Below are positions 1 to 64,000 of a DNA stretch of 64,000 bases, in pieces. Source of the DNA: Vulcanisaeta distributa JCM 11216 (GTDB lineage Archaea > Thermoproteota > Thermoprotei > Thermoproteales > Thermocladiaceae); contig NZ_BBBI01000003.1 of the NCBI RefSeq assembly GCF_001315985.1, forward strand, positions 62,001 through 126,000, given 5' to 3'. Numbering within the stretch: the first letter of the stretch is position 1; each line of letters opens with the position of its first letter. The notes under the pieces were generated by a model. It was not told where the DNA came from, searched no databases, and saw only the letters and a program-made list of their open reading frames with translations. The translations under genes and the position numbers were made by a program.

Positions 1-772
1 GTTTACCATGTTTCTGGCCTTCGTGGGGGGGTCTATTTGTCCCTCCTCGTCCTTTAGGTATGTGCCTACTATGAAACCGTGGGCCTCCCTGTAATCGCCT
101 ATGTTGTTTGGGTTTATGCCGCTCCCCCCCACGAGTACCTTCGTGTTTACGGCCTTGATGACCCGCCTAAGTAGTAGTGGGTCTGGTGGTTCCCCCCCTG
201 TCCTTGGGCCTGTGACCACCAGTGCGTCTGCCAGGGCTCTCTCAACGCAGTCCTTGGCCACGTCCTCGATAGTCATCCTGTGCAGTGGGCTTGCGTGCTT
301 GACGAATATGTCTGCGAGCACGGTGATCTTAGTGTTGAGTCTCGTCATTACCTCGAGGACCTCCCTGGCCACGGGCTCTATCAACCCCTCGGCACTCACT
401 ATGGCTTCGCAGTAAGCGTTTGACCTGATGAAGGATGCGCCGGTAACAGCCGCTATTGCCGCGGCTCGGGGGGGCCTGAATTCCTTAGTAGGTTGATGCC
501 GACGGGTATGTTCACCGACCTAATGACCTCCCTGCTATTATCGCCATGGATGCTATGGTCTCCGCCTCCCTAACCCTGGCTCTGAATGGGTAGTCATTGT
601 AATTTTCTAGAATTACTGCGTCAAACCCCCCCGCCTCATCGAGTGTCCTGGAATTCCTAACGGCAAAGTCGATTATTGTACTTAGGTCGAGCCCACCATA
701 CCTAATTGAGCCAGGTAATGGCGGTAAATGCACAACACCTACGAGCATTGGCCTATCGTCTCTAAACCTCAA
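1..772 (-). CDS. BtpA-family TIM-barrel protein, partial at window edge, frameshifted
   Basis: BtpA-family protein. In cyanobacteria BtpA is linked to photosystem I stability; in archaea the role is unknown and a (beta/alpha)8 fold is expected. The N-terminal part reads VGVVHLPPLPGSI and later AVILENYNDYPF, both typical of the family. The frame is lost near 525, where GCAGGGAGG should be GCAGGGGAGG to continue into VIRSVNIPVGINLL. It is lost again at the C7 run near 470, where C5 would continue into RAAAIAAVTGASFIRSN. The rest stays open to the window edge and ends in a GG-S-GINP phosphate-loop-like stretch. The gene is therefore one broken reading frame, cut at its 3' end by the window. Family call is secure; function is not. 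Confidence 0.8.
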
Positions 773-817
773 TGTTGCATCGCCTAATAACTAAACAAGG
801 GGGGGCATTAAATAGTA

Positions 818-1333
818 TTACCATTCAAGGCCTTTTATACCGACTATGCCCCTATCGAAGTAATGCTTCCTGGACTCCATGGTTGTTATTAAGTCAGCGA
901 TTTCAAGAAACTCACTGGGTGCGTTTCTACCCGTCAGCACGACATTAACCTCAGGCGGTAATGACTTAATACCATCAATCACCTCCTTAGTCGTTAAGTA
1001 CCCACTCGATACGGCGTTATTGATCTCGTCAAGGATAAGAAGGAACGGCCTAATCTCCATAGCCCTACTCAATGCCATCCTAAACACATCCCTAGGCGTT
1101 AGGTGTTGGTCAGGGTCTAGAGAGTAAACATCAACGTAATCACTCAGAAATCTTTTAATGGCTAAGTACTCACCCACGTACTCACCCCCCCTATAAATCA
1201 AGGTTTTCATTAAGTGGGCAATCACTACCTTATAGCCGTGACCAACGGCCCTAAGCACGAGACCTAGGGCTGCCGTGGTCTTTCCCTTCCCATTACCTGT
1301 GTAGAGTAGGATCAAACCCACGATGGCATTCAC
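818..1333 (-). CDS. cobO: ATP:corrinoid adenosyltransferase (CobO/BtuR type)
   Basis: 171-residue P-loop protein of the CobO/CobA/BtuR family, which transfers the 5'-deoxyadenosyl group of ATP to cob(I)alamin or cob(I)yrinic acid a,c-diamide. The Walker A is TGNGKGKTTAALG near residue 12, a Walker B-like LLILDEINNA lies near residue 100, and the family motifs LTGRNAP and ADLITTME...KHYFDRGI close the protein. Length matches the family. The YRGGE stretch sits on a G7 run and probably has one extra Gly. It stands alone, divergent from the nuo genes at 1438, with about 100 bases of shared promoter region. No other cobalamin genes are in the window. Confidence 0.85.
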   Translation of the reverse strand: MNAIVGLILLYTGNGKGKTTAALGLVLRAVGHGYKVVIAHLMKTLIYRGGEYVGEYLAIKRFLSDYVDVYSLDPDQHLTPRDVFRMALSRAMEIRPFLLILDEINNAVSSGYLTTKEVIDGIKSLPPEVNVVLTGRNAPSEFLEIADLITTMESRKHYFDRGIVGIKGLEW

Positions 1334-1404
1334 CGAAAATCACTTAATTTGCATTACCGTATTGGTGTCGCTCAATAAACACTTGTAGAATATCGATTGG
1401 TTAT

Positions 1405-1413
1405 GCTTAAAAA
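1405..1413 (+). promoter_or_regulatory. TATA box of nuoJKN
   Basis: GCTTAAAAAT lies about 28 bases before the nuoJ start, the usual archaeal spacing for a transcript that begins at or next to the start codon. No Shine-Dalgarno sequence is seen, so leaderless translation is inferred. Confidence 0.5.
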
Positions 1414-1437
1414 TAGCGAGGTAGTGGGTTCCTTGAT

Positions 1438-1929
1438 ATGATTAGTACGTATTTAGAGGGTGCATTAATAACGCTTGGCGTTTTCGCCGTATTATCGGCA
1501 ATAGGAATTATCATAACTAAGGACAACCTGTACGCGGCAATATACCTAGCCATAACGACTGGGTTGGTTGGTGCGGTGTATGGCCTTTTCGGTATAGCCT
1601 ATGGCTTCGTATTAATATACCTAATATTCGTTGGCGCCACAATAACAATTACAATAGTCCTGGCTGCTACGTACAGGAAAATCGAGATTAAGGGTGGCGT
1701 GGGTAAGTCATGGATAGTGCCAATGATACTGTTCATAATCGCTATAGTGGTTGCCTCGGTATCCACGAAATACAATGTGGCGCCAGTCACGGGCCAGTCA
1801 TTAACGGGTTTCACGTCAGCATCGGACGGCCTATTACTAATTGCATTATTGGCGTCACTCCTAATGACGATAATGATTGGATTAATAATGTATTACCTGG
1901 AGGTGAGTGGGGGGGTATGGAGGTCGTGA
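1438..1929 (+). CDS. nuoJ: NADH dehydrogenase-like subunit J (complex I membrane subunit)
   Basis: 163-residue integral membrane protein with about five hydrophobic segments, matching NuoJ/Nqo10, part of the proton-pumping membrane arm of complex I-like oxidoreductases. The stretch VYGLFGIAYGFVLIYLIFVG is the typical third-helix region with the pi-bulge Gly/Tyr pattern. The stop overlaps the start of nuoK, so translation is probably coupled. The GG near the C-terminus comes from a G7 run. Gene order J-K-N continues downstream, which supports the call. Confidence 0.85.
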   Translation: MISTYLEGALITLGVFAVLSAIGIIITKDNLYAAIYLAITTGLVGAVYGLFGIAYGFVLIYLIFVGATITITIVLAATYRKIEIKGGVGKSWIVPMILFIIAIVVASVSTKYNVAPVTGQSLTGFTSASDGLLLIALLASLLMTIMIGLIMYYLEVSGGVWRS

Positions 1930-2248
1930 ATGCGGCCATACTGTACGGGTTCGCATCCATAATACTGATGATAGGCTACTACAGCGCATTGAGGCTAATG
2001 ACCTGATTAGGGTTTTGATATCCCTTGAGCTCATGTTCAATGCAATATTCCTAACCTTAATACCATTATTCGCTGTAAGCCCTGTCATTGCCTTTGGAAT
2101 ACTTATTGTCGTTATTCTCTCATCATCCACGGAATTCATGACGTTAATAATAGCGATAATGGCAATGGATAGAATCAGGAGGTCGGTAAGGGTTGAGGAG
2201 ATTAAGGCTGGTGGTGAGCAGTATGTCGAGACAAAGAGTAATACCTAA
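1917..2248 (+). CDS. nuoK: NADH dehydrogenase-like subunit K, frameshifted
   Basis: NuoK/Nqo11, a small three-helix subunit of the complex I membrane arm. The first part starts MEVVNAAILYGFASIIL; the second part carries the family core NDLIRVLISLELMFNA with the conserved Glu of helix 2, then SSSTEFMTLIIAIM with a second acidic residue. The two halves lie in different frames, joined by a one-base shift near 2000 (TTGAGGCTAATGACC). About 110 residues, normal for NuoK. The ATG at 1917 overlaps the end of nuoJ. The break is probably a sequence error because both halves are fully conserved. Confidence 0.8.
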
Positions 2249-2269
2249 ATTTAGTACCTGGGGTGGTGC

Positions 2270-3564
2270 ATGATGACTATTCCCTACATATACATCCTCC
2301 TCGCCTCAACAGTAATAAACACGGTTGGCACAGCGCCTCTGCTCCTAAGTGAGGGTGCCAGGAGGTATTCCTGGATAGTGCCATTAATATCAATGCTAAT
2401 TCTCCTCATGACCCCCAGATATTCATCTCCTGGTCTACGTGGCTTTCCTCGTGGTTATTGGCATACTTGGATTAATCACGTTAATGAGAGTAAAATCATC
2501 CATAAGAGGCGTTGACTACATGCTCATTTCAATAATGATAATAGCCACGGTATTGGCCCTATACACAAGCAACCTAGCCCTAACACTACTGTCGTTGATG
2601 CTAGTCTCAGCGCCAACATACCTACTGATCCTAATGGGTGACCCAAGCATTAGCATTGAGGTTGGTGTTAAGTACGTGGTCAACATGATAATAGCCACGG
2701 TACTCTTCTTCGTGGGCGCAATAATAATTAGTTCAGGCCCGTCATTAATAACGTACATAATAGGCTTCTCCCTATTACTCCTCGGCCTATCCCTAGAGGT
2801 TGGCGCGGCTCCAATGCATGAGTGGGTGCCCGACGTGTTCACGGCAGGCAACCCAATACCCGTCGCAATAATAGCCTCAATAGCCAAGATAGCCCCCCCA
2901 TTCATTGTTGCCGTGAAGATAACGCTGACCACGATGAGCCTCTATGGGGTATCACCGTACTACCTAGCCTACATAGCCGGCGCCTTCGCAACAATATCGA
3001 TGTTCCTAGGCAACATAGGCGCATTAACAAGTAGGGAGAGTCCGAGAGTCCTCGCCTACTCCTCAATAGCAACATGGGCTATGTAATGGCTGCCTTCGCG
3101 GCAGCAATAATGGGCGCCCAGGAGATGGGGGGGGCAACCCTTGATTTTGCATTTATTGGCTTGTTACTGCAATTGTTCATGAATGCTGTTGGTAAAATGG
3201 GCTTCTTTAACACCGTATTCTCAAAGGGCAACAATGCAGTGAGTACCTGGTTGATATCCCTGGCCTTCATAGGAACGCCACCACTCCTGGGCTTCTGGTC
3301 GAAGCTATACATAATATTGGCGCTGGTTTATGGTAACCTTACCTGGCTAGCGGTTCTCCTTGTCATTAACTCCGTAATCTCAGTGCCTATTACGTGAGGC
3401 TCGCCAGGGAGTTGGGGGGGACTGGTTGGAAGGGTGGGTTGGCCGAGGGCTTGATCATCGTGTTTACAATACTTACGTTATCAACAATAATACCACCCTA
3501 CTGGTTAGTGGTTCCGCTAATTAAAATGAAACTGATCAATTACCTAATACTTAGCCTGAAATGA
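2270..3564 (+). CDS. nuoN: NADH dehydrogenase-like antiporter subunit N, several frameshifts
   Basis: About 430 residues and a dozen hydrophobic segments, of the NuoN/M/L antiporter-like family that forms proton channels in complex I. Conserved parts include MHEWVPDVFTAGNPIPV (family HxWxPDxxxxxPxPV), LAYSSIA-NMGYVMAA and TPPLLGFWSKLYI. Position after J and K and the length favour NuoN. The frame breaks near 2414 (C5 where C4 fits), near 3075 (GCAACATGG where one more A fits), and near 3385 before YYVRLARELG. Extra Pro and Gly residues at C7 (2893) and G8 (3127) runs are probably artefacts. Either of two adjacent ATGs at 2270 and 2273 may be the start. Confidence 0.75.
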
Positions 3565-3597
3565 TATTGCTTAAAATTATCGATTATTTTTAAAACG

Positions 3598-4172
3598 TTG
3601 ATGAGCATCATAAGGGGTGTTTATGAGGGTTTAACGGCCGTCATATACGGCTTAGTACTTGACGTAATACTAAAGGCATTACTTCTTATGGGGGGGTTCA
3701 CGGACTTGGTTAATGATGCGCTTCAGTTGATTGTGGCAACCCTTTGGATTGGTATTGAGATGTTTGGTTGGAATGGAGTCTGCATAGTTAATAGAGGCGT
3801 ATGTAGGTTATCAACGATTTACAGGTACCTAATGTTCATCGCAGTGCCATTACTGGCATTTTCCTACCTACTCTATATGTATGGTAGCGATACCGCGGCT
3901 GCCGTGTTATTCCTAGTAACCGTGAGTACAGTGTTGGGTCTATCGGTGGCCAGCTACATTGGTGCTACATGGTTGTTAATCAATTTAGGAGTAACGTCGG
4001 TAAGGCTGGTGTACTGGTATCAATAATTGCAGTTATAATGTGGTTAACGCTGATACCTGGCGCCATGGAGACCGGCACGGCAATAAACGCCCTGGGCAAC
4101 ACATTAATACTAATAGCCCTACTGCAGGTTAGGAGGAAGTACACGCCAATGGCTAAATTCCGCCGTAAGTGA
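3598..4172 (+). CDS. Unknown multi-pass membrane protein, frameshifted
   Basis: Not recognised. A mostly hydrophobic protein of about 190 residues, with membrane segments near residues 12-30, 40-55, 75-95, 98-120 and a last one after the break (VLVSIIAVIMWLTLIPGAM). The ATG frame stops at 4026, while an overlapping frame to 4172 continues with a membrane helix and a basic tail, so a single-base shift near 3985-4005 probably splits one gene. It follows nuoN by about 30 bases on the same strand and could be co-transcribed, but nothing ties it to complex I. It meets the convergent DsbA-like gene end to end. Confidence 0.5.
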
Positions 4173-4175
4173 GTT

Positions 4176-4735
4176 TTAATAGATATAGAAGTCCTCAATT
4201 ATCTTCGCCAATTTCATAATACCTGGGTAACCAAATATCCCCTGCCCAATATTCCTACTCAAATTGCCAACTATCATCGTTGGTGTACCCGGGGGGGCAC
4301 CCAACTCCTTCGCCACGGACTTAGCTCCATAACCCTCTGAAGCTCCTCATTTACGCAATCGCCACCAGCCTCCGCAACGGCCTCCTCACCCTTCAACTTA
4401 CCGCTCAGGTAAGCCTCGTAATGCCTCTTTAGGACCTCCAGGAAGACCATTGGGTCCCTCCTATAGATACACCTGAAGGTCGCGTGGAGCTTCTCAACAC
4501 CCCTGTGCACCGGGTAATCAACGAAGTAGAGCGATGCCTTACCACTCCTGTACAACTCAACTAGGTAATCACCGGCCTCATCCTCGAGCAGGGCACAGCC
4601 TGGGCAGTACAGGTCATAAAAAATAACAACGAGCAACCTGGGATTTTGAGCCCTAAACCCAAGCCCAACCCTGTCAACCCTCTCCAAAACACCCCCCCTA
4701 ACATCCCTAATCAACCACTCATCAGTCATCAACAC
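4176..4735 (-). CDS. DsbA-like thioredoxin-fold protein, frameshifted
   Basis: Thioredoxin-fold oxidoreductase. The N-terminal half has FYDLYCPGCALLEDE with a CPGC redox motif near residue 45, then an alpha-helical insertion. The open frame ends at 4274, but after a one-base shift near 4322 another frame gives VAKELGAP(P)GTPTMIVG, the cis-Pro loop of DsbA-like proteins, then GYPGIMKLAKIIEDF to a stop at 4176. The extra Pro at a C7 run is probably an artefact. There is no clear signal peptide, so it may act in the cytosol, as many archaeal disulfide enzymes do. Substrate unknown. Confidence 0.7.
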
Positions 4736-4820
4736 GATTTAACACGGCAACCCTTAAAAACATTAATTGCTAATTCAGTGATCAATGGCCGTGGCATTAC
4801 TATTTGAGGGACTGAACATG

Positions 4821-4864
4821 TTGGGCAGGCAGAGTGGAGGTAAGAATAATCTCACCTCCACTCT
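4821..4864 (+). repeat. Left 44-bp inverted repeat (with internal palindrome)
   Basis: These 44 bases are the exact reverse complement of 5341-5384. The repeat has its own palindrome: AGAGTGGAGGT at 4831-4841 and ACCTCCACTCT at 4854-4864, separated by 12 A/T-rich bases. It begins TTGGGCAGGC on the outer side. The pair encloses the AbrB-like gene. No target-site duplication is evident outside the repeats. It could be a terminal repeat of a small element or a pair of operator sites. Confidence 0.9.
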
Positions 4865-4888
4865 GCATATCCAAGTCTCGGCCTCTGC

Positions 4889-5320
4889 ATGATGGTCAGG
4901 GATTTAAGGCGGCTTTCCTGGCTATACTGTATGACTGTGCTTGATATTGGTTTTGGTAATGCTGTTTGGGTTAGGGCTAGGGTTAGGATTTATGAGAGTA
5001 GTAGGAGGGTTGGTGATAGGGAGTATAAGGTGATTAATGCGTACATACCGTTGCCGACCACCGTTAAGTACTTTGGCTTCAGGAATGGGGCGCCAGTGAG
5101 GATTTGGTTGTTTAAGGACAATAGGTACATGGCCTATGAGGGAAACATAAGGAGGATACACAAGTCGCAGTACGGTGCGAGCCTACCAACCACCGTAATA
5201 GAGAACCTAGGCTTGAATAATAAGGACGAGGTTGAGGCATTGATATACCTGGAGCTGAGTGAGAGGGAGGGTGGTGAGGAGATTAAGGAATTGAGTGAGG
5301 GCGAGCAGGATGTTGAGTAA
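4889..5320 (+). CDS. Two-domain AbrB/SpoVT-like protein inside inverted repeats
   Basis: 143 residues, probably DNA-binding. Two similar segments resemble the AbrB/SpoVT swapped-hairpin fold: VINAYIPLPTTVKYFGF...VRIWLF near residues 50-75 and YGASLPTTVIENLGLNNKDEV near residues 94-115. Both share the LPTTV core, in the place where AbrB proteins have LPkxv followed by a Gly-rich turn. The C-terminal tail is acidic. The gene fills the space between two perfect 44-bp inverted repeats, so it may bind those palindromes and regulate itself, or be cargo of a small mobile element. A second ATG at 4931 is a possible start. Fold call is moderate; role is inference. Confidence 0.6.
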   Translation: MMVRDLRRLSWLYCMTVLDIGFGNAVWVRARVRIYESSRRVGDREYKVINAYIPLPTTVKYFGFRNGAPVRIWLFKDNRYMAYEGNIRRIHKSQYGASLPTTVIENLGLNNKDEVEALIYLELSEREGGEEIKELSEGEQDVE

Positions 5321-5340
5321 TTGAACATTTTTGGACCTGA

Positions 5341-5384
5341 AGAGTGGAGGTGAGATTATTCTTACCTCCACTCTGCCTGCCCAA
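5341..5384 (-). repeat. Right 44-bp inverted repeat
   Basis: Exact reverse complement of 4821-4864, including the inner palindrome (AGAGTGGAGGT at 5341-5351 and ACCTCCACTCT at 5364-5374) and the outer GCCTGCCCAA end. It lies 20 bases after the stop of the AbrB-like gene. Perfect identity over 44 bases implies a recent origin, conversion, or selection on a binding site. Confidence 0.9.
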
Positions 5385-5456
5385 ACTTTAACACACCAAT
5401 AATAAATAGATGCTTCACCAATACTTTCACTGATGTTTCTATTCTTTATTAGAGTA

Positions 5457-5466
5457 AAATTTATAA
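5457..5466 (+). promoter_or_regulatory. TATA box for the gene starting at 5493
   Basis: AATTTATAAA lies about 30 bases before the ATG at 5493. It decides the start: the longer open frame from 5433 would place this box inside the coding region. Confidence 0.55.
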
Positions 5467-5492
5467 ACCCCCCCTGGGTTATTTTAACCCTG

Positions 5493-6026
5493 ATGTACAT
5501 AGTCACTGGCTATACACGCGGTAAGTCCTCGAGGAGCTTTGAGGGTAGATATAAGGGTGTTGATGATGTTAAGGATGTCCATGAGACCCTAGTCATTAAG
5601 TTGAGGAGGGATTTGCAGTACTTCGTGGTTACGAATGATGATAGTGACCTTGTTCTTTGGACCTTTGATATACCTGGTTATGAGACCCACATATACTCAA
5701 TGATTAAGGAAACAGCAACACTAATGCTATGCCCAAGGATTGACAACTCCACATACCTACTACCCGACGCGTCAATGCTGGGCGACCTAGCAAGTGCCCT
5801 ATCACGCCATGAGTATAGGGACATGGTGTACTTCGTGAAGCCACTAAATAGGGAATTCGTGATCAAGGCTTTGAGGGCTACCTACGACTCGGCAATGGCC
5901 ATAATCATGAAAATACTGATGAGCACGAGCAGGGCAAGGGGGGGCATCACACTGAGGGTTCTCATGGATAAGGTCGACTACGTCGAAAAATCAATAAGTA
6001 GGGCATTGGGGCATGTGGAGGGATAA
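5493..6026 (+). CDS. Unknown protein, about 177 residues
   Basis: Not recognised. The protein is mixed alpha/beta with no membrane segments once the start is placed at 5493 after the TATA box. Notable parts are VIKLRRDLQYFVVTNDDSDLVLWT and a basic helical C-terminal third ending in KVDYVEKSISRALGHVEG. It lies just outside the right inverted repeat, in the accessory stretch before tRNA-Thr. An RGG at the G7 run near 5940 probably has one extra Gly. It overlaps a 32-codon frame at 6013 on the same strand. Confidence 0.45.
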   Translation: MYIVTGYTRGKSSRSFEGRYKGVDDVKDVHETLVIKLRRDLQYFVVTNDDSDLVLWTFDIPGYETHIYSMIKETATLMLCPRIDNSTYLLPDASMLGDLASALSRHEYRDMVYFVKPLNREFVIKALRATYDSAMAIIMKILMSTSRARGGITLRVLMDKVDYVEKSISRALGHVEG

Positions 6027-6111
6027 GGGTTATGACATAGACTCCTCGGGTATTGAAAGTGCAATAGGCAGTGTTAGGGAGGTGCTTAGGAGGAGGGTTG
6101 GTAAAAACTAA
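6013..6111 (+). CDS. Possible small ORF (32 codons), perhaps a gene fragment
   Basis: An ATG-started frame overlaps the end of the previous gene by 14 bases and stops at 6111. It contains GYDIDSSGIESAIGSVREVL, which resembles GYGIDRQVIRAVIEELRIRY in the open stretch just upstream of the SWIM gene. The two may be duplicated or displaced parts of one N-terminal region. Too short to call with confidence. Confidence 0.2.
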   Translation: MWRDKGYDIDSSGIESAIGSVREVLRRRVGKN

Positions 6112-6276
6112 CCGATAAGGTCATTAGTTAATTACTCAGAATAAGGCAGTGGGTATGGAATAGATAGGCAGGTTATCAGGGCAGTAATCGAGGAGTTAAG
6201 GATTAGGTACCCGGGCAAGTCAAGGTCCTGGGTAAGGAGGTCACTCAGAAGATTCCTGAGCAATAGCGTTAGGGCC

Positions 6277-6753
6277 TTGGGTGGTGATACGTGGGTTGTC
6301 AGGGGGGGTGAGCCATCAATGGGTGACAAGCTGCCTCAGTACATGGTTAGGTTCGTGAACGGCAGATACACCTGCGATTGTCAGGTAAGTGCCTGGGGCG
6401 AGAGCAGGGGGTTGTGCACCCACATTGGTGCGGTTATCATAAGTCAATTGTATAGTGAGTTCATGAAAACCGTGTACGCGGCGATAGTGAGTGCTGAGTG
6501 TCTCGATAATGAGTTATTAATACCTGGTAATAGTGAGGCCGTGGTGAATAAGGTCGTCCAGGGCGGCACAACCATATACGTAATAAGGACTAGGCGGGAA
6601 ACCACCGTAAAGGCCCTACTCGCCTGTAATGATGAGGTTAGGGAATTATTAATAGAGACAAAGCCCACGAAAAACTGGGAGGTCATGAGAATACTGAGGG
6701 GGGTAAAACCACGTGATTCACAACGGAACTCTTATTGGGTAAGACCACAATGA
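6277..6753 (+). CDS. SWIM zinc-finger protein, N-terminus uncertain
   Basis: The segment YMVRFVNGRYTCDCQVSAWG followed by GLCTHIGAVI is a SWIM zinc finger (CxC ... CxH), a domain that binds DNA or protein and is found in archaeal ATPase partners and MuDR-like transposases. The rest, about 100 residues, is not recognised. A TTG at 6277 starts the listed frame, but the same frame is open back to 6145 and encodes plausible protein without a start codon, so the true start may be upstream and lost to an indel. The frame stays intact across a G7 run at 6302 and a G6 run near 6698. Confidence 0.6.
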   Translation: MGGDTWVVRGGEPSMGDKLPQYMVRFVNGRYTCDCQVSAWGESRGLCTHIGAVIISQLYSEFMKTVYAAIVSAECLDNELLIPGNSEAVVNKVVQGGTTIYVIRTRRETTVKALLACNDEVRELLIETKPTKNWEVMRILRGVKPRDSQRNSYWVRPQ

Positions 6754-6900
6754 GTTAATGATGCAATCACGGGCATCATAAATAAACTTCATGATTACAT
6801 AAGAGACCTAGGGTTGGTTACGTAGTGACCTCAGGTAATCATCAGGAGCGATTGATTCAATGATGATTTCACGGCATTCCTATTGTTTACGGTTTAGGTG

Positions 6901-7324
6901 ATGGTTAGGCTCTACATGGGTGTGTTGAAGCGTGGGTTGTGGGGGGGTGGAACTATTAAGAGACTCGAGGGCTTGGGATTCAGGGGGGGAGAGTTATGGA
7001 AAGTATGAAACCGCGTACGTGATTAAGTCCTCGAAGGCCGTTGACTCCATCAAGCAAATGCTTAGTGACTCCTCGATCAAGGCTTTAATTGAGGACTTGA
7101 GCACCTTGCCCGACGCCGAGAAGCTCAAGAACTTAGTGACACTGGCTAATGTGAACGTTAGGTCCCTGGGTAGGTCATCGATTGAGGTTGTTGGTATTAA
7201 AATGAGCGTCCACGTGAATAATAATGGCCGTATTAAGCTTAGGACTAAATGCAGGAGACTCGAGGATGCAACCCCAACTAAAGCCCACGGATCCAATAAA
7301 ACAAAAACTAAACCTCTCCAATAA
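6901..7324 (+). CDS. Unknown protein, probably frameshifted near its N-terminus
   Basis: Not recognised. An ATG at 6901 opens MVRLYMGVLKRGLWGG, and the frame would end at about 7008. A G7 run at 6983-6989 lies where the reading shifts into SYGKYETAYVIKSSKAVDSI, which is open to 7324 and holds a helical region (IKQMLSDSSIKALIEDLSTL...LKNLVTLANV). The joined protein is about 140 residues and rich in Lys and Ser near its end. It stops 3 bases before the 3' end of the convergent tRNA-Thr gene. Confidence 0.4.
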
Positions 7325-7327
7325 GTA

Positions 7328-7475
7328 TGGAGCCCCCCCGGCCGGGATTTGAACCTTGTCCCAACCCAGCCCCCCCAGCCAAACCGGGGCTGGGCTGACG
7401 GGACCTCCCGCTTACGAGGCTTGCACGGGGGCTTTCGCCCCCCCAGGGCGCTCCGACCGGGCTGAGCTACCGGGC
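7328..7475 (-). tRNA. tRNA-Thr (CGT) with two introns; acceptor stem damaged
   Basis: The exons fold as tRNA-Thr: D stem GCTC/GAGC, anticodon arm CCC-GC / loop CTCGTAA / GCGGG with anticodon CGT, T arm CCG-GG / TTCAAAT / CCCGG, discriminator T and an encoded CCA at 7328-7330. Intron 1 (7421-7445, 25 bases) sits at position 29/30; intron 2 (7356-7398, 43 bases) sits in the T stem at 51/52. Introns at such places are typical of Thermoproteales. The acceptor stem does not pair as given: the 5' side has CCC and the 3' side a G7 run, whereas 4 and 4 would pair perfectly. A TATA-like CTTAAAA lies near 7500-7508. Intron 1 has its own G-run hairpin (GGGGGC-GAAA-GCCCCC). Confidence 0.85.
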
Positions 7476-7613
7476 TGAGCAATTGCTGCGCCGCATGAGT
7501 TTTAAGCTTTTCGTGACTTATCCCTTATCGATTAATTGCAGTGGTTAAATCGTTCGTTCATGAAATTGTTGATCTTAGTAATTAATGCAGGTACCTTATT
7601 TAGTCCAAAGGGT

Positions 7614-8281
7614 TTAAAGGCCTTGGCTCGCCATTATATCCTCAACGGCTTGGTTGAATAAGTAGCCTATTTCGTGAATCTTTACGGTATCCTCATGCCT
7701 AGGCCTTGTTACTGTGGCTATGTAAACACCGTAATCCGAGTGATTGCCCTCCTCAGGTCCCTGTGGATTGCCGTATGGCGAGAACAGTATCATGTGTGTT
7801 ATGTCGTTTCTCAGGATTAAATTCCTCAATGCCCTATCGAGCTGGTTATAGATTTCGCACTTCATTTGTGGCTTTAGATGTAGGAATCTATCGAGTGCGT
7901 TGATTGATGCTATTACGGGTTTTGTTTGGGCCTCGGCTATTACTGAGCTTATCACATTGTTTATCTCCGTTGTTGGATCCACCTCCTGGTTCATCTTAAT
8001 GCTGTATTTGCCATATGTTGGGTCGGTGATTGGTATGTTTATTAGTGATGCCCTGGTTAACTTAACAAGTGGTGCCTGCGTTGGGTCTATACTCGGCACT
8101 TCCTTCACTGGCTCCATCATTAGTACGGACCACCATGACTTGTCAGGATATTGCGGCTTTCTATTCTCCGTGACGCCCCCCTCTCTATTGAGTTCATTAA
8201 TGACAGTAGGAGGTTGGTCTCGCACTCCATGAACCCCCCCTGATACTCAAGCCCAGGTATTCCCAGTAGTATTGGTTGCAT
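7614..8281 (-). CDS. Unknown cytosolic protein, frameshifted near the N-terminus
   Basis: Not recognised. The ATG at 8281 opens MQPILLGIPGLEYQGGFMECETNLLL; at a G6 run near 8177-8182 (G4 fits) reading moves into GVTENRKPQYPDKSWWSVLM and continues to 7614, giving about 222 residues. The C-terminal half has alternating helices and strands with RNDITHMILFSPYGNPQGPEEG and HSDYGVYIATVTRPR, like a RecA-fold or phosphotransferase core, but no P-loop is present. Stands alone upstream of tRNA-Thr and downstream of truD. Confidence 0.5.
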
Positions 8282-8339
8282 CTAGTTACGTCATTACTTT
8301 GCCTTTAATATCATTTCTTAGTCATAAATATGACTAAGA

Positions 8340-9714
8340 TTACGTGAAATCAATCTCGGGGGGGTGTCTACTCTTCATTAATTCCCTGAGGAATACCGTG
8401 GCGTAGTTACCGCGGGGGGGTAGTCTGAAGACTATGTTCAATTCGTAATTAACCAGGTTAATACCAATGATAATGAGCTTAGTAAATAACGGTCTATAAC
8501 CACCCCCCCTGACTGATAATCTTGGTATTGACTTAACCATAAACATCGATAAATCCACACCCTCCCTCCTAAGCACACTAAGCTCTATATCACTCTGAAT
8601 ACCGGGTGGGAACTTGGTATTATAACCTACTAAGTGCCCCCCCACGGGGATTGCGCGTCCCTTTATCACTAATTCATTGACCTTATCAACCATAGTCTCA
8701 TTTACGTGAATTACGTGCTTAGTCGGTAATCCATGCTCATCAAGCAGGGCAACAATATCACCAGGCAGCGCCCTATTTATTGGTAAACCTCTGCCTATCC
8801 GCTCACTCAGGGCTAGGTTGAATAGGTATGATTGGTAGGACTCAACGTAGAGGTTTAATAATTCACGGGGGGGCAACTTCCTTAGGGCGTTCACGAAATC
8901 CCTGGGGGGGTTACTGGCCAATTGCCTAAGTACAGCTCTTTCAGGGTAATACCTATAGCTCTTGGGCATTAATTCAAGGGCCTTTGAGTAATCACCAGTC
9001 CTCGCGATGAATTCCCTGACTTCCCTAATCCTTGGGGGGGGTTCCATTGGGTATGCATGAGCTAGCAATTCATTGACGGCATCCTCAAACTCACCAAAAA
9101 TAATGTGCTTACCTATAACGTGGGAGTTCGGCCTCTTTAAGCCGAATCTTTGATAACCATAGTATGTGGGTAAACCTCTCTCCATCAGTTGATTAATCAT
9201 GCAGTTAATGTTGTCCTTCCTGGATGGGTCGATATTCCTAACCCTTATGGTGAATTCGTTGCCCCCCCAAATATCACCGGTTGTGAAGGCCCTATCCATA
9301 CTTACCACGCTAAGTACCTTGATGCCTCTGCCGAAGTCGCTGGGTACTTCATTAATTGAGATCCCACGTACAGAGACCACCTGTGATGTGATGGCCACCG
9401 CATCCTTAAGTCCACCAAAGCTTATGTCGCGAGAGCCAACACCAAGCTTCCTACTTATTATCAACGATAGCGTTATTGCGTCAATACCCCCTCTTCTCAA
9501 TAATCATCCAGACCCAGGGTCCCGGCTTACCAACGATCCTAGGTAATGGCTTGCCAGTGACGCTGGTGGGCACGACCTGCCCATCAATCAGCACCTCCTC
9601 AACTATGAAGTCCTCAAGTCTCTCCTTAATCCTACCACCAATGCCCTCACAATCCGTTACATAGTAATTCATCCCAACATACCTATCAAGCCAGGTCTCC
9701 GATAATAACGGCAT
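8340..9714 (-). CDS. truD: tRNA pseudouridine synthase TruD, frameshifted
   Basis: TruD-family pseudouridine synthase, which in bacteria modifies U13 of tRNA-Glu; archaeal members act on U13 or U35 of tRNAs. The family core ISFGGLKDAVAITSQVVSV holds the catalytic Asp of GGxKDxxAxTxQ. Later regions TYYGYQRFGLKRPNSHVIG and LYVESYQSYLFNLALSE match motifs around the insertion domain. An N-terminal frame (9481-9714) with RIKERLEDFIVEEV is joined by one base: G5 at 9488-9492 where G4 fits. Several in-frame Gly or Pro insertions lie at 7- and 8-base runs (8401, 8881, 9041). About 455 residues when joined. Confidence 0.85.
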
Positions 9715-9758
9715 CTTACTGACCCTGGTAAATAATAAGGACTTTTAAGGAATTTTAT

Positions 9759-10058
9759 TTACTTGGTAAGGCACTCATTCATTAGCTCGGCAATGTCTGA
9801 GTAAGTCCTTCCCAAGCAGTCCTGACACACGATCCTAGTTACCTTATTACCCACGATCTCCACGTAACCAAGATCCTCAGGCCTTACCCAATGGCCACAT
9901 ACTGAGCACCTTCTAAGTCCGAGCAACCTATTCACTTCCCTAACCACTTTAGACGCCTCATTGTTCATTAGAATATGCCTTTCGTTGTTTATTACGGCTA
10001 CGGCAATGACTAAACCCTTAACCCTCATCAATGAAAGTTTTCTGAAGCTACTCATCAC
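9759..10058 (-). CDS. Small zinc-ribbon protein of unknown role
   Basis: 99 residues. A CSVCGHW ... CQDCLG four-cysteine zinc site occupies the C-terminal half, after a short alpha/beta N-terminal region (LVIAVAVINNERHILMNN). The motif resembles small archaeal RNA- or transcription-linked zinc ribbons, but the family is not recognised. It follows truD's promoter side on the same strand, so the two could be co-transcribed with this gene first. Confidence 0.55.
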   Translation of the reverse strand: MMSSFRKLSLMRVKGLVIAVAVINNERHILMNNEASKVVREVNRLLGLRRCSVCGHWVRPEDLGYVEIVGNKVTRIVCQDCLGRTYSDIAELMNECLTK

Positions 10059-10134
10059 TTAATTACTCTCTCTGCGATTAATAAATTACTTCCAGAGTCA
10101 TGTGTATAGCGAGTAACAGAGTTAAGCAAAACTT

Positions 10135-11051
10135 TCACTTCACTTCCTGCCCACGACTCGATAGGCAATACTCAATAAGTTCATCAACGCGGGTAAATGG
10201 TGATTTACGCACGTTATACCCCCCCATACCCATTAACTTACCAACTAGGGACAAGTAATCGCTAAGCCCCCCCATGGTCTGCGGTAAGGAGACAAGGACA
10301 TTACCAACGCAGTAATCAATGTCCGTCTTAACATCCATGGGCTTTGGTAAGGTGAGTATGAGGTCCTTACCAACAGCCTACTCACAGCCCTAACACCAAA
10401 CCTAACAATGGCCGAGAAGACCGGGTCCGAAACCTCAACACCCTCAACCCTGGACATCGCGAACTTACTATACGGTATTAAGCCGGGGGGGTTGGACCAA
10501 TCAACACGTAAATGCCAGACTCATACTGCCTGGATAGGTGGACAGAGAACGACCTCCTAACAACCATGCACCTAGCCTCCAGGTCAATCGTGAGCTCCCT
10601 ACTAACTAGCTTATTCGGAACCAGGTCAGCGGGTTCCCTAACGCCGGCCAGTATTGATTCGGGATTCTCATAAAAAATGGCGAGCCCGAGGTCCAGGATG
10701 TTGATATCATTAACAAGCTTGAGGTAGTTGTTCATCATTATGAGGTCGACTAGGGAGAAACTCCTCCTACTAAGCAAATCAATTAACGCCCCCCCCGCCA
10801 AATCCACCTCCTTAATCAACCCCCCCTCCTATACTGAACGGCTAGTGCATGAACATCCTCGATAAAGCCTCATTACCCGTTAAACCATTCCAAGCCCTTA
10901 AAAACGTACTGTTAATTGACTCATCATAACCACCACCGACCATCACGATGAGCGAAAGGGCTTGTTTCATGTTTTTCATCAGTAAATCATCCAGTGCTGT
11001 GTAATCCTCGATTAAGCGTCGCCACTCGGGGTAATCAATGTATGCAAGCAC
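10135..11051 (-). CDS. Unknown protein broken into at least four frames
   Basis: Not recognised. Four overlapping minus-strand frames line up as one gene of about 300 residues. It begins LAYIDYPEWRRLIEDYTALDDLL, passes SINSTFLRAWNGLTGNEALSRMF, then across a C7 run at 10809 into IKEVDLAG, RRSFSLVDLIMMNNYLKLV, SFSVHLSRQYESGIYVLIG, across a G7 run at 10485 into LIPYSKFAMSRVEGVEVSDP, and ends SPFTRVDELIEYCLSSRGQEVK. The middle alternates strands and helices. Breaks coincide with G/C runs and one further shift near 10370. It diverges from the dephospho-CoA kinase gene. Confidence 0.45.
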
Positions 11052-11091
11052 GCGATATTCCTTATTAATGACTTGTTAATAAGCCATTGCT

Positions 11092-11615
11092 GTGTATATA
11101 CTCGCCAGTAAGTGGGCTAGGTCCATGATGGCTTGGCCACTTGGTATAGCAATTGGTAGGGAGGCACCTGAGTCGATTATTAGGGTAAGGAGCGAGTATG
11201 AAAATTCCTTCCTTATAACAGTTGGTGATGTGGTCACGATGAACACAATAAGTATTGGAGGACTCCCAACCTGGCCTTTATGGATTTGAAGACCAGGAGG
11301 ACAATTGGCATGGGCGATGTTGAGGTTACTGGTTTTGACAGGGTCATTAATATGGTTAATAGGCCGGCAACGCTGGGTTTTGATGTAATTAATACCGTGA
11401 AAGATGCAATGAGGTATGCTGCTAGTGGTGTTCACGTGCTCATACAGGTTGATGGTGAGGAGGACTTGCTCGCGATACCCGCTGTACTCCTGGCGCCAAG
11501 GGGGGGTTCCCTGGTGCTGTATGGTCTCTATACCGGCTACCTAGTTGCCATACCGGTTAATGACGAGTATAGGCTCGCCTTCCTAAAGCTTTTTTCAATG
11601 ATGAAGCCAGGTTAG
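11092..11615 (+). CDS. GTP-dependent dephospho-CoA kinase (DUF359), frameshifted
   Basis: Archaeal GTP-dependent dephospho-CoA kinase, the DUF359/COG1909 family that performs the last step of coenzyme A synthesis. Family blocks are VGDVVTMNTI, then AFMDLKTRR (the family has vDxKTkR), VNRPATLGFDVI, and VLIQVDGEEDLLAIPAVL, followed by GSLVLYGLYTGYLVAIPV. The frame shifts near 11275 between the first two blocks. Start is uncertain: GTG at 11092 is listed, and ATGs at 11125 and 11128 also fit. APRGGS at the G7 run near 11500 probably carries an extra Gly. Confidence 0.8.
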
Positions 11616-11774
11616 TTCACCTAAAATGAATTGATGCAATGCAGTAGGTAATGCCTAAATCATCCTGAGTATGGAATAATGAGCTACTTAATGCCCTGTG
11701 GCTACGCAAGAAATATTATGCGCATACGTTTGGGTTAGTTAATTATAAAGTCTGAGTCGGTAGTATCCATAGAA

Positions 11775-13006
11775 ATGCAAGGTAGGGTTGAGGTTTTGTT
11801 TAGGGAGTTGGTTAGGGATGTTCCGTCGACCACCTACGCCACCCACGCACTCTATATGTACCCAGCGAAGTTCATACCGCATGTCGTTAGGTACGTCATT
11901 AATAAGTACACCAGCGAGGGTGATTGGTTGTTCGACCCATTCGCTGGTTATGGCACGGTAGCCATCGAGGCCTCACTGACTGGTAGGAATGCGGTTCTTT
12001 GGGACCTAAACCCAATCATGGAGGTCCTGGTTAGGGCATCGACGTACACTGGGGGGGAGTTAAGGCTTAGTGACTTCGACATTGATTGGGGGGGGTTCAG
12101 CAGGCCCTACAGGCCCCCCCTGTGGAGTAACATCAATTACTGGCACCCGAGGGAGTTCTACGAGGTGCTGAGCCGTGCCTGGGGGGGTTACTGGCATTAC
12201 GCCGTGCCCAGCGAGTTGAAGCCCGTGGTGGCAATACCACTGCTCAAGGTCACGAGGTACTTCAGCTACGCAGACCTGGAGATAGCCAAGCTGTACAGGT
12301 CCAGGGAGGCCGAGGCTAGGGTTAGGGAGTTACTAAGGGGGGGTGATTGGTGGAGTAGGCTTAGGGAGCTTTATTGGCAGTATGCAGGGAGACCTACGAT
12401 AAGATTAGGGATTACCAGTCCAGGGGGGGTCCCAGGGAGGTTGAGTTGATCGTTAGGGCTGGGGGGGTTGATTCACTGAACATGAGGCTTGATAGGGATG
12501 TTGATGTATTAATAACTTCGCCACCGTACCTACAGGCCCAGGAGTACATTAGGTCGTTCAAGCTTGAACTGGCTTGGCTTGGTTATGGCGATAGATTGAC
12601 GGAGCTCGCCAGGCGCGAGATACCGTATAATAACCCACCAAGCGTTAAGGTCAATAGTGAGGCGTACGCGAGGGTGAGGGAGGAGGTTAGGAGGCTTGAT
12701 CATGAGAGGCTCCTTGAAATCTACGACGCGTACTTCAGGTCATTGGTTCACTTCCTGGACAACAACCACGGGAGGGTTGGGAGGGTCATTGCAATATTCG
12801 TAGGGCCAACAAAGATTAGGAACATCAGGGTGCCAATAGATGAGGTACTCAGGGAGCACCTGGAGAGCCTTGGCTGGAGGCACGAGGTAACCCTAGTGGA
12901 TAGGATAGTCTCAAGGAGGCTCTTCAAGGTAGATAAAAACCCAGCAACAGGACTTAAAGACGAAAGAACACCAACAGAACACCTACTAATAATGAGTAAG
13001 AATTAA
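11775..13006 (+). CDS. DNA methyltransferase with TSPPY motif, frameshifted
   Basis: Amino-methyltransferase of the alpha/beta SAM-binding class. Motif I is DPFAGYGTVAIEA near residue 60, and motif IV is LITSPPYLQAQEY in the second half, a form found in N4-cytosine and some N6-adenine DNA methylases. A region NYWHPREFYEVLSRAWG(G)YWH matches an insert common to COG1041/COG0863-like archaeal enzymes, where one Gly is normal. The frame shifts once near 12375-12395. Total about 410 residues. No restriction enzyme gene is adjacent, so it is an orphan. Extra Gly or Pro codons sit at 7- and 8-base runs near 12049, 12088, 12114, 12187 and 12425. Confidence 0.75.
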
Positions 13007-13552
13007 TTCATAGTTAAGGAACAAGACCTAGCTTATATTTAAGAAGGAAATAGACCTTGTTGCAATATGCCGTGATAATAAGTCTGTATCATTTATCAGG
13101 TTAAGAATGAGTGAGTACATGGGTGGTCGTACAGGCCAGGAATCATTAATGAATAAGTCGAATAAAGTGCTTGGCCTAATAGTAATATGGATGATTGATT
13201 AGAGACGCCTTAAATAAACTCTTATGTCATCAAGCGCATAAACGTTAATCCATGAACATAGCCATCGGTCAATTTTTAACGCCTTACGTTGGTTCATGAA
13301 GGCTAGCTTAAGCCTGCGGTGCCTTACGAAATTATTTAGGTTCTCAAATGTATTACATGGTTAAGGCCTGATGAGGGGGGGTGGTTACTGGGTTTAATAT
13401 CGTGAGTAATGAGGGAAGTCTTAACAAGGACTAACCTGGCGGTACACATGGTGTAGCTTGGGAGGTGATTAGGGATCATTAATGCACTCTTATCTTAATA
13501 GTAATCCCACCATGTTTTTAAGCCTTGACTTGGTGAGGTCAAAGGGTGGTTG
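13007..13552. other. 546-base non-coding stretch
   Basis: No convincing gene. A 31-codon ATG frame at 13108-13203 ends in a hydrophobic stretch (VLGLIVIWMID) and may be chance. Two possible hairpins are seen: AGGCT-agctta-AGCCT near 13312-13327, and GTCTT-aaca-AGGAC near 13418-13432. A G7 run lies near 13375. An unrecognised RNA could be here, but nothing identifies it. Confidence 0.4.
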
Positions 13553-14234
13553 ATGCAGAGACCTTATGTGATTATTGTCTCGGCGGCCTCGGTGGACGGT
13601 AGGATAGCCAGTAAGACCGGTTACTCAAGGCTTTCATGCCCCCCCTTCGACTTAAAGAGACTTCATGAGGTTAGGGCGAGTGTCGATGCGATAATGGTTG
13701 GGGGCTAATACGGTAATTAATGATGATCCAACACTAACGCCTAGGTATGTTAAGGCTGTTAGAAACCCCCCCATAAGGGTCGTTATTGATGGGAAAATGA
13801 GAACACCACTAACGGCTAAGGTAGTCACGAATAAGGAGGCACCAACGATAATAGTCACCACGGAACAGGCTGACCGTAGTAAGATCACTCAATTAATGAA
13901 CATGGGCGTTGAGGTATGGGTAATGGGTAAGGAACGTGTTAACCTTAAAGACGTCCTTGAGAGGTTGTTCACGGAGAAGGGCGTTAAGAGGGTCCTTGTG
14001 GAGGGTGGTGGACACCTTAATTGGGAATTGATTAAGGAGGGGGGGCTTGTGGACGAGATTAGGCTCACGGTATCACCATACGTGTTCGGAGCAGGTACAT
14101 CATTCATAGAGGGCGAGGGATACCCAACAACGATGGAGGGACCTAGGTTAAGGCTTAAGTCCATCAACGTATGCGAATGCGGTCAGGAGGTTATAATTAA
14201 CTATATCGTTGAGAGGTGTTGTTCGTCAATATGA
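13553..14234 (+). CDS. Diaminohydroxyphosphoribosylaminopyrimidine reductase (RibD C-domain type), frameshifted
   Basis: Archaeal 2,5-diamino-6-ribosylamino-4(3H)-pyrimidinone 5'-phosphate reductase, an NADPH-dependent riboflavin-pathway step. It begins [16 protein letters not shown], continues [19 protein letters not shown], then [43 protein letters not shown] and [14 protein letters not shown], all family motifs. One break near 13703: G5 where G4 fits. Single extra residues at C7 or G7 runs (13639, 13767, 14039) match places where the family has one Pro or Gly. About 225 residues. It stands alone. Confidence 0.85.
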
Positions 14235-14410
14235 ACTTCGCCAGGAATAGTGATGATCAGAATTGCCAAAGAAGCCATGTGATACTTATTTACCTTAATT
14301 CACTACTTAAGGTTGTTGATCAACTTCTTATTGATGTTTCCTAAATCTTTAATATTATTAATTATGGTTAATATCATTAAACGCTTGGCGTTGCTTAATA
14401 AAAAGTTCTT

Positions 14411-14426
14411 AAGTACTTTTGTACTT
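14411..14426 (+). promoter_or_regulatory. Palindrome upstream of vapBC, possible operator
   Basis: AAGTAC-tttt-GTACTT is a perfect 6-base inverted repeat ending 22 bases before the vapB ATG, where an archaeal TATA box and transcription start would be. RHH antitoxins commonly bind such palindromes in their own promoters, so this is a fair operator candidate. Confidence 0.4.
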
Positions 14427-14448
14427 ACATTTCCTTAGTGTTTGTTCG

Positions 14449-14724
14449 ATGAGTAAGGGTAAGAGAGATATTGAGGTTATTAAGGTTGAATTGCCTAGGG
14501 ATTTGGCTGAGAGATTTCGTAGGTACGTGGCTCAGAGGTATGGGCTTAGGAGAGGTTCGTTATCAAGAGCCGTCGCTGATTTAATAGCCAGGGAACTCGC
14601 GCTTTATGGTGAGACTAATGGTAGTATTGATGCTATTGTGGGCCTTGGCCTTCAGTCTGATTATCAATGGAGTGGTGAGGACCTCGTCGAGGCCTTAAGG
14701 AGGAGGGCCCATGTACCTAATTGA
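14449..14724 (+). CDS. vapB: VapB-type ribbon-helix-helix antitoxin
   Basis: About 91 residues from the ATG at 14449. The N-terminus (DIEVIKVELPRDLAERFRRY) and GSLSRAVADLIARELAL fit a ribbon-helix-helix DNA-binding domain, with an acidic tail for toxin binding. It overlaps the PIN-domain gene by 14 bases, the usual antitoxin-toxin arrangement. A longer frame from 14419 would include the palindrome region, so the later ATG is preferred. Confidence 0.75.
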   Translation: MSKGKRDIEVIKVELPRDLAERFRRYVAQRYGLRRGSLSRAVADLIARELALYGETNGSIDAIVGLGLQSDYQWSGEDLVEALRRRAHVPN

Positions 14725-15112
14725 TGCCAACATATTCCTGGAGGTAATATACAGAAGGGATAAGTGGACTGAATGCTATGAGTTCCTTAACAGGGTTAAG
14801 AAAGGAGACATTAGGGCTTACGCTCTTCATTTCACTATATATGCCATATCAGCCATACTGGGTAAGCCTGACTTAATAAGTAAGTTCCTGCCTGAGATGA
14901 GTACTTGGCGTGGGCTCGTAATAATCGATTCACCGGTTGATGAGGAGGCTATGGCCGCGGAGCTTGCGTTTAAGGTAGGCTTGGACTTTGACGATGGTCT
15001 TCATTATTACTACGCTAAGAAGATGGGCCTTAAATTGATATCATTCGATAAGGACTTCGATAGAACTGACATAGAGAGGTTAGAACCGCATGGTGTATTA
15101 CGGACGTCATAG
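14711..15112 (+). CDS. vapC: VapC-type PIN-domain toxin
   Basis: 133-residue PIN-domain ribonuclease of a VapBC pair. The N-terminal MYLIDANIFLEVI holds the first catalytic Asp. A central acidic residue pair and GLDFDDGLHYYYAKKMGLKLISFDKDFD supply the remaining metal-binding acids. Length is normal and all key acids are present, so the toxin is probably intact. The expected target is RNA. The pair stands apart from neighbouring genes. Confidence 0.85.
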   Translation: MYLIDANIFLEVIYRRDKWTECYEFLNRVKKGDIRAYALHFTIYAISAILGKPDLISKFLPEMSTWRGLVIIDSPVDEEAMAAELAFKVGLDFDDGLHYYYAKKMGLKLISFDKDFDRTDIERLEPHGVLRTS

Positions 15113-15214
15113 TGATATGACGCACCTCTATTAATGGCACTCTATTCTAAGTAATAATTTAGTTTCCAAGTAATTAAATACGTAACCTCATGGCCATTAT
15201 TGCGTAAAGATGAC

Positions 15215-15603
15215 CTAAAGTACCGCCAATCCGTATGGTCTCGAATACTCTAATCGGCCAGTGGTTGGGTCAACACGAAGACCAAGACCTTCGAAGGTTA
15301 CGACCCCCCCAAGTAATGGCTCGGGGGGGACTCTAAAATAATCACTGGGAATATACCATCCCTATCAAGGAATCGCATGTAAGCCAGCGATAGGCTAGCG
15401 GCGATCTCACGACCATCAGCCAGCTTAAGCCTTATACTCGCCATGGGCTTTATACCCAGGTCCTCGGCGAGGTTTGGATTTATCACGGTATAAAACGCGC
15501 CGGTATCAACTAGGAAATCAACCTCCCTAACCCTTGACTTATCCGTATTACCTATAACACCCTTAACCCTGACATAACCCATAACATGTAAGTGATAATT
15601 CAA
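15215..15603 (-). CDS. Retropepsin-like clan AA aspartyl protease, frameshifted
   Basis: Small archaeal protein of the retropepsin-like aspartyl protease fold. FLVDTGAFYTVINPNLAEDLG has the DTGA active-site motif, followed by VRLADGR-like RLKLADGREIAA. The open frame ends at 15298, but with a C5 instead of the C7 run near 15325 it continues into EPLLG(G)VVTFEGLGLRVDPTTGRL, the standard C-terminal part, to a stop at 15215. About 128 residues. One Asp per subunit implies a dimer. Function in archaea is unknown. Confidence 0.7.
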
Positions 15604-15737
15604 GGGTAATTAAACCCTACAAAATACGAAAACCTAACTAATTAGGAAATAGCTAATAAAAGTCGTTAGAGGGAGCCATATTACTGAGGGATAGCAGGAT
15701 AAAGCATAATATAGCCCATAATTAGGGTTATTAATTA

Positions 15738-16484
15738 ATGAGAAATATCCTGATAGGCACCTGTGGATTTCTCACGGCGCGATCAAGGTATTACTCATTA
15801 TTTAAGGTTGTGGAGTTACAGGAGACCTTTTATGACTTGCCAACACCGGAGAGAATGAGTAGCCTGAGGAGGGAGGCCCCCCCTGCTGATTTTCAGTTTG
15901 CCGTTAAGGTGTTTCAGGGTTTGACGCATACCAGTGATTCACCGACTTGGCGCAGGATAAGGAGGGCTAGGTTAACGGGTGACTTGGGTAATTATGGCTT
16001 GCTTAGGCCCACGAGGGAGAATCTCGAGCTTTGGGATGAATTTGTTAACGTGACCAAGCCGCTCAACCCGGTGTTTTATGTCTTTCAGACGCCGCCTTCC
16101 ATGGAGGTGACTGAGGATAGTGTTAGGGATGTTGTTGAGTTCTTCCGCACGATAAGTAGTAATGGTAGGATTGGTTGGGAACCTAGGGGGGGCGTTAGTT
16201 ATAATAACGTTAATTTACTGAAGAGGATATTTGAGGAGGTGGGTATTGTGCACGTTGTTGATCCCTTTAAGCATGAGGTGCTCGTTACCCGCGACACGGC
16301 CTACTTTAGGCTTCATGGGATTGGTAAGGGTGAGGTTAATTACTCATATAAGTACACCGATGACGACCTTGGGAGACTTAAGGCCATCGTTGATGGTATT
16401 GAGTCATCCACCGTATATGTGATGTTTAATAACGTGCACATGCTTGATGATGCCCTCAGATTCACGAAGTTGATTGGGAGGTAG
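15738..16484 (+). CDS. DUF72 (YecE-like) protein
   Basis: 248-residue TIM-barrel-like protein of the DUF72 family. Typical blocks: IGTCGF at the N-terminus, VVELQETFYDLPT, DFQFAVKV, a YFRLHG motif near residue 195 and VYVMFNNVHMLDDALRF at the end. Biochemical role is unknown. It heads a three-gene run with DUF364 and DUF6884-like genes whose junctions are 1 base apart or overlapping, so they are probably one operon. Single Pro or Gly insertions at runs near 15877 and 16183 are probably artefacts. Confidence 0.8.
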   Translation: MRNILIGTCGFLTARSRYYSLFKVVELQETFYDLPTPERMSSLRREAPPADFQFAVKVFQGLTHTSDSPTWRRIRRARLTGDLGNYGLLRPTRENLELWDEFVNVTKPLNPVFYVFQTPPSMEVTEDSVRDVVEFFRTISSNGRIGWEPRGGVSYNNVNLLKRIFEEVGIVHVVDPFKHEVLVTRDTAYFRLHGIGKGEVNYSYKYTDDDLGRLKAIVDGIESSTVYVMFNNVHMLDDALRFTKLIGR

Positions 16485-16485
16485 T

Positions 16486-17268
16486 ATGCGGAGATTCTTC
16501 AGTAGGCAGGTTGCTGAGGAGGTCCTGAAGCTCCTCGGTAATGACCGTGTTGAGGTCCTTGACCAATGCAGCTGCCTTAACTATACCTACGTGCTTATAA
16601 ACACAGGGCTTGGGGGGGAGTTCCTTGGCATTGCCTACACTCCGGTTGAGGATTTGAGGGCCGGCGAGGTCGGCGTCGTCCCTAGGGTTGAGGAGCTCCC
16701 TGAACTCGTTATTAACCTAGACTCACTGGTTAGGGCCCTGGGGATTGCACTGATTAACGCCATATCTCATTACTTGGTTGTGCGTGATGGGCTCAGGCTT
16801 TCTCAGGGTGATTTAAAGAGCGAGATTCTGAGGTTCGTTAAGCCCTCGTGCACGGCTTGTTTTGTCGGTAGTATTACGCCGGTTGCAGAGGCACTCAGGG
16901 GGGGTAAGTGCGGTGTTTATCAACTGGAGAGGAGGAGTGACTTGAGGCATGATGGTTATCCTGATATCAATGCACCACTCATAATACCGAATTGCGACAT
17001 ACTCGTTATAACGGGCTCCGCGATGGTAAATAATACAATTGATCAATTACTGGCCATGAGGATGGATGGGGCAATCACCGTATTGAGCGGGCCCACGGCT
17101 GCCGCCTATCCCCCCCCAGTGCTGCATGGGTTGGGCATCAACGTCATCGGTAGTTCACTGGTTAAGAGGCCTCGCTCCGTCATTGAGTTACTTAAACTCG
17201 GAGCCGGTTATAGATTACTTGATAGGATGGGGTTATTGTTTAAGTACGTGTCAACAGGTGCCGTTTAA
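16486..17268 (+). CDS. DUF364 protein (putative metal-chelation domain)
   Basis: About 260 residues with a DUF364-type C-terminal half: VGSITPVAEALRG, then CDILVITGSAMVNNTIDQLLA and VLSGPTAAAYPPPVLHGLGINVIGSS, matching proteins thought to bind heavy metals or to be linked with molybdate/iron uptake. The ATG at 16486 is one base after the DUF72 stop. Cys-rich spots (QCSCLNY, SCTACF) are of interest for metal binding. The C8 run near 17111 may hold one extra Pro. Confidence 0.65.
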   Translation: MRRFFSRQVAEEVLKLLGNDRVEVLDQCSCLNYTYVLINTGLGGEFLGIAYTPVEDLRAGEVGVVPRVEELPELVINLDSLVRALGIALINAISHYLVVRDGLRLSQGDLKSEILRFVKPSCTACFVGSITPVAEALRGGKCGVYQLERRSDLRHDGYPDINAPLIIPNCDILVITGSAMVNNTIDQLLAMRMDGAITVLSGPTAAAYPPPVLHGLGINVIGSSLVKRPRSVIELLKLGAGYRLLDRMGLLFKYVSTGAV

Positions 17269-17861
17269 TGAGCAGGAGGGTTCTTGTAATTATTAATTGC
17301 AGTAGGAGGAAGTCGGTTAGGATTGAGTTGGTTAAGGAGAGACTTGGCTTGGTACCTGGTTTTGACCTTGAGAGAGAGGACGAGTATGAGAGTGCGTTGA
17401 GTGATTTGATGAGGCCGGCCCTTGATATGTATGATGGACCTGAGTTCAGAATTCTCAGACGCTTCAGAAGTTGTGTTGATGTCTTTATATTGTCCGCTAG
17501 ATATGGTATTATAAGTGGTGAGAGGCGGATAATACCCTACGATGCTTATTTAGGGAGTACTAACGAGACTGTGCTAAGTAAGTGGATGGCTTACGGCAAT
17601 CCGGACATGAATGAATTAGTAAGCGGTAGGTGGGATTACGTGATTATTAGGCTGACGAAGACCTACATGAGGTACTTCAGGAGGCTAGTGCATGATCCCT
17701 GTGGGTTAGGAAGTGAGATCCACATAATCGCTGGTAAAGGTAGGGACCTTAATTGCGGTAATGTTATTTATCACTATGTTAGAGGACCTGGTGATTCCCA
17801 ATCAGTGCTTAGGAGATTATTGGCTGAAACCTGTCCTTCAATTTCTAATTACTCTAAATAG
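17268..17861 (+). CDS. DUF6884-like protein
   Basis: 197 residues. VLVIINCSRRKS at the N-terminus, RPALDMYDGPEFRILRRF and DVFILSARYGIISGERRIIPYDAYLG match a family (DUF6884, related to YaaA) that has CSxxK, PAxxLYxGxxF and LSAxYGLxxxxxxIxPYD motifs. Some relatives are found near nucleic-acid modification or defence genes. The ATG overlaps the DUF364 stop by one base, so it is the third gene of the operon. Confidence 0.5.
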   Translation: MSRRVLVIINCSRRKSVRIELVKERLGLVPGFDLEREDEYESALSDLMRPALDMYDGPEFRILRRFRSCVDVFILSARYGIISGERRIIPYDAYLGSTNETVLSKWMAYGNPDMNELVSGRWDYVIIRLTKTYMRYFRRLVHDPCGLGSEIHIIAGKGRDLNCGNVIYHYVRGPGDSQSVLRRLLAETCPSISNYSK

Positions 17862-17986
17862 AAAATTTTTAAAAGTACTCATAAACAATACAGGTTCCCC
17901 CCCACGGTCATGTACGGTGAATACTTCAGTAAAAAACAGTTAGATTTTTAAAGACTACGTTTCTATGATATCATAAAGCCATAAAT

Positions 17987-19432
17987 ATGAACAATCATGT
18001 AAACAATAACCTGCGTAGTAGCGTGAGCGAGGTCGGCCTGCGTAGGGTGCTGGGATTCTGGGACGTATTCTTCGCAAGCCTAGGTGGGCAATCACCATTT
18101 CTTAGCGACCTAACCTATGCCTCTGCAACCCTGGCCATAGCCGGATTGGCGGGCCCCGTAGCTATAATAATTGGGACACTAATAGCGTTTATCAACGGCT
18201 TCGTGGTTGCACGACTTAGTAAGAGGGTCACGGAAGCCGGCGGTTATTATAAGTACGCCACTAAGTACCTCGGTGGTAAGTCCACGGGTTTTTTCATTGG
18301 CTGGAATTACCTATTTTATGCGATTCTCTACGGCGCCGCCTACGTGATCGGTGCCTCATACCTCGCCCAATGGATACTGGGGATCCCCCCCTGGCAAATC
18401 AGTTTACCAATATCCCTGGCAACAATGACCATACTGGCATACCTGGGTATTAGAATCTCGGCTAGGTACGCTATCTTCGCGGGCTCGTTAGAGATGGCAG
18501 CCCTCATATTAATATCCATGGCATTACTTCTGATCCCACATGGCATTCTCTTCAATCCCTTTGCTTATGCAAGCTCAGTACCGTTGTCAACATTGATGGT
18601 TGCCGTAGTTTACGCAATAGCGATTCCCACGGGCTACGGCACGATAGCGCCATTGAGCGGCGAGGTTAAGAGAGCTAGGGAGACGATAAGCCGGGCGGTG
18701 GAGGCCGTCATAATCACTGGCGGTGCCCTGGCCGCATTGGCCATTTACTCAACGGCAGTCGCTGGCTTATCATACATGAACATTCATGAGTTTATTAGGT
18801 TCTTAAATGAGGCCACCGGTAAGGGTTTATCACCTGTTGTAATAGTACTACATCACTTCCTTGGCGTGTTACTCGACCCGATAGTAATCTTTGCAATGTT
18901 TAATGATGGCGTGCTTGGCGCCTTGGCTTACGTACTTGCATCATCAAGGACTTTATATGCCATGGCCGATGACGGACAACTACCAGGTTTATTATCGTTA
19001 GTTAATAGTAAGGGTAACCCAGTAATCTCAGTGCTGATTAGTGCGTTGGCCCTTGATGCAATTGCATTAGTGATTACTTACTTACTCGGGCCCTTCAATG
19101 CTTTCCTACTCCTTGGTTTCCTATCAATGCTCGCCAATTTGATAGTCCACCTATCAGCTAACTTTGCCCTGCTTAGGGCCGCTACGATGAGGATAAAGGC
19201 CGTGCTTTACGGCGTTGACACAATTAGGTGGTTGGATAAGGTGGTGTCTGTGGCGGCGGCCTTAATAACAATATTTACGGCTACGGAGTCCGTGCTTGGC
19301 ATAAACATAATCGAGCTAACGCCATACTTCGTAGTCCTCGCGATAGCCGTGGTTTACCTAGTGATAAGAGCGTTGGTAATTCGAGGGACATTCTCTGGGT
19401 CGAGGATTCATAATTATAAAATGGCTAGGTAA
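17987..19432 (+). CDS. APC-family amino acid/polyamine permease
   Basis: 481 residues with about 12 membrane helices. The N-terminal LGFWDVFFASLGGQSPF and ARLSKRVTEAGGYYKYATKYLGG match the APC superfamily, where the first helix is broken by a Gly-rich stretch and the EAGGxYxY motif follows. VYAIAIPTGYGTIAPLSGEVKRA is the sixth-helix region. Substrate unknown, probably an amino acid. A TATA-like TTTTTAAAG is at 17945-17953. One Pro at the C7 run near 18385 may be surplus. Confidence 0.85.
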   Translation: MNNHVNNNLRSSVSEVGLRRVLGFWDVFFASLGGQSPFLSDLTYASATLAIAGLAGPVAIIIGTLIAFINGFVVARLSKRVTEAGGYYKYATKYLGGKSTGFFIGWNYLFYAILYGAAYVIGASYLAQWILGIPPWQISLPISLATMTILAYLGIRISARYAIFAGSLEMAALILISMALLLIPHGILFNPFAYASSVPLSTLMVAVVYAIAIPTGYGTIAPLSGEVKRARETISRAVEAVIITGGALAALAIYSTAVAGLSYMNIHEFIRFLNEATGKGLSPVVIVLHHFLGVLLDPIVIFAMFNDGVLGALAYVLASSRTLYAMADDGQLPGLLSLVNSKGNPVISVLISALALDAIALVITYLLGPFNAFLLLGFLSMLANLIVHLSANFALLRAATMRIKAVLYGVDTIRWLDKVVSVAAALITIFTATESVLGINIIELTPYFVVLAIAVVYLVIRALVIRGTFSGSRIHNYKMAR

Positions 19433-20528
19433 CCCTCGCAAGCCTAAGCAGTGGTAGGAGCGATAGGGACACTACTATCATTAATATCCAGGGCAATGAG
19501 TATGATACTACCATGGTTTCCGTAAACACAACGCTAAGCCACATGCCAATGACCATATTCAGGGCATTCAATGTCGCCAGGGATAGGGCTGGGTTCTCAT
19601 GCTTGGCAACTAACGCGTATGCTGCGGTTAATGCCAGCTCATTCGTGAAGCCCATTAAACCCCCCCGGCAATTATTATGGCTGCGATATTTAACGTGGGT
19701 ATGAAGATTAGCGGTACGGTACCCACTATAGTCAACACCACTATTAATAAGACCCTATTTCTAATGGCATCGATGACTCGACCAGAAAGCCCTCCAAATA
19801 TGCTTGAGAAAAGCATTATTGACGTTAATAATGAGGATACATAGAGAGGCAAACCCCCCCTACTAACGGCGTAAGTGGGCAGTAAGTTGCCGGTTGCGTA
19901 ATACGCACCCCCCCAAAAGCCGCTCGTTGCTATACCAATCACTACTGCATCACGACTAAACCTAATGCGCAGCCTATGCATGTAACCACCCTGAATAAAG
20001 AATACTATCAATGCCACAGGAATGCCAACAACACTGAGAAGCAGCGTTGATAATTTCCACCCAAGGAATGCGTATGTAATGCTCCACGCTAAGCCTATCC
20101 CTGAACCAAGGCCGAAGGCTGCGTTATAAATGCCAAGTAGTGTACCGACGCGTTCAGGGTATGCGGTTGATAGTATTGCAGCACCCGTCGAGAAGAATAG
20201 TGCAGCACCGACACCGGCAATTAACCTGAGGATTAATACCTCATAGAAGTTAATGCTGAGGGGGCACTAACAAGCCTGTAATCGCCATGGTAAGTAGGCC
20301 AAGACCTGCGGTCCTGGCATTGCCCAGGTGGCTTGCGATGATGCCCGCCGGTACTTGAAATGCTGCAGCACCGACGATGAATATGAATGGGACCAAGCCA
20401 AGTAATGCCTTACCAACCCTAAACTCAACGCCAATTATTGGCAGAGCGGGTGCTAGGTAAAACCAGTAGGCACTATATATTACCCTAGCCAATATTACAA
20501 CAATTGCAATAGCTACCTTCCTCACCAC
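19425..20528 (-). CDS. Major facilitator superfamily transporter, frameshifted
   Basis: About 365 residues, 11-12 membrane helices. The N-terminal part (IYSAYWFYLAPALPIIGVEF, then GLVPFIFIVGAAAFQVPAGIIASHLG) and the middle part (RLIAGVGAALFFSTGAAILS, GTLLGIYNAAFGLGSGIG) are MFS helices 1-5. The frame breaks near 20262 at a G5 run and at a C7 run near 19660 (C5 fits), where it resumes with LMGFTNELALTAAYALVAK. It converges on the permease gene, overlapping its stop by 8 bases. Substrate unknown. Confidence 0.75.
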
Positions 20529-20650
20529 GTTTCTGTAATATAGCGCAATTAAATTTTTATTGTAAGTATAAGTAACTAATTATGACCTGATATAGTATAT
20601 ATAATTTTTGATAATATAGATAATATAAATATAAAAAGTAAAAGAAGTAC

Positions 20651-20658
20651 TTTAAACT
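20651..20658 (+). promoter_or_regulatory. TATA box for the membrane-protein gene at 20684
   Basis: TTTAAACT lies about 30 bases before the ATG in a very A/T-rich 120-base spacer. This predicts a leaderless or near-leaderless transcript. Confidence 0.5.
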
Positions 20659-20683
20659 TAGTATTAATTACCGATTAACCCGT

Positions 20684-21259
20684 ATGAGCGTTGCCTCTAG
20701 TATGGCTCTGGCGGCAACAGATCTTGTGTATATAGTTGGTGGCGCCATGCTAATAACAGTAGGTGGTGTCAATATGAATATTGGAAAGAAAAATGAACCC
20801 AGGGACTTGGGTATTGTCTTCCTTAGTGGCGCCATCATGCTACTAATAGGCGTATTGTTTGATGTAATGTCATGTACCTCGCCTACGAATCTTCCTGCAA
20901 TATTATCCTCAGCCGCAACCGCCGTCTTTGATGCGATCCTTTGGGCTATCGGCATAGCCTTAACCGTAGGTAAGAGTAATCTATTTGCCATGAACCACCT
21001 ATTACTTTACTCCGGTATATACTTCCTATACGTCACCGTCATGGCTGGGTTAGGTAACCAAATATTACTATCATTGGCGCTTCTCTTCTTAGCTTTACAG
21101 GTATTGACAGCGGCAATAGCTGGTTATAAATTGAACGCCAGATTGCAGTGGGTCTCAGGGCTTTTGGCAATGATTGATGGCGTACTATTTCTAATACTCG
21201 GTATTGTGGTCTCACTAGGAATACCGCAACCACTTGGTATAGTACCACCACCGTCATGA
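20684..21259 (+). CDS. Six-helix membrane protein, possibly AmiS/UreI-like
   Basis: 191 residues with six evenly spaced hydrophobic segments and very short loops. Size and layout resemble the AmiS/UreI family of amide or urea channels, whose last two helices also follow a WxxGxLAxIxGV-like pattern, seen here as LQWVSGLLAMIDGVLFLILG. The resemblance is only by layout; short acetate transporters are another option. It is a single gene between divergent neighbours. Confidence 0.4.
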   Translation: MSVASSMALAATDLVYIVGGAMLITVGGVNMNIGKKNEPRDLGIVFLSGAIMLLIGVLFDVMSCTSPTNLPAILSSAATAVFDAILWAIGIALTVGKSNLFAMNHLLLYSGIYFLYVTVMAGLGNQILLSLALLFLALQVLTAAIAGYKLNARLQWVSGLLAMIDGVLFLILGIVVSLGIPQPLGIVPPPS

Positions 21260-21303
21260 GTACGAAGTAACTTCTATGCTGTTTCTCATAATAAAAATTA
21301 ACT

Positions 21304-22221
21304 TTATTTTATTATTTCATCATTTTCTTCGATATCAACACCCATATCCCTCAGCAGATAAGCTGCGTTATCATATAGTATTGATTCTAAATCACGCCTA
21401 GGCAATTTAGATAACTCAAGGCAGTTTAAGTTCCTAATTACTTGCCTAAGCCTTAGGTATGGATAACCACCGCCATATAGAATTCTCTCCGCACCCACTG
21501 ACTTTACGAAGTCACGTCCCATTAACGTGTTGAATAGTATGCATGATATGCCCGTAGTCTCTAGGTAAACCCTGTCATATCTCTTCATTAATCGGGCAAT
21601 TCTCTCAAGCCATGGATAAGCCATTCCATCAGATATGCCCAAGGCTGATAAAACCATCTTGATACTATATCTCTCAAGTAATTCATTAAGGATATCAGGC
21701 ATGAGGCTCTCGAAACAAACGTTTACGTTATATGGGCAGGGATCCAGGTGCATTATAAGGAGTATATCATTTCTCTCGACATACTCAAGTATTGCCTTGA
21801 AGGCCCTCGTGTTTATTGGATCAAATAATTGAAGTGTTGGTGAAACCACGATACCCCCCCTAACATTAAGGCCCTCCAACTCATTGAGTTTTTCATAAAC
21901 GTACTTAGAACCAAGGGATGGATTGATGCTTGCCAGCGGTACAAAGAAGCCGTTATGATAAGCCGCCTCATACCACAGCTTCACATTATCATACATCCTG
22001 GGCGACCATAAACTGGTTAGTCTGATTATGAACTTACTCCAGAGGAGTGCTGAATAAGGATCTTCCTTTGATAACTTTTTGAAAAAATCATTGGGTACTA
22101 CGTGAAATAATGGTAATGCATCTATTGGCTGTAAGACAGCCCTTGATATATTCATTAATGATAATCTATCCTTGATTGTAGATAAGTCTATAGATGGGCA
22201 CGCGTGGAAGTCAATTATCAT
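21304..22221 (-). CDS. Amidohydrolase-2 family metal-dependent hydrolase
   Basis: 305 residues. Starts MIIDFHACPSID, a reduced form of the metal-binding DxHxH motif in which the second His is replaced by Cys. Further marks are NVRGGIVVSPTLQLFDP, LLIMHLDPCPYN (strand with a metal His), and RILYGGGYPYLR near residue 255, where family members have LFGSDYP. These proteins decarboxylate or hydrolyse cyclic or aromatic acids. The altered metal ligands (DFHAC and GGGYP) are unusual, so activity is uncertain. The GG in RGGI is on a C7 run. Confidence 0.65.
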   Translation of the reverse strand: MIIDFHACPSIDLSTIKDRLSLMNISRAVLQPIDALPLFHVVPNDFFKKLSKEDPYSALLWSKFIIRLTSLWSPRMYDNVKLWYEAAYHNGFFVPLASINPSLGSKYVYEKLNELEGLNVRGGIVVSPTLQLFDPINTRAFKAILEYVERNDILLIMHLDPCPYNVNVCFESLMPDILNELLERYSIKMVLSALGISDGMAYPWLERIARLMKRYDRVYLETTGISCILFNTLMGRDFVKSVGAERILYGGGYPYLRLRQVIRNLNCLELSKLPRRDLESILYDNAAYLLRDMGVDIEENDEIIK

Positions 22222-22280
22222 ATAGAGTGTATAATAGTGCCTAGATTTTTAAACACTATTTAATATATATCCTATATATT

Positions 22281-24028
22281 TCATGAAGAAAGCACGTTCT
22301 TGTAAAGCTCCCTGAGCACCTTCTTATCGGCCTTAGCAGTACTTGTCTTTGGTAGTTCTTTTTCGCTAATTATTATTTTGTCTGGTAGCCACCATTTTGG
22401 TATTTCTCCTTTTTCGACGTATTTCATTAGGTGGTTTTTGATTTCGTCTTCCGTGATTCTTTGGCCTGGCTTTGGAACCACAATGGCCACCGGCCTCTCA
22501 CCCCCCCACTTCGGGTGCGGAACACCAACAACAGCAACCTCACCAACAGCAGGATAAGTACTAATGATGTCCTCCAGCTTAGTGCTTACAATCCACTCAC
22601 CACCACTCTTAATAACATCCTTAAGCCTATCCATGATCCAAATATGGCCCTCGCTATCCCAGACAGCCACATCACCGGTATGCAACCAACCGCCGCGCCA
22701 TAGGTCCCTGGTCTTCTCAGGATCTTTGAAGTAAGCTGGTGTTAGCCAGGGCGATCTAACCACAATCTCACCGATGGTTTTTCCATCCTTCGGAACATCC
22801 TTACCTTGGTCATTAACGACCCTTATGAATGCCAGTGGTATCTGCCTAAGGCCCTTCATTAGGTAATTCTCCTTCTTTTCGTCGGGCCAGCCTAGCATTG
22901 ATGCATTAAACAATGCCTGAGCTATCACTGGCGCAGTCTCTGATAAGCCGTAACCATTAATCACAATGATACCCCCCCTGGACCTTGCCAGTTTGTAGAG
23001 ACCCTCGGGCATTGCCGAACCACCATTACCATACTTTAGACCCCCCCTTAGGTCATACTTCGGCGAGTCAGGGTGAGTGAGTAGTAGGTATAATATTACG
23101 GGGACTCCGTATATATACGTGACCTTCTCCTCACTTATTGTCTTCAATATATAGCCCCCCCAATCCATACGCCCAGTAAATACGTACTTCTGGCCGGCGA
23201 GGAACATGGCATGTGGGCCTCCCCCCCATGCATGTACATGGTACATGGGTACCAACGGCATCACTATATCCCTGACGCTAAGTTCGTAAGGCGGCGCTGA
23301 CGTTGATATTGCAACGGCCATTGCATGAAGAACCAACTGTCTATGGGTAAAGAATACACCCTTTGGCGGCCCCGTCGTTCCTGATGTGTAGAATAGCGTA
23401 GCCACAGTCCTTTCGTCAAGGTCTCCAAACTCATATGGGCTTGAACTCTTTATTAAGTCCTCATAGTTATATACCTCGATTCCGGGAAGCTTTACCTGCG
23501 GCGGCTCTGGCCTGTCTGTCATTATTACGGCCTTCCTAACCGTCTTGAGTTTCGGCATTATTGCACTAACTAGCGGTACGAACTCGTCTTTAACAAATAA
23601 TATTTCGTCACCAGCATGATTAATCGTATACACAAGGTCCTCTGGCGAGTACCTGATATTTACGGTATGTAGTACAGCACCAAGCCCCGGAACCGCGTAG
23701 TAAAGCTCCAAGTACCTGTGCGAATTCCACTCCAGCACACCAACCTTGTACCTAATTTCTTGGGATCGCCGGGCTTAACGCCAAGTTGCTCAAGCGCCGT
23801 GGCAAGTCTCTTAACCCTATCCCAGATCTGCGCAAAGGTGAACCTAAGCTTAGGCGCGTCTGGCGGCGCGTAGACTACCTCCTGCTCAGGAAAAGTATCA
23901 GCGCCCCATTTTATGAGGTTCGTCAACGTTAAAGGATAGTCATAAAACTCCGTAGCCTTTTCTACGAACTCCTCAATAGACATCAATGAATTAAGTCTAG
24001 TGCATCCCTTAGGCTTAATCCTTATCAT
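22281..24028 (-). CDS. AMP-forming acyl-CoA synthetase, frameshifted
   Basis: ANL-superfamily ligase activating a carboxylic acid to an acyl-CoA via an acyl-adenylate. Core motifs: LFYTSGTTGPPKGV (A3, P-loop), VINGYGLSETAPV (A5), WLHTGDVAVWD (A7), IMDRLKDVIKSGGEWI (A8) and the catalytic Lys near the end in LPKTSTAKADKK. N-terminal residues lie in another frame, joined near 23762 by one missing C (CCCAAG, CCCCAAG fits). Six Gly insertions at 7-base runs fall in aligned motifs, for example HPKWGGERP for HPKWGERP. Close to the acyl-CoA dehydrogenase and 4-hydroxybutyryl-CoA dehydratase, so 4-hydroxybutyrate is a candidate substrate; medium-chain fatty acids are the alternative. Confidence 0.85.
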
Positions 24029-24261
24029 AAATATATAGCCATATTTAGGTATTTAATAAAAATAAAACATAAAATCGATAAAAATAAAAATAATAAAGAA
24101 CTAAAGAATTAGGATATAGTTAACAAAAAATACACTCTCAATTTAATATGATGAATTCAATGTTATTAAGCAACATATCGTTGAAGTAACCATTAATGAC
24201 TAGGCATATATAGGATATTTACTGATTAGGCTTAAGTACGTGAGGACTTAGTCAACCCTTA

Positions 24262-25477
24262 ATGACTGATATCCTGGATTTGTTCCCGCAATACGCGGAG
24301 GAATTGAAACTACTAAGAAAAACTGCCAGGGAATTCGCCCAGAGAAACTTCTCACCTGAACTCGCTAGGGAGTATGAAAAGAAGGAAGAATTTCCCTGGG
24401 ACCTGTATAAAAAGGCCGGCGAACTTGGCTTACTGGCTCCATCAATACCCACCGAGTACGGTGGTGGTGGATTCACTACATACCTAGCTGACATAGTCGT
24501 TACTGAGGAGTTGGTAAGGGCAGAACCCACACTGGGGGGGCTCGCTATAATGGCAGGCCCATTCACATCACACATGCTCTACTTCTTCGGCACTGAGGAA
24601 CAGAGAAAGAAATACCTACACCTGTTTATAGGGCGAGAATACGTTCTTCGGTGCATACACGGAGCCTGAGCATGGTACTGATATCACGCAATTGAATACT
24701 GTGGCTGTGAAGAAGGGCGATAAGTACATAATTAAGGGTATGAAAACCTTCATAACAAACGCACCAACAGCCAAGTACGGCCTACTCCTAGCACAGACAG
24801 ACCCCGAGAAGAGACATAGGGGCCAAACACTATTCATAATACATACTGACTGGCCGGGTGTTACTATTAGGAGGTTAACCGGTAAGATGGGGGGGCAGAG
24901 AACGATCCCCCCCGTCGGCGAGATCTACCTCGACAATGTCGAGGTCCCTGCAGAGAACGTGCTTGGTGGTGAAGAAAAGGGCTTGAATCAAGGTTTCTAT
25001 TGGACACTGGCCTACTTCAACGTATCAAGGATTGGAGTGGCAACCCTAGGCCTTGGAATAGCATTAGCCGCCTTTGATAAGGCCCTCGAATACGCACAAA
25101 AAAGAACACAGTTTGGGCAACCGCTGATAAGCTTTGAAATGATTCAGGAAAAACTAGCCAGGATGGCAATGTTTATAGAGGCAGCTAGGTCATTAATCTA
25201 TAGAGCCGCGTATTATATTGATGATTACTTAAAATTCAAGATTGACCCAAGGGCCATGGGAGCATTAGCAGGCGCTGCCAAGGTTTATGGAACCGAGGTT
25301 GCCAATTACGTGGTTGATGAAGCAATACAGATACATGGTGGTTATGGATACTTCGAGGAGTTCGATGTAGAGAGGTATTGGAGGGACCATAGGGTTACGA
25401 GGATTTATGAAGGAACTAATGAAATAAACCTGTTGACAATAACCGATGCCTTGAGAAGGGGCGTGTGGAAGCCATAA
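24262..25477 (+). CDS. Acyl-CoA dehydrogenase, frameshifted
   Basis: FAD-dependent acyl-CoA dehydrogenase of about 405 residues. Family parts: PSIPTEYGGGGF, then across a shift near 24630, FGAYTEPEHGTDI (family TEPxxGSD), TFITNAP, KMG(G)QRTIP(P)VGEIYLDNVEVP, QFGQPLISFEMIQEKLARM, and the C-terminal IHGGYGYFEEFDVERYWRDHRVTRIYEGTNEI. The usual catalytic Glu near IYEGT is present. Both surplus residues in the KMG stretch sit on 7-base runs. It likely oxidises a short-chain acyl-CoA, in line with its neighbours. Confidence 0.85.
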
Positions 25478-25582
25478 TTACTTAAAATTAAGTTAAGGTA
25501 AGAGCAATTCTCAAATCGAGATAATATACATTTGTACCTATATATAAGCTATACTTAATTACTGGATAATTAGGATTTACCT

Positions 25583-27000
25583 ATGCCTAGGTCGGCAGCC
25601 GAGTATATAAACTCTGTTAGGGATGGCAGGGTTGTTTATTACAGAGGTAAGAGGGTTGATGATATAACGACGCATCCAATCATTGGTATAGCCGTCAGGC
25701 ATGCGGCAGACTTATTTGATGTTAAGAATAGGCTTTATGATGACCCAAACTATGGTCGTATAAGCAGGTACTTCAAAGTTCCTAGGAATACGAATGACTT
25801 GCTCGAGAGATATAAGTTGATTTATGAGGACACCCTTAGGTTTGACGGATTATTTAATATAGTTCAGGCAATAGGTAGTGACGCGCTCTTCTCATTGATG
25901 ATAGTGGCTAGGAAAGTTGATAGGAAGTACGGCACTAATTATTATGATAGGGTAATGAAGTATTATGAGTATGTTGTTAAGAATGACCTGGCGATAGCGG
26001 TTGCTCAGACCGACGTCAAGGGTAACAGGGCGAAGAGACCCCCCCATGAGCAGGAGGATAGGGATATGTACCTTAGGGTTGTTGAGGTTCGTGATGATGG
26101 TATTGTGGTTAATGGCGCGAAAATACACACTACACAGGGGGGGCCTGTGGCTAATGAGGTAATCGTACTGCCATATAGGGCCATGGTTGAGGGTGATAGG
26201 GATTATGCCGTTGCCTTCGCCGTGCCTGCGAACACGAAGGGTCTCAAGTTCATTGTTAGGCCTGTGCTTGAGTATGATGGTAACCCAAACGCTGTTAATG
26301 CGGCAAGTAGGTTTGAGGTTGAGTCATTGACGATTTTTGATCACGTGTTCGTGCCCTGGGACAGGGTATTCATGTTCAGGGAGTGGGACTTGGCTGGGCA
26401 GTTGGCTTGGACCTTCGCGACGTATCATAGGTTCACGGCGATATCATATAGGGCGGCCACGGCAAATCTATACCTAGGCGCTGCGCTCTATGCCGCTAGG
26501 CTAATGGGATTGAGAATGCACCACACGTTAGGGATTGGCTGGTTCAGATGATTATGTATAAGGAGATAATGAGGATGGGGGCCATGGCGGCTGCCTGGAG
26601 CCCTGGATTGATGAGGGAATAGCCATACCAAACCCCCCCGTATACACAAACGTAAGTAAGCTGTACGCTAATGCCCACTTCATAGACGTGGTGCATGGGC
26701 TCATAGACGTTGCAGGTGGTTTAATAGCCACAATGCCCTCACACGACGATTACATAAACCCAGAGGAGAAACAATACATTAGTAAGTACCTCAGGGGGCG
26801 CGGTTGATGGTGATACGAGATATAAGATAATGAGCCTGGTCAGGGAGTTAGGCGCGAGCCACCTAATGGGTTACCTATTAACGGCCATGATACATGCGGA
26901 GGGCTCCGAAGCAGCGAGTAAGATAGGAATGCTGAGGGAGTACAATTATAAAGAGGCGGAAGAATTAATAAATAGAGTATTGAATAAAATAAAACTATAA
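25583..27000 (+). CDS. abfD: 4-hydroxybutyryl-CoA dehydratase, frameshifted at its 3' part
   Basis: Flavin and [4Fe-4S] enzyme that dehydrates 4-hydroxybutyryl-CoA to crotonyl-CoA, the key step of archaeal 4-hydroxybutyrate carbon fixation cycles. AVAQTDVKGNRAKRP, then YLRVVEVRDDGIVVNGAK and FDHVFVPWDRVFMFREW match closely. The frame is lost near 26530, 26605 and 26800 (G5 where G4 fits), but the three frames join into RDWLVQMIMYKEIMRMGAM, VYTNVSKLYANAHF, DVAGGLIATMPSHDDYINPE and a C-terminal helical domain with MIHAEGSEAA, ending at 27000. Surplus Pro and Gly in KRPP and QGG are on 7-base runs. Confidence 0.9.
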
Positions 27001-27073
27001 TCAATAAATATTTCGTAAAATAAAAATAAAATACTAATTATTGCATTTATTAATTATAAAAAAGTGATCGAAT

Positions 27074-27126
27074 TTGATACTAAAAATAACAAATTTATTT
27101 AAATCTCTTGATACTAAAAATAACAA
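27074..27126 (+). repeat. Two 19-bp direct repeats around a TATA-like element
   Basis: TTGATACTAAAAATAACAA occurs at 27074-27092 and again at 27108-27126, 34 bases apart start to start. Between them lies the TATA-like TTTATTTAAAT (27093-27103). The second copy ends 2 bases before the ATG of the ATPase gene. This suggests a repressor or activator site overlapping the start, or a small duplication. Confidence 0.6.
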
Positions 27127-27128
27127 TA

Positions 27129-28403
27129 ATGAGCCTTGAAGAATTCAATCCCTGGTGGAGGGGGGGTAGGGAATATATTGATGAGGATCCCGATATCATT
27201 AAATGGCACAACGCCAGGGTCAAGTGGATACCCAAAGAGGTTAATGCCGTGCCGCTCAAGCCATTTTCTCTAAATTTCATTTATGGACCTAGGCAGGTGG
27301 GTAAGACCACAATGATCAAATTAATAATTAAGAACTTACTTCATGAAGTTAGGCCTGAGGCCATTTTTTATTATAGCTGTGATCTGCTCACTGATTATGA
27401 AGAATTAATTGATGTTTTAAAGAGGTATATTAAAATAAAGGAGGAACGCGGTATTAAAACAAGCTATATATTCCTTGATGAGATAACTTACGTAAATGAT
27501 TGGTTTAGAGCGATTAAGTACGGCATAGATAGGGGGGGATTATTTAAAGATGATGTTGTTACCATAACGGGCTCAACAAGCATCGTTTTAAGGGGGGGTG
27601 ACATAGAGACATTCCCTGGCAGAAGGGGGGGCTTTGGTGCGGATATTGTTCTATATCCTCTTAGTTTTCGATCATACATAAAGGCCCTAAGGCCGGAGAT
27701 TGAGGTGGCGCCTGGCTGGTATGAGGAGATTAAGAACCTATTCGAAAAGTACTTAATGACTGGTGGTTTTCCTTTATCAATAAATTCCTACTTTAGTTTT
27801 GGCATGATAACGAGCGACGTTTATAAATCGTACATTGATTGGATAATTTATGATACTAAGAGGGCTGGTAAGGATGAGGGATTACTCAAGGAGATACTCT
27901 CAATATTGCTTGAAAAGGCTGGCTCTCGAATAAGCCATAACTCAATAGCTAAGGATCTTGGCATTTCACACAGAACCGTTTCAGAATACATAGATTTACT
28001 GAATAGGATGTTCTTAATTACTGTGCTTAACTACATTGATGTTAACACGGGGAGTAAAGACTATAGAAAATTGATTAAGGTCCACTTCATGGATCCATTC
28101 ATATACCGAGTAGTTTCGTTCTGGACTGGTGTAAACGTGCCCGATGAGTCAATAATCGTTGAAGGGATTGTAGCGTCGCACCTGGCTAGGATTAGCGAGG
28201 TTGGTTATACCACGATTGGCAGTAGGGAGATTGATGTTATTTCGCTCAGTGACTTCACCGGTTATGAGGTGAAGTACGGAAGAAGAAGTGAGCGTGTGAG
28301 TGCTAGGGCAGGTAAAATGAAGAGAGTAATAACAATATCAAGAGATAGAGAGGATGTTGATGTAATCCCTGCCTACATATTTTTATCAGGGCTAAGCGCA
28401 TGA
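27129..28403 (+). CDS. AAA_14/DUF4143-type ATPase
   Basis: About 424 residues. Walker A NFIYGPRQVGKTTMIKL near residue 45, a Walker B-like YIFLDEITYVNDW near residue 118, sensor TITGSTSIVLRGG, and a C-terminal DUF4143 region with a winged helix (SHNSIAKDLGISHRTVSEYIDLLNRMFLI) and a PD-(D/E)xK-like end (SREIDVISLSDFTGYEVKYG). Such ATPases are common in archaea and often strain-specific. The ATG at 27129 is preferred because the upstream direct repeats and TATA box exclude the longer frame. RGGR and similar GG pairs lie on G7 runs. Confidence 0.8.
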   Translation: MSLEEFNPWWRGGREYIDEDPDIIKWHNARVKWIPKEVNAVPLKPFSLNFIYGPRQVGKTTMIKLIIKNLLHEVRPEAIFYYSCDLLTDYEELIDVLKRYIKIKEERGIKTSYIFLDEITYVNDWFRAIKYGIDRGGLFKDDVVTITGSTSIVLRGGDIETFPGRRGGFGADIVLYPLSFRSYIKALRPEIEVAPGWYEEIKNLFEKYLMTGGFPLSINSYFSFGMITSDVYKSYIDWIIYDTKRAGKDEGLLKEILSILLEKAGSRISHNSIAKDLGISHRTVSEYIDLLNRMFLITVLNYIDVNTGSKDYRKLIKVHFMDPFIYRVVSFWTGVNVPDESIIVEGIVASHLARISEVGYTTIGSREIDVISLSDFTGYEVKYGRRSERVSARAGKMKRVITISRDREDVDVIPAYIFLSGLSA

Positions 28404-28408
28404 ATGCT

Positions 28409-29743
<1,335 letters not shown>

Positions 29744-29860
29744 CTATTTTTCCTTTATAAGCATTATCCAGTCATACATAAACTACTGTACTTTAGGTGC
29801 GTTATTATGGATAATATTTACATCGACAATCGCTAACACGAATACGTGGTTATTAAGGCG

Positions 29861-31661
29861 TTATTTCGATGAACGCTTGATTTTCAGTATCTCCTTAAGT
29901 AGGGCTATTTCGTCCTCCGTTAACTGATCCTTGAATTGCGTCATTAGGGTTATTGCGTGTTCCTCGGGAACATCAACGTACAACTCATCGCCTTCTTTTA
30001 CCTGCCTACCAACCATTATGTTACCCTCTATTGATATTGCGACCTCCATACCCTTCCTAGCCTCTTGTATGTTCTTACCCTTATCCTGAATCTGCATTAT
30101 GGTGCCCACCCTCTTACCATCACCCCCCCTGATCAATGGATACCCGGCTTTATCAATCCCTCAAGCACGGCAACACCAACAATGACTGGGTTACTCCTCC
30201 TGAATACGTAACCAGGGAGTATCCTTATCTTCCCAGGCCTTATGTACTTATCCAACTCCATCTCCACAAGCCTTGTCCTCTGCTCTCTGTACCACTGGGT
30301 GAATTCCTCAACAAGTCTGTAGAGGATCTCGTTCCTGAATATCTTTACTCCATACTGCATAGCCTCTACCTCAACATCATGCGGGACCTTGACGTTAAAT
30401 GCAAGGACAACGCCGTAAAGCGGATCCTTCTTCCTGACTATGGAGGCCTCAACGACATCCCTCCTACTCACATTACCGACATCAGCCTTCCTAACGGGTA
30501 TACCCTGACTCCTAAGGTAGACTACCATGGCCTCGAGTACCCAATGTATCGGCCTTGGCAATGACACCCTCCTTATCAGTCTCAATCCTAACCTCCGAAA
30601 CCTCCTCCCTGACCATTTTTACGTACTCATCTAATGATGAGCCCTGGGGTACGACGAATACCGGTGCACCTGGGACGACTTGGTCAAGACCATCAGCAAT
30701 TATCTTAACGCCAGCCGCGGCCTTAACCTCGTCCATGAACATATACCTATCCTCAGGATCCCTCATCTCGTCAAGCGGCTTTGGCATGACGAGCATCTTA
30801 ACCTTAGTGCTCACTGGGCCCTCGAGCCCCGCCGTAACTATTAAGTCCCCCTTCCTAATCACTCCGTCATAAAGCACGACGTCTGCCGTGGCGCCCCCCC
30901 AACCCTTCTCCTCCCTAATCTCCATGACAACGCCCTTACCGTCCATACATCACCTTAAGCTTCTCCCTATTGAACCTCTGGCTTAGCCCGGCAAGAACGA
31001 CGAGTAAATCGGCCAAGCCCTCGCCAGTGACCGCGCTCGTGGGTACAATAGGTACCTGGGTATTGAAGTCCCTCACTCTGTCATACCTGTCGGCATCCAT
31101 CCCCAACTTATTGAACTCCTCTATTATCCTTGCTATGGCCTCCTCAACCCTACCTTGGACATCCTCCCTTTGTTTATCATATGATTCAAGGAACGGCGCA
31201 TTCTCATGGGGTTCCCAACCATATATTCTATCGAGCTTGTTCGCAGCGACTACGAAGGGTATGTTCCTAGATCTAATTAAGGTTAGACTTTCGTAGGTTT
31301 GTTCCTCGAACCCTCTAGTGATGTCTATAACTAGGACTGCCAAGTCAGCCACAGAGCCACCCCCCCTACGCCTCAGGTTTGAGAAGGCGGCGTGGCCTGG
31401 GGTGTCCACCATGAGGAAGCCCTTAATCCATACCTTACCCTTAAGCCTAAACTTTATGAGCAATGGGTCGGCTATCCTCTCCACGGCATTCCACGGTATG
31501 AATGATAGGCCTATGTGCTGTGTTATCATGCCTGGCTCCCTATAGGCTACGAAGGTCCCCCTTATCTTGTCAAGGAGCAGTGTCTTGCCTACATCGACAT
31601 GGCCAACCACTACGGTGATTGGCGGCCTGTAATCCACTAATGATGCATCAACCTTACTCAT
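29861..31661 (-). CDS. infB: Translation initiation factor aIF5B, frameshifted
   Basis: GTPase aIF5B/IF2, which promotes ribosomal subunit joining. G1 [18 protein letters not shown]3 [10 protein letters not shown]4 ANKLDRI and the switch region are present, followed by domain II ([15 protein letters not shown], family GLGTTIDVILYDG), [11 protein letters not shown], and the C-terminal beta-barrel ending in [17 protein letters not shown]. Four frames are joined near 30940, 30550 and 30134. Each extra Gly (RRRGGG, GWGG) is on a 7-base run. About 600 residues, normal for archaea. An essential gene in pieces argues for sequence error. Confidence 0.9.
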
Positions 31662-31930
31662 AATTATCTAGAGTGATGAGAAGACTTGATTTAAAAATCA
31701 TTTTTCCTAATAGCGTAAAAATACAAATGTTATCTTCCTCATGTGTGGTAAGTATGGTCAAAGACTTATGAGTTAGGTTTAGAAGGGTTGTTCATATTGA
31801 TCATTGAAAATAAACTGTAAAAGACCTATGGGTACTAACCTAAGAAGAATACCATGAGGAATTAGGCCATTACGTATTTCACAAAATATTTGCATAAACT
31901 TTAAAAATCATTACTGAATACGGACGCTGT

Positions 31931-32152
31931 ATGAGAATTTACACATGCGCTTTCTGCGGGAGACCAATACCGCCAGGCACTGGGATAATGTATGTCAGAG
32001 CTGATGGCACGGTGCTTAGATTCTGCAGCAGGAGGTGCTTTGTTAGTATGATTAAGTATAATCGCGATCCAAGGAAGCTGACCTGGGTTCGTGAGGTAAC
32101 GAAGAAGAAGGCTGGCAGTGCCAAGCACAGAAATGAGAAACTTTTAAGATAA
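31931..32152 (+). CDS. rpl24e: Ribosomal protein L24e
   Basis: 73-residue zinc-binding large-subunit protein: [15 protein letters not shown] and FCSRRCF form the CxxC...CxxxC zinc site, followed by [16 protein letters not shown], all family hallmarks. It is preceded by a 270-base A/T-rich spacer with TTTAAAAATCA (31910-31920) about 15-20 bases before the start. Nudix and endonuclease III genes follow on the same strand. Intact. Confidence 0.9.
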
Positions 32153-32170
32153 CGCATTACTTACTAAACA

Positions 32171-32686
32171 ATGGTTATAGTTTACAGAGGCAGGCGAGTC
32201 ACGCTAGATGTATCTAAGGTCGTGTTGCCAAATGAACATGAGATGAATGTAGAGAAGATAATATTTCCGCATGCCGTAGCCGCTTTACCAATTTATGACG
32301 GTAATAAGGTTGTATTACTACGTCAGTTTAGGCCTGTCATTAATGATTACATCCTTGAAATACCGGCCGGTGTCGTTGAGGAGGGTGAAAGGCCTGAGGA
32401 GGCCTTGATTAGGGAACTTAATGAGGAGGTTGGTGCTGAGGTTTATTACTTCGAGAAGTTATTTGAGGGCTTTACCACGCCTGGTTACTCCACCGAATAT
32501 GTGGTAATTTACTATGCCAACGTTAAGAGGTTGGGTGAACCAAGGCCTGAGCCTTACGAGGTTATTAATAGGGTTATTGTTAATTTTAGGGATGCGGTGA
32601 ATATGGTCCTCAGTGGTAGTATAAGAGATGTTAAGACAGCGTTAGCTATAACGCTGTATATGCTTAAGAAAGGCGTTAAGGCGTGA
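32171..32686 (+). CDS. Nudix hydrolase, ADP-ribose pyrophosphatase type
   Basis: 171 residues with a complete Nudix box, GVVEEGERPEEALIRELNEEVGAE (G x5 E x7 REUxEExGU). PVINDYILEIPAG before it and FTTPGYSTEYVVIYYA after it match the ADP-ribose pyrophosphatase branch, which cleaves ADP-ribose to AMP and ribose 5-phosphate. Eighteen bases after rpl24e and 6 bases before nth, so likely one transcript. Intact frame. Confidence 0.85.
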   Translation: MVIVYRGRRVTLDVSKVVLPNEHEMNVEKIIFPHAVAALPIYDGNKVVLLRQFRPVINDYILEIPAGVVEEGERPEEALIRELNEEVGAEVYYFEKLFEGFTTPGYSTEYVVIYYANVKRLGEPRPEPYEVINRVIVNFRDAVNMVLSGSIRDVKTALAITLYMLKKGVKA

Positions 32687-32692
32687 TTTCAT

Positions 32693-33388
32693 ATGGCCTT
32701 GACAGAGGAGTTGGTGCTTAAGGCCCTCGCTAATGTTAAGATAGAGCCTAGGAGGTTTGCGGTCCTCTATGTGTTTAGGAGTGGTAATGACATCTTTAAG
32801 GCGCTCGTTGTGACAATACTGACGCAGAACACGAATGATAAGAATGCGCTTAGGGCCTATGAAAACCTCATTAAGGTTGTTAGTGATGTAACGCCTGAGA
32901 AACTAGTAAGTATTGGTGAGGATGCTTTGGCCAACGCCATTAGGCCTGCCGGTATGCATAGGGTTAGGGCTAGGAAAATTATTGAATTATCTAAGGTAGT
33001 CCTTGAGAAGTATGGTGGTGACCTAATGTGGATTAAGGATCTCCCACTTGATGATGCCAGGAAGGCGTTACTCGAACTTCCTGGTGTTGGCGAGAAGACC
33101 GCGGATGTGATACTCGTTAACCTGGGTAAGCCAACATTCCCTGTTGATACGCACATAACTAGGATATCCCTTAGGCTCGGTATTGCTAGATCTAGGAATT
33201 ACCGTGAGATACAGAGGGCTTGGATGAGCATATTAACGCCAGATCCCAGCAGATACCTGGAGGTTCACCTTAAGCTAATCCAGTTTGGTAGAGATATATG
33301 CAGGGCCAGGAACCCAAGGTGCGACGTGTGCGGATTTAAGGAGGTTTGTAATTACTACATAAATGTTAAGGGAAGGGTTAATCAATAG
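32693..33388 (+). CDS. nth: Endonuclease III (DNA glycosylase/AP lyase)
   Basis: 231-residue base-excision repair enzyme removing oxidised pyrimidines. The helix-hairpin-helix ELPGVGEKTADVILV contains the catalytic Lys, FPVDTHITRI the catalytic Asp, and CRARNPRCDVCGFKEVC the four Cys of the [4Fe-4S] cluster. TQNTNDKNALRAYENL is the typical N-terminal substrate loop. All key residues are present and the frame is intact. The neighbouring Nudix gene suits a repair or nucleotide-sanitising transcript. Confidence 0.9.
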   Translation: MALTEELVLKALANVKIEPRRFAVLYVFRSGNDIFKALVVTILTQNTNDKNALRAYENLIKVVSDVTPEKLVSIGEDALANAIRPAGMHRVRARKIIELSKVVLEKYGGDLMWIKDLPLDDARKALLELPGVGEKTADVILVNLGKPTFPVDTHITRISLRLGIARSRNYREIQRAWMSILTPDPSRYLEVHLKLIQFGRDICRARNPRCDVCGFKEVCNYYINVKGRVNQ

Positions 33389-33390
33389 CG

Positions 33391-34040
33391 TTATCGAATT
33401 AACTCCTTAAGGTATGGCTCAGAATTAACCTCCCTATAGCCCTCCTTGGTTATTGTTACGACGTCGATACCCTCACCACTCCCTGGATCGTGGTAAATGG
33501 CCGACCTGACGGCCCTAACCGCAAGCCTGATTGCGTCCTCGATACTCATGTCCCTCCTATAACCATCCTCAAGAACACCAAACGCTGTTGGTGAACCACT
33601 GCCAGTGGCCATGAACTCCGTTTCCCTTGTTAATGTCCCAAAGAAATCAAGCATATATATTACGGGTCCCTCATCAGGGTCCCAACCACCAAGTATCATG
33701 TGAACCAGGTAAACATATGGCCTACTTGAGAATACCACGAGAGATGCATAGTTGGCTAGGGCCTTTATCGATATTGGCTTGCCAGTCTCTATCTTGTACT
33801 GTATCGCGGTTGCCGTCAATGCATCAAGCACCTTCTGAAGGTCTGCAACACCACCGCTCATTGTCGCTGCTATATGATTATCAACTTTCCAGATCTTAAC
33901 GCCCTTCTTTCTATGGGCTATGTAGTAACCAGCCGTGACCCTCCTATCCGTGGCTAGAACGACGCGTCATTAACCACAATACCTACTGTGGTGGTTCCAG
34001 TCATTAATCTGGTTAGGTTTTCATTACCTGCACTAAACAT
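33391..34040 (-). CDS. psmB: Proteasome beta subunit, frameshifted
   Basis: Catalytic beta subunit of the 20S proteasome. After a short propeptide the sequence LMTGTTTVGIVVNDAS gives the autoprocessing Gly and the catalytic Thr. After a one-base shift near 33965 reading goes on with ATDRRVTAGYYIAHRKKGVKIW, then AATMSGGVADLQKVLDALTA, ATGSGSPTAFGVLEDGYR, and SGEGIDVVTITKEGY. Processed length about 200 residues. It converges on nth with 2 bases between stops. Confidence 0.85.
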
Positions 34041-34091
34041 CAAGCCCAATGAGAACTACTTTATTAATAAATCTTAACCTGATTCTTTAAC

Positions 34092-34877
34092 TCACTGAGA
34101 GGATTGCTGTGCCTGCTGGGTCTCGGGCTTCGACTCTGCCTGCTTCTCCTCAGCCTTAGTCTCCGCAGGCTTTGTCTCAGTCTCCCTCTTAATCTCTATT
34201 TCATCAACAAAGACTACCTTATTTACGTTCGTGAACTTATTTCCAACATCATCGGCTATTCTAGCCTTTATTGTGCCTATGTTCTCCACGAATAACGTCT
34301 CGATGGGTAACTTAATCGTTACAATAGAACCATCCTGACTAAGCTCCACTCCCACTTTATCAATATCGATCCTCGGTATGTACTGCTTAATTATGTACTT
34401 AACCTTGTCCTGCGCTGTCTCAAGCTTCTTAACCACCTTAGCCGTGACCACGAGGGTCTTACCGGCCAGTGGATGATTGAAGTCTAGGGTAACCCTACCA
34501 CCCGTTATACTAACGACCCTACCTTGCTGGTTATTAACCTCGACAATATCACCAACCTTGGGTAGCTTGCCATACCTATAGAACTCCCTGATGGACATCA
34601 CCTTAACCTTGCCTGGGTCCCTCTGGCCAAAGGCCTTGTCTGGCGGTATCTCCACGGTTATTTCCTGGCCCTCGCTTGAATTCATTATTGCTTGCTCTAG
34701 TGGTTCGAAGAGCTTTGTTTCGCCTATTATTATTAGGCGTGGTTCATAAATCTCGTCAGGCCTATAAATACCTGCCTCCTTGGCCTTGTCCTCTACCGTG
34801 GTTTCCACAACCCTGTTATCATCCTTATCAATAACCGTGTACTCAAGTAGTACGTAATCGCCCTTCTGAAATGGCAT
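34092..34877 (-). CDS. FKBP-type peptidyl-prolyl isomerase (SlyD-like)
   Basis: 261 residues. MPFQKGDYVLLEYTVIDKDDNRVVETT, then RLIIIGETKLFEPLEQAI and TVEIPPDKAFGQRDPGKVKV are the FKBP/SlyD core with a flap domain containing FNHPLAGKTLVVTAKV. The C-terminal 110 residues form an extra domain plus a charged, Gln- and Glu-rich tail (about 30 residues). Such long archaeal FKBPs are chaperones with weak prolyl isomerase activity. Intact frame, single gene. Confidence 0.9.
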   Translation of the reverse strand: MPFQKGDYVLLEYTVIDKDDNRVVETTVEDKAKEAGIYRPDEIYEPRLIIIGETKLFEPLEQAIMNSSEGQEITVEIPPDKAFGQRDPGKVKVMSIREFYRYGKLPKVGDIVEVNNQQGRVVSITGGRVTLDFNHPLAGKTLVVTAKVVKKLETAQDKVKYIIKQYIPRIDIDKVGVELSQDGSIVTIKLPIETLFVENIGTIKARIADDVGNKFTNVNKVVFVDEIEIKRETETKPAETKAEEKQAESKPETQQAQQSSQ

Positions 34878-34963
34878 CGACTATGAACCAATTGATCACC
34901 CTTTTAAATTTTAAGCTGTAAGAGAAATAGGTTTTAATCCCCCTTTAGGATTAGTGCAATGTG

Positions 34964-35242
34964 ATGAATATAGCCTACGTAATGAGCCTTGCAGTGGCAC
35001 TATCGATAATACTGGCATTATTAGGGATTGTGCTAATAATAATTGACGTAGTGAGAAGTCACGAGGAGGAGAAGGAAGACGAGAATGAGAGGGGGAAGTC
35101 GAGTGTTGGTGGCGTAGTCTTAATAGGCCCGGTGCCGATAATCTTTGGTAATGACCCATCCATCATTAAGTGGGCTATAGTACTTACGATAATAATTGTG
35201 GCGCTATTCGTGATACTCACGTTACTACCTGGCATATTGTGA
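34964..35242 (+). CDS. Small membrane protein, DUF131 family
   Basis: About 92 residues with two membrane helices around an acidic loop (EEEKEDENERG). The motif GGVVLIGPVPIIFGND before the second helix is the signature of the DUF131/TIGR00304 family of archaeal two-helix proteins of unknown role. Ten bases before a second protein with the same layout, so the pair probably arose by duplication and is co-transcribed. Confidence 0.7.
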   Translation: MNIAYVMSLAVALSIILALLGIVLIIIDVVRSHEEEKEDENERGKSSVGGVVLIGPVPIIFGNDPSIIKWAIVLTIIIVALFVILTLLPGIL

Positions 35243-35252
35243 GGCGATTGCC

Positions 35253-35567
35253 ATGAGACTTTACCAACTCGGTATTTTACTAATAATTCTTGCGGTTCTC
35301 ATACCCATTATGGCGGTCATAGCGATCATTATTTCAACGGGAATTGGCGGTGCATATGCACCGTCTTCTAATATTGGTGGCATTGTCGTGATTCCATTTC
35401 CATTGCCAACAATTATAAAGTTCGGCAATGTACAGATACCACAACCACTGATTTGGTTCACATACGTTATTTTCCTAATATTCTTAGCCCTGGTAGTATT
35501 CTCGGTGGTGCAATATTACAGAGCAAGGAGGGAGTTAATGAAGCGTTGGCAGGAAGAACATAAATAG
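35253..35567 (+). CDS. Second small membrane protein, DUF131-like
   Basis: 104 residues, two membrane helices, with GGIVVIPFPLPTIIKFGN in the place where its neighbour has the DUF131 motif. The C-terminus is basic (RARRELMKRWQEEHK). Diverged paralogue of the gene just upstream. Function unknown. Confidence 0.6.
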   Translation: MRLYQLGILLIILAVLIPIMAVIAIIISTGIGGAYAPSSNIGGIVVIPFPLPTIIKFGNVQIPQPLIWFTYVIFLIFLALVVFSVVQYYRARRELMKRWQEEHK

Positions 35568-35589
35568 GTTAAAAGCCAGTAAGGACTTA

Positions 35590-36736
35590 ATGCGACTGTA
35601 CTGGTCCCCTGTCGAGTTAGCGAGTAGGTTGGCAAGAAGAGGCATTAAGTATAACTTCGCCAGTGGTGCACCTGACCCGGGCCTATTACCATTTGATGAG
35701 TTGAGAAAATCCTTCGAGAAGGTTTATGAGGAATATGGTAAGGCGATTATCGCATATCCAGGCGCTGGTGGTTTAAGGGAATTGAGGATTGAGTTATCGA
35801 GATACGCCAATAGGGTCCTTGGTATAAACACCAATTGGAGAGATGTAATAGTGACCGCCGGTGCTCAACACGCCATTAAGTTACTATCACAACTACTAAT
35901 GAGGAGGAGGACCGTAGTCTATGTCGAGGACCCCCCCACATTTGTGGAGACTATCGCACCCATGAAATTCCAGGGAGCCCGATTAATTAGCGTCCCCCCC
36001 ATCGATGATGAAGGCATGAATACGCACGAGCTAGAGAGGTTAGTTAAGACCTATGGACCTGGTATTATATATACCGTACCCAACTGCCACAATCCAACAG
36101 GGGGTCACCCTGAGTAGAAATAGGAGGAAACACTTGATCGAGATTGCAAGGGAGTATGGGTTAATAATTATCGAGGATGACCCATATACATCACTGTATC
36201 CCAACACTGAGCCCGCACTTAAGGCAATTAATAATGATGTTATTTACGTTGGTACGTTTTCGAAGATCCTCGGCCCCCGGCTTGAGGATTGGATTCGTAA
36301 TAGCAAGTGGTGAGTTAAGGAATAACCTGGAGAAACTTGAACAGCATGATTTTGCAGCCTCGACACTTAATCAATACCTGGTTTTCGACTTATTAAGAAG
36401 AGGTATCGCAGATGATGTTATTAGAAAAGCACGTGAACTATACCCCAGGAAACTTCAGGAACTAGTCAAGGCGTTAAACGATTATTTGCCGAATACCCTA
36501 ATGTTTAGGCCATCCTGCGGCTTCTATGCTTCATAAACACTGGTGTAAATGCATGGGAATTACTGAAGAGAAGTGTTAAGCAGAATGTAGTGTTTGTTCC
36601 TGGAGGTAAGTTCTTCATTAATGGTGGTAGACAGGATACGGCAAGGCTTAGTATTGGATCAATAAGAATTGACCTAATAAGGGAGGGTATAAAGGTGCTA
36701 AGTGACGTGATTAATGGTTATTCAATGACTATGTAG
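35590..36736 (+). CDS. PLP-dependent class I aminotransferase (2-aminoadipate/aromatic type), frameshifted
   Basis: About 380 residues, fold type I. FASGAPDPGLLPFDELRKS, TAGAQHAIKLLSQLLM, VYVEDPPTFVET, VPNCHNPTG, LIIIEDDPYTSLYP and VGTFSKILGPGLRIGFV (PLP Lys) follow the pattern of LysN/ARO8-like enzymes. Breaks lie near 36103 (G5 where G4 fits), 36274 (C5 where C4 fits) and 36533. Surplus Pro residues in EDPPTF and VPPID are on C7 runs. The last frame ends at 36736 and overlaps the next convergent gene by 19 bases. Substrate is a guess; alpha-aminoadipate in lysine synthesis is plausible. Confidence 0.8.
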
Positions 36737-38664
36737 TCATCATCGTTAGATCCACCATTACTTAGTCCCTTTATCATTAAAACAATGATGAGAAGTAACG
36801 TTAATAAGCCAAATATTATTAATAATGACTTAATGCCTAGAGCTCCCAGTGTCCAGACCCTAACATTAACATTACCGCTGGTTATATTCACGACATATAT
36901 ATCATTACCATAGATAACCATACCAATTGAGGAATTAATTGGAACACAGTACTTACCGGGACCCACGTAGTATAAATCACCAATATTTAATATCGCATTC
37001 GGTAACTCATTGTTAAGTAGGTCAGTGGGTGCGAAATTGACAATGTGCGGGTTAATCACCAGCTCCTCCGGGTTACTATTATTTATTGTTATTATGCGAC
37101 TATAAAGAAGCGACCCATTGCCCAATAATTCCACCTGTACCTGACTACTAATTATGGCGTCAGGTATGTTTACATCCTCACTGCTGCCACTTAGTGGAAT
37201 TACATACTGGTTGTTACCATACTTAATTAATAATTCTAGCCTTAAATCGGGGCATTCATTGGGAATTACGACATGCAATGTGTAATTGGAGAATATTGCA
37301 CCATTAATGAACTGCCCTGATAAATATCGCTTGTACCTAGTTCATTAATTCACCATTCGTAAGCGCATACACATCGTAGTTACCTGGGTAAATGCATGAA
37401 CCATTGACGAGTGGTACCAGTGTTCCGTTAATATTTAAGTAAATTAACGCATTTATTGGATTTCCAGCCTTATCAATTATTGATAAACTTGAACGTGGAA
37501 TTAAAGGAATACTTACTGTAATGGTGGATACTGGTATCGAATTAAGGTAAATACCTATGGTTTTCATGCCATTAATGGTTATATATAATACTCTATTTGA
37601 TTCTGGATTTAACGTTAAGTTACTTGTTAAACCTAATACTGAGCCTCCCTGTGTTGCTATAAACACGTTATTACATTTTAACTCCTGCATGGATTCATCA
37701 ACGAAATTCACAGTTATTGGACTAATTGATGTATTGATTGAACAGTAGGGCGTGTATAACAGATAGGTTGTCCACGGTGTTATTCCTGGAATACCTGTAT
37801 TAACCACTGTGCAGTTATTGTAAGAGTAGTGAATCCATGGTGCTCCTGTAAGCATTATTAATGGTTTTGATGAAACAGCCAGTACCAGGTTTTGGATATT
37901 ATTGTTTATTTGTACATAGTAGTAGGGCGTTACCGTGATATATGTTGTGCCATTTGTCGTGATATCTATATTGCTTGAGTACGTAATGTAAGTCGTTATT
38001 TTAGCGTATGTACTTAAGGAATCAATATTAATGCTTGCGTATTCTACGCCTAACTCTGCAGTTAGGTAATTGTCGATACCAGCCTCGGCAGGTGATATTG
38101 TTATCAATTTAACGATTGAAAATAAATAATTGAGACCAGGAGTTATGGGTATTGATATATTCATGGAACCCTGGGTCATTGTGAACGTCATGTTTGAACC
38201 AGGTATTACCAGGGCCTCGGGTGGGTATGGGCCATAAGGTCCTAAATTGAGATAGACACCGTATATGGGTAATGAGCAATTAACTTCCATACTAACATAC
38301 TTGGGACTATAACTAATAACCGGGGCATTTAGAAGGGTTCCGTTGTACAGCACTAGAGACTCTGATATTATGCCCTCGTTTGAGAGGGGGGGTCTAGGTA
38401 TGCATTAATCGTTACATTACCTCCCTGTGAACAGTATTGATATATTGGTATTATTAATTTATTATTGGTTATATTAATTACTTCAGTGAAGGATTGATTG
38501 TTATAATAAATGTTAACCCCCCCTAGGTAATTAATGATTACCTGCGCATAACTAAGCATGGGCAGCGCCATAAATACAACAATAATGGTTATCCAAAGTA
38601 TGCGTCTTATCACGAGTAGTAACTCAGAAGGGTTATAAATAATACAATCACGTAAAATAACCAA
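36718..38664 (-). CDS. Large secreted, membrane-anchored protein, frameshifted
   Basis: Not recognised. About 640 residues when joined. N-terminal signal peptide or anchor (IRRILWITIIVVFMALPMLSYAQ), a long beta-rich region full of Asn, Thr, Ser and Tyr with many N-glycosylation sequons, and a C-terminal helix (ALGIKSLLIIFGLLTLLLIIVLM) with an acidic tail. This is the layout of archaeal cell-surface glycoproteins. Breaks are near 38376 (G7 where a run of 5 fits) and near 37310. Probably an envelope or adhesion protein. Confidence 0.6.
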
Positions 38665-38718
38665 GTTAATGATGATGCAGTTCGCGGTGGATTGAATGAC
38701 AGAGCCTTCGAAGACTGA

Positions 38719-40378
38719 TCATGCATATACAGTCGTATTCACGCTATATGGTGATGGCAAACCATGCCTTTTATTGTAGGCAGCCCTTAATAGCGCGATG
38801 AATAGTGGATGTGGTCTTAACGGCCTACTCCTAAACTCTGGGTGGAATTGCGTAGCTATGAAGAAGTAGTGGCTTGGTAGCTCTATTATCTCAACCTAGG
38901 TACATCAACCTCCATGCCGAGAATACCAAGCCCTTCTCCCTGAGCATTTCAAAAAACTTGGGGGGGTTAATCTCATACCTATGCCTATGTCTCTCTTTAA
39001 TCTCTGTAGCTCCATAAATAGCGTGGGCTATTGTACCCTTAGTGATACTTATTCTCCTATCACCAAGTATCATAGTCCCACCTAACTCCTCAATATTTTG
39101 TTCCTCAGGGGGGGTTATATCAATGACTGGATAGGGCGTGTTTGGATCAACCTCGGTGGTATGAGCACCCTTGAGGCCAACAACATTCCTTGCAAACTCA
39201 ACAATGGCGAGTTGCATGCCGTAACATATACCTAGAAACGGTATGTTATTCTCACGCACATACCTTATAGCCTCAATCTTACCCTCGACACCCCCCCTAG
39301 CGCCAAATCCAGGCAGTACAATCACGGCATCTGCTTTATTAAGCTCGGTGACTTTAATATGGTCCTTCTCAATCTCCTCAGTATCACACCAAACAATGTT
39401 TGGCTTAAGCCTTAACTTAGCAGCTGCGTGTTTGATGGCCTCGACAATGCTTATGTACGAGTCATGCAACTTAACGTACTTGCCACACATGTAGACATTA
39501 ATCTCCTCCTTACCATCCTCAAGAGCATTAACAAAGGCTATCCAATCATCGAGGTTAGGCTCCACCTGGGTTAAACCTAACTTATTTACAATGTATTTTC
39601 CTAAGCCCTGTTCCTCGAGTATTAATGGCACCTTGTAAATTGTATCCACGTCATATGATGTGAATACTGCATCAAGTGGCACATTAGTGAATAGTGAGAT
39701 CTTCCTCCTAGTCTGTTCGTCCAATGGCTTGGGCGATCGGGCGATTATTATGTCAGGCTGTATACCAACTCTCCTAAGCTCAGCAACGCTGTGTTGTAGT
39801 GGTTTTGTCTTAAGTTCGCCCGTAGTCGATAGTATGGGGACCAGGGCGACATGAACAAACAATACGTCATTGGGCATTTCAAGTCTCATTTGCCTTGCAG
39901 TCTCTAGGAACGGTAGTCCTTCATAATCCCCCCCCACCGTACCTCCGATCTCGATTAATACGATATCCGGCTTCTCCCTCTTTGTTACAAGTAATATTCT
40001 TCTCTTTACCTCCTCGGTGACATGCGGTATTAACTGAACCGTCTGTCCAAGGTACTTACCCTTACGTTCCCTCCTAATAACGGTATAGTAAACCTGGCCG
40101 CTGGTAATGTTATGGTACTTCGGAACCTCTATATCGAGAAATCTCTCGTAATGACCAAGGTCAAGGTCAGTTTCACCGCCGTCAAATGTCACAAAGACCT
40201 CACCATGCTGGAATGGGTTCATAGTGCCAGCATCAACGTTTAGGTATGGGTCTATCTTAATGGCAGTTACCCGATAGCCCCCCCTGGCCTGTAGGATTTT
40301 TCCAATGGATGCTGTTGTAATACCCTTACCCAATCCCGATAATACACCGCCGGTTACAAAGATGTATTTTGTCGTCAT
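38719..40378 (-). CDS. pyrG: CTP synthase, frameshifted near the C-terminus
   Basis: Glutamine-dependent enzyme converting UTP to CTP. The synthetase domain starts [17 protein letters not shown] and includes [21 protein letters not shown] and [10 protein letters not shown]. Two surplus Gly occur: ARGGYRV (G7) and GTVGGDYEG (G8), where GTVGD is nearly invariant. The glutaminase domain has [18 protein letters not shown] with its catalytic Cys. The frame ends at 38891, but a shift there leads to [21 protein letters not shown] with the catalytic His and Glu, ending at 38719. The ATG at 40378 follows an A/T-rich TATA region at about 40400-40412. Two alternative in-frame start codons lie just upstream. 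Confidence 0.95.
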
Positions 40379-40432
40379 AATAAGCACGATACAGCTTAAT
40401 ATTTAATACTTACTCTTATACTGAATAAGCCA

Positions 40433-40726
40433 TTACTTAGTCTTACTCCTCATTAATTCCTCATAAACGCCCATTATTAATTCATGCCTTCTCCTTACCT
40501 TCTTCTCCATGTCATAAAGCTCATTCCTAATTCTATATAGCTCTACCCTTAACCCATTAACCCTATTAATTAGGTCTAGCTCGCTAGGTGACAACAAGTA
40601 CTCAAGCTTAGCGTCTGGTTTTAACGTCCTCAGTATTAAGTATATATCTAGTTTACTGAGACCCCCCCTACTTCTTAGCTCATTCACGATGCTTCTTATG
40701 TCCTTAGCCTGTGAAATTGAAAGCAT
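40433..40726 (-). CDS. Small coiled-coil protein of unknown role
   Basis: About 97 residues from the ATG at 40726, almost entirely helical, with SELDLINRVNGLRVELYRIRNELYDMEKKVRRR suggesting a coiled coil. An earlier start at 40750 is possible. It overlaps the end of the upstream pilin-like gene by 23 bases in another frame, implying translational coupling. May assist the pilin-like protein, but that is inference from position only. Confidence 0.5.
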   Translation of the reverse strand: MLSISQAKDIRSIVNELRSRGGLSKLDIYLILRTLKPDAKLEYLLSPSELDLINRVNGLRVELYRIRNELYDMEKKVRRRHELIMGVYEELMRSKTK

Positions 40727-40943
40727 TGGAAACCACCTTCTGAAGATCATTCACAAAACCATTTAATGCATTATTAACAGAGCCCTGTAAATGCATTATC
40801 CCAGTTACGGTATTTCCAAATAAACCACTTATCAATGACACTAAGGCCACAAGCACCGCCATCGATATTGCTATGAGCAAAACCTCCTCAATAAATATAT
40901 CCCCTCTCTTCCTTATTTTCCCCCCCACTTTCATACCCATCAA
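40704..40943 (-). CDS. Type IV pilin/archaellin-like small protein
   Basis: 79 residues. KIRKRGDIFIEEVLLIAISMAVLVALVSLIS has the class III signal pattern: basic residues and Gly before an acidic pair, then a long hydrophobic helix, as in archaeal pilins and archaellins cut by PibD/FlaK. The tail after the helix is short (about 35 residues), so this would be a minor or adaptor pilin. ATGs at 40943, 40940 and 40934 are all possible. The VGG before the basic stretch lies on a C7 run. Confidence 0.55.
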   Translation of the reverse strand: MMGMKVGGKIRKRGDIFIEEVLLIAISMAVLVALVSLISGLFGNTVTGIMHLQGSVNNALNGFVNDLQKVVSNAFNFTG

Positions 40944-40980
40944 TTAATAACGCTCAACTTATTATATAAGGCACTACGTT

Positions 40981-41985
40981 CTAAACTATGGCCCTAACAC
41001 CCTTCCTAAAGCCTATCTTCTTAACTACATAAGGTATCAATATGGGTAACACGACAGTGGCATCCTCAAGAACAAAGACTTGTCTCGCAGTTGGCTTCAC
41101 CTTACCCCCCCACGTAATGGCCTCCTTCGGGCGAGCACCACTTAGTGACCCATCCCATTCAACGGCCATCGTTATGTAAACCACATAATCAAGCCCACCG
41201 GCAAACTGACTCCACCAAATAACATGGTGCTTGGAAATACCGCCGCCAATTATTAATGCACCCAGGGACTTACTTGAGTAAACAATGTCCATTAGCTCAT
41301 GCTCATCCCTAAGAACATCCACCTTAACCTGCTTGCCCCCAGTCCTCGTCCTCTGCATTTCATTATATGTAAGTATTGCTGTGCCGAAGGCACCATCCAC
41401 GAAACCAGGTACATAAATTGGCACTTTAGCCTTTGACGCTGCCCTAAGTATTGAGTAGTCATCATCAATCCTCTTCCCCCCCATCTCCCAAAGCAACTCC
41501 CTAACACCCCCCCACTCCTCCTTAATCCTCGATAAGTCCTCAAGCGATGAGTGCACAAACTTCTCAATTAATGGCCCATAATGCTCCTTCCTAACTGCAA
41601 CATTACCAATCCTATGAATACCCGCCTTACTCATCTCGACATCATCGACATCGAAATAACTCTGGTAATACTTACCACCCATTGACTTAGCTATATCGTG
41701 GTCCAGGGTACCCGCTGTCGTAATTACGACATCCGCAAAACCCCCCCTTTCAATGAACTTTGCTATTAGGCCTCGTAGTCCTGTCGAAATCAGGTTTGCT
41801 GTGAAGGATAAGAAGACGGTAGTATCTGGGTCTTTGTACATGTTTAATAGTACATCCACCGCCTCAGCTATGTATCTACCCTGAAACCCACCGATTCGGC
41901 TATAGGCTTCTATTAAATCATCTATCGTGCTTATTCCAACGTCCAAGTCATAAACCTCACTTGTTATGAAGGGTGAACCACTCAT
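40981..41985 (-). CDS. dys: Deoxyhypusine synthase
   Basis: 334 residues. NAD-dependent enzyme that moves the aminobutyl group of spermidine to a Lys of aIF5A. LSFTANLISTGLRGLIAKFIE, TTAGTLDHDIAKSMG, PIYVPGFVDGAFGTAI, LIIGGGISKHHVIWW (with the active Lys region) and MAVEWDGSLSGARPKEAITWG(G)K are typical. The surplus Gly in ITWGGK and others at VRELL and FIERG lie on 7-base runs. Complete frame. Located between the pilin-like gene and a methyltransferase. Confidence 0.95.
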   Translation of the reverse strand: MSGSPFITSEVYDLDVGISTIDDLIEAYSRIGGFQGRYIAEAVDVLLNMYKDPDTTVFLSFTANLISTGLRGLIAKFIERGGFADVVITTAGTLDHDIAKSMGGKYYQSYFDVDDVEMSKAGIHRIGNVAVRKEHYGPLIEKFVHSSLEDLSRIKEEWGGVRELLWEMGGKRIDDDYSILRAASKAKVPIYVPGFVDGAFGTAILTYNEMQRTRTGGKQVKVDVLRDEHELMDIVYSSKSLGALIIGGGISKHHVIWWSQFAGGLDYVVYITMAVEWDGSLSGARPKEAITWGGKVKPTARQVFVLEDATVVLPILIPYVVKKIGFRKGVRAIV

Positions 41986-42030
41986 TGGATAGGATAAGTT
42001 AATTTATTTTTAATGTTTTACGAATTTAAA

Positions 42031-42794
42031 TTACTTAATAATCCTTACCTCCTTAATGACCCCCCCTGCTTCATTAACTCACTCACTATACCTCTAACAC
42101 TTCTTATGGTTAATTGCGTCTTGTTTGATATCTCCTCAATGGACCTATTACCATCAATCAGCTCGAGAACCTCCAGGTACTTCTCATTAAGCTGCATGTT
42201 CTTTAGCTTTTCCTCTAGCTCATTAACGGGTATTGGTACTTCAAGACCCGATATCTTGTATAGGTATATCTTGTGGCTTCTCCATTCCTCATATAGATCC
42301 TCAACAATTAAGGGTCTCCAGCCGGGAACCTCAAAGTCGTGGGACACAATCCTGGTGCTAGGTCTGAGCTCACGCTCAAGCTTAGGCTTTATCCTCTCAT
42401 TAACACTTGTGAGTAGGTACATCGTAACCACGTCAGCCTCAGACAAGTCTTCCTCGAAGAAATTGCCGTAAATTACGTGAATCCTATCTTCAAGCCCTAA
42501 ATCCCTAACCCTCTTAAGTGTTTGTTCGTACAAATCCTTCCTAATTTCTATACAAGTAGCCTGAGCACCAAATTCCCTGGCAGCCATTATTACTATTCTA
42601 CCATCACCACAACCAAGGTCATAAACAACCTCATCCCTCTTAACATTTGCTAACTGAAGCATTCTCCTGACCACGACCTCTGGCGTAGGTACGAAAGGGA
42701 CATCGTAAGGCATATTAAAATACGGAAAGAAATTGGGGGGGTTATATATATCCTTCTCTAGCGCGTTTTCATAGTAATCATCGAAATTGCTCAC
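42031..42794 (-). CDS. SAM-dependent methyltransferase with C-terminal winged helix, frameshifted at the end
   Basis: About 253 residues. VVYDLGCGDGRIVIMAARE is SAM motif I, and IEIRKDLYEQTLKRV and VIYGNFFEEDLSEADVVTMYLL follow as motifs II and III, typical of DOT1-like or small class I methylases. A C-terminal 45-residue segment (LELIDGNRSIEEISNKTQLTIRSVRGIVSELM) looks like a winged helix, so it may bind DNA. At a C7 run near 42061 a run of 5 would continue reading into VIKEVRIIK to a stop at 42031. It overlaps the start of the upstream gene by 4 bases. Confidence 0.7.
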
Positions 42795-43213
42795 GGACCC
42801 TCATTACTAACCCTATTTATTATTTTTATTTTGAGCCCCTCATTATCATAATTAATATCAAGATCAACAATACCCTTTTTCTTAAGGATTCTGATCGCAT
42901 CGATTAATAATGATCGTTCCTGAGGTGTTACCTTGGCTAACGCATCATTTAAGTCCTCAGAATTACTGACTATGTCTAGGTACTTCCTAATTAATGTTGA
43001 ATTTAAATTAATTAATGCTGGGTTTCCCTCAAGCATTAACTCATGAATTGCTGAGTCCGTGATCGAGTATATATCCATTAATACGTCTGATAATGATACG
43101 CATTTAGTTATTATGTCATTTATTAATGATGATAGTTCCGATAGTTCGGGATACTTAGTCTCTAGTCTATTGATTAACATCCTCAATTCACTCATTTTCT
43201 CAATTAAGTCCAT
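42791..43213 (-). CDS. Unknown helical protein
   Basis: Not recognised. About 140 residues, helical, with coiled-coil character (DLIEKMSELRMLINRLETKY) and a C-terminal winged-helix-like part (TPQERSLLIDAIRILKKKGIVDLDI). The ATG at 43213 is chosen over the longer start at 43252 because the family-like helical region begins there. It overlaps the methyltransferase start by 4 bases, so the two are translated together. Confidence 0.5.
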   Translation of the reverse strand: MDLIEKMSELRMLINRLETKYPELSELSSLINDIITKCVSLSDVLMDIYSITDSAIHELMLEGNPALINLNSTLIRKYLDIVSNSEDLNDALAKVTPQERSLLIDAIRILKKKGIVDLDINYDNEGLKIKIINRVSNEGP

Positions 43214-43284
43214 GTATACGCCATAACTAGGGACAAAAATTAAACTAACCATTAAATAACTAATGAAATATTGTAAGTTACCGA

Positions 43285-44532
43285 TTATCGTATGATCCTG
43301 GCTAACCTACTCGATATTGGCGGATGCGATGCAAAAATAATAAATCTCCTTCTTACCAATTCATTATGTAGTTCCTTCCAAGTAACTCTAATTAATGCCA
43401 TGGCTAAGTCCCTCTTCGGCACAAACTTGAGGGCGTACTTATCCGCTGAGTACTCGCTCAATTTCATTATATATGCCATGCCAAATATTTCGAAAAATAT
43501 TGCGGCGATGATTATGGGTATCGCTGGTAGGCTCATTAATGGAATTATATAGGTAATTAGTGCAATATTCACTAATTGAACCAGCGATATTAAGAACAAT
43601 GCCTTTGCGGAGTCTCCATGAACAATATGCCCAACCTCATGCATTATTACGGCAATTAACTCATTGGTACTCAGACATGATAAAAGTCTTGATGTTAATA
43701 TTATGTAATTAATGCCAGGTAAACCAATGGATGCCGCGTTACATTGATTTACGTTAACTAGGTAAATGCCATAATTCTTCCTAATACCTAACCTACTAAT
43801 TAAGTCATTAACGTTTATCTCCTCCTCATAGAAATTTTGTGGTCTTGTCCTTGAGTTGCTCACCAATAGCATTAGAAATCTCCTTATTTCATTTAGTGAT
43901 TTTATATTTTCAATTCTAGATAAAAGCCGCAAAGCCTCGTTAAACCTCTTCTCATCAAAATCCCCGTACTCCAGTACAAACTTTATTATTTGCGCATTTC
44001 TCAAATCACCACGTCTAATCTTTAATTGTAATATGTATGAATAAATAATTGGTATTAAAAGTGGTGATAGGAGCAATACTATTATTAGGTGCAGTGATGG
44101 TATTGCATTAACAATTCTCAATACAGCAATAATTATTGATAGCACCATTATTGATATTAACATAAGCCATATCAAACCAACAGGCGGTGAGTAGGCCCTT
44201 GGCAAATCATTAACCCTATAAATCCTATTTTTCCTCTTTATGAGAAGTATCGTTATTCTACGTACGCCATCGGTGCCTAGATACCTTAGAACCAATGCAT
44301 TTACAAGATCCTTTACCTTACCACGACCCCTTATCCTCACCTCGTGGTTAATGCTTAACTCGGCATTTCCATCATCACCATACACCATTAACCTAGCAAT
44401 ATCACTGTCGATCTCCCTAGTCACGTATAACAAACCAGTGATCTTCAATAAATAATCCTCTACATAATTAATTAGGGATTGAGGATCTTTAATTAAATCA
44501 CGGATTATTTGATATATTCTTATTGCCGCCAT
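43285..44532 (-). CDS. M48-family membrane metalloprotease (HtpX/Ste24-like)
   Basis: 415 residues. A central hydrophobic pair of helices near residues 125-165, then MHEVGHIVHGDSAKALF with the zinc HExxH motif near residue 294, a second helix pair, and LSEYSADKYALKF with the third zinc ligand Glu. These marks define the HtpX branch of M48, membrane proteases that clear damaged membrane proteins. It overlaps the upstream winged-helix gene by 35 bases and belongs to the same-strand block that holds a HerA-like ATPase and an XPD-like helicase. Confidence 0.8.
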   Translation of the reverse strand: MAAIRIYQIIRDLIKDPQSLINYVEDYLLKITGLLYVTREIDSDIARLMVYGDDGNAELSINHEVRIRGRGKVKDLVNALVLRYLGTDGVRRITILLIKRKNRIYRVNDLPRAYSPPVGLIWLMLISIMVLSIIIAVLRIVNAIPSLHLIIVLLLSPLLIPIIYSYILQLKIRRGDLRNAQIIKFVLEYGDFDEKRFNEALRLLSRIENIKSLNEIRRFLMLLVSNSRTRPQNFYEEEINVNDLISRLGIRKNYGIYLVNVNQCNAASIGLPGINYIILTSRLLSCLSTNELIAVIMHEVGHIVHGDSAKALFLISLVQLVNIALITYIIPLMSLPAIPIIIAAIFFEIFGMAYIMKLSEYSADKYALKFVPKRDLAMALIRVTWKELHNELVRRRFIIFASHPPISSRLARIIR

Positions 44533-44956
44533 TCGTGGCTGTCTGTGCCAGGTTTATTTTTTGGGCATTAGTTAATTCCCTCAGCATATTTATACTTGTA
44601 TTACCTCTTCTCGTGGATTTATAACCATCAATGAATGATAGTATCTCATGAACATTGTTATGCTCAAGAATGAGCCAGAACTCGGTGTTTCTCATTATAC
44701 CGTAGACCTTACCCCTGGCACTCCTCTTAATAACCCTAATGAGACCAAGCTCAACAAGCTCCTCAAGGAAATTCCTGACTATGACTGATTCAGAACGTGG
44801 ACTCTTCCTTGTCCAAATGGATATGTCCTGGGCGACCTTCGCGGGCCTGAAGGTTATTAATTGACCCTTTGCGTTGAGGACCATGTCCTTTAACATCTGA
44901 AGTATTAGAATCTTCACCTTCTTTGTATCCACCATTAAGTTTTCCGAGGCTGTCAT
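44498..44956 (-). CDS. Winged-helix protein of unknown role
   Basis: 152 residues. The central part (PRSESVIVRNFLEELVELGLIRVIKRSARGKVYGI) fits a winged-helix DNA-binding domain with a beta-wing. The C-terminus is Asn- and Thr-rich and probably disordered. It overlaps the protease gene downstream. May regulate this block, but that is inference. Confidence 0.5.
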   Translation of the reverse strand: MTASENLMVDTKKVKILILQMLKDMVLNAKGQLITFRPAKVAQDISIWTRKSPRSESVIVRNFLEELVELGLIRVIKRSARGKVYGIMRNTEFWLILEHNNVHEILSFIDGYKSTRRGNTSINMLRELTNAQKINLAQTATNGGNKNISNNP

Positions 44957-45064
44957 TAGGGCACCAGGGTTTCCGTATATATCCGCTTAAATAAATAAAT
45001 TCAGAAATTGTGACACTCCCGCAGTAGTAAACGTCAGAGTTCCAAGAAATCTCTTTATAATTAA

Positions 45065-46530
45065 TTATATGTCATTTTTCAATTTGCCATCAAGCTCCAG
45101 TATCTTCTCGATGAGCTTTTCATCCGCATCTAGTATTCTTTCTATTTCATTAACCTTATCACGTAAATTAACAACCTCTTTCTCCAACTCCATTATTTGT
45201 TTCCTAAATAGCGAATCCCCATTATTTATTACTGCGCTATTAGGTAGCGTTGACCCGCCATTATCAGGGCTTACCTGCCTTACCATTGCCCTTTTATCAT
45301 GACCCGGGGCTTCATCTACCCTATTCACGATCTCGTTATTGGTACTTACTCGATTATCCGTTTCAGCCATGGGTTTATTATTTAGTAATAAATTACTGTT
45401 TACCATGTTAGTATTAATATCCTGAAAAGACCCATTTCCTAGCTCACCAAGTCTTCTAATAACTACATGGGTTGGCTCAATTGTTGCCCTTAATGGCCTC
45501 ACCCTTGTAATGCCCTTACTACTTATTACTATTGCCTCCTCAGTGGATATTTCATTCAACTTATTAATTAGGTTCCTGGAAAACATTACCTCACCATCCA
45601 GTAATTCAGGATTTATCTTAAACAGCACTATATTACAATGCTTTAATATCGATGATTTAGGCACAGCATTACTAACTAGGACAACCCTCAACCCGTACTT
45701 GGCCAATTCCATTATTATGTGATCAATTATTGAATAACTGGAGCCACCTATGTCGAGTAGGTTCTGGGCCTCCTCAATAATCAACACATGCCTAACACCT
45801 CTCTCAATTAAGCCCCTCCTCATGTAATGCATGTATAGCGCTGCCAGTATTAATGAAGAGACGAGTCTCTTCTCCTCAATAATCGTTAAGTCACTAAGAT
45901 CTATAACAGCGTCACCCTCTACTAACGAATCGATATCCACAATACCCTTACCAATGTTCATAGCTGAATACTCAAGTCTCCTCAGTATAGCTGCCTTCAT
46001 CTCAGCCTCTGTCCTGGTGTTAACGAGGTAATTATCTATTTTATTTATTAAATCGTTAAAGTTCGTGTAATTGCCATCACGGATCATCCTATACAGCATG
46101 TACATACTCGGCTCATTAAGCCCCAGGCCAAAGCCCAGGATCTCAGTCAATAACTTAGGTGGAAGCTTCTCAAGATCTATATTAATTGCCGAGGTTGGTA
46201 ATGTTGGTAATAACCCCCCCGTGTACTCACCATGCCAGTCAAGCACTGTGACCACGTATTTTCTACGAAGCTTCTTAATCATGGCCTTAACAAGTGATGA
46301 CTTACCACCCCCTGGTGGGGGCCAAGAATACATAAATGCCTATCAAGTGATACTTTATAGGGTATCATGAATCGTGTGCCCACCGTAACATTGTCCGCCG
46401 AGAATTCCTTCATTAATGATGCGATGATCAATGAGGTGGGTATTACAATTGCACTAATGCCCAGTATGTCCATATACCTCATTATGAAACTCCCAACAGG
46501 ACTTATAAGGCACTCAATGCTCATCGCCAT
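45065..46530 (-). CDS. HerA-like hexameric ATPase, frameshifted at Walker A
   Basis: About 480 residues. HerA/FtsK-type ATPase, used in DNA end resection or translocation. VTVLDWHGEYTGG is the HerA signature (DxHGEY), VLIIEEAQNLLD is Walker B, and VVLVSNAVPKS is the sensor region. Walker A spans the break: with C4 and G4 instead of C5 and G5 near 46305-46321 it reads LGPTRGGKSSLVKAMI. A HAS-barrel-like N-terminus of 80 residues precedes it. The C-terminal 130 residues are Asn-rich and end in a coiled coil. No NurA nuclease gene is adjacent, which is unusual for HerA. Confidence 0.75.
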
Positions 46531-48126
46531 AGTGACTCATTTAGTAATTGGAAGAGCCTTATTGGTTTTATCCTAGACATAAGCCATTTAGGCATGTATT
46601 TTCTATAGCGATAAAATCTACCATCAAGTAGAACAGCGACCTTCTTGTGCCTATCCAAATCCCTAAGTAACCTACCAATTATTTGTATCGTGGTTGATAT
46701 TGCCGGGAATAAGAACGTGGTTGTAAACCCACTTATCCCTAGTTTTCCGTAATAACGCGACTTTAAGAAACCCCATTGGCTGTATTGAGGTAGTGGAAAT
46801 CCAATAATCATAACGCCGATCAACTCCTGCTCGAGAAAGTTTATGCCTTCACTAATTGGGTTCTGGGCATACGTTATTATTAATGATTTGGTGACCCTGG
46901 CATTCTCCTTAAATACCCCCCCTATGGTATTTATGGCCTCAGAACCATCTCTGAGTATGAAAGTTGGAATTCCCCCCCAAACTGGTGGGGGGGCGTATTG
47001 ATTAATGTATGAATTCATATACTCAATGCTTGGAAAGAATACGGCTAAACCACCGACTGGCGGTGATGCTTCAATAAAAGCCTTAATGCTTCTATTAACG
47101 ATGTCCAGGTACTCCTTCAATAACCTATTTCTATGCGTAAATTCAACATCCCTTACGGAAAAAACAACAAGGTTTTCCAGGTACTCCTTAGGTAGGGAAT
47201 CCACAGTTATGTAATACGAAGGCCTAGAGAAAATGTTCATTATGTATGAAAATCTTTTACTAATAGATGCCGTTAGGAGAAGAACCTTTTGTGATTTCAT
47301 TATTAAATCACGGATAGGCCTTAATGAGAGACACCTTAGCTTAACTAGCTCACCATCGTATGTAAATGCGCATAAGTCGTTCCCAAAGTGGGTAAGTATT
47401 TCAATAACCTTATCGTCGATTGATTCTGACCCCTTTAATAAATCATCAATATCAAACCTCCTCAGTATCACGACTTCCCTCTCTGGTGTATAACCATTTA
47501 TCCTATCGAGTAATTTGCTGGCTAGGTCATTGCCACTTGATGCCCATCGCCTCAATTCATCAATCTTAATGACCGTAGACCCCTCAAGACCCACCGCTAC
47601 ATTATGGAACTCGTCAATGATCACAAGGGGCTTGTTCCAGGTATTGATGATACTCATTATCTTACCATAGAGTTCAGGGCTTGATAAGTACGCGTGGGTT
47701 GATATTACTATGGGTAATTGATAGGCTAGGGCTTCATTAACCTCGTATGGGCATAAGCCATCACTAAACAGGTCAAGGGGGGTTGCAGGTCATTATAGGT
47801 AATGCAACTTCGGTCCTCTTGACTTTACATACACCATTTAACCTATATAGGAAGCACTGCTTAGAATTATGTGCATTAAATGGACATAGTGACTCCCTGC
47901 CAAGGAATAAGGAGGTTCTATCCCTGATACCAGCCCTTCTAGTAAACTCGCAAAGCTGCAGTGCCTCGGCCCTGGACTTAGTTATTATTAATACCTGCCC
48001 ACCATCATTAACCCACTTCATCGCCACCGCTATCGCTATCCTGGACTTACCAAAGCCTGGATAAGCATTTAATAAGATAACATCCTTCTTCCTTAATACT
48101 GAGTATATGTAATCGGTAATATCCAT
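46521..48126 (-). CDS. XPD/DinG-like superfamily 2 helicase with Fe-S cluster, frameshifted
   Basis: About 530 residues. Walker A LNAYPGFGKSRIAIAVA, then a cysteine cluster (LCPF, QCFLY, VCKV, TC, LCPYE) like the [4Fe-4S] domain of XPD-type helicases. After a C6 run near 47776 (C5 fits) reading continues into VISTHAYLSSPELYG, VIIDEFHNVAVG (DEFH in place of DEAH), LLLTASISKRFSYI, and motif VI IQIIGRLLRDLDRHKK. A 5'-3' DNA helicase is expected. The end overlaps the HerA-like gene by 10 bases, so they are co-translated. Confidence 0.75.
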
Positions 48127-48161
48127 TCCAATAGTTATGGCTCAAATCAATTAATTAGGCA

Positions 48162-48572
48162 CTATGCAGAGGGTTCGTAAATCCGCGTCTTAGAACCCTC
48201 AAGAAACTTCTTCTTAATTCCCTTCATACTCTCAAGGGCATTATCAATGGCATTAAGCACCCTTGGGTCTGTCTTAACCTCATCAAGCTCCTTACAATTA
48301 TTTAACACCTTCTCAAATAACTCATCAACTATCTTATCCGGAAGTCTCTCAAGGGCCTCTCCATATATCTTCAGTAATTCGTTGCTTATGAAGTCAACAA
48401 TACTGTTAATATCTTTCCAGTTATCCTCAGCTTGCCTAATAATTGATAATATTGTTTCTAGGCTATACCTCTCATCAGCTGATAATTTAGAATCATCGAG
48501 CTCCAAGTAGGCCCTATTTAGGCAGTACCTAACGAACCTGTACATTAATGGATTTATGTTAAGTGCCGACAT
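48162..48572 (-). CDS. Unknown helical protein heading the helicase operon
   Basis: Not recognised. 136 residues, nearly all helical and charged, no membrane segments or motifs. It lies 35 bases upstream of the XPD-like helicase on the same strand and is the first gene of the block, just after the divergent promoter region shared with the tatD gene. It could be a helicase partner or loader; that rests on position only. Confidence 0.45.
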   Translation of the reverse strand: MSALNINPLMYRFVRYCLNRAYLELDDSKLSADERYSLETILSIIRQAEDNWKDINSIVDFISNELLKIYGEALERLPDKIVDELFEKVLNNCKELDEVKTDPRVLNAIDNALESMKGIKKKFLEGSKTRIYEPSA

Positions 48573-48675
48573 CGAGTTATATAAGAATGGCTCTTTAAAA
48601 ATCTATACCTAAATGTTGGATTAATCACGACTACCGGCAAATCAATTTATAGGGGGGGTTATTAATCACGGCATT

Positions 48676-49443
48676 TTGAGGCGCTTGATCGATGCCCATG
48701 CACATCTAAGCAGGTGGGATGTGTATAATCGTGCGGATGAATTGATAAGTGAGGCTCGTAGGGAGGGATTACTCGGCATAATCAATGTAACAATGAGACT
48801 AAGTGAGGTAATGAATGCGATAAGTCTCGTGAATAGGTATGGTGAGTTTGTACATACGGCATTAGGGTATGACTATGGTGGTTTCGACATTAAGGAGGTC
48901 CAGGAGATCATGAAGGTAATTAACGAGAGAAGAGACTTAATTGTTGGGATTGGTGAGGTTGGGCTTGACTACAGTGTTGTTAGGGATAGAATGCTTAGGG
49001 AGATCTCACGGCACATATTCATTAAATGGATCCTGCTTGCTAAGGACCTTGATCTGCCATTAATAATTCATTCGAGGGGTGCTGAGGATGATATAATCAG
49101 GTTACTGAACAAGTATGGGCCTGTCAAATGCGTAATGCATGCATTCAGCGGTAGTAGGGAACAGGTAATGAAATTGCTCGAGCTTGGTTGTTACTTCTCA
49201 ATACCACCGACCATAACCAGATCCCGACAAAAGAGGGACTTGGCCATGATGCTACCTCTAAATCGAATACTTCTCGAAAGTGATACGCCTGAACTTGGGC
49301 CTAGCCCTGGTGAGGAGTCAAGGCCTGTTCATATTAAGGTTGTGCTGATGGAATTGTCGAGGATCCTTGGTATTGACCCAATGGAGTTAGACAGTGTTAT
49401 TTCTGAGAATACATTAACAATATTTCAATTAGGTAGGAAATGA
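48676..49443 (+). CDS. TatD-family metal-dependent DNase/hydrolase
   Basis: 255 residues. RLIDAHAHLSRWD holds the first two metal His, VGIGEVGLDYS the bridging Glu, LIIHSRGAE and KCVMHAFSGS the next His, and LLESDTPELGPSPGE the last Asp. This is the complete TatD set for 3'-5' DNase activity. The listed TTG start fits, as the first strand begins almost at once. Intact frame. It diverges from the helicase block. Confidence 0.85.
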   Translation: MRRLIDAHAHLSRWDVYNRADELISEARREGLLGIINVTMRLSEVMNAISLVNRYGEFVHTALGYDYGGFDIKEVQEIMKVINERRDLIVGIGEVGLDYSVVRDRMLREISRHIFIKWILLAKDLDLPLIIHSRGAEDDIIRLLNKYGPVKCVMHAFSGSREQVMKLLELGCYFSIPPTITRSRQKRDLAMMLPLNRILLESDTPELGPSPGEESRPVHIKVVLMELSRILGIDPMELDSVISENTLTIFQLGRK

Positions 49444-49563
49444 TCAGTCCTGCGTGGTTTCTTCACGGTTCATCTCTCCGGTCCTCATCATTGGCATGAA
49501 TTTCTCTCTGGAGGGTAATAAATAATTTATTAACTTGCCATAGTATTACTTAAGGAATTGCTC

Positions 49564-50115
49564 ATGGGAATTATCGATAGGATTATTGAGGAGTTTAGAA
49601 ATAGAGGATTTAGAATTAGGATTGTCCGTGATGACTCAATAAAGGCCGACCTTAATAGATTAAGGGCTAAGGCCTGGGTTATTCCAGGGAGTTACTTTCC
49701 ATGGTGGTCAAACCCACTTGACATGATTGAGGAGCTGGAACTTAGTGATGTCAATGCGTTATTCGTTATTTCTGAAAGGCCGTACGTGATTAGTGATTAC
49801 ATTGTTAATAATTTGTCGAAAGCTCGTTATTGGTTTAATAAGGAATTGAATATAAAAGTATACGCAATAAACATCGATAGGCTGGAGGAAGACCTAGAGG
49901 ATGGTATTAACCTCGCAATAACGAACTTCTATGAGGAGGTCAGCAACGTAATGCTAAGAGGGAGTACCTGCCCAAGCTGTGGCTCGCCAATGACCTTAAT
50001 GTACTCCTCGAGGTATTACTCACATAGGTGGAAGACGTGGGTCAACGAATACGTTGAAGTCTGCGAGAGGTGTAAGATTATTTCTCATAAATTGACCATT
50101 TCATATTTACAATAG
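49564..50115 (+). CDS. Unknown protein with C-terminal zinc ribbon
   Basis: Not recognised. 183 residues from ATG 49564. The N-terminal 120 residues are alpha/beta (IIDRIIEEFRNRGFRIRIVRDD, NALFVISERPYVIS). CPSCGSPMTL and VCERCKI form a four-Cys zinc ribbon near residues 138-172. Zinc ribbons at this place often bind nucleic acid. The upstream 120 bases contain A/T-rich TATA-like sequence. Confidence 0.5.
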   Translation: MGIIDRIIEEFRNRGFRIRIVRDDSIKADLNRLRAKAWVIPGSYFPWWSNPLDMIEELELSDVNALFVISERPYVISDYIVNNLSKARYWFNKELNIKVYAINIDRLEEDLEDGINLAITNFYEEVSNVMLRGSTCPSCGSPMTLMYSSRYYSHRWKTWVNEYVEVCERCKIISHKLTISYLQ

Positions 50116-50180
50116 TGAACTTTTACCCGAAAATAATGCTTATTAACCACTAAAGTGATAACCTATGGAAGCAGGTTTTT

Positions 50181-50675
50181 ATGCCTGATTTACCATTTAT
50201 GCCGTTAGATGCAAGGTTCGCAGATGTGCTCGGATTAATAGACACACTCGTCAATGAGTTTAAGGGGGGGCAGGCTGATATATTCATGATCGCGAAGGAG
50301 ATGGAGTCCGACATCGATGATTTAATGCCTGCGCTCAATGCGGCTGTTTACCTTGGGTTTGTCGAGGTTAAGGGTGGTGATATAAAGATCACGAATGAGG
50401 GTAAGGAGTTTCTTAATGCTAAAATTAGCGATAGGAAGAAAATACTCCGGCAAAAGCTGCTTAATCTTGAGCCATTCCATACAGCTTACAGCCTGGGTCT
50501 GCGTAAACCATTTACAATCGATGACCTTATTGAGAAATTGAATGAGAAAGGCTACGTGGAGGCCAGAGAACCAGGGATTAGGCACTTGCTCGAGATATTA
50601 CTAGCCGAGTGGGGGGGTGTATTCGCAGGCATGCTCAAGAAGAGGGGGGGTGATGTGTATATCGCAATACCGTGA
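50181..50675 (+). CDS. AAA-associated C-terminal domain-like regulator
   Basis: 164 residues. It resembles the domain found after the ATPase of nitrate/sulfonate ABC transporters in archaea (AAA_assoc_C): ARFADVLGLIDTLVNEFKGG, DDLMPALNAAVYLGFVEVKGGDIKITNEGKEF, and IRHLLEILLAEWGG. As a stand-alone protein it would act as a winged-helix regulator. Three GG pairs lie on G7 runs and may each have one surplus Gly. The gene converges on the next. Confidence 0.55.
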   Translation: MPDLPFMPLDARFADVLGLIDTLVNEFKGGQADIFMIAKEMESDIDDLMPALNAAVYLGFVEVKGGDIKITNEGKEFLNAKISDRKKILRQKLLNLEPFHTAYSLGLRKPFTIDDLIEKLNEKGYVEAREPGIRHLLEILLAEWGGVFAGMLKKRGGDVYIAIP

Positions 50676-50682
50676 AACTAAG

Positions 50683-51146
50683 TCACTTATTAACCCTGAT
50701 GAACACCATCCCCCCCGAAACAATAACCTCCTCAATAACTCCATCATTCAATAACTGATTATATATCAATCGCCAATTATCAGAAACACTATTGCTAAGC
50801 CACTCCTCAAATTGAGGCTTTGGCACCATCCCCCCCTGGATCTCACTCCTTAGTTTATCCACAAGTCTCTGAAGGTTTAGTTTATTCCTGCCATTACCAG
50901 CATCATTAGAGTTATTTTTAGTACTGCCCACTGTGAAACTTTCAATAGCCCTTCTCTTTATATAAAATGTACCATCCAACGTACTATACATAACCTCAAA
51001 GAGGCCCGATCTACTTAACCTATTAATTAAGTCAATACCTATCTTCACGCCCAGTAAATGCTCCACCTCATCAATACTAACCCACTTATCATCAATAACC
51101 CCCCCATCAACCTCCTTATCAAGTCATCACTTATTGCCAATGTCAC
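50683..51146 (-). CDS. Unknown winged-helix-like protein, frameshifted
   Basis: Not recognised. The main frame to 50683 carries VEHLLGVKIGIDLINRLSRSGLFEVMYSTLDGTFYI and LLNDGVIEEVIVSGGMVFIRV, two winged-helix-like units. At a C7 run near 51101 (a run of 5 fits) an upstream part, ISDDLIRRLM, and IDDKWVSIDEVEHLLG join in frame, with a GTG at 51146 or TTG at 51140 as start. About 150 residues. It is divergent from the next gene across a 58-base, A/T-rich promoter region. Confidence 0.45.
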
Positions 51147-51204
51147 GCGGGAAATGTTGCGTACTGATATAAATCTTAAATAATTAATTTAAAAAGAGCG
51201 ATTA

Positions 51205-51927
51205 ATGATTACATCGTTTAAAGTACCCACGGTACTGGTAATCGGCAGGATAGGTAGAGAGTTAACTGTGTGGAGTATAGATGGTACTACCACGCCGCTG
51301 GGCAGTGTTAATGGTATTGAATTAGTTGATGAGCTCAAGATAGAGAGACAGGTAGTAGGCCACGTAGCAATTGCGTCCTTTGGGCAGTACGTAATTAAGG
51401 CCATGGACCTGGGTAGTAGGTATGGCTCATACACATTGAGCGAGGACTCCCTGGTCAGGATACCTAGCAGGGGTGGTATTGACCTTAGGAAGTACAATGA
51501 TTGGGTAACCATAAGAAACGCCTTTATACTGATTGGAGACCCGAATTCTGGTTACTCTGATTATTACCCATTAATATGTCCATATAGGGTTGGTGATACG
51601 TTATTCATTAATGCGGGATACACCAATTCAGGAAGTATTAGGGCGGTATTAACCATACTTGGCATTCTACGTAACTATGCAGAGAGAGGTCGAGTAAATG
51701 CATCATGCATGTGCAGGATACCCTCAATGCCCCCCCTAGAAATGGCATTGATAAGCGGTGATAAGTACCTACTGGTTAGGACCTACCTCAATGATGGTCA
51801 GTCAATGGTAAGTAATAAGTACCTGGTCATACTGACCAAGGGAGGTAACGTAATTAATAGGTACTCGACGGATAATGACCCGGTGGACATTGTCATTAAA
51901 ATGCTTAATGAAATGAGGAGCATCTAG
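51205..51927 (+). CDS. Unknown protein, possible FHA domain
   Basis: 240 residues, beta-rich. QYVIKAMDLGSRYGSYTLSEDSLVRIP near residues 64-90 has the look of a forkhead-associated domain (DxGSxxGT), followed by two strands with NAFILIGDP. FHA domains bind phosphothreonine, and Ser/Thr kinase signalling is known in this lineage. No kinase gene is nearby. The C-terminal half is alpha/beta and unrecognised. One Pro at the C7 run near 51730 may be surplus. Confidence 0.4.
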   Translation: MITSFKVPTVLVIGRIGRELTVWSIDGTTTPLGSVNGIELVDELKIERQVVGHVAIASFGQYVIKAMDLGSRYGSYTLSEDSLVRIPSRGGIDLRKYNDWVTIRNAFILIGDPNSGYSDYYPLICPYRVGDTLFINAGYTNSGSIRAVLTILGILRNYAERGRVNASCMCRIPSMPPLEMALISGDKYLLVRTYLNDGQSMVSNKYLVILTKGGNVINRYSTDNDPVDIVIKMLNEMRSI

Positions 51928-51973
51928 GTAAGTAAAAGTAAGGATTAATAGTAACCATACTTTGTATTAATTT

Positions 51974-52899
51974 GTGAGTATAAACACAGGGCTTGAATTC
52001 GTCGCCGAGAATGTACTACCAATAATAAGGAGTTTAGTCGCCAAGAGATTACTCGAGAGTGGCTATAGCCAGCTTAGGGTGGCTAGGATACTGGGTGTAA
52101 CGCAACCGGCGGTTAATAGGTACGTAAGTAAAGACTACGGTGAACTGCTCAGTAGGGCTGAGTCCCTAGGTATTAGTAAGGATTGGATCCTCAGGGTTGT
52201 TGATAACGTCGTTGAGTTAATACTAGGTAATAGGGAGTACGAGGCCCTTGAGTACCTAACCAATGCAGTATTAATGGAACTTGGTTCCCTAAGACTGTGC
52301 GATGCCCATAGGAGACTTGTACCATCACTACCAATAACCTGCAATGCATGTTCGATATTCATTACGGGTGTCTCCGATTCGGTAATTAAAAATATGGAGA
52401 AGGCATTATCAATTCTTGAAACGCACCCTGAAATTCAGGTTGTAATACCAAGGGTGTTGATGAATATTGTTGAAGCGAGGCCGGGCGCGGTCAATGAGAA
52501 TGACGTAGTTGGTGTGCCAGGCAGGATTAATGCTCATGATGGAGGGTAATCATAGGCTCAAGGCCTATTTACGGCGGTAGTAAGCACTTAGGCAAATTAA
52601 TCATTAAGTGCATGAATGTGAACCCGAGATACAGGTCTGTGGCTAGTATTAAATATGATAGTAAGATAGAGAATGCACTAAGGGAGTTGGGCATTCGTTA
52701 CGCCAAGGCTGGTCCTCACGAGAGTTATAGCGAGGATGATGTCATAAATGCCGTGGCAAACTCACTCAATAAAGACCCAACAATAGAGGCTGTGATTGAC
52801 CTTGGAGGTTATGCCCTGGAACCCGTCACCTACGTGTTTGGTATCGACTCGATAGACGTAGTATTAAAGGTAATAAAAATAGCCTCAAGGATTTCCTAA
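51974..52899 (+). CDS. HTH-ThiN protein: thiamine-phosphate synthase-like regulator, frameshifted
   Basis: About 308 residues joined. The N-terminal helix-turn-helix (YSQLRVARILGVTQPAVNRYVS) is followed by a ThiN domain (VNPRYRSVASIKYDSKIENALRELG, then IEAVIDLGGYALEPVTYVFG). Archaeal ThiR has this layout and represses thiamine genes with thiamine phosphates as ligand; ThiDN has the enzyme form. The frame shifts near 52541 between GRINAHDG and VIIGSRPIYGGSKHLG. A GTG at 51974 is the listed start. The presence of thi4 at 60996 makes a thiamine control role likely. Confidence 0.75.
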
Positions 52900-53806
52900 G
52901 CCTTTACCTTACTGACCAGGTAATTCACTATGTACCTAGCGGGGGGGTTAATGCCGGTGGCCCTCTTGAACCCCCCCTGCCAGGACATTGTTGGGTTAAC
53001 CTCAAGTATGAAGTAGCCATCTTTAGTCTCGGCAATATCAACACCACCATAGTCAAGTCCGAGGACCTCGATAGTCTTCAACGCCAACTCACTTAATTCA
53101 TCCGTGACCTTAGCGGGCTCAGGCTTAGCACCTTGAGCCACATTGCTCTTCCACGTAATGCCCCTCCTAAACTCGGCGCCTAATACCTCATTACCAACAA
53201 CCACAACCCTGTAATCACCATTACCAACCTTATCAAGGAATTTCTGCACGTACATAGGCTTGTTTAGGTTCGTTAGGTAACTGAATATGTGCATGGCAAC
53301 ATCGGCATCATCAACCTGAAAAACCCGAATCCCATGGCACCCCTAATCTGCTTAATAACGGACTTTCCAAACTCCCTAACCGTGTTGTAGGCAACAAACA
53401 TATTCTCGCTGACCACAGTATCGGGGGGGACAGGCAACCCGTGCTTAGCCAATAGCATTAATGATATGAATTTATCACTGGCCATCATCCAATTCATCAC
53501 AGGATTCATTACATAAACACCACTAAGCTCAAGGGCCCTAACAACCCATAACCTATGCACGAACTGCTCAAAATCCCTAATTATACCGATATGCCTAAGT
53601 ATCGCACCTGATACACTCAATTCCTCATAATTAGACCTACCAATTAATTGATAATAGTTAATGCGGCCCTTACTGAACCTGACCCCAATCATGTCAATGT
53701 AGATCCTCCTAACCCTATGGCCCAAGGACCTAATAGCGTCCTCTAAGTCAACCACGTCCTCAGGGTTATACTCAACCTCGTAAGGTCTGATAATTCCAAT
53801 ATCCAC
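52896..53806 (-). CDS. RimK-like ATP-grasp ligase, frameshifted
   Basis: About 303 residues. ATP-grasp protein of the RimK/LysX/MptN type, which adds amino acids (Glu, Lys, or coenzyme F420 glutamyl groups) to a carboxylate. SDKFISLMLLAKHGLPVPPD, VIKQIRGAMGFG, PMYVQKFLDKVGNGDYRVVVVGNEVLG and YFILEVNPTMSWQGGFKRATG are the ATP and metal-binding blocks. A shift near 53320 separates the halves. A surplus Gly in WQGGF and a surplus Pro in INPPA are on 7-base runs. It converges on the ThiN gene, overlapping by 4 bases. Confidence 0.75.
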
Positions 53807-53901
53807 AAGTACGACACAGTAAAGTCTCCTTTTATTAATTTAGCCCAGGTATTAATTACAAAGGAATTATAGAATTAAGTATACGTAAAGTAAACGTATA
53901 C

Positions 53902-55251
53902 CTACTTAAGCCTAATCTTGCTTAAGTCAACGGAGGCGGGAATAATTCCCTTTCTGAATCTACTCACATCTGAGTGAATCGGCCTTGTAGCATCAATACC
54001 AACCTTTGTGGTTATGCCTTGCACAGGATCAATAGCCACAGGATCAAGCGTGGAACCCCCCCTAGCATACTTAATGACCACTAGATCCTCATCAGCCCTG
54101 AACCTAGTCGCTATTGCCCATTCAACCTCACTTGGCTCATCTATGTTTACATCATCATCGACGACCACCACATGCTTAAGGCTTGGGTGGGCCGCAAAGG
54201 CAGCCATAATCGCGTTTTTGGGGTCACCATCACTCTGCTTCTTAATGGCAATGACCGCATGCAGCCATCCACAACCACCATCGGTGAGCCTGACAGCCCT
54301 AACCTCAGGGACTACGTTACTAACGAACTGCCAGATCTTAGCCTCCTTTTCAATACCCATTAGGAGCTTGTGCTCGGAATAACCAGCCACGAGGGCTTGG
54401 GCAATTAATGGGCTGTCCCTCCTAACGTAAATCCTCGTGATCCGGACAACTGGCTGTTCCCTAACCTCGTCATATGTACCCAGTATGTCCATGCATGGCC
54501 CCTCCCTAGCCGTTTCCTTGGCCGATATATAGCCCTCCATCACGACCTCCGCATAGGCGGGTGCAGGTACCCCATTATCCAGAACCTTAACCTTAAGTGA
54601 GCCATCAAGCAGTGCATTTGCCATATTCAATTCAAAGACCCCAAAGGGTGGTGATGAGGCTGCTGCTACGAGAATGGCTGGATGTAGGCCCCATGAAATT
54701 GATATGGGCGTGTCCTTACCGATCTCTCTATTCCTCATGTAAATCCTGTATAGGTGCCTGGGTACAAGCCTAATAACGAACTTATCAGGGCCTATTGGGG
54801 GGGTTAACCTATGGATACTTGCATTCAGTATGCCATCCCTTACATCCATGCCTATCACCACCGCGCTCGTTAGACAGGGCCCCGGTTCAAGTTCGAAGTA
54901 CCTTGGTATGGGCATTTTCGTTAAGTCAGTGTTAGGTAATGGTTCATAAACGGCATCACTTACCTCAACTGGCTTGTAGGATGGCGCGGCATTCTCAGCC
55001 CAAAGAAGTCTCCTGTAAAACTCAGTATCGCTTTTTACATTGAGTGCCTTGTACACCTTATCCCTGGTATTAACTACATTGCCAATTACGTGAACATGCC
55101 TAAACTCACGTACGTTGGTGAACTCTAAAGTTGGTCCTTTATCGAATCGTGTGATTACATAAGGTATCTCGTAATTAATGCTTAACTCCTCATCAACGAA
55201 CCTTAACATATCTGAATCTCTTAGATCGACCAAGTACTTTCTTAGGTCCAT
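53902..55251 (-). CDS. UbiD-family decarboxylase
   Basis: 449 residues. UbiD-type enzymes use prenylated FMN. MPIPRYFELEPGPCLTSAVVIG, GKDTPISISWGLHPAILVAAASSPPFG, AEVVMEGYISAKETAREGPCMDILG and KHVVVVDDDVNIDEPSEVEWAIATR match the core. In archaea such as Aeropyrum a UbiD homologue decarboxylates trans-anhydromevalonate phosphate in the modified mevalonate pathway, which makes isoprenoid lipids; that role fits here, together with the G1P dehydrogenase at 58981. The frame is intact. Confidence 0.8.
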   Translation of the reverse strand: MDLRKYLVDLRDSDMLRFVDEELSINYEIPYVITRFDKGPTLEFTNVREFRHVHVIGNVVNTRDKVYKALNVKSDTEFYRRLLWAENAAPSYKPVEVSDAVYEPLPNTDLTKMPIPRYFELEPGPCLTSAVVIGMDVRDGILNASIHRLTPPIGPDKFVIRLVPRHLYRIYMRNREIGKDTPISISWGLHPAILVAAASSPPFGVFELNMANALLDGSLKVKVLDNGVPAPAYAEVVMEGYISAKETAREGPCMDILGTYDEVREQPVVRITRIYVRRDSPLIAQALVAGYSEHKLLMGIEKEAKIWQFVSNVVPEVRAVRLTDGGCGWLHAVIAIKKQSDGDPKNAIMAAFAAHPSLKHVVVVDDDVNIDEPSEVEWAIATRFRADEDLVVIKYARGGSTLDPVAIDPVQGITTKVGIDATRPIHSDVSRFRKGIIPASVDLSKIRLK

Positions 55252-55328
55252 TGGTTCGGCACTAATTTTTTAGGTAAATAATTTTACTGCATCGTTAATG
55301 AATACGAAATATTATTTGATTGGCACGT

Positions 55329-55517
55329 TTATCGTGCCTTAACCTGCTCAAATATTGTATAACCGCACTTGCCGCATGAATAACGTGGCACTGGGACCTT
55401 GTGATAAGCCATTACCGAGCCACACCTCGGACAAATCCTCCTAAGGAACTTTATGGTGCCCTTCTCATAATCAACCTCATACCATGTGTGCGCCCTGGCC
55501 TTTACTTCCTTTGGCAT
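55329..55517 (-). CDS. rps27ae: Ribosomal protein S27ae
   Basis: 62 residues. HTWYEVDYEKGTIKFLRRICPRCGSVMAYH and YSCGKCGYTIFE form the CxxC...CxxC zinc ribbon of archaeal S27ae, in which eukaryotes fuse ubiquitin. A TATA box (CTTATAAG, 55541-55548 on this strand) lies about 27 bases before the start. Intact. Confidence 0.85.
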   Translation of the reverse strand: MPKEVKARAHTWYEVDYEKGTIKFLRRICPRCGSVMAYHKVPVPRYSCGKCGYTIFEQVKAR

Positions 55518-56244
55518 TCGGGCATGGGCTTAATTCATCCCTTATAAGATTTTCCTTTATGGTCATGAACCATAAACTTATAAGGGACTTACTGATTTAC
55601 TGCTTGCGATGATTAATGTGGCCAGGGCTGAATGATGATGTAAGAATCGTTTTATGATACGTGAAAAGTTGTTGATTTCTTATTGAATAATATGGGCGCT
55701 TATTCATATCTTTACATATGCTTATTGCTTTATTTCTTAGCGCCTGGGTTTAGTGGGCTTAAGGGTTCTTGTCGTGTTGCATTTATTTCCTGGTTAGGGT
55801 ATGTTTGTTTAATGTGTGGAGATTAATGATGGGCTGAATGCAGTGAGGATTGAGCAACCAAAGGCTGGTTACAGGGAGGTTGGGCTAACCAAGCAGGGCA
55901 GGGCTACGTAGTATGCGTGGGCATGGACGCAATTAGGAAGTACTTCAAGCTCGTTAGCAAGGTCTGTGAGAAACTAAGGAGGATACCTGAGGAAGCAAAT
56001 AAATGAGGGCAAAGGCAATAGTAAAGGCAAAAATGGCGAAACTAACCAGGACCCACGGGCTTAACAAAATAATCCTAATTCAAAACCCACACAAGATCCT
56101 TGCCCAAGATCTCAAGTCAGTTCATCAATAAATATATTATACCTACCTTAGTTAGCGACATTGCTAAGTCCATGTAAGTTTAAAGATTCACAGTTTTCAT
56201 TAATTTCAGAATTAGAGTGGTGGCGGTTCTGCCCTCGTTGAGGT
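55518..56244. other. Long non-coding stretch with a decayed coding remnant
   Basis: No intact gene. A plus-strand TATA-like ACTTATAAGG is at 55577-55586. Around 55820-56010 the sequence keeps coding character in shifting frames (RIEQPKAGYREVGLTKQGRA, then GMDAIRKYFKLVSKVCEKLRRIP to a stop near 56009), which looks like a degraded gene of unknown family. A further TATA-like GTTTAAAG near 56178 precedes the candidate RNA below by about 65 bases. Confidence 0.4.
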
Positions 56245-56371
56245 ACCTATTAAGGGTCTAGGTCTTGAGGGCCGTGGTCAGCGGCCCAACGGTCCCGACC
56301 TAGCCACGTATAAAGAAGACAATACTGAGGAACAGGGGGGGTCCTTGGGATAACTCAAGCCCTTAATAGGT
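56245..56371 (+). ncRNA. Candidate structured RNA of about 127 bases or more
   Basis: A nested fold is readable by eye. ACCTATTAAGGG (56245-56256) pairs perfectly with CCCTTAATAGGT (56360-56371). Inside, CTAGGTC (56258-56264) pairs with GACCTAG (56297-56303), enclosing GGGCC (56269-56273) with GGCCC (56283-56287), and a final hairpin CTTGGG-ATAA-CTCAAG is at 56344-56359. Strand is uncertain since the stems pair either way; the plus strand is favoured by the TATA-like element upstream. No RNase P, SRP or C/D-box hallmark is seen. The G7 run at 56335-56341 may distort it. Confidence 0.5.
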
Positions 56372-56386
56372 CTCCCTTTCTGATAA

Positions 56387-57591
56387 TCACCATAGTGATA
56401 CCCACTTCGTGCTTTCGCTCTCCCTAAGTACGTCTTGATAAACCTTCTTTGTCCAACGAGCAATCGACTGCCAACTATACCACCGATTCACGGAGTCCCT
56501 CGCATTCCTCGCTATGTTTCTTCTCAACTCATCATTGCTGAGTAGGATCTTGGCCACGTTTATTATCTCATCAACGTTATTAGGCGCTACCTTAACACCG
56601 TTGTACCAGTCACGCACTATCTCATCGGGTCCGCCAACTCTAGTTGTGATCACGGCTAGACCCGTGGCCATGGCCTCGAGTATTGTTATTCCAAAGGGCT
56701 CATACCTACTTGGCAGTATTGCCAAGTCCGAGACCTTCAGTATTGAGTAGAGCGTTTCATCATCGACCCTGCGTGAAGTATACCTTGCTCCAAATACCCC
56801 CAGTCATGGGCCAGACTCATTAGGTATTCCCTCATTGGTCCATCACCAACGATCAGAAGCTTCAAGTTCCAATCCCACTTCAGCAATTCCTTAAATGCCG
56901 CCAATACTAGGTCTGGTCCCTTCTCATGGACCAACCTACCAACGAAGACTATTATCTTCTCACTGGGCATTGCGTATAGATCCCTGAAGCCGGGCCTTAC
57001 CTTAATAGAGTCTATGTAGGACACGTCAATGCCGTTGGGTATCATTATCAGTTTATCCTTTGGTAACCCATGCACAATCGAGACCTCGCTCATCATATAA
57101 TTACTGCAGACAATCACCTTCCATGCCTCGTAGGTTGTCCTCCACTCCCACGAGTGAATTATGAATTGTTCCTCATTATGAACACCACCGCGCCTACCGG
57201 CCTCGGTGGCGTGTATTGTGGCGATTAAGGGCTTATGAAGCAGATGCTTAAGTGCGATGCCCGCGGGTCCCGTTAACCAATCATGGACATGAATCAAGTC
57301 AAACTCCCACTCATCATAAAGCCTGAGGGCTTCCTCAATCATCTCCTCATTGAAGTTCAATACCCAGGTGATGAAGCCCGTGGACCTAAACTTGAATGGG
57401 TCAACCCTCCTAACGTGAACCCCCCCCTCGACCTCCTCAGAGGGTGGTGAGCCAGGTAGTGCTATGCTCATTACGGTAGTATCAACGCCATCCCTAACCA
57501 AATGCCTGGTAATGTGATAAACATGTCTTCCTAATCCACCAACCATATGAGGCGGGTACTCCCAGCTGAGCATTAATACGCGTATTACCAC
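56387..57591 (-). CDS. Glycosyltransferase family 4/5 (glycogen-synthase-like), frameshifted
   Basis: About 400 residues, GT-B fold. The N-terminal SWEYPPHMVGGLGRHVYHI matches starch/glycogen synthase-like proteins, DLIHVHDWLTGPAGIALKHL and VFVGRLVHEKGPDLVLAAF mark the two Rossmann domains, and after a shift near 56760, LAILPSRYEPFGITILEAMATG carries the nucleotide-sugar E-x7-E motif. Probably glucan or other polysaccharide synthesis. The G8/C8 run near 57420 adds a Gly in VEGGVH. Confidence 0.8.
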
Positions 57592-57696
57592 AGGGATGTG
57601 TCTATGTACTTATTTAAAAGTAAGATTCTACGGCAAATGGTGATTTAGGTAGCCGTGTAATAAAATTTAAAATTAATGAAGATTTAGCTTTATCAC

Positions 57697-58304
57697 GTGA
57701 AGATCGTACTTGTCGCTGTGCCGGGCAGTGGTAAGTCAACAACGTTGAAATTCGTTAAGGAGCTTCTCCCCCCCGACGTAACTGTCGTTAATTATGGCGA
57801 TTACATGCTCGAAATCGCCAAGAGACAGTACGGGATCACAAATAGGGATGAGATGAGAAGGAAGCTGCCTGTGGAGGAGTACAGGAAGGTCCAGGAACTT
57901 GCTGCTGAAGAGATTGCTAAATTGCCTGGTGACGTTATTATAGATACCCATGCCAGCATTAGGGTTCAGGGTGGGTTTTACCCGGGTCTTCCAGACAGGA
58001 TAATGGTAAAGCTTAGGCCAGATGCGATTGTGCTCATGGAGTTCGACCCAAAGGATATACTCGAGAGGAGGGCTAAGGACGTGGGCTCAGGGATAGGGAA
58101 CCTGATTCTCCTGAGGAGATTGAAATGCATCAATTGGCCAATAGGTATTACGCATTCGCGGCTGCCAATGCTGGAGAGTGCTCGGTCTACATCCTAGACT
58201 TCAGAAGGAAACCTCAGTCAAGGCCCTTTGAGCATGCTGAAATTGCTGCTAAATTTATCGTTGATTTAATAATGAAAGGCAGGGGTGCAGGTAATAATAA
58301 GTAG
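57697..58304 (+). CDS. adkA: Archaeal adenylate kinase, frameshifted
   Basis: About 200 residues. MKIVLVAVPGSGKSTTLKFV is the P-loop of archaeal AdkA; VVNYGDYMLEIAKRQYGI, DEMRRKLPVEEYRKVQELAAEEI and VIIDTHASIRVQGGFYPGLP are its motifs. A shift near 58095 breaks the frame, and reading resumes with EEIEMHQLANRYYAFAAANAGE and SVYILDFRRKPQSRPFEHAE, ending at 58304. ELLPPD has a surplus Pro at the C7 run near 57770. Confidence 0.85.
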
Positions 58305-58360
58305 TTTCATTATCAAGGCGCGAAATGCTTAAAATAATATGGAATTCTTCGAAGGGTTGT

Positions 58361-58890
58361 ATGAAGGCGTTAATTATTGTTGCTGATGCATCATACAAAG
58401 GAGAGTACTCAATGACGGTACAGGCACTTAGGCAGTTGGGTATGGAGGTTAGTACGGGGGGGCTGGTAAGTAAGGCTGTAAGTATTAATTTTGACGTAGA
58501 CTTAACAGATAAGTTGGGTGAGGGTGTCCTTGATGGCTACGACATTACTGCTTCATAGGCGGTTACTGGGCGTATTACGCCGTTACTGGTAAGGAAATGC
58601 CCGGTAAGACCAAGCCAATAGTAAATAAAGAGGTCTTTGAGAAGTTACTTATTCAATCAATAAGTACTGGTAAGAAGACGATATTACCCCCCCTGGCAAC
58701 GCCAGCTTACGCGGCTAAACTTGGTCTATTGAAGGGTAAAAGGGCGACTGTTTACCCAACTACGGACCTAATAAGTGTCCTTAAGGGTAATGGTGTTGAG
58801 TTTGTTAATGGGGATTTCGTAATTGATGGTAATGTAGTTACCATGAAAAGGGTGACTGTAGATTTACTTACCAAGGCACTTAGTAAGTAA
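58361..58890 (+). CDS. DJ-1/PfpI-family protein, frameshifted
   Basis: About 175 residues. KALIIVADASYKGEYSMTVQALRQLGMEVSTGG begins the fold. After a shift near 58550, GYWAYYAVTGKEMPGK and LLKGKRATVYPTTDL with FVNGDFVIDGNVVTMKRV complete it. PfpI relatives are proteases or glyoxalases with a Cys at a nucleophile elbow; in the elbow region here (KKTILPPLATPAYAAKLG) no Cys is present, so a non-catalytic member is likely. Start at ATG 58361 is chosen because the first strand begins there. Close to adkA, possibly one transcript. Confidence 0.65.
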
Positions 58891-58980
58891 TTGACCTTAG
58901 GTTTCATAGATTAAATTAATTTCGTTAATATAAGGGTAAAGAAATAGTTTAAATTACCAATATGCCTGCCTTAATTGGTA

Positions 58981-60054
58981 ATGGCTTCACCACAGCGTAA
59001 ATCGCTGGAGATGTATGAGATTCCTCGGGTCGTGGTATTCGGACCTAGTGCCATTAGTAAGGTACCCGAGATATTAAGTAAGTTGGGGCTTAACGGATTA
59101 AGGGGTTTAATCCTCATTGGTCCTCACTTCGGTAAGCACCTCATCGATAAGATTGAGTGCAGGATATGCGATATTGAGGAGGTTAATGAGGTAAGTCCTG
59201 AAAGGATAATTGAATTGTCAAATAAGTATGTTCATATTACGGACTATATAATAGCCCTGGGCGGTGGTAGAATAATTGACTTTGGTAAGGCCATGGCCCA
59301 CATAATGAATGTTCCATACCTATCCATACCAACGATAGCGTCTCATGACGGAATAGCAAGCCCCTACGTATCCCACATACTTCAATTAGACCTTAATAGG
59401 TATGGAGTTGGTAAGGTCCAGAGATCCCCCCCCATAGCCATCATTGCCGACACTTCGATAATACTCGAAGCACCAAGGAGGTACTTACTGGCCGGCATTG
59501 GTGAGTTAGTTGGTAAGTTAATAGCCGTTAAGGACTGGGAATTGGCGGTCAGGGTTAAGGGTGAGGAGTTCAGTGAGTACGCGGCGGCCCTCGCCAGGGA
59601 TAGCGCATTAATAGTCCTTAGGAATAGGGATAGTTGAAGATTCATAATGAGGAGAGCATTAGAATAGTGGTGAAGGCGTTACTTGGTTGTGGGGGGGTTG
59701 CATGGCAATCGCAGGTAGTTCGAGACCGTGCAGCGGCTCTGAGCATTTATTTAGCCATGCAATAGATATACTGGCAAGGGAGAAGGGATTTAGGCCCGCG
59801 CTGCATGGTGAGCAGGTGGCGCTTGGCGCGATAATGATGGCTTACTTACATGGCATGAGGTGGAGGAGGATAAAGTCATTCCTACAGGGCTTGAACATAC
59901 CGGTCACAGCCAAGGAACTCGGTCTCGATAAGGAGATAGTAATAGAAGCATTAACAATGGCCCATAGCATAAGGCTGATAGATTTACCATATTAGGGGCG
60001 GGCTTAACGCGTAAGGCTGCTGAAAATCTTGTTGAAATTACGGGAGTAGCCTAA
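58981..60054 (+). CDS. egsA: sn-Glycerol-1-phosphate dehydrogenase, frameshifted
   Basis: About 355 residues. NAD(P)-dependent enzyme that makes the sn-glycerol-1-phosphate backbone of archaeal lipids. [57 protein letters not shown], and after a shift near 59637, [23 protein letters not shown] with zinc-binding His, [20 protein letters not shown] second shift near 59985 leads into [23 protein letters not shown], ending at 60054. QRSPPI has a surplus Pro at a C8 run. Essential in archaea, so the breaks are probably errors. Confidence 0.9.
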
Positions 60055-60983
60055 ATAACCTTGATCAATATATAGCTAAGTGCAAGGCCGATGATTATTG
60101 ATACTATGAACCCAAGTATTAACTCATTGAAGTATCTAAGGTTTATTATCCTAAATCTATGCGCCGCACCAACACCCACTAGGCCGAAAGACGTGGTTAT
60201 AGTGACGGGCATCGGTACAGAGAATAGTGTCCCTATTTCCATGGCAATGAATGAGAATAACTGTACTGTGAAACTGGTCAGCGAGCCTATCGTAAACAAG
60301 CCAGAGCTAAGCCTATACAGGGTTCTCCAGCCAATCAATAGTACACCCAGTATTGAGCCGGCAATGACTAGAAGCATACCCTTATAACTAAAGCTTAGTA
60401 ACGCCCATATTAATCCAAGGTTATTCGCGCCAAAGGAGAATGACAGTAAGAATACGGTGATTATCGACAGTGCGCGATAAATCCCGGCATATTTAAACGA
60501 AATCCTTGAGAACACGCTCAGGGATTTATAAAGGAGGTATGAAAAAAGCATCACTATTATAGGTAAAGATAACCAGTAACCAAGCACAAAGGCGGCGTTT
60601 CCCAGAATATGACCTACAGCCAGTGAAGCACCAACAAGGCTCGCATATAGTGAGCCTGTTAACGACATTGGGACTCTCATACTCTCGCCAATTATGAATA
60701 TCACTATGGTAACGGCCATGGCCACCATGGCGACATCGCCACTCACCACATTAGCCTTCATGTAGGTACCCTGCAACCATAGGCCAAGTACATAACCGAG
60801 CAATGCAATTGCTATGGCATACTTATAATCAATAGACCTGGACCCAACGGCAGCCCCCCCTGCGTTAGCTGATAGGTTATTCCCAGAGACTAGGAACGAC
60901 AGCAGGAATGCCAAAGCGTAATTTATAAACAGCGTATACGCCATATTGGGCAGGTATGACCCTTTAATAGCTTTTAAACCCAA
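60051..60983 (-). CDS. PiT-family phosphate permease
   Basis: 310 residues with 9-10 membrane helices. It has the two inverted PiT signature repeats, SGNNLSANAGGAAVGSR near residue 33 and FSFGANNLGLIWALLSF near residue 185, where the family has GNNDxANxxGtxVGs. It probably imports phosphate driven by a cation gradient. In the first repeat the usual Asp after GNN is replaced by Leu. GG in the first repeat is on a C7 run. Converges on egsA with a 4-base overlap. Confidence 0.8.
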   Translation of the reverse strand: MGLKAIKGSYLPNMAYTLFINYALAFLLSFLVSGNNLSANAGGAAVGSRSIDYKYAIAIALLGYVLGLWLQGTYMKANVVSGDVAMVAMAVTIVIFIIGESMRVPMSLTGSLYASLVGASLAVGHILGNAAFVLGYWLSLPIIVMLFSYLLYKSLSVFSRISFKYAGIYRALSIITVFLLSFSFGANNLGLIWALLSFSYKGMLLVIAGSILGVLLIGWRTLYRLSSGLFTIGSLTSFTVQLFSFIAMEIGTLFSVPMPVTITTSFGLVGVGAAHRFRIINLRYFNELILGFIVSIIIGLALSYILIKVI

Positions 60984-60995
60984 CCCATGTACTCA

Positions 60996-61786
60996 TCATC
61001 GCTTCAAATCACTAATTATTAACTCAGCTACCCTCTTACCACTCATTATCATTGAGCCGAATATAGGCCCCCCCATCCTTGGCAGCCCATACACGGCTGC
61101 GACTGCCATGCCGGTCACGTAAAGACCCTCCATAACCCTACCCGTATACTTAACAACCAAGTCCTCGGCAACTGAGGCATACGCCGACTTCTCACCGGGC
61201 ACCTTTAAGCCAAGGTCTGGGTTCTTCCTCGCGGCCACCGCCACGACCTCCGCATCATGTCCCGTGGCATCAACTACGGCCTTAGCCTCTATGAAGAACG
61301 GGTCTGTGTGTATGTTAGCCATTTGTATTGATGACCAGTAAACGGCGAGACCAGCTATTCTTGGGGGGGATTATCCCTAATTATGACATCCTCAACATTA
61401 ATTCCAAGCAAAAACTTAGCGCCTGCGTCGATGGCCTTAGTCGCGAGTTTCGCCATCATTTCGGCAGGGTCAATGACAAATAATCCATCACCCACGTCCT
61501 GAAGCCTAACGCCGAAATCCTTACTAAGAATCTCAGAGGCCGGCGTCTCAACGACTATGCTCGGTAAGTGGCTTGCGGCACCGCCAATACCACCACCAAA
61601 GGAAAACCTCCTCTCAAGCACCACGGTCTTTAAGCCCGCCTTAGCTAGGTAATAAGCCGCGGTCATGCCTGAGGGACCGGCACCGACAATGGCGACATCA
61701 ACGCTTGAGTACTCATCAAGTATTTTCAAGGCGCTCCTCATTATTGCACGGGTAATACTTGACTCCGAGATTGATACACCCACCAT
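60996..61786 (-). CDS. thi4: Thiazole synthase Thi4-like (ribulose-1,5-bisphosphate-type fold), frameshifted
   Basis: About 263 residues. Makes the thiazole part of thiamine from NAD and glycine, or in some archaea acts catalytically with added sulfide. [23 protein letters not shown] is the dinucleotide-binding fold, [22 protein letters not shown] and [21 protein letters not shown] follow. At a C7 run near 61367 (a run of 5 fits) reading moves into [22 protein letters not shown] and then [10 protein letters not shown] and [20 protein letters not shown]. The active-site Cys used by yeast is not seen at the aligned position, where the sequence has His, as in catalytic archaeal Thi4s. Confidence 0.8.
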
Positions 61787-61907
61787 ACAATCACCAAATT
61801 ATTATTCATAAATAAACAAGTTATAAATTAATTCCCCAATAACTATTAGCTAATAACCTGCCCAAAGCCCACGGGCAAAACAAAACCCACAGGAACCAAC
61901 ACCAGGG

Positions 61908-61985
61908 TGGCGCCCCCGGCGGGATTTGAACCCGGGTCTGCGGCTCGACAGGCCGCCATACTAGACCGGGCTATACCACCGGGGC
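61908..61985 (-). tRNA. tRNA-Asp (GTC)
   Basis: Reads as tRNA-Asp: acceptor GCCCCGG, D loop GGTATAGCCCGGT, anticodon arm GCGGC-CTGTCGA-GCCGC with anticodon GTC, T loop TTCAAAT, discriminator G and an encoded CCA (61908-61910). No intron. The 3' end as given, CCCGCCGGGGGCG, does not pair cleanly: CCCGGCCGGGGCG, of equal length, would. So a one-base loss in GG and a one-base gain in a G4 run are likely. TATA-like AACTTAAAT is at about 62012-62020. Confidence 0.9.
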
Positions 61986-62159
61986 TACGTAGTGATTGGC
62001 TTTGTTGAGAATTTAAGTTTTTTGCCCTGATTGTTTATCGGCATTGTGTTAGGAGACTTCCTATGGTTTAAGTGGGATGTGGCATCTCCTCATTGCTGTA
62101 TTTCTTGTCTAATTATTGACTGAGTAAACGCTTTAAATTGGCAGTTTCCCGCCTTAGGT

Positions 62160-62584
62160 ATGGCGGTGAATAACACGAACAGTAACATGGGTGATAAAGA
62201 GGACGAGGAGTTGAGCAAGTTGTTGGAGAGGAAGGCTAGGGAGTTGGCTAAGGCCGTGGGTAATGAGCCTGTTGAGTTGAGCGCTGATAATTTTGATGAT
62301 TTCGTAAGGAGTAGGAAGGTTGTGGTTGTTGATTTCTGGGCGCCTGGTGTGCGCCGTGTTTCCTACTTGAGCCAATCCTAAAGGCGTTGGCTAAGGAAAT
62401 GCCTTGCGTTGGTTTTGGTAGGTTGAATACTCAGGAGTGGCCTGACGTTGCGGCTAAGTACGATGTAATGAGCCTACCGACCGTGATAATATTTAGGGAT
62501 GGTGAACCTGCGGATTTCGTGGTTGGTGCAGTGCCTAAGAAAATAATTGCTGATAAGATAAGGAGGGTTCTTAACGAGAATTAA
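62160..62584 (+). CDS. trxA: Thioredoxin, frameshifted at the active site
   Basis: About 140 residues. SRKVVVVDFWAP lies before the redox site, and LPTVIIFRDGEPADFVVG after it, with the cis-Pro in SLPTV. At 62340-62365 the sequence GCGCCTGGTGTGCGC breaks the frame; with one more T (CCTTGGTGT) it reads WAPWCAPC, the active site, followed by LLEPILKALAKEMP. The N-terminal 40 residues are charged and helical, longer than usual for thioredoxin. Likely an error, since all else is conserved. Confidence 0.8.
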
Positions 62585-62618
62585 AAACAATAATTTTTAC
62601 ATGGGTAAAATAACCTAA

Positions 62619-63943
62619 TTACTTAATATTCTCCTCCCTCTCAACCTCACCAAGTGACTTGTCAAGTACGTCTATGGCTTTATCAATGTGCTCCTGCTTA
62701 ACGGTTAATGGTGGTGCAAACCTAATGACATTGCCATTCCAACCACTGGTCACGAAGAGGACACCCCTCTTCAACGCCCTGTTAAGGCATATGTCGCTGG
62801 TCTCCTTGGTCGCCGGCTCCTTGGTCTTCCTATTCTTAACGAGCTCAATGCCGATCATGAGCCCTAACCCCCCCCTGACCTCACCAATGAGTGGGTGCTT
62901 GTCATAAAGCTCCATTAACCTCTTCATTGCGTACTCACCCATCCTCTTGGCATTGCTCAGCAACTCCTCCTTATGCATGTTGTAGTAGTCAACGGTTGCC
63001 TTAACCGCAGCCATAATCAATGCTGAGGCTCCAAAGGTCGAGTGCTCATCATTCAACTGCATTGCTGAGGCAATCTCCTTCCTGGTCACCACGCTGATGC
63101 CGGTAATCCGCCGGTCATGCCCTTAGCCGCGACAACGATGTCGGGCCTAACATTGAATTGCTCGAAGGCCCAGGTGGTGCCTGTCCTGCCCATGCCTGTC
63201 TGGACCTCATCAAATACCAGCAATATCCCGTAGGTATCAAGGACCTTCTTTAGCCTCTCAAAGAAGTCCTTCGGTGGCACTACTATGCCGCCAACGCCCT
63301 GTATTGGCTCAGTGATTAGGCAGCACACGTCCTTAATGGCCACGTAATTAATGTAGTACTCAATGGTCTCAACGGCTGCCTTGCCGCACTCCTCAGGTGT
63401 CATGTCACCGAATGGGCACCTGTATGGGTATGGGAATGGGGCTATCAAGGTGCCTGGTGGTAATGGGCCGTACTCCTTTCTTCTCATTCCATGGTATGAG
63501 CTGGTTAGGTATGTCCTACCGTGGTAACCACCCATTAGGTACATCACGTAAGTATTCTTCGTAAATCTCTTCGCAATCTTCAATGCCAGCTCAATCCCCC
63601 CCTCGGAACCACTTAACTTGAAGTGAACCTTGTTGTACATATTCTTATCAGGAAATAGGCTCAACACGGCTTTTGCAGCATTTAGTAATTCCTCGGTGTA
63701 CCAGTTATAGCCGTTACCAGCGATTAATCGCTTAGCTGTTTCAGTAATGGCGTCGGTGAGCCCCGGTGGGTTATGGCCGAGTAATGCCGTGGTTACTACG
63801 GTCATGAAGTCCAGGTAAGTATTCCCATCGACATCATAGACATAGATGTCACGGGCCTCCCTAACAACAATCCTATGGGTTGGGTACAGGTTCGTCATTA
63901 GGTACTCATCTATTTCCTTAAGGATTTCCTCGGTCTTTCCCAT
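62619..63943 (-). CDS. Class III aminotransferase (4-aminobutyrate/ornithine type), frameshifted
   Basis: About 440 residues. YDVDGNTYLDFMTVVTTALLGHNPPGL, FKLSGSEGGIELALKIAKRF (PLP phosphate site, normally GSExxExALK), MGGYHGRTY, LVFDEVQTGMGRTG and VAAKGMTGGLPASA with the PLP Lys. A shift near 63090 leads to VTRKEIASAM, STFGASALIMAAVKATVDY and the C-terminal VRGGLGLMIGIELV. GSEGG and VRGGL each hold one surplus Gly at C7/C8 runs. The usual substrate is 4-aminobutyrate or a related omega-amino acid. Confidence 0.85.
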
Positions 63944-64000
63944 TAAGTTAATTAAGAATTCGTTCCTTTTAAGCTTAATCTATTAATTATTTTTCTGGCA

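Follow-up and report, generated by a model that had tools for sequence, protein, structure and literature searches.

A family of 54-bp dyad sites that accompanies an AbrB-like protein and P225 and coincides with chromosome breakpoints in Vulcanisaeta

Introduction

In the 64,000-nucleotide stretch of Vulcanisaeta distributa JCM 11216 DNA analysed here (the window; its genome is G000), a gene for an AbrB-like protein is enclosed by long inverted repeats. A preliminary description of the locus had suggested self-regulation, a partition-like or looping site, or a very small mobile cassette whose cargo is the protein that binds its ends. Which of these, if any, do the repeats represent? Here we address this question by comparing the locus with those of other genomes of the genus (G000–G011), family, order and class. 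Gene names are our own readings of the translations, except where a Pfam match is cited.

Results

The inverted repeats of the window locus

The two arms (Table 1) are complementary over 94% of their 54 nt (51/54) and stand 456 nt apart; they share 44 consecutive identical bases (4821–4864 against 5341–5384), so the 44-bp inverted repeats first reported round the AbrB-like gene are real. Each arm is itself a near-perfect palindrome of the form AGAGTGGAGGT-N12-ACCTCCACTCT, and the 11-bp palindrome with its 12-base spacer was thus also correctly described, as were the four exact occurrences of AGAGTGGAGGT in the window. With up to one mismatch AGAGTGGAGGT matches six times, against 0.96 expected, and none of 100 shuffles reached six. 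The repeat core occurs four times in G000, three times on the contig of the window and once on another contig; of the two copies beyond the locus, the one on the contig of the window lies 71–124 bp to the left of the first base of the window. The dyad extends beyond 34 bp, in that terminal TTGG and CCAA are conserved, giving a total of 54 bp.

Table 1 Features of the AbrB-like locus, in window positions
Feature	Position	Strand
Left-hand 54-bp dyad site (type A), preceding the AbrB-like gene; in G000 also the junction to the thioredoxin/nuo block	4821..4874	.
AbrB-like protein containing LPTTV twice; reading frame open from 4889, conserved from ~4931	4931..5320	+
Right-hand 54-bp dyad site (type A), after the 3' end of the AbrB-like gene and before P225	5331..5384	.
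P225-A, the sites' constant protein partner; predicted core resembling Cas2/PaaX, with a helical bundle	5493..6026	+

The frame between the arms is open to 5320, and homologues are conserved from about the ATG at 4931 onwards. Both reported LPTTV units are present, and the gene has a dN/dS of 0.04–0.13 in all ten pairs of five genomes, indicating purifying selection. Homology to P225-A continues in another frame to ~6108, a frameshift that is possibly an assembly error. The nuo, thioredoxin and P225 homologies (window 1438–4172, 4274–4735 and 5493–6108) are likewise split by frameshifts in G000 and several sister drafts, possibly through assembly errors at runs of G or C.

A family of sites with several types

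The arms belong to a wider family with the consensus TTGG-N6-AGAGT-N24-ACTCT-N6-CCAA. With up to two mismatches there are one to nine sites per genome in 10 of the 25 family genomes (Vulcanisaeta and Caldivirga), and the pattern occurs in 11 of 45 order genomes, compared with 1 of 45 for a reversed-pattern control. The sole match outside the family (G040, two mismatches) looks like a chance occurrence. Allowing up to three mismatches, 7 of the 12 genus genomes contain the core pattern.

Vulcanisaeta has two types of site, A (AGAGTGGAGGT) and B (AGAGTCGCCGT), which differ in their inner bases; Caldivirga has a third, type C, and Thermocladium (G022) a 50-bp variant with a shorter centre (spacer of 8 as against 12). 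Across 53 sites with up to three mismatches (22 A, 20 B and 11 C), TTGG and AGAGT are conserved, as are the inner bases in types A and B, and the two halves of a site disagree at most N6 positions. An RNA hairpin or terminator was considered as the conserved entity and rejected, since at most N6 positions the arms vary independently of each other and do not pair. In six of eight Caldivirga loci full sites are accompanied by single inward-facing half-sites 88–110 bp away (L119 and L120 do not fit this arrangement), and the Caldivirga sites sit in dispersed repeats of ~160–250 bp, several of which end in inward half-sites. A viral origin was rejected: no relatives of P225 or of the AbrB-like protein emerged from a pattern scan, and viral contigs contained no exact site.

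The sites go with P225 and the AbrB-like protein

Members of the P225 family were found in 10 of 81 class genomes, nine of which carry exact 54-bp sites, the tenth being G022 with its 50-bp variant; exact sites were found only in genomes with P225. When one genome per species was scanned with a peptide pattern, P225 turned up at eight loci, all of them in Vulcanisaeta, Caldivirga or Thermocladium. Since 15 of the 25 family genomes have no P225, the protein is not essential. Each of six Vulcanisaeta genomes has two copies, one near type A and one near type B sites, although in G005 the nearest element upstream of P225-B is only a half-site.

The AbrB-like gene has matches in 12 of the 25 family genomes, namely those with P225 plus G008, where the copy is broken, and G018, where a weak match contains stops. 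In G012, G013, G015 and G022 it is divergent to the adjacent P225. Two genomes appear to be natural losses: in G004, where neither gene was found, and in G008, where no P225 was found in the draft, degenerate but recognisable sites are still in place. The preliminary interpretation is supported in part: the repeats are a conserved and functional-looking family of sites going with the AbrB-like protein.

P225 has no significant Pfam match and, in particular, no recombinase domain, and no catalytic or NTPase domain was recognised in P225 or the AbrB-like protein, including by Pfam ATPase matches. In the predicted structure of P225 the N-terminal 52 residues, conserved but modelled at low confidence, are accompanied by a C-terminal three-helix bundle. 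The best Foldseek matches are the PaaX repressor (8a39) and Cas2 (5zyf and others), none with an E-value below 0.001; of the first 13 rows (E 0.05–0.33), six are titled PaaX or Cas2 and two CRISPR proteins. Two of the 13, 2ivy and 3exc, we take to be Cas2. A VIA-align search with P225 was set aside, its list being filled by unrelated helical bundles that match the bundle of P225. Against PDB sequences the P225 profile gave three weak matches (best E 0.043) and the AbrB-like profile none. The AbrB-like protein of the window had no match to PF04014 at E up to 1; its Caldivirga homologues scored 19.1 and 23.3 bits, below the Pfam cut-off of 24.7 bits.

Several other genes lie near sites. One gene next to a type B site in G001, encoding an AbrB-type protein of 112 aa, was taken as a coincidence; it belongs to a duplicated family with 2–13 matches per genome, fragments included, in all 12 genus genomes. 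Coiled-coil proteins, and in G012 an Mrr_cat endonuclease-like protein, occur near sites in two genera (L103 4905–5765; L030 1886–2860; L028 184–816); the coiled-coil nuclease-like proteins were rejected as partners, being present in several copies and not constant. A HepT-like/nucleotidyltransferase pair (PF01934, PF18765) lies near type B sites (L103 3711–4515). ATPase_2 genes also occur near some sites: G000 has a second site-gene-site unit, in which an ATPase_2 gene (336 aa, PF01637, E 1.3e-39; L108 5133–6143) has type B sites 10 and 85 bp away on its two sides, and the similar place in G002 (L107) holds only short ORFs.

Rearrangement endpoints lie at sites

In G001, G002, G003 and G005, position alpha lies between a DUF998 gene and thioredoxin, which is followed by nuo and BtpA and then by site beta; elsewhere in these genomes the order is ITPase, gamma, AbrB, delta, P225, SWIM. 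In G000 and G006, DUF998, a site and ITPase adjoin, and the series from BtpA to thioredoxin is followed by a site, the AbrB gene in flipped orientation, a site, P225 and SWIM. These orders can be read as a single inversion between alpha and gamma, a distance of 338 kb in G001, with the AbrB cassette flipped in addition; the two inversion junctions lie on separate contigs because G000 and G006 are drafts. The arrangement of DUF998 next to ITPase is also present in G004 and G008. In a DNA tree of the thioredoxin–nuoN segment, G000 and G006 group with G001 and G002 (support 86) and with G005 (93), apart from G004 and G008. This state would therefore have changed at least twice on that tree, whose deep nodes are weak (54 and 63) and which, as a single DNA segment, may differ from the species tree.

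The cassette itself is flipped in G000 and G006 relative to the other four genomes. Its two sites share a 12-base spacer in all six genomes; the order of the spacers is direct where the cassette is unflipped (four genomes) and inverted where it is flipped (two). Type B sites behave likewise, in that one site of G002 joins segments lying beside two different type B sites in G001, and one segment is inverted between G000 and G003. Over 24 loci in six genomes, 116 of 228 interior synteny-block ends fell within 150 bp of a site, compared with 4.6% for random positions in the same loci, a count in which the loci were picked round sites, the ends are not independent and some mark diverged spacers only. 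The N6 arms generally remain linked to their own flanks, which places the exchange inside the site, and the retention of the same flanks by sites throughout most of the genus indicates that it is rare.

Sites are also lost or worn. Alpha is no longer recognisable in G003 and G005; in G003 it has eroded with gene spacing unchanged, in G005 the spacing is shorter, and in neither was it cleanly excised. Even where the genes are present, beta carries two mismatches in G003 and three in G005, and several type B sites of G000 and G006 carry two.

Between G001 and each of G000, G006 and G002, AbrB had the lowest dS of 17 genes: 0.34 (next 0.53), 0.36 (next 0.57) and 0.36 (next 0.38), respectively. 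Over the same comparisons dS was 1.07–1.21 for P225A and 1.30–1.80 for ITPase; for thioredoxin, the other neighbour of the cassette in G000 and G006, it was 0.53 and 0.66. Relative to G003 (0.70) and G005 (0.62), AbrB was among the lowest and not the lowest. The low values hint at exchange of the cassette between lineages, and could instead reflect codon constraint.

In G001, type A and type B sites lie on either side of the only Cdc6_C match (1.4 kb), within ~0.4 Mb (2015–2354 kb and 288–394 kb), and the AbrB locus is ~20 kb from cdc6 in G001 and G003. Nearness to cdc6 was nevertheless rejected as a general property of the sites, those of G012 lying opposite cdc6.

Tyrosine recombinases were considered as an obligate partner and likewise rejected. 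No PF00589 match was found in G003, a single-contig genome that carries both site types. Such matches occur in six of the 12 genus genomes, five of the six with both types; these loci (L073–L083) are mutually similar over ~1.4 kb, like a dispersed element, and none contains a site.

The AbrB-like gene as a cassette

The idea of a cassette is borne out to the extent that two of the six genomes (G000 and G006) carry the site-gene-site unit in reverse orientation to its flank; that it is a self-contained mobile element finds no support. A single AbrB locus was found per genome, always beside P225. Searching related genomes for the repeat with and without the gene recovered the family alongside the gene and at other, conserved places where the gene is absent; type B sites adjoin a P225 paralogue with no AbrB homologue detected beside them, and the Caldivirga sites lie outside the AbrB and P225 pair. 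Neither a target duplication nor an empty single site came to light. In G007 and G009, which are without the whole insert, ITPase is followed directly by SWIM with no site at the junction, and the G014 contig ends at the place examined for an empty site.

Discussion

We give about even weight to the reading that the repeats belong to a dedicated protein–DNA site system, whose sites pair and, on rare occasions, exchange strands. On this reading the two repeats would be copies of a symmetrical 54-bp protein-binding site that recurs in the chromosome and has genes of its own, one for the AbrB-like protein, a putative cradle-loop-barrel protein, and one for P225, with its predicted Cas2/PaaX fold. 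Every P225 paralogue would be matched to a site type, A or B in Vulcanisaeta and C in Caldivirga, the proteins may bind the constant TTGG and AGAGT steps plus the type-specific inner bases, and the bound proteins may bring sites of the same type together, with occasional strand exchange between paired sites flipping whatever lies between them. We infer the binding by the AbrB-like protein and P225, the pairing and the agent of cutting and joining; that the cell would benefit through chromosome organisation is a guess. The family looks like a protein-bound site under moderate constraint: exact sites survive between genomes whose neighbouring genes have a dS of 0.4–1.8 and are found only with P225, sites have decayed in two genomes without intact genes, and some are worn even where the genes are present. 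The position of rearrangement endpoints at sites favours pairing and exchange. Counting against this reading are the lack of a recognised catalytic or NTPase domain in either protein, the worn sites in genomes that have the genes, the rarity of exchange, the dispensability of P225 and the position of the G012 sites opposite cdc6.

Programmed site-specific inversion, in which P225 or an unlinked recombinase flips the AbrB cassette at the 34-bp core as a switch and the larger inversions are by-products, would account for the flipped cassette of G000 and G006, for the spacer order that flips along with it in all six genomes, for a low AbrB dS between G001 and G000, G006 or G002, as if the cassette had been exchanged, and for the second site-gene-site unit of G000. 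We nevertheless consider it unlikely: P225 is without a recombinase domain, G003 yielded no PF00589 match and the loci with such matches elsewhere resemble one another and contain no site, the close relatives G000/G006 and G001/G002 each share one orientation, and the dS of AbrB is not the lowest relative to G003 and G005. We regard with similar scepticism ordinary autoregulation, in which the sites are operators of the AbrB-like/P225 pair and the rearrangements reflect infrequent homologous recombination at short repeats. The symmetry would suit a dimeric regulator, and a site lies 103–109 bp upstream of P225-A in all six Vulcanisaeta genomes, 129–130 bp upstream of P225-B in the four of six that could be measured, and, in G000 and G001, 54–56 bp ahead of the AbrB start. 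However, beta and gamma are located where genes converge or at their 3' ends, other sites are far from both genes, and in G012 the sites are 3' of both, with none between the divergent pair; a purely regulatory role is disfavoured by the sites at 3' ends of genes and, in Caldivirga, by sites away from the promoter region. Moreover, identity at the recombining sites extends over only ~44 bp, compared with the 500 bp or more for which recombination is reported in another archaeon, Thermococcus kodakarensis (PMC5495485).

More improbable still is that the sites are relics of a family of small transposable elements or MITEs with half-sites as ends. The dispersed repeats of Caldivirga, several bounded by inward half-sites, have the look of such elements, but site positions are conserved between Vulcanisaeta species, alpha eroded in G003 without a change in gene spacing, and neither a transposase nor a target duplication was noticed, nor an exact site in viral contigs.

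The proposed system of pairing sites invites comparison with several known ones. SegAB of the Sulfolobales combines a 13-bp motif, TCTAGASTCTAGA, with the ribbon-helix-helix protein SegB and a ParA-type ATPase; its sites are several chromosomal palindromes clustered near the segAB genes and oriC1 (PMC12284271). The two are alike in being archaeal, with palindromic sites in several chromosomal copies, and differ in the 54-bp dyad found here and in the AbrB-like/P225 gene pair having no Pfam ATPase match. XerA acts in dimer resolution at dif, two 11-nt inverted repeats round a 6-nt spacer (PMC8371274). The likeness extends to two such repeats round a spacer and to recombination, here proposed, at the site; however, the four sites of G000 are 11-12-11 (with a spacer of 8 in Thermocladium) as against 11-6-11 in dif, and a tyrosine recombinase is not present in every genome with sites, none having been found in G003. 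In Thermococcus, the plasmid-borne tyrosine integrase of pTN3 underlies large recurrent chromosome inversions with endpoints in tRNA genes (PMC5495485); inversions in the two cases are similarly large, recurrent and anchored at specific sites, which here are intergenic dyads linked to unrelated proteins. From the AbrB/SpoVT and RIFT-barrel proteins (PHS018, 2glw) the AbrB-like protein is set apart by a score below the PF04014 cut-off, fused halves and linkage to a DNA site family of its own. P225, finally, resembles PaaX (8a39) and Cas2 (5zyf) as its best Foldseek matches, and differs in its conserved, low-confidence N-terminal region and C-terminal three-helix bundle, with no E-value below 0.001.

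In titles and abstract beginnings of the literature on these organisms, sites and rearrangements, no description of the sites was found. On that basis the site family, its types with paralogous partners and its link to inversions appear to be new, the folds being already known. A stronger form of our favoured reading is possible but doubtful, namely a previously unknown archaeal chromosome system in which Cas2/PaaX-fold and cradle-loop-barrel proteins would bind 54-bp sites resembling centromeres or recombination sites, in matched sets that exclude one another, one set per paralogue, and would physically pair and flip the chromosome segments between them.

The findings provide a candidate protein–DNA pair for the recurrent chromosome inversions of a group of archaea in which little is known of how chromosomes are handled, together with natural cases of loss and paralogous pairs with diverged site specificity. 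If P225 is indeed the active partner, it would represent an unexpected role for a Cas2-like fold.
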